Assembly (NCBI GenBank): GCA_009760855.2
Contig: WPIO01000014.1
Span: 2,905,501-2,969,500 of the forward strand
Length of the DNA stretch: 64,000 nt
Reading direction: 5' to 3'
From: Cristatella mucedo
Lineage: Eukaryota > Bryozoa > Phylactolaemata > Cristatellidae
The notes under the pieces are model-generated. The model ran no database searches. It was given only the letters and a program-made list of their open reading frames with translations, and was not told the origin of the DNA. Below are positions 1 through 64,000 of this stretch, in pieces (within the stretch, counting starts at the first letter, position 1; each line of letters begins with the position of its first letter). The translations under genes were made by a program, and so were the position numbers.

Positions 1-85
1 ATTATACCTAGGTTTCGTGCAAATTCAACAGGAGATTATGCTGTTAGAGCGATTTTGATAACTTCTGCGATTAGATTTATGGTGG
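1..85 (-). repeat. L2-type LINE fragment (RT C-terminal region)
   Basis: The first 85 bases match B at about 44,121-44,190, which is the 5' end of the L2 copy there. The phrase 'gtttcgtgcaaattcaac' is shared with small changes. It is a short remnant cut by the window edge. Confidence 0.5.
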
Positions 86-87
86 TG

Positions 88-222
88 GTTTGGTCCAGCG
101 GTTAAGGTGCTCGCCCCGATCAAGGTCTGGCTGAGGTCGTGGGCTCGAGCCCTGAGACATCCATGAAGCGCCTAAATAGAGATTAAGTTCTCTTTGGGTG
201 CTATACAAATAATTTATATTTT
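88..222 (+). repeat. tRNA-derived SINE with L2-like 3' hairpin
   Basis: A polymerase III-like head carries an A-box-like 'taaggtgctcg' and a B-box-like 'gtgggctcgagccc'. The tail contains 'agattaagttctct' and ends 'gctatacaaat' followed by A/T-rich sequence. The duplicated locus at about 44,190 lacks this insert, so it was inserted (or precisely lost) after the duplication. It shares its design with the SINEs at 34,892, 42,890, 50,631 and 62,229. Confidence 0.8.
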
Positions 223-568
223 TATAGTATTAAAACGATTAAATCTCCTATTTAACTCCTAAATATTTGCCCGTGAGCTTGTATTTGGTTCGTTCTGAGT
301 TAGTTCATTTCTGTTATTCTTGATCTACACTTTTGGATTATTCGTTTTACGCTTAGATGTATTACAGTTTAGGACTTATAGCACAATGTTCAAGCAAATT
401 TAAGTGGCTGGCTCCAGATCGTGATAGAGCACCTGGGCCTTCTTTATGCTTGTCGGATTCTAGAGGGAGTCGAAAGATTTGCAAAACTAATGGAGTCTAA
501 ATGTATCAGTAAAATAACCAGCACACCCAAGCATTAAAATGCACTGCTCATCACCACAATCTTCTCAC

Positions 569-25985
<25,417 letters not shown>

Positions 25986-26199
25986 CTACAAATAGCAAGT
26001 ATGAATCAATAAGACAGGATGCCACTGCTAGTAGCTCTGAGGCAATAAATGATGTTATTTTACATACACAGTTACACCAGAGATCATAAGAGTGACCAAT
26101 AAAATTATAAAAACAACAGAAAACGTGTACAGCACTCGAAAAGAATTCAATTGATGGCAATGTACTTTTATTTGCTGGAAAAGCAAAAATGTCAATCAA

Positions 26200-26680
26200 T
26201 TGGAAACCTGTTTAATTCCAATGCACGTAAGTATACAAAGGACAATTTACATCAATGGTGTAAATGCTGTGAGGGACAAATGAGTCTATCTCTGCTTTTT
26301 CAAGCGTGGTCAAATCGACGGATGGGGCATCATCGATCAGAAATGAGTTGGAGGCTTTGGAAGCATGCGAAGTGGTGACATGGTCTACCAAGCATTTTAG
26401 GCTGTTTTAGACGCACAGGTACACGACTTGAGTGGTAATAGCTAGGGTTAAGATGCAAAGCTTCATTATGAAGTACTTCCTATGAGAAGTATGTCAAAAA
26501 GAGCAAGATAATGGAGGAGTTAAACTTGAGTAACGGATTCTTGAAGTCGATACGCTACCTCAGGGTTAGCCAGGGCAGGTCGGTGAGAAGCAGTTTCATG
26601 TGGCAACTGCAGCATTCAAGACTGACGAGCTTAGCTGCAGACATTTTACCAGCTCTACACGCTCTATCTCCTAGACTGCA
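26200..26680 (-). repeat. Degenerate L2-type LINE
   Basis: Phrases such as 'gaagtcgatacgct', 'ggtcggtgagaag' and 'atgtggcaactgc' match the C-terminal part of L2 copies at 18,780 and 43,850, in reverse orientation. No tail hairpin remains. Confidence 0.55.
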
Positions 26681-26744
26681 AAACCGGAAAGTAGCGAGTA
26701 CCAGATGTCTACACGATATGTCGTAAATGAATGCACAAGCACAG

Positions 26745-27260
26745 CTATGGTATCCTTATCTAAGGAATGCCGAATTTTCGCAATGCTACGAAGGCGAAAA
26801 TATTCTTCGCAATGCTACAAAGCATAAAATGAGTAGGCTTGAGTATCAAGCTAATTCGGTCATTTATGGGGATATTATGTTTGAAAATAACACTCCGATT
26901 TTGTGAAAAACACTGCAAAACATATTCTGAATACCTTACCAATTTCTGACTCACCCTAAGTTTTCCAATGACTAGCCAACCGTTATTTTTCATTCAATTA
27001 GTTAAGGCTTGAAAATGAATGCGAAAGCAGAGCTGTGTTATCCTTATCTAAGAAATGTTGAGTGTTTGCAATACTAGTATACAATACGATGTGAATGAGA
27101 ATATTATAAAATAAAAAGGTGTCCTTATCTACAACATGCCTTATTTTTGCAATGCTACGAAGGTGAAATATTTTTTTTAATTCTACGAAGCTGAAAACGA
27201 GTAAGCTTGACTATTAAGCTAATGCGGTCGTTGAGGGGAGTAATTTTTTAAAAGAATACT
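26745..27260. repeat. Diverged repeat units around 'gcaatgctacgaagg'
   Basis: The phrase group 'tatccttatcta', 'gcaatgctacgaagg' and 'aagctaat.cggtc' occurs at about 26,750-26,870 and 27,122-27,230, with a shorter copy near 27,040. The origin is unknown. Confidence 0.55.
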
Positions 27261-27264
27261 CTAA

Positions 27265-27800
27265 GTCTTGACGAGTAACTTGGGATGAATTTGAAATATT
27301 TTGTAAAGCTGGATGCTACTGGTCTATGCACCTCATTATGAGAACTATTTAAACACAGGCAAGATGACCTGTCACCTTTTTTATCTTGGGGTAAAATTCT
27401 ACCGATTGGTTTAGTGGCAAAACGAGCAACGGAGGATAGAAGAACAACAGGGCAAGGTGGCGTGAGTTTGCAATATCTGCAGCCGTGTGTCGAAGCAGAA
27501 TCTAGAACAGGCTAATAAACCTGTCAGTCATCAGCTTATTTCCTGTACATCCCTTGCAAATGACAGCCAATATCGGTCTTTGACAGATGGTATCTGTCCT
27601 ATAATACCGTATATGCTAGTGACTGAAAGAGATGTAACTGACTTGGCTACATGAACCTTCAATAGAGTGCGTACTATCGCAGGCTACATTGGTCTTTAGC
27701 CCAAAGGACATTCAGCTGCTCACTATTGGTGCTGACTCGCCCGGCCAAGCACGCAGAACGCACCTGCTTGTTTTCCAAACGGGCTTTCAAATAAAGTACC
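27265..27800. other. Spacer, nothing recognised
   Basis: Nothing recognised. Confidence 0.4.
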
Positions 27801-28360
27801 GTCGCCGATAATGTCGTCGTGTATGAGCTTCATCAGTGTAGTGTAGTGGCTACTCTCAGGCTCGCAGTCTTGAGACAGCCTGTTTCCCATTCCGGAATCT
27901 GCAGAGCAGACAGCCTTCGCTCGCGCACCAGCCGCAGCAATGGTTGCCGCCCGACATTAACACAAGTCAGCATCCGCCAGAATATTTTACTGGCGTATAA
28001 CGGCGTCAGCGAAACCATTGGTGCAATAAGGAAGGTGAATGGTTTCACATTCGAACGGGCTTCGCGAAACTGCACTGAAGCACGAAGTACGAGGCAGCAC
28101 CTGCTGCGCCGACATTTACAGAAGACACTCGGGCAGCAGTCGTGAGCTTTTCACTCAACGAGCTCGAAATCGACGCTGTAACAGCACGTTGGCCAAGCAT
28201 GACCGTAAGTCGCACAGTTTCGGCTGGGCGTTCGGATAAGTCCGCCCTGCCGACCGAATTAGTCGTCTTGTCCCACGCGTGGCTACGCTAATACTACCTA
28301 CGGGTAGCTCACACGACCCAACCGCCTCTTCACCACCCCAAAGCCTACGCACCTTAATAA
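27800..28360. other. GC-richer, CpG-containing block
   Basis: Markedly richer in CG dinucleotides than its surroundings ('cgctcgcgcaccagccgc'). Frames of 80-108 codons are open on both strands, but none has a recognised motif. It lies upstream of gene A's first known exon, so it is one candidate for the promoter or 5' UTR exon. Confidence 0.3.
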
Positions 28361-28364
28361 ACGT

Positions 28365-29035
28365 ATCTCAATTTTTCATTAATGAGATAACAAGTTACAT
28401 CCCTCGTCTCTAATGTCGTCAACGATGAGCCGATGAGGTTGCAGCTAGCATGGCGTGGACGACCCAAGCCAATGCAAATTAAATCCATTGCTGCTTCCTC
28501 TTGTACTGCTTCCCCTCGTACTGCTTCGCTTAGCTGTTACTTAAGCAACTTCCGCTGCTTCGCAAAATGGCAGCCAAAGTAGTAGTCACGTTTGGTCGTA
28601 AGCCCACGTTCGGTCGTAAATTTTATAAATGGCAATAACAGCGAACCAGACAAAGTTGTTTTCCGGTCATAAAATTCAGCGCCGTCAAAAATTAATCACG
28701 AGCCGGAATTTAAAGAAGATAATTTGTAATGCCTTATTCTGAAGCGATGATGCAAGGACAACGGCACTGTGATCTGATGGCAGAATTCAGAAACTGCTAA
28801 TCCCTGTCACAATAATCTAGCACCGGTAACTACTGAACTGCGATTTAGTGGCGTCGGTCACTAACATTTCGGCGGCATTGTAGCCAGGGTGTCCGCTGCT
28901 CATTCTTTGGTTCTAGTGACAATTCGTACTACAAGTAATTAATATAATTCATTTATATAGCAGCAAGAAATTAAATTCTAGAGTGAGTGTGTCTAACGAC
29001 GGGATGATACATATCTCCAGGTGAGAGATTATGAC
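28365..29035. other. Spacer, nothing recognised
   Basis: Nothing recognised. Confidence 0.4.
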
Positions 29036-29039
29036 GACA

Positions 29040-29240
29040 CCAAAGACCAAGGATGCTACTATCATGCTACTAACAACCTAAACTGGTCTCCTAACTTAGC
29101 TATGCTTCTCACTATATCTTTATCTTTATCTATATCACTTACCTTTCTTGCATGAGATGAAGTCTGATAGCTACCGAATGTGCATCGAAATCCAGCTAGG
29201 CTTTTAGTTCGCTTTTCAAAACTCTCGAGCGTAACATCAA
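29040..29240 (+). repeat. LINE 3' tail fragment
   Basis: Reads 'gctatgcttctcactat', 'gagatgaagtctgatagcta' and 'aactctcgagcgtaacat', the decayed end of the 'gacggagatacat' LINE family. Confidence 0.65.
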
Positions 29241-29242
29241 GC

Positions 29243-29915
29243 GCTTACAGCCGGTGCAAAACTCTGCAGCTTGCTTGTCTGCGGCAGGCGTCACAGTTTC
29301 CAAAACACACCACTTGTCGCCAATCTGCACTGGCTACCAGTCAAACAATTCATCGACTTCAAGGTTCTGTCACTCACCTTTAGGTCTCTTTATCCTTTGG
29401 CTCCAGAAAGAGCTAGGATGGTTGCCGGTTGATCAACGGATACAGAGCAAAGTTGTTACGCTGACCCACAAGGCCAGCCACGGCTTGGCTCCTTCGTACC
29501 TAGCTGAACTGCTGTACCAGTTTCAGCCTGTTCGCGCCCTCAGGTTCTGTGTGGACAATAAATTAGCTGTTCCATTCCTCCGCTTAAAGACAGTTGGTGA
29601 CAGAAGCTTTAGCTCCGCAGGTCCTAAACTGTATAACTCGCTTCGACAATTCTTACGCAACGACATCTACTCTCCAAGTGCCGACTATGGCACATCTTTT
29701 TTAGCGGTCCTGAACTGCTACTTCTATGCTACTCACTACCTCAACTGCTCTCCTAACTCAGCTATGCTTCCCACTTTCTCTTTGTTGCGAGAGACGAAGT
29801 CTGTTGGGTACCGAATGCGTACCGAAAGCCGCTTAGGCTGTGAGTGAGCTATACAAAACTCTACTGCGTAACACCCATATGGTCTTTATGACTTTGTGGA
29901 GTTACAGACGGAGAT
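29243..29915 (+). mobile_element. 5'-truncated LINE copy
   Basis: The C-terminal ORF region is open for nearly 200 codons in one frame: ELGWLPVDQRIQSKVVTLTH, SYLAELLYQFQPVRALRFCV and VGDRSFSSAGPKLYNSLRQF. The first 40 codons are in a shifted frame (LHWLPVKQFIDFKVLSLTF is read at 29,320), so two near-duplicate ORF pieces are joined. It ends in the family 3' UTR. Confidence 0.8.
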
Positions 29916-29949
29916 TCATTGCATTACATCAGTTATAATCCCTCACCGG

Positions 29950-30285
29950 ACTTAGCATCATACAATCTGTCTATCGGAATCTGATCGTTTACCTATTCCT
30001 CGTTAGAACTTGCATCCTTTGGAGACCGTGCTTTTAGTTCGTATGCTCCTAAATCCTGGAACTCACGTCCGACTTGCGTCACGACATCCCCTGACTTGAC
30101 CAGACCACATTTAAAAAGAAACTGAAACGCATCTATTTAGGACAGCATTTATTAAGTCCCTGTGATTCGCCCTTTAAGAGCTTATGCTTGCTGACACTGT
30201 GCATGCTGCCACTAACCACATTTGCATGCTGACCCTATGCATGTCACCCCTAACCATGTTACTCATATTGTTTATCAAGCATGTT
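29950..30285 (+). repeat. L2-type LINE 3' end
   Basis: Sense-orientation phrases 'gagaccgtgcttttagttcg', 'gacttgaccagaccaca' and 'gaccctatgcatgtcacccc', but the terminal hairpin is absent. Confidence 0.75.
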
Positions 30286-30289
30286 CACC

Positions 30290-30670
30290 GATACCGCAGA
30301 TGTTCTGTCCGCTGAGCACAGACTAGAGCTGCCAGTCACAGAGACGTCGAGTGGTGTAACGCTACAATACGCACACCTGGGATGAAGGACAAAAGCCTTT
30401 TCGGGCCTTGTGCGAAGCTTTTAGTCCAGCGTCGACGACTCGCTGAGCTGCGCTTCGAGGCTCTAGCTCCATTAGTATCCGTCACGTGTCTTTTTCAAGG
30501 AGTAGCAATCTACTATACTGTATTGGCGCTGCTTGTGTGGAAAGAGACTTCCTTTCCCGAGCGACTACGGAACGTTAGTGACCATATTATACCGCACGTC
30601 AAACGTTCGTACGATACGCTAAAATGCCGAGATGAAGGTTCCATCATACTTTTACAGTGCACTATGACTT
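30290..30670 (+). other. Unassigned spacer with one open frame
   Basis: A plus-strand frame runs 30,382-30,780 (132 codons, MKDKSLFGPCAKLL to HRTDVLL). It has a hydrophobic segment but no recognised domain, and an overlapping minus-strand frame is equally open. Coding is doubtful. Confidence 0.2.
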
Positions 30671-30676
30671 CTAGAT

Positions 30677-31240
30677 CTACATCCAAAGCAAAAAATTACC
30701 TGCTGACAATGTACCCTTTCGAGCAGTTCTTAGAAAAATGTTTATTTCTCTTGGGACACCGCACAGATGTTTTATTATAGCACTATTATCATAACTACAT
30801 GCCCCAAGAGAATGAAACCAAAACCTCAGCACTAGAGAAGTCTCGCAACATTCATTACTCGTAAATTCTTGCCCTGCACTTGCTAGATAAGAACTTGTGG
30901 GGCTAATGGTGCTGCCGTCTTCCAGTGCCTGCTCCACGAAACCACTCAGCCGTCTCCACTGGTCGCCTTGCCAGTCAGCAATGTCAAGCACCACCATAGC
31001 ACACCATCGGTACGCTCAGGTAGAGTGACGCGTGCGTAGCATATACGCACCGCTGGCGGTGAGTGTAAATTCCGGGTGTGGCGCGAGCGGCAGAGAGACC
31101 AACAACGCCTCTTCAAGGACAACTGACGTTCCTCTAAAACCGAGAGACGACACTTTTGGGACGTAGTCTCTGTGAGTAATGCTTAGCAGAGCACTTATAA
31201 TAATAATAAGACGTTTTATATAGAGCCCTAGAGAACTCAA
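30677..31240 (-). pseudogene. Interrupted open frame, possible retroelement remnant
   Basis: One minus-strand frame is open for about 187 codons except for a single stop near 31,015. Segments include ITHRDYVPKVSSLGFRGTSV and VVLDIADWQGDQWRRLSGFV. I do not recognise a domain. It lies downstream, on the same strand, of the gag-like piece at 31,440, so it could be part of the same decayed retroelement, but an L2 tail overlaps its start. Confidence 0.25.
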
Positions 31241-31300
31241 ATCTCTTTCTAAGCACTTTTCATTGGCTGAAAGGAAGCACGATCAAATGAATAGTGGTAC
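31195..31300 (-). repeat. L2-type LINE hairpin tail
   Basis: (AATA)n, then 'gagaactcaaatctctttct' and 'aggaagcacgatcaaatg'. Confidence 0.75.
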
Positions 31301-31439
31301 CAACAGCCGACTATATAGCAGGACGGACAATCGGTACACCGCCGAAGCTAGGATGAGGTGCAGGCCGTAAGGCCGCTTTGCTCTGCTTTCGTGCGCGAGA
31401 CTCACGGAGTCACGGATCCGCGATGCGGCTCCGACGTCT

Positions 31440-31690
31440 TGTCTGTGCTAATTCAGGAACGCAAACCCGGCACGAAGCACACATTCCAGGTATCTCATCC
31501 ACGTCGGGTGGCTTAGACGCTGGCGGCGGCGGCGCTGCGCCGAGAACGCTTCTTTGAAAAAACCTAGAATGATTCTCTGGAACCTCAGGCCAGAACGCCT
31601 CCTCTAACGCTTCCTTTACGTCTTTTATCGTTCGCTTTCCGCTTTCCAGCTCAAGATATGCGTCGAGTGTCTCGCCCGCTAGGAACCTTT
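31440..31690 (-). pseudogene. Gag-like fragment of an LTR-type retroelement
   Basis: A minus-strand frame reads SKVQRFLAGETLDAYLELES, then GKRTIKDVKEALEEAFWPEV and a proline-rich stretch, followed by CASCRVC. The pattern (L.Gea...Yl.L......y..vkeaL...F) is like the gag domain of Gypsy-type elements. The frame breaks just upstream. No protease, RT or LTR was found beside it. Confidence 0.4.
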
Positions 31691-31929
31691 GTACCTTGCT
31701 CGTACAAGATGGACGCCTTAGGCATCAAAGCGTTCAATTTAGAGGTCAAGCAGCGATCGGCCGTCCTACACCGGCGCCATCATTGCCGTATACATTCTCG
31801 GCTATCAATTGTAGTACTGCTGTGGCTCCGGCGGCAGCAGTGCTAGTGGACTCCCACGGCCACACAGAGCGGATGGGCGCGGTGAGCGAGACTCAATCTG
31901 CATTACTCTCAACGCGTACAAATACGAGA

Positions 31930-33185
31930 GATCGATAAATCAAAGCAGACGACAAGAAATATAACATGCATTAGTTGCCTGACGCTATGCTGTGTCAAAG
32001 GATTAGCTAATGAACACAGGTGAGGCACATCCATTAATGGCGAGGCGGTGCTCTAATTACAACCTCAGAAGCTGCATGCTCACACAATGCAGCTATTTCA
32101 AGATGCTTTCTAAGTCTGCGGCAAAGCTTATATGGTGGCGGCGGCTAGAAGCCAGCGACAGCTAGACGGCGGCGCCGCGGCGGCGCTGGCCCCGCTGCAG
32201 CGCGGGCGCCGCTGCAGGCGCGTTCCTTTGATTCCGGACGCCTCGGTTCGTTTACTAGCTCACAGCGTTGAGCTGCGGTTGGCCAACCGCGCCGCACTCG
32301 TTATTCCTTGAGGGCTGCAGCTGGTCTCCGAAAATGTGGCTGAAGCTCAGAGGGCCGGGTCGCTTCGCTATGCATGAATGGATATTTAGCTGGCGAACCG
32401 GCAGCGCACGGCCTCTCGTCACCTGTTCGGCAGCCGACAAGTGCCCAGTTTGAGCGAGAGTCAAAACTGTCGTCTGAAATTCTACTCTGTATGGAAGGCG
32501 AACGCTGCGCCACGAACGAGGGGAGAAATATTTAACCGCGTTCGAAAGAACTCATCTCATTGCTCCATCTTGAAAGGGCGTGTGCTGATGATATGTTGGA
32601 ATGGCTAGCGAGAAGGTCCTCATCTGGCGCCTTGGCCTAGATTCCTTCCGCAGGAAGTTCTCGACGAGATTGGATGCGTATCCCGGCGGTCGAAGAAGCT
32701 ACGCAGCTAGTCTGAGGCCTATACTCCTAGAGTGGAGCCTGTGGGACGCTGGCACTCGTGGAACTCGACTAGTCAATGTACACGTTTGTGTGCGGCGTCA
32801 TCTTGCGCCCCATGTAGTTTTGTTATGTGTAGGATTTCCACTGTGGTATTGACTCACACCCCTGCGTAGGTCACGCATTTGCATTGTAACATGTCGTGTA
32901 CCCGTGCGATCTCTCTTGCCACGCTATGCCGAGAGCGTCACGCGTAGCGACCAAGACCTGCCACAACTGGAGTGGGAAGTCCTACTGGTAATAGCCTCCT
33001 ACCGCCTAGCCTGGGTTACAGCTGTGCTGCAAGGCCCTCGCCGCGAACTTACGAGGAACGCGGTGGCACCCGCTCACTGCTTAGCCAAGCCACTGCCGCA
33101 TCTTAGGGACCATTAATCGCGCGAAGGGCGCCCCAGTTCAATTCCGGAAGCCGTGGCACACCGGCCAAAGCTACAGGTCAATCCA
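31930..33185. other. GC-rich spacer with no recognised gene
   Basis: Includes a dense CG block at 32,150-32,230 ('gcggcgccgcggcggcgctg'). Frames of 60-80 codons are open on both strands, as expected for GC-rich DNA. A promoter/CpG-island role for a neighbouring gene is possible but unsupported by motifs. Confidence 0.3.
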
Positions 33186-33191
33186 CTACGG

Positions 33192-33377
33192 CTGTGGTTC
33201 TCAACCTTCCTATTGCCGCAACCTTTGAAAACAGTTTCTCATTTTTTGACGACCCCAACCACGAAATTATTTTGTGCAAAATGTAGAAATGCATGTTTTT
33301 ATATTGTCTTAGACGAGCCCTGTGAAAGTTTCATTCGACCCAAAAAGAGGTCGCGACCCACAAGTTGAGAACCGCTT
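33192..33377. mobile_element. SPIN-like hAT miniature element (MITE)
   Basis: 186 bp. The ends are inverted repeats: 'gtggttctcaacctt' at the left and 'aagttgagaaccgct' at the right. Internal phrases 'gaccccaaccacgaaatt' and 'aagaggtcgcgacccaca' match, from memory, the non-autonomous SPIN family described in tetrapods and a few invertebrates. The 8-bp flanks 'cactacgg' and 'cgctatag' agree at 5 of 8 positions, all differences being transitions, as expected for an aged hAT target duplication. Confidence 0.85.
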
Positions 33378-33387
33378 CGCTATAGTT

Positions 33388-34015
33388 CCTTAGTTGTTTC
33401 TCGGCTTGATTGTGATTCCCTTCGGCTGGGCTACCGAAGAAAGCAACTAGGCCAATGCAGCTGGCTATGAATATGGCTGCAAGGCTAGTCTTCAAGTCCC
33501 AGAGGTTTGAGCACGTGCTTCCTTTGCTAAAAGAGCTAGGATGGATGCCAGTTGAGCAACAGATGCAAGGCCCGCCACGGCTTGGCTCCTTCGTACCTAG
33601 CTGAACTGTTGCACCAGTTTCAACTTCTTCACACCCTCAGGTCCTGTGTGGACAATGAATTAGCTTTTCTATTTCTCCGCTTAAAGACCGTTGGCGACAG
33701 AAGCATAAGCTCTGTAGGTCCTAGACTATGGAACTCGCTTTAACAATTCTTACGCAACGACAACTACTCCCCTACTGCCGACTATGGCACATCCTATTCA
33801 GCGGCCCTGAGCTGCTACTTCCATGCTACTCACTACCTCAACTGCTCTCCTGACTCTGCTATGCTTCCCACTTTCTCTTTGTTGCGCGAGACGGAGTCTG
33901 TTGGCTACCGAATGCGTACCGAAAGCCGCTTAGGCTGTTTGTGCGCTATCCAAAACTCTCCTGCGTAACACCCGCATAGTCTTCATGACTTTGTGGAGTT
34001 ACAGACGGAGATACA
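33388..34015 (+). mobile_element. 5'-truncated LINE copy
   Basis: Reads HQFQLLHTLRSCVDNELAF and VGDRSISSVGPRLWNSL with a frameshift before them, then the family 3' UTR ending 'cagacggagatacat'. It lies 10 bp after the SPIN-like element. Confidence 0.85.
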
Positions 34016-34019
34016 TATT

Positions 34020-34302
34020 TGAAGGCTACGGCTTGGGCAGCGCCAGCTGCCGCTGCAGCCGCCGCCGCCTCTGCTCGGCCTCAAATATATGCTGCCAGCG
34101 CGGGCCGCTCACACTGTACTGTGTAAAGTGCTATAACGATCATAGGCATTGCTGCGTGCTCTCGATCTCGCCACAGCGGACGCTCGCACTGTGCTGCACT
34201 GCGCTGCTCTGATCAGCGTAGATGATGGTGCCGACCCGAGCGACTACGATCCAACGTCCTAGCCGGGCCCCGCCGGTGCCACTGCAGCAGCCTCCGCTGC
34301 CG

Positions 34303-34378
<76 letters not shown>

Positions 34379-34460
34379 AACGAGAGAAGCGGACAAGCTC
34401 GCTCGTCTCGAGCGCCGCCATCTACTTAGAGCGCGGTTGGATGGACCGCGGTTATAGATT
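34020..34460 (-). other. GC-rich block with (CCG)n, possible first exon or promoter
   Basis: The (CCG) tract spans about 34,300-34,377. On the minus strand an ATG at 34,421 ('gtagatggcgg') opens MAALETSELVRFSRY followed by about 26 glycines, and the frame stays open to 34,140. This could be a 5' exon of gene A or another gene, but no donor in a convincing context was found and no family motif is present, so it may be untranslated. Confidence 0.3.
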
Positions 34461-34737
34461 GAATTTTGCCAAAGCGGCCAATTTGCCGGAAATTCAGAGA
34501 CGACGGCCAACTAGCTGATTCATGTCTGTGGATCCGTGAAACTTCTTTTCTGTGGGAGCGTGGGGTGGGTGATGTGGCAGCACGCGCCGCGTCTGACGAG
34601 GAAGCGCACCGACGCATGCGCACTCATGGTTTGTGAAAACCAGCAATCTGCATAAGCGAAGGGCGCTTACCAAGAGCGCTGCTAGATGCTGAGTTCCGAA
34701 CAAACGGACTGAGACTGCAAGAAGTAGCGTGCTGTAG

Positions 34738-34812
34738 TTCTTAGCGCCTAGAAAGAGATTGAGTTCTCTGAGGGCGCTTTATCAAGTGAATAATTAGTAT
34801 TATTATTATTAA
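34738..34812 (+). repeat. L2-type LINE hairpin tail with (ATT)n
   Basis: 'gcgcctagaaagagattgag' then 'ttctctgagggcgctttatc', then (TTA)n. Nearly identical to the end at 12,230-12,304. Confidence 0.85.
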
Positions 34813-34891
34813 TAGCATACATGGTCGCCGTCGCCAAATAAGCGCATGCGGATATAAAAGCGTTGTGTGTACACTTTCTTATATATTATAA

Positions 34892-35022
34892 TAATATAAT
34901 TTATTTATATAGCGCCCCAAGAGAACCTAATCTCTATTCAGGCGCTTCACATGTGCCTTGGGGCTCGAGCCCACGACCTTGGTGGGGGCGAGCACCTTAA
35001 CCGCTAGACCAAACCACTAAAA
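34892..35022 (-). repeat. tRNA-derived SINE
   Basis: Reverse complement has A-box-like 'taaggtgctcg', B-box-like 'gtgggctcgagcccc' and tail hairpin 'agattaggttctcttggggc'. Full length. Confidence 0.85.
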
Positions 35023-35029
35023 AGCATAC

Positions 35030-35510
35030 GTAAGCAAACAAACCGGGACGCCGGCTAGTAAGCGTCAAACAAAAGTCATCGCGAAAGAGTCTTTGTGCTG
35101 TATTTCTTAAGATTTAAAATTAGCCGACTTCAAAATAATCGCTATACTGACCCTACCGGAACTGGGGAGTCGGTAGCGTGGCCTAGCAATATAGAGCATA
35201 ATAATTATGAAGAATTTTTTATAGCGTAGTAAGTGTGTTCAATCCTTTTGTATGCACGTTAAATTTGCTGGAAAGATTTACTAATGATGCTAGATTTCGG
35301 CTATTAGCTCCGTCGTTCAACCGGAAGAAAATGGCAGCAGAAGTACCTTTCCAGCTATCGCATCGCTTGCAGAAGGAAATAAAGGATTGTCTGCACCAAG
35401 TCTGAAACTCTCGACCATCCTTTTAGGCAGAGACCAATAGGTTGATACTTCCTATCCACCGCCCCCACCTTACATGGTAGTTTATTGTTTTGTAGGCGCC
35501 TCACCGTAAT
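35030..35510. other. Spacer, nothing recognised
   Basis: Nothing recognised. Confidence 0.4.
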
Positions 35511-35514
35511 AAAA

Positions 35515-35680
35515 ATAATAATAATGCACTTGATAAAGTGCCCTCAGAGAACTCAATCTCTCTCTAGGCGCTTTACATTTGCTGCAAACGGAAATGCGAT
35601 TGAATGGTGAGTAATATCATGCTTGATAAACAAAATGAATAGTATGGTTAGGGGTGATATGCACAGGGTCAGCGAGCTAG
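35515..35680 (-). repeat. L2-type LINE 3' end
   Basis: (TAA)n, 'gataaagtgccctcagagaa', hairpin, then 'ggttaggggtgatatgcaca'. It breaks off where the next LINE begins. Confidence 0.85.
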
Positions 35681-35689
35681 ATAAAGAGG

Positions 35690-36150
35690 AAACCTCTACC
35701 TCTGATCCACAAGTCACGCGGCGGCTTGGCTCTTTCATACATAGCTTAGCTACTTCACCAGTTTCAGCATCCTCTTGCCCTCAGGTTCTATGAGGACAAT
35801 AGATTAGGTGCTTCATTCCTGTGCTTTGATAACTTCGGAAACAAATTATTTTGCTCTCTAGGTCGAAGATTGTGAAACTCACTGCCACAGTTCTTATGAA
35901 ACGTGATTACTCTCCCGTTAACGACTGTAGCACATCCTATCTAGCCTTACTGTACGACTACTTCCATGCTAATCACTACTGGGAAAGCCCTCTTGACTCA
36001 GCAATGGGTCTCACTTTCTCTTTGTTACATGTGATGAATAATATTGACTACCGCATGCGTACCCGTATGCCGATAAGGCTTTGACTGGGCTACAGAAAAC
36101 TCTGTGTAACTATCAGTTGCGCTTGTGGCTTTGTAGAGTTACAGGCGAAA
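35690..36150 (+). mobile_element. Diverged, 5'-truncated LINE copy
   Basis: Same family as 39,360 but older: 'ggcggcttggctctttcata', 'ctcaggttctatgaggacaa' and a decayed 3' UTR with 'gctttgtagagttacaggcg'. Confidence 0.75.
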
Positions 36151-36159
36151 AAACAGTAC

Positions 36160-37415
36160 ATAACAATTTAGGGCTACAACCCACGGTCACCACCGTGACC
36201 ACATCAGATAAAGATTTTTCCATAGATACTCTTAGAAGTGTATCCTTGTGGACCTTCGAGTGCGCAGCGCACCTATAGCATTTATATTAACCAAACTTCC
36301 GTAGACCCGCTATTGCTAGGCACGAGACTTCGGGCGAGCTGGGTCCAGTCACTATCAACATCGCAGGGTAGGCAGTCAACGTAGGCAGGTTTTGGGGCTT
36401 TCTTTGATGTGAGACAGTTCACATTGAGGGCGCGACCGCCGATTGAAATGGGCCCTCCCTCTGATAATCGTCTGCACCCAAGTCCACCGCCGTAATAACG
36501 TCACACCAATGTTGGGAAAATTATCGGCTGAGGCATAGCTGTGAGATGCTTGGTGAATAGAACTTATCACCGCAGTTAATTTAGCCGAACGCAGTGAAAT
36601 TCCAGTTTGGTTAAACATAGCCACTATTCAACAGGTAAGTTGACCTGCAAGATAATCCGGTGACTGGATAATGAACGGCTTTAATTCTAGTGCGTGTATA
36701 AAGTACGTGCAGCTGAACTCTTTTTGATTATAACACTGGGTCAGATGCAGCTGCAACGCACAACGCACCAATTCGTCTGCCTACCTACGGGAATATTCAG
36801 TTGAGGAAGCAGACAGATTCTACTCAAGTCAGTAAGCCTGCGCAAGTCGTTATACTCGTCACCGTGCTGACTGACTCTGGGAAGTGACTATTTCTAAACT
36901 ATTTCCAGTGCAGGAATTTAAGTCTGTGACTTTGGATGGTCTACAATTACTCGTTCCACTTTGTCTCAAATAAAAGAGAATAGAGAGACTGCGCGAAATA
37001 CGCTCGAGCATACCCGCGGTCTAATTTTGTCTCCCTATTAATCACTTAACAGTGCCCTTTACAAAGAATACAGGGACCTTAGGACATAGTTATTTTACTA
37101 TGTACGCAAAGTGGTATCAAATATATTCTTGTCGGAAAAGTAATAGTGTTTTTGATCTTTAAAAGCCGATTAGTCTTCTTAGAATGGGAGATGAATTTCC
37201 AAATGAGGTGTCTAGCGGTTGGCAAAAGTTTACGCTGAGGTAATTAATGCAAGGAACGGAGGGTGAGAACTGCGATTGGGTTATTACACTGGGAATGGGC
37301 TTTGCCACCTTGCGTGCTTTCTCAATCATGTGCATATTAATCCTAGCTTGTTTAAAACTTAAATTAAACCGTAAGCCAACTAGGTGATGCTGCATTTACG
37401 TGCGATTTGGTGCGC
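36160..37415. other. Spacer, nothing recognised
   Basis: Minus-strand frames at 36,376-36,624 and 37,159-37,395 (about 80 codons each) have no recognised motif. Confidence 0.4.
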
Positions 37416-37419
37416 TTAA

Positions 37420-37500
37420 TATATTAATATTAATAATAAAACATTTGATAAAGCTCCCTCAGGGAACTTAGTCTTTTTTTAGGCCCTTTACATGTTTTGC
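37420..37500 (-). repeat. L2-type LINE hairpin tail
   Basis: (ATTA)n then 'gataaagctccctcagggaa' and 'cttagtctttttttaggcc', a decayed hairpin. Confidence 0.7.
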
Positions 37501-37504
37501 TATT

Positions 37505-38755
37505 AATCAGAGCTGATCCAAAATTGATCCAAACCGATCGGCTCCTTTCGTCCTGTGGCACTCCACTAGCGGCAGCGGGTGGGCGAGTAAGTCGGTGGAG
37601 AAGTAAGCAGAAATTGCAGGAAATTACTTTTTAAATGGTATCGATGCGAAAGATCTTAAGGTTTTGTGATTTTCTGACGATTTTTTAGACCAATTTGGAC
37701 GTCAGCTACAGTCTGAATGAGTATCGAGTGAGGCCAGCTCTATTGCCTTCCATAGAGGTGGCCTTTTACCGTCAAAAGCACGTCGAGGGGGCTCTTCCGC
37801 TAACGATATGTCACGGCAATATGGCAGTGCATTGGCTTCAGGTGCCACTGCGAAAGGCAACAAAAAGTCACGTGCAACTTTTCTCCGACCGATATTTGAC
37901 GTAGTGCAATTAGCAAACGAAGGAAATGTGTGAGCTACGACTTGCTTATATTTGTAGCCTCCGTCAAACGATTTTTTGCATTTAGCGTGTATCTCCCAAG
38001 TCAGTCACATGAAAGGGAAAATCACAAGCCTATCATTTGTTTCATCTCTTGCCATCTCCCAGCTAGCACAATAAAGTACACAAATGAACAGAGCTAGGTA
38101 ATGTGCAGGTATTGTACCCAAAGCCATACTGTGGCAATGGGCAGACAACTTGTTTGGACTGCCAGCACTCCTAAATCAGGATAACAGCATCTGCATATTC
38201 AAGAAATGTGACAACAAATGAAACCCAGAGAGCCAAGAGTCCACTGCAACAGATATCTAAATGCAAGGTAAATGAGTCTGATCTTGTTGCTCTCAAGAGC
38301 TGGATGCTCCTTTCAGTGTTTAAACTCGCGTCACGTGTCCATCTCACTTGATGGACTGTCTGTTAGAAAAAAGAAAACTCAATCTAAAAGGATGGAGCTA
38401 ACCGTGTCTGACGCATTTGTGTACTTCAGTTGGCTGGAAAATTAGGAAGCGCCACTAACAAAATATCTACAATGAATAGTGTGCGATGCTCGGTGAGTCA
38501 CGTGTCAGCCGATGCACACTAAGAAAATTAGGCATTATTGTGCTTGCCATATTTACAATATAGACGACAGTTGTGTTGCACAGCATGTAATATATCTGTG
38601 TCTGAAACTTCATAAAGAGACATCGACTCATTAGGTGTCATACATGAGAGTTCTCTATAGCACACTCAAAGCATAAGCAGCTTTTGGCTCCCACCTCCGA
38701 CGGGAGCACCTGCCAACAGGCAGTACCTCCCCGCGAGCCTAATATAATGTTATGT
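37505..38755. other. Spacer, nothing recognised
   Basis: Nothing recognised. Confidence 0.4.
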
Positions 38756-38757
38756 AA

Positions 38758-38905
38758 CTCGTTTGTATAGCACCTAGTAGAACTAAATCTCTATTCAAGT
38801 GCGTCACCTGTGCCTCAGGGCGCGAGCCTACGACCGTGGTTATTAAATACGCCCATCGTGACCTTGGTCAAGGCGAGAACCTTAACCTCTGGGCCCACCA
38901 TAAAC
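38758..38905 (-). repeat. tRNA-derived SINE
   Basis: Hairpin 'gaactaaatctctattca', B-box-like region and a middle insert 'attaaatacgcccatcgtga'. The same type of insert ('tcaaataaattaaccctga') is in the 59,370 copy, so these two form a subfamily. Confidence 0.75.
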
Positions 38906-39359
38906 GGACTGAGGCACTTTCGAATGCTTTCCGAAGTGATTCGGATACAGCGCTTTCCAAGGCAAGATAAATGACAATTACGAGCCAAAAAATAAATGCT
39001 CTGAAACGCTGGGCCCTCAATGCCTGCATCGCTATCTAAACAGTGTTTACGGAGTTTCACCGTGACGGGACAATTGGGAATGTCATCGAAGGTGGCCGAG
39101 CGAACTGATGCCGGCGCCTGCCTTCACCAGGCCATGGGTAGACGCAGTGCATCTTTGATATGGTGAGCAATTCTGAGTAGGTTAGCCAGACAGTAAGAGA
39201 ATTTGCAATCCGGCATTCATTCAAATAATTTTGTACACTACCAATCATAAAGGAAATGTTGATACGACACTCCTGAATCTAAAAAGTATGGCGAGCTTTC
39301 TGGTAAATAAGAAATGAAAATCCACAGCACTTAACTGATTTATAGGGTGGAGCGGTTTA

Positions 39360-39906
39360 GTTTACGTTTTCCCTCAGACTCTGCCTTTGTGGAAGCGACT
39401 CCTGGGGCTTAACCCTTCAACGGGGCTGAATGCTAAAGTTCTTACGCTGACCCACAAGGCCAGCCACGGCTTGGCTCCTCCATACCTAGCTGAACTGCTG
39501 CATCATGTTCAGCCTGTTCGCGCCCTCCGGTCCTGTGTGGACAATAAATAAGCTGTTCTATTCCTCCGCTTAAAGACAGTTGGCGACAGAAGCTTTAGCT
39601 CTGCAGGTCCTAGACTGTGGAACTCGCTTCCACAATTCTTACGCAACGCCAACTACTCCCCTACTGCCGACTATGGCACATCCTTTTCAGCGGTCCTGAG
39701 CTGCTACTTTTATGCAACTCACTACCTCAACTGCTCTCCTGACTCTGCTATGCTTCCCACTTTCTCTTTGTTGCATGAGACGAAGTCTGTTGGCTACCGA
39801 ATGCGTACTGAAAGCCGCTTAGGCAGTGAGTGCGCTATACAAAACTCTCTTGCGTAACACCCGCATGGTCTTTATGACTTTGTGGAGTTACAGACGGAGA
39901 TACATT
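39360..39906 (+). mobile_element. 5'-truncated LINE copy
   Basis: Young-looking copy: 'cacggcttggctcctcca', the region coding VGDRSFSSAGPRLWNSLPQF and a well-kept 3' UTR ending 'tacagacggagatacatt'. A stop replaces a leucine codon in the DNKLAV motif. Confidence 0.85.
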
Positions 39907-39909
39907 ACA

Positions 39910-41617
39910 ATGCTGCTAATTGGCGAGCCAGATCACAATTACCAACTTGTCCTGTAATTAAGTCGAACTTGTGTCAATCTATTTAATTCATGATAATATC
40001 CGATTCATTAAGTAATAAGTATCTGGGGGACAGTAAACGGTACTTTTTATGCCACCAGACATTCCTGTTGCGGACAATTGTCCACTCGTTCTCCTGTCCG
40101 GCGGCTGAGCTACCCTATCTAGCGCGACATCACCGACTTTGGAGACCCGGGAGATACAATCAGTTGCAAAAGCATAAGGACGGTGTAACCATTTGTTTCA
40201 GACTAGTGCCAATATTTTACTTCCTACTATTCAAGCCTGCCTAATATTAATTACGATGGGCGTTCTATTTAAAACGTCAGAGCCATCGCAGAAAAATGAA
40301 ATATTTTCTTACGCCTTGTGTATTTTTTACTTCGTTTACCACGGTTAGTGCTGTGAGTTTTCAAACTGAATGAGAGCTCACGCTTTGGTTGATTCTAGTC
40401 GCAGCTTATAGTGCGACTTTTCTAATGCCTCACCTGATGGCTTCATATCTGCTAGAAATCTCCGAGGATCTTCTTAAAGTATAGCCATCATTGGCAGGTT
40501 TTACTTAACACCATTTCCTGATTATTTAAATGGTATATATCAATTTCTTGCCTCTATTGTAACCACTATTCCAATTATTGTAGGGCTTTTAGTTCGACTG
40601 TTCCTTTGCCTGCAAACTTACCAGCTTGCCTTCCGTGTGCGTCAACTTAGTTCAAATTCACGTGCAGGTTGTGTGGTACGAGGTCAGTACTAAATGGATA
40701 GTTGCTACTAAAGAATCACTGAAATTGATCACTGAAAATATGGACTGCTTTTAGAAATACCTCATGCATATAATAAAGTAATTTACTGTGTTATAAGTTC
40801 AAAGTACACAAAATCTTTGATTCAGTAAATTATCTTGATTAGAGCTAGAGTATGTGCCATCTCTTGAAGTCTTTGTAGCGTATCCTAGCTTTGACTCGTG
40901 ATCGTTGCATGCCCCATCTGGTATGAAAGATGCAAGTTTGTATTACATTTATTATCTAACTGGGGCTTAGTTAGCCATGAAACTTTATTAATTATTGCTA
41001 ATATGTATAAGCCATGAGAGAAAAGGAATTCGTTTAGAGACTTCCTCTAAAACCACAAGCGTCTCTGTGCAGAGAGCACATTTGAGGTAAACCAACTAAA
41101 GCTCACGACTGTAAAGCTGCTCTAACAGGTGTCGTTTGATTCTGTTGATTCAGGCTCCCAGTTCTCCGTGTTTGTACTGGCCAAAAGATGCTACAGGTGT
41201 AATTTTATCGAATAAATATATGTAAATATATGACATGTAGCAGCAAAATATTAATAGCGATGGCTTAAGGCTGGAGCCAGAAGCCAGAAGCCAGATGGCG
41301 GCTTATTGTAGTGCGTTTAAAGTGATTCGGGTAGAGTTGTCCGCTCAGTCGGGTTCCAAAATGTCTGTAGTTCTTTCATTCAATTCAAAGAGCAACTCAC
41401 TTTTAGACTGGCAACTCATGCATTTGCTTCCCTCTGTGTTTGGTCAGCGCTTTATAATGTGATGTGCGGGCTTAGCTTTCTCCACGGTCCTTATTCCAAT
41501 CAGGGTATACAATTCATTTAAAAGTTTCAGCACGACTTTTGTTCCTTCGGATGTCACCTAAGCAAGCTCCAAATGCTGCCTCGATAAGATGTTCTGAATT
41601 GACTATCCATCTATTAA
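39910..41617. other. Spacer between gene B's stop and the LINE, nothing recognised
   Basis: This includes the presumed 3' UTR of gene B (downstream of the stop at 41,618, running left). No AATAAA was noticed close to the stop. Confidence 0.4.
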
Positions 41618-59287
<17,670 letters not shown>

Positions 59288-59369
59288 CTACAATTGTGCG
59301 TAAGATTTAGTCTAACCTCAGAGGCTATTGTAAAAAACGCAGTGCTTGTAACAGCACTAAAAATAGTAT

Positions 59370-59512
59370 TCATGTGTATAGCATCCTGAGAGAACTTAAT
59401 CTCTATTCAGGTGCTTTCACATATGTCAGGGGGCCGGAGCCCAGAACGTCGGCCGTCAAATAAATTAACCCTGACCTTGGTTCGGGGCGAGCACCTTAAC
59501 CCCTCGGCAGCG
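59370..59512 (-). repeat. tRNA-derived SINE, shared with A
   Basis: More complete than 9,896-9,992: hairpin tail, B-box-like region, the middle insert and A-box-like 'taaggtgctcg' are all present. Confidence 0.75.
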
Positions 59513-60079
59513 GAAGCACGTCGACTTCCGGCGAAGTCCAGAGTTTTGCAATCGCGGCCAGTGACTTGTAAGCGAAGTAACACTACATACAGGTATGCCT
59601 ACAGTAGCGAAACACGGCGGCAACAAAGAGAGCCCATACCACAAAAATATGAAGGCCATTTCTGTAGCTTAGCAAAGTCTATTTGATAGTGCTGAGGAGT
59701 TACTGGCGTCCACTAGGTGGCATGGCGTGCAGCACTCGTTCAACTCAAAGCTTAGAGCATAACTAAGCTCACCTGCTAGACCCCAGTTGACTGCTGCCTA
59801 ATCATGGATTATTACATAACCGGCTCCAAGCCATAAGAATGCAGAAACCATGAATAATAAATATCTCGATAGTAATAATCTGGCCTATTTATCATGCTGC
59901 CACTATTTCAATATGCATCATATATAAATCGTCGTGGAATTCCCATCCACCCCAACGCACTAGTTTTAGGTCAGCTAGCGTTGCACAATTCAGTTCAAAT
60001 CATTATAGATCTGAAATCTCACTTTTGTTGTTGTATCGAAGAGGCCAGGAGTCCGGGAGTTTCTTGGTCGCTCGCCGAT

Positions 60080-61115
60080 CGGTGCAATTTTTTCTGACAC
60101 TTAGTTCCTTAGCAGACGGCATTCGCTCGTTCTGAATTCCTAAATAACAGCTTCGGTCATCACAACTCCAGCAGTGACAACACGTGCATTAAGCCTATGG
60201 AGTCACCTCGACTAATTGGTGCCAATAGGGCGCGTGTCCTCCACCTACCTGAATCAGTGGAAGTAAGACAGCGAGTATGGTCCCTAGTAGGTGACCATAG
60301 CAGAGGCAATGACTTCATCTTGACACTTGTTTCAATTTAATTAATTCATATTCAATTAAAAAATTTGCGTATATTTAAGCAGCACAGCTGGATTTGGCTC
60401 TTACGCATATCTCGTCGCATGAATATACGGATTTAAGCATTTCGTTGAGAGCAGTTAAACGGAGTCTCAATAGCTCGATCAGAAGGTGACTAACTAAAAT
60501 CATGAGCGAAATGGTGCGATCGATCCTTCTTTCTTGAAGGATAAATTAGTATGCTCTTAGTCCCACTGTAGATAAGCTTCAGTTGTTCTCTATTTTAAAT
60601 TACCGAATGGGATAAAGCCAAGCAAGTCAAGAGTGCATGCCACGTTTGTGAACGCTAATATTTCTGCTAGCTTGGATACTACATGGTCAAGTGTTAGTAG
60701 CTACTCTGAAATGCAAATGGGAGCCTTATTTTCTTATTTTGATCTGAGGACGACTAACAAGTGAAGATTATTTTTTTAAATGCTTGATAAGAGTCAATAA
60801 TGACATGAACTAAATTATCCGTACACTATTTCAATTCTGGCTGAAACATCTGATGGGATTAGGGTACACTAACCAAACAAGATTGTAATAATTTGTGCAT
60901 CATCCATTCATTTCTTTGCACCAGCTGGTTTTATTTATTTCTGATTAGATGCATGGGGAATTTTCGTAAACCTTATTGCAAGCGATGAATTACTCTTTCT
61001 TTTTCAGCGGTCAGGTTTTCACTGTGCTCTTGTGACTTTTCCTTTAAGCATTAGCGTAGCAATTTTGGATTGTCATCCTATTAGATCCTAGGGCGCCAGT
61101 CAGTTTCCTTAAGAA
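60080..61115. other. Intron shared with A, no feature recognised
   Basis: Matches 10,080-11,295 apart from about 125 bp near 60,955-61,080 that A lacks. Confidence 0.6.
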
Positions 61116-61294
61116 AAACTGTACAACCAAACTCCATGTCGCTGGCTAACCCAAACTTAGGACTGGAATAAGTGACTTTGCAATCGTAATTGCAGGTCAC
61201 CGCTTAGAGACCACTGCCGAGCATCGAGAGCTCATTATTTGCATGTCCTCTTTGAGGCTCCTAAATGGCGAGGTAAAGATCTTTCTAAAATCCA

Positions 61295-61542
<248 letters not shown>

Positions 61543-61544
61543 GG

Positions 61545-62060
61545 CTAGACTGCTGCAACGCACCACCGGCAGGGCTATCCGACCGGTTGTGGGATGGAGC
61601 TTGACTCATGAGCCTAAGAGCGGAGACCCTAGGAGGGATCAGACTGCCTCAGCAGCCGCAGGCTCTCTGGTGGTCGATGCGCGGACAATGGCTCTCGGCG
61701 GATTAATCAAGAATCCTGCACAAATCTATGTGCTGACGGCATCTGTTAGGACATCAATCTACCACAAACTGCCGCGAGCTGTTGAGCGGATTTGGAACAA
61801 AAATTGAATCGACAGTGCAAAAACAATAAATGCATGGAGCTTAAGGGCTTGTGGGTGAGTGCCCGGGAAAAGGATAGAGGCGAGAGAGGGCTAGATCCGT
61901 CTGTGTCGGCTGCCATCTGGCTTTCATAGACTGGGCTTGACCGGAGTGGCTTCTGCAAATACATTGTTTAGTATTGAAACGGGGAGACTTGTAGCTCGGT
62001 CACGCTACCCAGCCCGACGACAGGTCCTCCGAAGGACTGTAACAGGCTACTATGGTGTCG
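61545..62060 (+). repeat. Unclassified non-LTR element fragment
   Basis: Starts with RLDCCNAPPAGLSDRL, which resembles the LDYCNsLLaGLp motif of L2/CR1 ORFs. The rest could not be assigned and has stops. Confidence 0.4.
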
Positions 62061-62228
62061 TTTAGTATATCAGTGCGAGCTTTCTACTAGGGGTAACAAT
62101 GCCGATAGCAGAAAGGTCAATATGATAACCAGCGGCTGTAAACTGTAAGCCGTAAACTATAAACCCTAAGCAGTAAACTGCTAAGTTATGATCCCTTATT
62201 AGCAAAAAAAGTCCTAAGCACTGACGAC

Positions 62229-62362
62229 GAGTTATTTTGGTCCAGTGGTTACGGTGCTCGCCCCGACCAAGGTCTGGCTGAGGTCGTGGGCTCGAGCCCC
62301 GAGGCATATGTGAAACGCCTGAATAGAGATTAAGTTCTCTTGGGGCGCTATACAAATTATTT
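62229..62362 (+). repeat. tRNA-derived SINE, well preserved
   Basis: 'ccagtggttacggtgctcg', 'gtcgtgggctcgagcccc', 'aacgcctgaatagagattaa' and 'gttctcttggggcgctatac' followed by A/T-rich end. It is the best copy for a consensus. Confidence 0.88.
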
Positions 62363-62369
62363 ATATATG

Positions 62370-62800
62370 TATATACTCTAAATCGTAAGTCATTTATCGT
62401 AATTCCTAAATCAGAAACCCTGAATTTTATATTCGAAGATGAAAAGATATTTGTTAATCTGTTAATATGATAATCTGTTAAAGATAATGTTTTTAATATA
62501 CAGTATATACGTGTTTTGCGAAGCCTCTACACCTAAAAAGTCATTTGAATATCGTTATTATTTCGATTGTCATAGTGGCCATCGAAAGATCCACGTCACT
62601 ATTCACAGATTTGCATCTTAGTATGGTATCCAAAAGGCGATCGCGCCTTTTACACCTTGATGCTTAAGGCCCCTATAAAGCCCCTAGCTTGACCTTTGAT
62701 CAAAGAGAACTCAGTCATGCCTCTATTTTGCCCTAGGCGATCCAGTGGCTCGCAGCAGATCAGCGTTTGCTAAGGAAATTCTTTCTTTGACCACAAAAGT
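62370..62800. other. Intron, nothing recognised
   Basis: Nothing recognised. Confidence 0.4.
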
Positions 62801-62804
62801 AGTA

Positions 62805-63540
62805 ATAATGTAGCGCTTAAGCACCCTAGGAGAATTACATCTCTTTCTAGGAACTTATTTTTTGCTAGACAGGAAACATGCCAATGATTTTGCAGTAACA
62901 TATTATATATCAGCACACACAGGCGTATAAAGGAATGTTTTGTTTGCACGGACGAGCCATAGACGCGAGGAACGGGTAAGCTTTTTGCTTCTTTTTAGAT
63001 TGCATTGAGTCAGTGCATGTCACGACGTTATTCAGAAGTGAGTTCAAGGATTTGAGAGAATACGAGCTACAGACACAGTCACCATAGGATTTGTATGCTC
63101 CTTATGTACATGGATAAATTACTTGAGTCAGAAGGGCAAGTTGTATGATGTGATGCCTGAGAATAGAGTACTTTTGATAGGTCCCATAGCATTTGCTGGG
63201 GCAAGAGAATGAGTGGCCCGAAATTTCAGTGACAAAACCATGCATTTGATAAGATTTTGATTCTTAATTTTAATTAATCTTCATTTGATTCTTAATGGGG
63301 AGAAATTTCAAATAAAAAATAAACGGTGAATGAAGCAGTTGCGACGTTCGCGAAAAAGACAAGCATAGTTTCAGAGTTCTAAATAACTGTGATCTTTTTA
63401 CTGCACATGCAGGAAGATATGTAATAGAGATTTGTAGAAGTCTTTATTGAATTTCACAAATGCATGTTACCGAGCAGCTAAAAGTAGGTAGACATGACTG
63501 TGTAGCCAATGTGATTATCTGTCGACAGCTCGCTTTGAAC
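62805..63540 (-). mobile_element. Degenerate L2-type LINE
   Basis: Hairpin 'aggagaattacatctctttc' at the left; 3' UTR and C-terminal ORF phrases to about 63,540 ('catgactgtgtagccaatgt'). Heavily diverged. Confidence 0.7.
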
Positions 63541-63544
63541 TAGG

Positions 63545-64000
63545 AAACCCTACAGAGCCGTGCAGGCCTCTCCCATTTTGAGGTTTAGGAATCATGTTTA
63601 TTATGGATTGGCTCCTTCATTAAGAGCTGAATTGCTACATTTATTTCGTCTTCCTAATGCCCTCGGGTACTATTTGGACAACTAATTAGTGTTACAATTT
63701 TTTTCAATTAAATACTTTTGGTTACAAATGCACTCGCTCGGCGGTTCCGAGATTGTGGAACTCACTCTCAGAATGTTTGCACCGTGTTAATTTCTGTCCT
63801 GCTGTTGACAATGATAATTTCTTTCCGCCTACGGCTTACCTCGGCCAAATAGTTATTGTATCTACATTCCTCACGACTCAGCTACGCTTCTCACTTGTAT
63901 TCTTTGTTGCTTGAGATGCAGTCGTGTTGGCTACCGTATGCAAACCGAGAGCCACATAAGCTTTGTGTCCATTATGGTAACACCGAATTAGGCTCCATGG
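63545..64000 (+). mobile_element. Diverged LINE copy, cut by window edge
   Basis: 'ttatggattggctccttcat', 'gccctcgggtactatttgga', 'ccgagattgtggaactcact' and the tail 'gctttgtgtccattatggta' as in 11,300-11,460. Confidence 0.7.

Follow-up and report, generated by a model that had tools for sequence, protein, structure and literature searches.

The element at positions 33192 to 33377 of the window (the whole 64,000-base stretch of DNA that was analysed, lying on contig C55) is very probably a decayed copy of a SPIN-type MITE family (hAT, Buster group) that entered a lophotrochozoan-like genome horizontally. This reading is carried by a multi-copy family with well-defined ends and target-site duplications, by the likeness of its internal blocks to a presumed mammalian SPIN sequence and by the invertebrate character of the host mitochondrion.

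Results

The element and its surroundings

The features of the site are as follows.

33192..33377, + strand: aged copy of a hAT MITE, very probably of SPIN type, differing from the family consensus by 15.6% (K2P 0.175)
33192..33206, + strand: left terminal inverted repeat, CTGTGGTTCTCAACC; consensus CAGTGGTTCTCAACC
33363..33377, + strand: right terminal inverted repeat, AGTTGAGAACCGCTT; consensus GGTTGAGAACCGCTG
33184..33191, + strand: left putative target-site duplication, CACTACGG, with a TA centre; not significant for this copy alone
33378..33385, + strand: right putative target-site duplication, CGCTATAG, with a TA centre; not significant for this copy alone
33382..34016, + strand: 3' part of a LINE-like repeat adjoining the element on the right, recognised by eye in the sequence and in its translation, and from known motifs

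The initial annotation had described 186 bp with inverted ends and GGTCGCGACCCA inside, and this description was borne out. The inverted arms GGTTCTCAAC (33196-33205) and GTTGAGAACC (33364-33373) are 10 bp long and 100% complementary, GGTCGCGACCCA occupies 33349-33360, and the boundaries 33192 and 33377 coincide with the ends of the family (consensus CAGTGG...CCGCTG). The element is a real, aged hAT MITE. Its divergence from the consensus comprises 13 transitions and 16 transversions. No second SPIN copy was found in the 64-kb window, where the next-best match had E = 0.39. As an old fossil, the window copy shows nothing that points to a present function.

Related copies of the LINE-like repeat on the right lie elsewhere in the window, at 21268-21914, 29469-29919, 39455-39905 and 2349-2731, with one of 69% at 35710-36155. 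An empty site was sought by comparing the joined flanks with these LINE-like copies; the right flank aligned, the left gave only a weak extension of ~20 bp, and no paralogous empty site emerged. Since the right-hand repeat is not resumed in the left flank beyond this extension, the site is possibly rearranged: the element may have been inserted at the truncated 5' end of a LINE-like copy, or the left side may have been rearranged later.

The window as a whole has a GC content of 43% and a CpG observed/expected ratio of 0.81. It also holds a tRNA-like SINE family of ~140 bp (89-230, 62230-62380, 50620-50765 and 34880-35020) whose copies are 80-89% alike; the tRNA likeness was judged by eye, and ARAGORN called no tRNA gene. 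Three pairs of long repeats (7146-8545/53697-55072, 5311-6304/48358-49374 and 2732-3613/47201-48077), 0.9-1.4 kb in length and 81-94% identical, occur twice in the same order and may represent either a single large element or a segmental duplication of long ago. Long microsatellites are found at 61298-61541, where (CT)122 runs without a mismatch, at 52208-52370, (TGC)54, and at 34290-34377, (GCC)29. Ten long open reading frames of the window gave nothing in Pfam at E <= 0.01, and Rfam and tRNA scans of the 64 kb returned no matches.

A family across the genome

The genome searched comprises 572,011,866 bases in 688 contigs. With the element as query, 1588 first-look candidates were obtained, and the 40 that were scored all matched over nearly the full length (E <= 5.6e-43) and were spread over 29 contigs, which argues that the window element is not a chance arrangement. 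The copy number is at least 40 and, from the number of first-look candidates, probably many hundred. Short, non-coding, numerous and uniform in length, the family has the properties of a MITE.

The 39 copies outside the window, 81-85% identical to the window copy, were extracted with 400 bp on either side (mean GC of copies plus flanks, 46%) and all aligned. The resulting consensus is 187 bp long, starts with CAGTGGTTCTCAACCTTCCTAATGCCGCGACCC, ends with GGTCGCGACCCACAGGTTGAGAACCGCTG and has inverted ends of 15 bp. Divergence from it averages 6.2% (K2P 0.065, or 0.056 without CpG sites), a mean taken over the copies most like the window copy and not over a random sample, and hence not a random-sample age. 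The mean pairwise difference of the 39 copies (0.114) is close to twice their mean distance to the consensus (0.123), the star-like pattern expected of a burst. All 39 carry private mutations, and a single site divides them by an extra C, present in 21 and absent in 18.

Target-site duplications

An aged 8-bp target duplication had also been reported in the initial annotation. For the family this proved correct: the flanking 8-mers of the 39 copies match at a mean of 6.28 of 8 positions, against 3.64 in 2000 swapped pairs, and at least six positions agree in 30 of the 39 copies as compared with 8.35% of swapped pairs, the other nine copies falling below that level. A TA centre is found in 35 of 39 left flanks, with the consensus CTCTAGAG, and in 29 of 39 right flanks. 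For the window copy alone, however, the claim did not reach significance. Its flanks CACTACGG and CGCTATAG share 5 of 8 positions, a level reached or exceeded by 33% of unrelated TA-centred flank pairs (n = 989). A target duplication at the window copy itself is plausible, and it is the family that demonstrates one.

The nnnTAnnn form is that described for the target duplications of TcBuster, and SPIN has been assigned to the Buster family (PMC3499496). The duplications of the present family have this Buster-group form. TcBuster of Tribolium, a member of the Buster group of hAT elements, shares with the MITE family the 8-bp nnnTAnnn duplications; it differs in being autonomous and having a transposase, which the MITE is too short to encode.

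Identity with SPIN

Comparisons were made with a sequence that we take to be the mouse SPIN/URR1 MITE; this reference does not come from a database, which is the main weakness of the SPIN identity. Two further sequences, presumably those of MER20 and MER5A, served as references for unrelated hAT MITEs with similar ends. In the left block the family consensus shares 79 of 81 positions with the presumed SPIN/URR1 sequence, and in the right block all 85 (164/166 in total), with scores of 152 and 170 against maxima of 30 and 26 in 500 simple shuffles. The window copy agrees at 67/81 and 70/83 positions, respectively. Judged against this presumed reference, the likeness to SPIN appears to span both subterminal blocks, 166 bp together, and only a short core differs: between the blocks the present family has a core of about TGTGCAAAATGTGGAAATGC, which is presumably absent from the mouse element. 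The two elements would thus share ends, both subterminal blocks and the 8-bp TA-centred duplication of the Buster group, and would differ in this core and in the present host being an invertebrate. Six stretches of the consensus, searched for in the literature, gave no occurrence, and the identity with SPIN rests on the presumed reference.

A common end can also be had without any special link to SPIN, and the family might be a hAT-Charlie or Buster MITE unrelated to SPIN, sharing with it no more than the terminus CAGTGGTTCTCAACC. This end motif is common to other hAT families, further hAT families do occur in the same genome, and at the left end the consensus is matched at 15/15 positions by the presumed MER20 sequence and at 16/17 by that of MER5A. 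The likeness of MER20 and MER5A to the consensus, however, extends over only 15-20 bp at the ends; its internal blocks do not align with either of them, whereas they match the presumed SPIN sequence with scores far above those of shuffles. With all three references being presumed sequences, we regard an unrelated family with shared ends as very unlikely and reject it on the internal identity. Likeness confined to the ends, as among unrelated hAT families, had been named beforehand as evidence against SPIN; the alignment to the presumed reference sequences instead supports the SPIN-like identity that was first proposed.

Autonomous source and other hAT families

A search for the autonomous transposase, as suggested in the initial annotation, recovered other hAT families and no SPIN transposase in the loci read. 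None of these loci held an autonomous SPIN, in a search that was not exhaustive and in which many loci cover only the 3' side of the transposase. For the Pfam hAT dimerisation domain, 150 of 766 candidates were scored and 138 matches obtained. SPIN ends were found at none of 30 loci of a young hAT family (described below) and at none of 20 loci from the ~75 weaker hAT matches (~1.2 kb each, on the transposase 3' side), two of which (L081 and L085) are fragments of the young family. DUF4371 gave 46 matches, with 150 of 237 candidates scored, and the two loci read belong to one different family. A protein that we take to be TcBuster yielded 69 scored places among 890 candidates, at 28-34% identity. 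Six of the loci read here, together with the two DUF4371 loci, make eight TcBuster-like loci; SPIN ends were seen in none of them (0/8), and the eight are members of one other family, ~2.7 kb long, whose ends are CAGGGGTGTCCAAC. A PDB search with a hAT protein from this genome returned a single irrelevant match (E = 0.45).

Two of these families are of interest in their own right. The young hAT family (L048-L077, on many contigs) accounts for ~60 of the 138 domain matches, with practically equal scores. Several members have open frames of ~640 aa, and one copy is ~99% identical over ~2.2 kb to most of 29 others; the family looks recently or still active. The ~2.7-kb TcBuster-related family (L103-L110) shows ~30-32% identity to the presumed TcBuster protein, and the eight copies compared are 93-96% identical in pairwise comparison. 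This CAGGGGTGTCCAAC-ended family is a further candidate for recent arrival. An internal stop is lacking in 4 of the 69 TcBuster matches, not all of which are assigned to this family.

The host and its mitochondrion

COX1 on the 21,008-base contig C688 has AGA/AGG where serine and AAA where lysine is expected, the expected residues being as we take them to be. This usage indicates the invertebrate mitochondrial code (code 5) and, with it, an invertebrate host. The other mitochondrial genes were named by inspection of their translations, and the tRNAs are ARAGORN calls, some of them overlapping. One strand carries cox3-K-A-N-atp6-cox1-I-nad3, then nad1, nad6-cob-S(UCN) and nad4L-nad4-H-nad5-F; P and T were called on the opposite strand, where cox2 and nad2 also lie.

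This arrangement fits the table for Lineus viridis in the runs cox3-K-A, N, I-nad3, nad6-cob-S and nad4L-nad4-H-nad5 and in the reversed P/T, whereas in L. viridis atp6 and cox1 are placed elsewhere and the main strand also carries cox2 and nad2 (PMC2728741). The same paper describes the nemertean order as most like that of a brachiopod, with protein and rRNA genes in an order identical to that of some gastropods (PMC2728741). The host is likely a lophotrochozoan, its gene order recalling nemerteans and brachiopods as much as molluscs. A search of the genome for the mollusc haemocyanin family, run without a positive control, gave no match.

The mitochondrial contig (loci L098 and L100-L102) is 21 kb long with 44.5% GC and has protein genes on both strands. 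A stretch of ~2.1 kb, taking in part of nad3 and tRNA calls close to it, is duplicated in tandem. Five further COX1 matches lie off this contig, on C166 (L099), C83 (two), C549 and C299. Four are partial by more than half of the profile and three have an internal TAA or TAG; they look like mitochondrial insertions.

Discussion

Near-identity of a non-coding element between a mammal and an invertebrate points to horizontal transfer. The suggestion that the window element is a trace of such transfer is supported by the near-identity of the consensus to the presumed mammalian SPIN sequence, together with the invertebrate mitochondrial code of the host. Ancient vertical inheritance from the common ancestor of mammals and the host, without transfer, would agree with the fact that some copies are quite diverged, the window copy at 15.6% being an example. 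Mammals and the host diverged over 500 million years ago, however, and over such a span a non-coding element would not retain 164 of 166 positions when its copies in a single genome are ~11% apart from each other; we give this explanation hardly any credence.

Foreign DNA in the assembly, from a mammal or another contaminant, might likewise mimic a native family. Against this stand the spread of the 40 places over 29 contigs, the private mutations of all 39 copies and the separate, nearly matching target duplications that flank 30 of them, as well as the core TGTGCAAAATGTGGAAATGC, presumably absent from the mouse element, and the position of the window copy beside a repeat that recurs within the same window. 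Contamination is accordingly improbable in the extreme. A viral or bacterial carrier was also considered: viral contigs were searched for three exact patterns and prokaryote contigs for two, with no match to any, which is weak evidence in both collections, an exact match being required and animal genomes lying outside them.

The preferred reading is thus horizontal entry of a SPIN-type element, for which the most likely history is the following. An autonomous SPIN would have entered the lineage from another animal, and a Buster-type transposase would have recognised the ends and subterminal blocks of a 187-bp derivative. This derivative, moved by cut and paste, may have given rise to a burst of copies, after which the source element would have died out and the copies drifted.

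The SPIN kind is already known in invertebrates, Lymnaea among them, and the present host may be a new one. In Biomphalaria glabrata, a SPIN-like hAT with ~1,000 copies and significant identity to SPIN has been described, and no intact transposases were detected among the DNA transposons of that genome (PMC5440852). The Biomphalaria element resembles the present family, by description only, in being multi-copy in a lophotrochozoan with no intact transposase reported. Rhodnius prolixus harbours SPIN, OC1, hAT1 and ET elements, for which horizontal transfer with vertebrates has been proposed (PMC11614815). It is comparable in that the host is an invertebrate and horizontal transfer is invoked (PMC11614815). 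Rhodnius differs in being an insect that feeds on blood and is ecologically connected with tetrapods; for the present host no connection of this sort is known. No report of SPIN in nemerteans or brachiopods was found among the titles and abstract openings listed by the literature searches, which covered few subscription papers. It is conceivable, at somewhat less than even chances, that SPIN has reached a lophotrochozoan lineage beyond the reported snails and blood-feeders, possibly in a different phylum, with no obvious parasite link to tetrapods.

Few DNA transposons show a passage between remotely related animals as clearly as SPIN does. A further invertebrate host, carrying at least 40 and probably many hundred copies with a consensus that has hardly changed, would broaden the range of hosts of SPIN and would bear on the routes by which it travels, be they parasites, viruses or diet. 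If the host lies outside the reported groups, models that invoke blood-feeding or snail parasites alone would need an additional route.
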